DNA from: Clostridia bacterium
GTDB taxonomy: Bacteria; Bacillota_A; Clostridia; Peptostreptococcales; JAAYPU01
Length of the DNA: 5,541 bases
Assembly (NCBI GenBank): GCA_022360735.1
Contig: JAKSCF010000390.1
Span: forward strand, 1 to 5,541
Reading direction: 5' to 3'
The notes beneath the pieces were generated by a model. The model was not told the DNA's origin and did no database searches. It saw only the letters and a list, made by a program, of their open reading frames with translations. Shown one piece after another: positions 1 to 5,541 of the stretch. Both the position numbers and the translations under genes were made by a program. The first letter of the stretch is position 1. Each line of letters opens with the position of its first letter.

Positions 1-3000
1 ACTACATTATCTCCCCCAATGTTTGTGAAAATAAATTTAATTGTCGACTTGTATTCAGGATACTTCTTATAAAACCCATCTGCAATACTATTTCTAAAGT
101 TCTCAAAAGTACTACTTTGGGGGGTGACATCAAAGAGTAACGTTTTACCTTTCAATCCACTTGGCAATAAGTACGGTGCATTATCATCATATCCTCCTAT
201 AAAATAATATTTAGTTGTACCATGTTGAGAATAATTTAATGCTGGCGTTTGATAGTTGTTAATATATTCTCGCTTTTCTTTCTTAGAATAATTCATAACT
301 CTTTTACTGCCGCCAAATTGCTGACTATCAGGTGCCAAATCCATATCCATAGGCTTAGTTAATACAGGAATATTAACACTAAGTGTTGCAAGCCCACTCC
401 CCCAATGGGGCGTATTTATAGTAATAAGCTTATTAACATATGAACTGCCATTTAGATTCTCAATATAATATCTTGAAACTAAACCACCATTGCTATGACC
501 TATTAAATCCACTTTTAACGTTCCACCCTCAATATTTCTATTATTATAAGCTGATTTTGTCGGATATACTGCTTTGTTTTCTTTTAAGTTTTCTTCAATA
601 AACCATTTAAGAATGTCTGCATTTTTCCAGTTAAAATCAATATTGGGGTAGTTCAAAACAAATAGGTTAACATTTTTTTCATATCCTTCATTACCGACTT
701 CTGCTAATTGATATGCCAAATTGTGTGGTTCATTTTTTTTATCTCCGCCTGCAACTATTTCTTTTATATCATGTGCCTCTGACGTGTAGTAATTTACTGG
801 GGAAAAAATAGTTTCTCCGTCGTTATATCCATTTGTATTAGTTTCTGATCTATTTATATTGCCGTAAGAAGTAACATTATTTCGGATATATTGGTAATTA
901 AGCGAATTTCCTTTAAGCTTCGTATGCCCTTCCCCAATTATTTCAGTCTTAGCACCAAAAAGCTTATAACTATTGTCCGTCCTTCCATGCAATAGAATCA
1001 CAGGTGTCCTAAAAGCTACTTTAGGATTCAAATCATCCGCATCACCGTATCCATCTCCATCCGTATCACCTACCGCTGGATTGCTTTCATATTCATAAAC
1101 TTTTATAACCCCATAGTTTGTATCTGTTATCGCTCCATTACTTACTTTTATAATAATATCGTCTAAATCCAGTTCCTTTACAGGTGTAACGCTTTTCAAC
1201 TCCTGTATATCCGGAATCCCATCCTTATCCGTATCCGTAATTATATCACCTTGTGTCGGCTCTTTTTCTAACTTTACCGGTATGGGGATCGCTCCGTCCA
1301 AATATATCCATACTCCGTCTTCTACATCATCTACTATTTGATTGGCAACTGCCATAAGTTCATCTTTGAAATCACCATTAATATCTGCATATATACCACC
1401 AGTTTGACTAAATAAATCATTATATGTTGATTCTAACCAGGATGAAGTTACCACTGAAGTATTGATTTTTTGGTTTTTTAATAATTCTATTTCATACTCT
1501 AATGATGGTATCCCATATCTGTTATCAATTTTATAGCCTGCATCCGTAATGAGTATAAAAAACTTACCTGCATTTGATCGCATATCAAGCAAACGAGCGG
1601 TTTCCAGTGCATCAATAACACATTCCGGTTCATCACCGCCACCATAAACATCTAGTGTTTTGATTACATTTTTATATACTTCGACATCTGAAAACCAATT
1701 TTTAGTTCCATTTTTATATACTTTTGTAGAATCCATTCCATCTTCTACAATATCCTTATATTCAACAAGTGAAAGATACGGAGCAATACCTCTTTCTTTT
1801 AAATGGTCAACAAAAGCGGTTGTATTATCTATAACATTGTTAATTTCATCACCCATTGAGCCTGTGGTGTCCATTATGAATACAATATCGGCTTGTCCTG
1901 TTGCGCCTGCCATTACAGTCATTTTTGTTGTATCTGCAGATGCACTAACCGACTTATGGGTCGAATAAACTTCCGACATCACGGTGCTGTGTTTGGTACT
2001 AAATGTTGCTATAGCTTTATTTTGATCACTATTATTCTGCATTGATTGTATTTGTTGGGAAGTTAGTACTTTTTTATTCTCTTTTAATGCCATTTCCTCC
2101 ATTGCCATTGAGATTTCGGTAGTTGAATGAGTCATTTTTGTTGGTAATGAGAAACCTAGTTCATTAAATAATTCTTCAACATCAAGTACAAAATATATGC
2201 CTGGTGAATCAATTTGTGCGGAAAGCATTTTATTCTTTCTGTCATAGTCTGTATGATAATAAATTGTATTCCCTTTATCATCATATCTACATATTATTTT
2301 TTTGTTATATACTTCTTCTGCTACTGTTATGGCAGAATCTGATTCTATATCTCTATTCAAGGAAAATGTTATCTCCGCACTTTCAAATTCTGCTCCACTT
2401 ATTTTAATAGGTTTACCTATGATGGAACGACTCTCTCCAAATTCAATACCCATATATTCACTAATAGCTGCCGTATTATTTACATTACCAGTTACGGACA
2501 ATGTTAAGGAAGGTATCGCATCATTATCTTCTAATAAACTGTTTGCAATATTATCTTCACCCACCGTTTGCCGTACCTTTTCCTCAGAATCTAAAATCCC
2601 ATTTCCGTCTGTATCACTCTTAATAGGGCTGAATCCCAATATAATTTCGTCAGCATCTGATAGAGTATCACCGTCTGTGTCCACACATAGGGCATCTGTT
2701 TTATATGTATTTATTTCCTCTCCATCTTTTAAACCGTCATCATCCGTATCTTTAAGAAGTGGATGAGTACCCAAGTTGTATTCTGTTAAATTACTCAATC
2801 CATCATTGTCCGGGTCCTCGTCTGCATCAGATACCCCGTTATCGTCACTATCAGCTTTTGTCGGTGACATATTTATCATATAATATTCAAAACCATCCGG
2901 CAAACCATCTGAATCCGTATCTCTATTATTAATGTCTGAATTTAACTTTCTTTCCAAATCATCGCTTAGTCCATCTAAGTCACTATCATTTTCTATTATT

Positions 3001-4439
3001 CCGGACCCCATACTTGTAACCATATAATTGACTTGATTTGACTCTTTTGTTTGACCATTTTTTGATTTGGAAATTACTTTGTATGCATATGTTCCTGCTA
3101 TAGCTTCCTTATTTATTATTATGGGATTATTGACATCAATTGTTGATATTTCTTCAAAATCCTTATCATTATGTTTAACGTTCATTGTATATGTACTCGT
3201 GTTTTCAGTGTTTGTAACTTTAAACTCTAATACCCCATTATCATCGACAAGTTCTAAATTAGGTTTTTTATGTGTTGTCTTGGAAGACGATGAAGAGCTG
3301 CGCCTATATGTAGTCTTAAAATCACCGATATTTACTTCTTCTACACTACTTGTGGAAAATTTACCGGCGCTTTTCAATTTGCCGGAATATACATAAAATA
3401 TTTCATAGTCTCTGCCTTTAGGCAAAATGGCTTCAAATTCACCTTTATCATTCGTTTCTGTAGTAAAATAGGGATTAGTTTTTATGTATACAGATTTAGT
3501 CTTTACATTTTTGTTATTAGCATCCTTTAATGTACCAACTACCTTCTGACCCTCTTCTAGTCCTATTTTAACATACGATTTAAAATCATCTCTTATGTTT
3601 ATTTCACTTCTAAAAGAAACTTTATTGTTAATTGAAGCGATTATGTTATATACCCCTTCTTTAAGTGTAATATTATAATTACCTTGTTTATCAGTTTTTA
3701 CTTTTTTTATTTCTTTGTAACTATCTTTTTCGCTTATAATTATGTCTACATTTTCAAGCGGTGATTTTTGATAATATGCTTTCCCTATTATCCCGGTACT
3801 TCCTCCCACAATTTCTAATGCATTATTCAGCATTACGACTGTTTCAGCTCTTGTTAGATTTCCTAAAGGATTAAATGTACCATCCCCATTCCCCTTAACT
3901 ATGCTTAGTTCAGATAAGGCCGCAATACCATCTTTTGCATAATTTGATATGTCATCTTTATCACTATATTGGTTAAGTTCACCTTCCATAATGATATCAT
4001 TGATATTTAAATATCTACTGACAATTATGCTTGCATCTTGTCTTGTAATAAAGTCATTAGGTCTAAAAGAATTGTCATTATACCCACTAATAATTCCAAA
4101 CTTTGATGATAGCATAACAGATTTATAGTACCAATGTTTTTGTGTCACATCTACAAATTTTTTAGCAGTTGTTTCTGAATCCTCTAGCATAAAAACTCTG
4201 TCAAGTAAAGAAATAAACTCGGCACGTGTTATATTATTTGACGGAACAAATGTTCCATCCGGATATCCTTTTACATATTCTTTTTCTATCCAGTCCAAAA
4301 TCACAGTCTCTGCCCAGTGCCCCTTCACATCAGAAATTACATTACTATTTTCATTAGCAAATGTAAATGTGCTGAATTGTGTAAAAAACATTACAATAAT
4401 AACTATTAAAGCTGTTGATTTCTTAATTGCTTTGTCCAT
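1..4439 (-). CDS. SLH-anchored secreted multidomain protein with Ca-binding repeats, VWA domain and lipase-type alpha/beta-hydrolase domain (3' end outside window)
   Basis: Unbroken frame of 1479 codons, from ATG at 4439 off the left edge. The start is supported by AGGGGG five bases upstream and an immediate signal peptide (K-rich N-terminus, hydrophobic core about 9-27, TFA at 26-28 before NENS). Three SLH modules follow (about 34-212), with TRAE, TRQD and TRAE motifs at 71, 132 and 196; SLH modules normally bind pyruvylated cell-wall polymer. Two Cna-B-like modules (about 217-375, with TDKQGNY and TNDKGEF turns), a serine run (381-386) and a beta module (about 392-475) come next. Seven DxDxDG-type Ca motifs span 485-617. 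The VWA domain (about 850-1045) has D857-T-T-G-S861, GGGD936EPE and ITD966. Two more Ca motifs sit at 1069 and 1125. The hydrolase domain begins near 1142 with LLHG (H1151) and has nucleophile elbow GHS1316NGG and TPHWGS at 1343. Likely a surface lipase or esterase; the substrate is unknown. The catalytic acid and His were not located. Confidence 0.93.
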   Translation of the reverse strand, partial: MDKAIKKSTALIVIIVMFFTQFSTFTFANENSNVISDVKGHWAETVILDWIEKEYVKGYPDGTFVPSNNITRAEFISLLDRVFMLEDSETTAKKFVDVTQKHWYYKSVMLSSKFGIISGYNDNSFRPNDFITRQDASIIVSRYLNINDIIMEGELNQYSDKDDISNYAKDGIAALSELSIVKGNGDGTFNPLGNLTRAETVVMLNNALEIVGGSTGIIGKAYYQKSPLENVDIIISEKDSYKEIKKVKTDKQGNYNITLKEGVYNIIASINNKVSFRSEINIRDDFKSYVKIGLEEGQKVVGTLKDANNKNVKTKSVYIKTNPYFTTETNDKGEFEAILPKGRDYEIFYVYSGKLKSAGKFSTSSVEEVNIGDFKTTYRRSSSSSSKTTHKKPNLELVDDNGVLEFKVTNTENTSTYTMNVKHNDKDFEEISTIDVNNPIIINKEAIAGTYAYKVISKSKNGQTKESNQVNYMVTSMGSGIIENDSDLDGLSDDLERKLNSDINNRDTDSDGLPDGFEYYMINMSPTKADSDDNGVSDADEDPDNDGLSNLTEYNLGTHPLLKDTDDDGLKDGEEINTYKTDALCVDTDGDTLSDADEIILGFSPIKSDTDGNGILDSEEKVRQTVGEDNIANSLLEDNDAIPSLTLSVTGNVNNTAAISEYMGIEFGESRSIIGKPIKISGAEFESAEITFSLNRDIESDSAITVAEEVYNKKIICRYDDKGNTIYYHTDYDRKNKMLSAQIDSPGIYFVLDVEELFNELGFSLPTKMTHSTTEISMAMEEMALKENKKVLTSQQIQSMQNNSDQNKAIATFSTKHSTVMSEVYSTHKSVSASADTTKMTVMAGATGQADIVFIMDTTGSMGDEINNVIDNTTAFVDHLKERGIAPYLSLVEYKDIVEDGMDSTKVYKNGTKNWFSDVEVYKNVIKTLDVYGGGDEPECVIDALETARLLDMRSNAGKFFILITDAGYKIDNRYGIPSLEYEIELLKNQKINTSVVTSSWLESTYNDLFSQTGGIYADINGDFKDELMAVANQIVDDVEDGVWIYLDGAIPIPVKLEKEPTQGDIITDTDKDGIPDIQELKSVTPVKELDLDDIIIKVSNGAITDTNYGVIKVYEYESNPAVGDTDGDGYGDADDLNPKVAFRTPVILLHGRTDNSYKLFGAKTEIIGEGHTKLKGNSLNYQYIRNNVTSYGNINRSETNTNGYNDGETIFSPVNYYTSEAHDIKEIVAGGDKKNEPHNLAYQLAEVGNEGYEKNVNLFVLNYPNIDFNWKNADILKWFIEENLKENKAVYPTKSAYNNRNIEGGTLKVDLIGHSNGGLVSRYYIENLNGSSYVNKLITINTPHWGSGLATLSVNIPVLTKPMDMDLAPDSQQFGGSKRVMNYSKKEKREYINNYQTPALNYSQHGTTKYYFIGGYDDNAPYLLPSGLKGKTLLFDVTPQSSTFENFRNSIADGFYKKYPEYKSTIKFIFTNIGGDNV
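1036..1235 (-). repeat. Second pair of Ca-binding motifs between the VWA and hydrolase domains
   Basis: DTDKDGIPD at residues 1069-1077 and DTDGDGYGD at 1125-1133 are the same motif type as the seven-copy block. They are separated by a roughly 47-residue beta-rich piece (VTPVKELDLDDIIIKV onward). They form the hinge just before the hydrolase domain starts (TPVILLHG). The VWA domain is therefore bracketed by Ca-motif segments on both sides. Confidence 0.82.
2589..2987 (-). repeat. Seven tandem thrombospondin-type-3-like Ca-binding motifs inside the SLH-VWA-lipase gene
   Basis: Residues 485-617 hold seven acidic nonapeptides: DSDLDGLSD, DTDSDGLPD, DSDDNGVSD, DPDNDGLSN, DTDDDGLKD, DTDGDTLSD and DTDGNGILD. 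They are separated by short stretches, several with an E-x-x-L/T-x pattern. Motifs of this type coordinate calcium in thrombospondin-type-3 and OmpA-like linkers, so this stretch is probably a Ca-stiffened spacer between the wall-anchoring half and the VWA domain. The sixth motif has T in place of the usual G. Confidence 0.88.
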
Positions 4440-4444
4440 ATTAG

Positions 4445-4450
4445 CCCCCT
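4445..4450 (-). promoter_or_regulatory. Ribosome binding site of the SLH-VWA-lipase gene
   Basis: AGGGGG reads on the minus strand, followed by the five-base spacer CTAAT and then ATG at 4439. The site fixes the start codon; no better upstream in-frame start precedes the signal peptide. Confidence 0.8.
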
Positions 4451-4456
4451 ATTACA

Positions 4457-4464
4457 TTGTCAAA
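4457..4464 (+). promoter_or_regulatory. Possible third Spo0A-type box in the leader
   Basis: TTGTCAAA matches the TTGTCRAA form of the 0A-box consensus. It lies about 20-27 bases downstream of the inferred transcript start. A site here could damp expression at high Spo0A~P. A single 8-base match in AT-rich DNA may also be chance. Confidence 0.35.
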
Positions 4465-4490
4465 TTTTTTATTTTTTATAAAACTCATTC

Positions 4491-4499
4491 ATTATACCA
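4491..4499 (-). promoter_or_regulatory. Extended -10 promoter of the SLH-VWA-lipase gene
   Basis: TGgTATAAT on the minus strand is a perfect -10 with the TG extension. The expected transcript start is near 4484, leaving a leader of about 45 bases. The hexamer 17 bases upstream (4514-4519, ATATAG) is a poor -35, which fits a promoter that needs an activator. The Spo0A-like boxes lie at exactly that position. Confidence 0.7.
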
Positions 4500-4518
4500 C
4501 ACTCGTCTCACTTCTATA

Positions 4519-4535
4519 TGTCGAACCATGTCGAA
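4519..4535 (+). promoter_or_regulatory. Tandem Spo0A-type boxes (TGTCGAA x2, 10-bp period)
   Basis: Two identical TGTCGAA heptamers lie at 4519-4525 and 4529-4535, head to tail and one helical turn apart. TGTCGAA is the core 0A-box recognised by the sporulation regulator Spo0A, and a tandem 10-bp arrangement is how the Spo0A DNA-binding domain is known to bind at abrB. Relative to the inferred start near 4484 they cover about -35 to -51, overlapping the missing -35. This favours activation over repression. Binding itself is inferred. Confidence 0.68.
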
Positions 4536-4604
4536 CTATCTCGGTTTATATATTATATGCCATTACAAATTCCTGCATCATTTCTACATCCAATTATAAA
4601 AAAT

Positions 4605-4724
4605 TTTGTGGAGCGCCTAAACACAGGCTATATGGAATTGGCCGAAACAGAAGCCGCGAGGGGCCGTCTCTCAGAAAACTTACCTCAATTGTATAGCCAA
4701 ACAGGGGACGGTTCTTCGTTCTAG
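4605..4724 (+). pseudogene. Coding-like remnant ending inside the palindrome; possible antitoxin-tail fragment
   Basis: The plus frame reads FVERLNTGYMELAETEAARG and continues to SQTGDGSSF, stopping at TAG 4722-4724 in the centre of the palindrome. This stretch is clearly richer in G+C than the AT-rich DNA before it and has the composition of a charged helical protein end. Upstream the same frame is low-complexity and unconvincing, and no ribosome site precedes ATG 4632, so it looks like a fragment rather than a working gene. The RLNTGYMELAE portion recalls the C-terminal helix of Firmicute MazE/EndoAI-type ribbon-helix-helix antitoxins (RRGYMEMAK in EndoAI, from memory). That link is weak, and no DNA-binding half or toxin gene is present. 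Confidence 0.3.
4626..4698. repeat. Imperfect inverted repeat (GGCTATA / TATAGCC) beside the first palindrome
   Basis: GGCTATA at 4626-4632 is inverted at 4692-4698. Just inside, AATTG (4636-4640) pairs with CAATT (4686-4690), giving 12 paired bases with a small internal loop around a roughly 45-base interior. The right arm overlaps the first three bases of the 54-bp palindrome. It could be an end of a small element or a folded RNA, or a coincidence. Confidence 0.4.
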
Positions 4725-4749
4725 AACGAAGAATGGTCCCCTGTTTGGC
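4696..4749. repeat. 54-bp palindromic repeat, copy 1 (REP/MITE-like)
   Basis: Two 26-base arms meet at a central TA. The left arm begins GCCAAACAGGGGACGG and the right arm ends GGTCCCCTGTTTGGC. The arms match at 24 of 26 positions; the only faults are the GG/TG bases next to GGGGAC. The core TTCTAGAA is perfectly self-complementary. There is no U-tract on either side, so a simple intrinsic terminator is unlikely, although the hairpin would be very stable in RNA. Palindromes with a CAGGGGACGGTTCTT-type core recur in many Clostridia genomes, some near IS200/RAYT-type transposases; this is recollection, not a search result. Confidence 0.88.
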
Positions 4750-4800
4750 CTGGACTACTATACAAATTTTAGACCGAGCGTGTGATAAACAACTCTTTTC

Positions 4801-5004
4801 TTACTTATTTTTTTTAATAGACCTTATAATTCTCAAAATAAATAATGTTAAAAACGCTAAAATTGTTGATATTCCTACACATGCACTTTTATCTACTTCA
4901 TTCAGATATTCTGGTAAAAAAATAGTGCCAAATGTTAATACTAATAATGCTATCAAAACTTCCCACCATTTAGCGGTCGTTTTTGACTTTAAAATATTCT
5001 TCAT
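4801..5004 (-). CDS. Small two-helix membrane protein, unknown function (67 aa)
   Basis: ATG at 5004 to TAA at 4801. A GGAGG lies at 5017-5021, twelve bases from the ATG, which is long but usable; no other in-frame start lies between them. The protein has a lysine-rich N-terminus (residues 2-12), a first membrane helix at about 14-31 (WEVLIALLVLTFGTIF) and a short acidic loop (PEYLNEVDK). A second helix at about 41-60 (CVGISTILAFLTLFILRII) leads to a basic tail (RSIKKNK). By the positive-inside rule this is a hairpin with both ends in the cytoplasm. I do not recognise the family. It sits alone, bracketed by the two palindrome copies, and shares its strand with the SLH gene but is separated from it by about 360 bases and that gene's own promoter. 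No toxin partner or antisense RNA is evident. Confidence 0.65.
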   Translation of the reverse strand: MKNILKSKTTAKWWEVLIALLVLTFGTIFLPEYLNEVDKSACVGISTILAFLTLFILRIIRSIKKNK

Positions 5005-5016
5005 TTTAAATAAAAA

Positions 5017-5021
5017 CCTCC
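5017..5021 (-). promoter_or_regulatory. Ribosome binding site of the small membrane protein gene
   Basis: GGAGG reads on the minus strand, twelve bases upstream of ATG 5004. The spacer is longer than the usual 5-9 bases, so translation may be modest. A stop-free alternative start closer to it was looked for and is absent. Confidence 0.5.
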
Positions 5022-5058
5022 AGCTTTTATGTAAAAACTATTGAATTTTAACAACATA

Positions 5059-5064
5059 ATCATA
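5059..5064 (-). promoter_or_regulatory. Tentative -10 of the small membrane protein gene
   Basis: TATGAT on the minus strand, about 55 bases upstream of the ATG, is a one-mismatch -10. The hexamer 17 bases upstream (CATGTT) is poor. This is the best candidate in the AT-rich stretch but is not distinctive. Confidence 0.25.
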
Positions 5065-5343
5065 CCATAATTTAGCAAAAAAACATGGGGTTATTTTGCT
5101 ACAGATTGACATGGTCTTTACATGCAAATGAGAATATCCTTTTAGGGAAATTCACTTTTTCATTTTAGTAGTGTGGTTTTTCATAAAGTTTGGGAGTATA
5201 AGTAAAAACATTGAAAAATACAACTACTCTCAATTAGCTTCCGTATATTGCCATAATAACATTTTATTCCGAGTTGTACAATACTCTGAACAAAATTTTT
5301 CAAAAAACTACTCTAAATTTTCTACCAAGCTAGACATCCAATT
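5065..5343. other. AT-rich intergenic stretch without a supported gene
   Basis: I see no credible gene here. A plus frame opening at GTG 5171 lacks a ribosome site and has low-complexity Lys/Asn/Ser/Phe content. A TTGACA at 5106-5111 has no well-placed -10 downstream. A short direct repeat, ACTACTCT followed by CAATT or AAATT, occurs near 5223 and 5307. It is too short to interpret. Confidence 0.55.
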
Positions 5344-5541
5344 CTATCGAATAACTATAGTGCCATGGCTTAACGAGCCAAGCAGGGGGCGGTCCTTCGT
5401 TCTAGAATGAAGAACCCTCCCCTGTTTGGCCTTTGAAATAAACCAATCTAAGTTCTCTTGTAAAGGCTCTATCCTGCTTGGCATCTCTTCTAACGATTGA
5501 TAAATGAATGGGCCCATTTCTCGCCGCTTTACCCCATATGA
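5344..5541 (-). CDS. 3' part of an unrecognised gene whose frame runs through palindrome copy 2
   Basis: Open from the right edge, 65 codons to TAG at 5344-5346. The first 40 residues read like real protein: they begin SYGVKRREMGPFIYQ, include EEMPSRIEPLQENLDWF, and end ISKAKQ. From residue 38 the frame is the palindrome itself (AKQGRVLHSRTKDRPLLGS), and the last ten codons are AT-rich flank. Either the repeat inserted near the end of a gene and supplied a new C-terminus, or this is a decayed remnant. No family is recognised from the visible part. The start and most of the gene lie outside the window. Confidence 0.4.
   Translation of the reverse strand, partial: SYGVKRREMGPFIYQSLEEMPSRIEPLQENLDWFISKAKQGRVLHSRTKDRPLLGSLSHGTIVIR
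5377..5430. repeat. 54-bp palindromic repeat, copy 2 (REP/MITE-like)
   Basis: Same length, same TA centre and same GCC...GGC ends as copy 1, with 47 of 54 bases identical, and spaced 681 bases from it start to start. It is less symmetrical: the two arms differ at five positions, three of which would still pair as G-U in RNA (positions 6, 13 and 24 of the left arm). Both copies are followed on the right by CT after GGC. The right flank is coding-like on the minus strand. Confidence 0.85.

Follow-up and report, generated by a model that had tools for sequence, protein, structure and literature searches.

A putative Spo0A-activated promoter of the spoIIG type ahead of a predicted surface-anchored lipase gene in a Clostridia bacterium

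Introduction

The spoIIG and spoIIE promoters of Bacillus subtilis possess displaced -35 elements, at 22 and 21 bp, respectively. According to the portions of PMC12090719 that were available, both are sigma-A-dependent and belong to the Spo0A regulon, and at spoIIG, Spo0A~P acts after formation of the closed complex; the reference list of that paper also includes work on the contact between Spo0A and sigma. TGTCGAA, the 0A box, is described in the accessible text of PMC3485338 as the core motif that matters for Spo0A binding in C. difficile. Moreover, Spo0A can activate or repress, and the position of the box matters, as stated in the sections of PMC4147580 and PMC4168254 that were seen.

The candidate promoter described here would be of this known kind and stands ahead of an unusual gene. 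It was found in a 5541-bp stretch of DNA (33% GC) from a Clostridia bacterium, hereafter referred to as the window, which carries one long gene.

The Gene and Its Product

The coding features of the window are as follows.

3..4439, minus strand: gene for the SLH-VWA-lipase, truncated at the edge of the window after 1479 codons
1446..1889, minus strand: residues 851-998, forming the VWA domain, for which both PF25106 and PF00092 scored above cut-off
492..494, minus strand: encodes the candidate nucleophile, Ser1316 of GHSNG (residues 1314-1318), a position occupied by Ser in 15 of the 16 rows of the alignment

A full-length protein of 1540 aa (P0001) is 99% identical to the window protein, which is without the last 61 residues. 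The N-terminus is hydrophobic by eye, predicting an export signal, and is accompanied by three SLH stretches (PF00395, 134.5 bits) and by a VWA domain containing DTTGSMG, presumably its metal-site motif. An alpha/beta-hydrolase was matched by both PF02089 (29.6, cut-off 26.8) and PF07819 (27.9, cut-off 24.3), while bacterial TSP3 repeats in the window protein fell below the Pfam cut-off. SLH, VWA and alpha/beta-hydrolase all scored above their curated Pfam cut-offs; a first-pass annotation of this DNA had called the gene an "S-layer VWA-lipase" gene.

In an alignment of 16 rows (A1, comprising the window protein and P0001-P0015), the putative acid, Asp1477, is found in all 16 rows, and the putative His1521, which lies outside the window among the missing 61 residues, in all 14 of the 16 rows that are ungapped there. 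The best sequence match of the hydrolase part to solved lipases had an E value of 2.2e-6 over 54 residues. The family match, together with a candidate Ser-Asp-His triad drawn from conservation, would place this part among the alpha/beta-hydrolase lipases, and the product as a whole is predicted to be exported and anchored to the cell surface through SLH, carrying a VWA and a lipase/esterase-like domain.

Upstream of the gene, the window also contains two near-palindromic repeats of 57 nt, at 4695-4751 and 5376-5432, that are 88% identical, lie 681 bp apart, and are presumably REP- or MITE-like. Between them is a minus-strand ORF (4801-5004) encoding a membrane-like product of 67 aa, whose sole match was a 100% identical protein. 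An Rfam scan of the window returned nothing at the gathering score.

The Promoter and Its Tandem 0A Boxes

The features of the upstream region, and one further box within the gene, are listed below.

4529..4535, plus strand: distal 0A box, an exact TGTCGAA that reads TTCGACA on the gene strand and spans about -51 to -45 relative to the inferred start, seen in the sequence
4519..4525, plus strand: proximal 0A box, likewise an exact TGTCGAA, spanning about -41 to -35, seen in the sequence
4519..4524, minus strand: displaced -35-like TCGACA, 5 of 6 to TTGACA, 22 bp from the -10 and inside the proximal box
4499-4491, minus strand: extended -10, TGG-TATAAT (TGGTATAAT), with the hexamer at 4496-4491
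4484, minus strand: inferred transcription start, 7 nt past the -10 hexamer and placed from the -10 position
4458..4464, plus strand: 0A-like TGTCAAA with one mismatch, in the leader, probably not significant
4445..4450, minus strand: ribosome-binding site AGGGGG, 5 nt upstream of the ATG, seen in the sequence
1680-1686, minus strand: third exact TGTCGAA, inside coding sequence, with 0.39 exact matches expected per window

The two upstream boxes share one orientation, with a start-to-start distance of 10 bp and a gap of 3 bp, and since the gene is on the minus strand, they read TTCGACA-TGG-TTCGACA on its sense strand. They were reported in the first-pass annotation as two exact, head-to-tail TGTCGAA boxes at 10 bp, and this was confirmed. 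The true repeat length is 9 bp (ATGTCGAAC), giving three overlapping heptamer pairs, and no other identical heptamers stand 10 bp apart anywhere in the window. Exact TGTCGAA occurs three times in all.

It had also been argued that two identical heptamers at one helical turn are unlikely by chance. That argument is weak by itself, as an identical heptamer pair of any kind at 10 bp arose in 4.2% of simulated 361-bp upstream regions. The rarity comes from the heptamer being the 0A box, known beforehand, together with its distance to the -10. Under a first-order Markov model of the window, exact tandem 0A pairs in either orientation are expected 1.4e-5 times per window, and such a pair occurred in none of 4000 simulated windows; a 0A pair followed by TATAAT at 21 or 22 bp is expected 1.5e-9 times per 361-bp upstream region. 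The additional match claimed for the leader is present as TGTCAAA but uninformative: matches with at most one mismatch are common in the window (19, versus a shuffle mean of 12.3, with 19 reached in 9 of 200 shuffles), and it therefore carries no weight.

The LexA motif is CGAAC-N4-GTTCG. A LexA site at the box pair was considered and dropped, as that motif is inverted and the repeat here is direct.

The core of the promoter likewise bore out the earlier description of an extended -10 whose own -35 is poor. At spacers of 16, 17 and 18 bp from TATAAT, the hexamers agree with TTGACA at 3, 1 and 2 of 6 positions, respectively. The leader from the inferred start to the ATG is 45 nt long. A second perfect TATAAT lies further upstream on the gene strand, at 4557-4552, without TGn and with a best -35 of 3 of 6. 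A generic promoter scan of the window did not list the promoter at 4496-4491. The region thus combines the marks of the spoIIG type: head-to-tail boxes with a 10-bp period, and a sigma-A -10 that lies 21-22 bp from the proximal box and is without a normally spaced -35. The observation is stronger than was first claimed; the first-pass annotation did not mention what speaks most for it, namely the 22 bp between the proximal box and the -10.

Spacing at Known Spo0A-Class Genes

The spacing was calibrated on the spoIIGA loci of one family, that of Bacillus sp. FJAT-27251 (genome G009, reached via locus L044; hereafter the Bacillus family). A SpoIIGA match was present in all 61 genomes of this family, and 30 loci were examined using the motif nnnnACA-N3-nnTGACA-[15 to 28]-TATACT, which was picked after the regions had been viewed, with the spacing left free. 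The motif was present at 21 of the 30 loci, with a spacer of 22 bp in 17, 21 bp in four, and no other value within 15-28, and was absent from the remaining nine; decoys, taken at these loci from within the genes and from the opposite strand, gave 0 matches. A scan for TTCGACA/TTTGACA matched only 2 of the 30 (spacers 21 and 22), because the boxes at these loci are weak.

The window resembles spoIIGA of the Bacillus family in having two box-like elements of the same orientation 10 bp apart, and in the distance from the proximal TGACA end to the -10, which is 22 bp at 17 of 30 and 21 bp at 4 of 30 loci. It differs in that both of its boxes are exact, whereas those of spoIIGA are weak (nnnnACA-N3-nnTGACA), and in that its -10 is TATAAT with TGn rather than TATACT. 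Moreover, unlike spoIIGA, the window gene is not among the known sporulation genes.

A wider sample was drawn from the phylum of genome G010, accessed via the Mobilisporobacter locus L050. Of 149 genomes from this phylum, 133 had a SpoIIGA match and 136 a match to the SpoIIE model, and 30 loci of each were taken. A single-box test (a box of at least 6/7 plus a -10 of at least 5/6, at spacers 10-35) over these 60 upstream regions found a spacer of 21 five times and of 29 once, with a shuffle mean of 0.09 at 21; most of the 60 regions gave no match in this test. A pair scan of the same phylum-wide set matched 5 of 30 spoIIGA loci (spacers 21, 21, 21, 23 and 28) and 1 of 30 spoIIE loci (21). The choice of start differed between the two scans, and L126 and L146, with spacer 21 in the pair scan, are outside the single-box counts. 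In this sample, spoIIE is like the window in possessing a box and TATAAT at a displaced spacing and unlike it in that the spacer, in the 4 of 30 loci found, was 21, with 26 of 30 not found by the single-box test. Known Spo0A-class genes thus gave distances of 21 and 22 bp, and the distance in the window is 22. It counts against the window that the phylum-wide test, and the phage contigs described below, showed 21 and not 22.

Relatives and Conservation

Full-length relatives of the protein look rare. One is P0002 of Paenibacillus tritici, which is 48% identical over residues 8-1479 and, like the window protein, possesses SLH, VWA and PF02089/PF07819 matches. Unlike the window gene, it has no 0A pair in the 450 bp upstream, where the sole box of at least 6/7 is single and lies about 300 bp from the gene; the P. 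tritici genome does have a Spo0A_C match. The comparison of orthologues for conserved TGTCGAA spacing, suggested in the first-pass annotation as a check, was thus negative in P. tritici, the one full-length orthologue that was read.

Searches of other genomes scored only the top few candidate places in each, so that misses are possible. With the top 2 places scored across 197 genomes of the P. tritici family and the top 5 across 100 genomes of its genus, a single genome was matched each time, that of P. tritici itself; with the top 2 places, 3 of 398 genomes from the phylum of G010 were matched, in the SLH part only. A first scan of genome contigs yielded no close relatives, and metagenome proteins of similar build gave 90 matches. 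Among distant domain relatives, the best 80 of 424 had no tandem pair above 12/14 upstream, with starts picked by a simple RBS rule, three loci with under 150 bp of upstream sequence, and some regions possibly wrong; by tblastn, the VWA part was covered by 19 of these 80 and the hydrolase by none (at most 4 residues). Plasmids gave no match to the window DNA and 12 weak protein matches, with coverage of 34% or less. As far as seen, the Spo0A wiring, if real, is lineage-specific.

Proposed Spo0A Control and Its Alternatives

The favoured reading, to which a probability of roughly 0.77 is assigned, takes 4491-4535 as a spoIIG-type promoter that is used by sigma-A and switched on by Spo0A~P. Direct control of this kind, judged from sequence, appears well supported by the architecture, in which exact tandem boxes occupy the -35 zone at the distance measured at spoIIGA. 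The suggestion of Spo0A control made in the first-pass annotation accordingly gains from the promoter and its 22 bp, as at spoIIGA, and loses from the lack of a pair in P. tritici.

Mechanistically, two Spo0A~P molecules would bind the head-to-tail boxes (about -51 to -35) from the same side of the helix, immediately upstream of RNA polymerase. The extended -10 is good, a -35 at the normal distance is missing, and the TTGACA-like end of the proximal box sits 22 bp off, such that contact between Spo0A~P and sigma-A may be what makes the promoter work. The gene would then be silent during growth and come on as Spo0A~P rises, in stationary phase or at entry into sporulation. Both boxes are exact and those of spoIIG are weak; the response may therefore occur at a lower level of Spo0A~P than that of spoIIG, making it early and sensitive.

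Much the same sites could conceivably serve repression, with transcription starting from the upstream TATAAT and Spo0A~P blocking it from the boxes just downstream. That -10 hexamer is perfect, and the position-dependent activation or repression by Spo0A described in the consulted parts of PMC4147580 and PMC4168254 would accommodate such an arrangement. Against it, the hexamer at 4557-4552 is without TGn and its best -35 reaches 3 of 6, whereas the downstream -10 is extended and at activator spacing, and repression is accordingly thought quite improbable. An unlikely but somewhat less strained alternative is that another response regulator, or a repressor, reads TTCGACA with a 10-bp period for purposes unrelated to sporulation. 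In its favour, response regulators commonly use direct repeats placed in the -35 zone. Both copies are nonetheless identical to the 0A core, as given in the available text of PMC3485338, and the 22-bp phasing is of the spoIIG type.

The repeat could also be a product of chance without function, or a decayed site. The 4.2% of simulated upstream regions with some identical heptamer pair at 10 bp, and the absence of the boxes from the one full-length orthologue read, that of P. tritici, lean in this direction; the expectations for the 0A pair (1.4e-5 per window) and for the pair with TATAAT at 21 or 22 bp (1.5e-9 per upstream region) weigh so heavily the other way that chance or decay seems very improbable.

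Exact Pairs in Other Genomes

Across the 398 phylum genomes, TATAAT stood 10-36 bp downstream of an exact pair at 11 sites in 8 genomes, and the reversed control gave 0. The spacers of these sites were 35 (seven sites), 22 (two), 19 (one) and 36 (one), the seven at 35 counting against the favoured reading. A Spo0A_C match was present in all 8 of the genomes, but also in 12 of 15 others; it adds little, as most of the genomes examined have Spo0A_C. A looser pair pattern, applied to 246 genomes of the order of G010, performed at chance level (3 genomes versus 2 control matches).

The geometry at L113 and at L116/L321 is identical to that of the window. At L116 and L321, the exact pair, with a spacer of 22, lies ahead of a nuclease-like ATP-binding gene (named by eye), and the L116 site was kept in a second genome (L321) of the same family, in which 13 genomes were searched. 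The seven sites with TATAAT 35 bp downstream of an exact 0A pair (L108-L112, L114 and L115) are spread over 6 genomes, and at five of them the next ORF, picked by rule, encodes the same secreted-looking protein (ASSPTNYKTMYEKLLKDYNSLK).

Viral Contigs and Spo0E-like Genes

Viral sequences provided another setting for the pair. Twenty viral contigs (L081-L100), several of them near copies of one another, carry TTCGACA-N3-TTCGACA with TATAAT, and in a search of spacers 20-24, 19 of the 20 had 21 and one had 24. These promoters are like that of the window in their exact pair and TATAAT, usually near a short gene, and unlike it in their spacer, which is 22 in the window. When the -10 was not required, at least 120 viral stretches were matched, and among the 121 pairs listed, a spacer of 21 occurred four times and 22 once; larger counts among the matches listed fell at 15 (7) and 39 (8), as well as at 16 and 32 for the opposite direction. 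The pair alone therefore does not predict the distance to the -10.

The next ORF possesses an SQ-LD motif in 7 of the 20 viral contigs, representing six distinct sequences (L081 and L089 are alike). Four of the six were above the Pfam SpoOE-like cut-off and two just under it (22.7 and 21.6, versus 23). Five other viral next ORFs tested against Pfam gave none above cut-off. Phage homologues of spo0E have already been published, as the accessible part of PMC10075063 indicates, and the portions of the literature covered by a search contained no report of 0A boxes ahead of them. A phage Spo0E under a Spo0A promoter would form a feedback loop.

It is tempting, if rather speculative, to suggest that the consensus tandem-0A promoter, with exact boxes, 21-22 bp and a strong -10, is a portable device through which entry of the host into sporulation is sensed by accessory genes and phages as well as by the sporulation programme. 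In the window, the gene so equipped would be that of a large surface lipase; in phages, it would be Spo0E-like genes, possibly lowering Spo0A~P and thereby feeding back on sporulation.

Biological Significance

A full-text literature search for Spo0A together with SLH and lipase found no such gene in the parts of the texts covered. An SLH-tethered hydrolase could target lipids of the medium, neighbours, or the cell's own envelope, and the roles proposed at the outset, namely wall remodelling, lipid scavenging and mother-cell lysis, are guesses. The combination of the pair with a phased -10 offers a low-background pattern with which candidates for direct control by Spo0A could be sought in uncultured bacteria and in phages. 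If the favoured reading is true, a sporadic, surface-anchored, lipase-like protein would be deployed at commitment to stationary phase or sporulation, which would point to lipid, envelope or neighbour-directed work at that moment.
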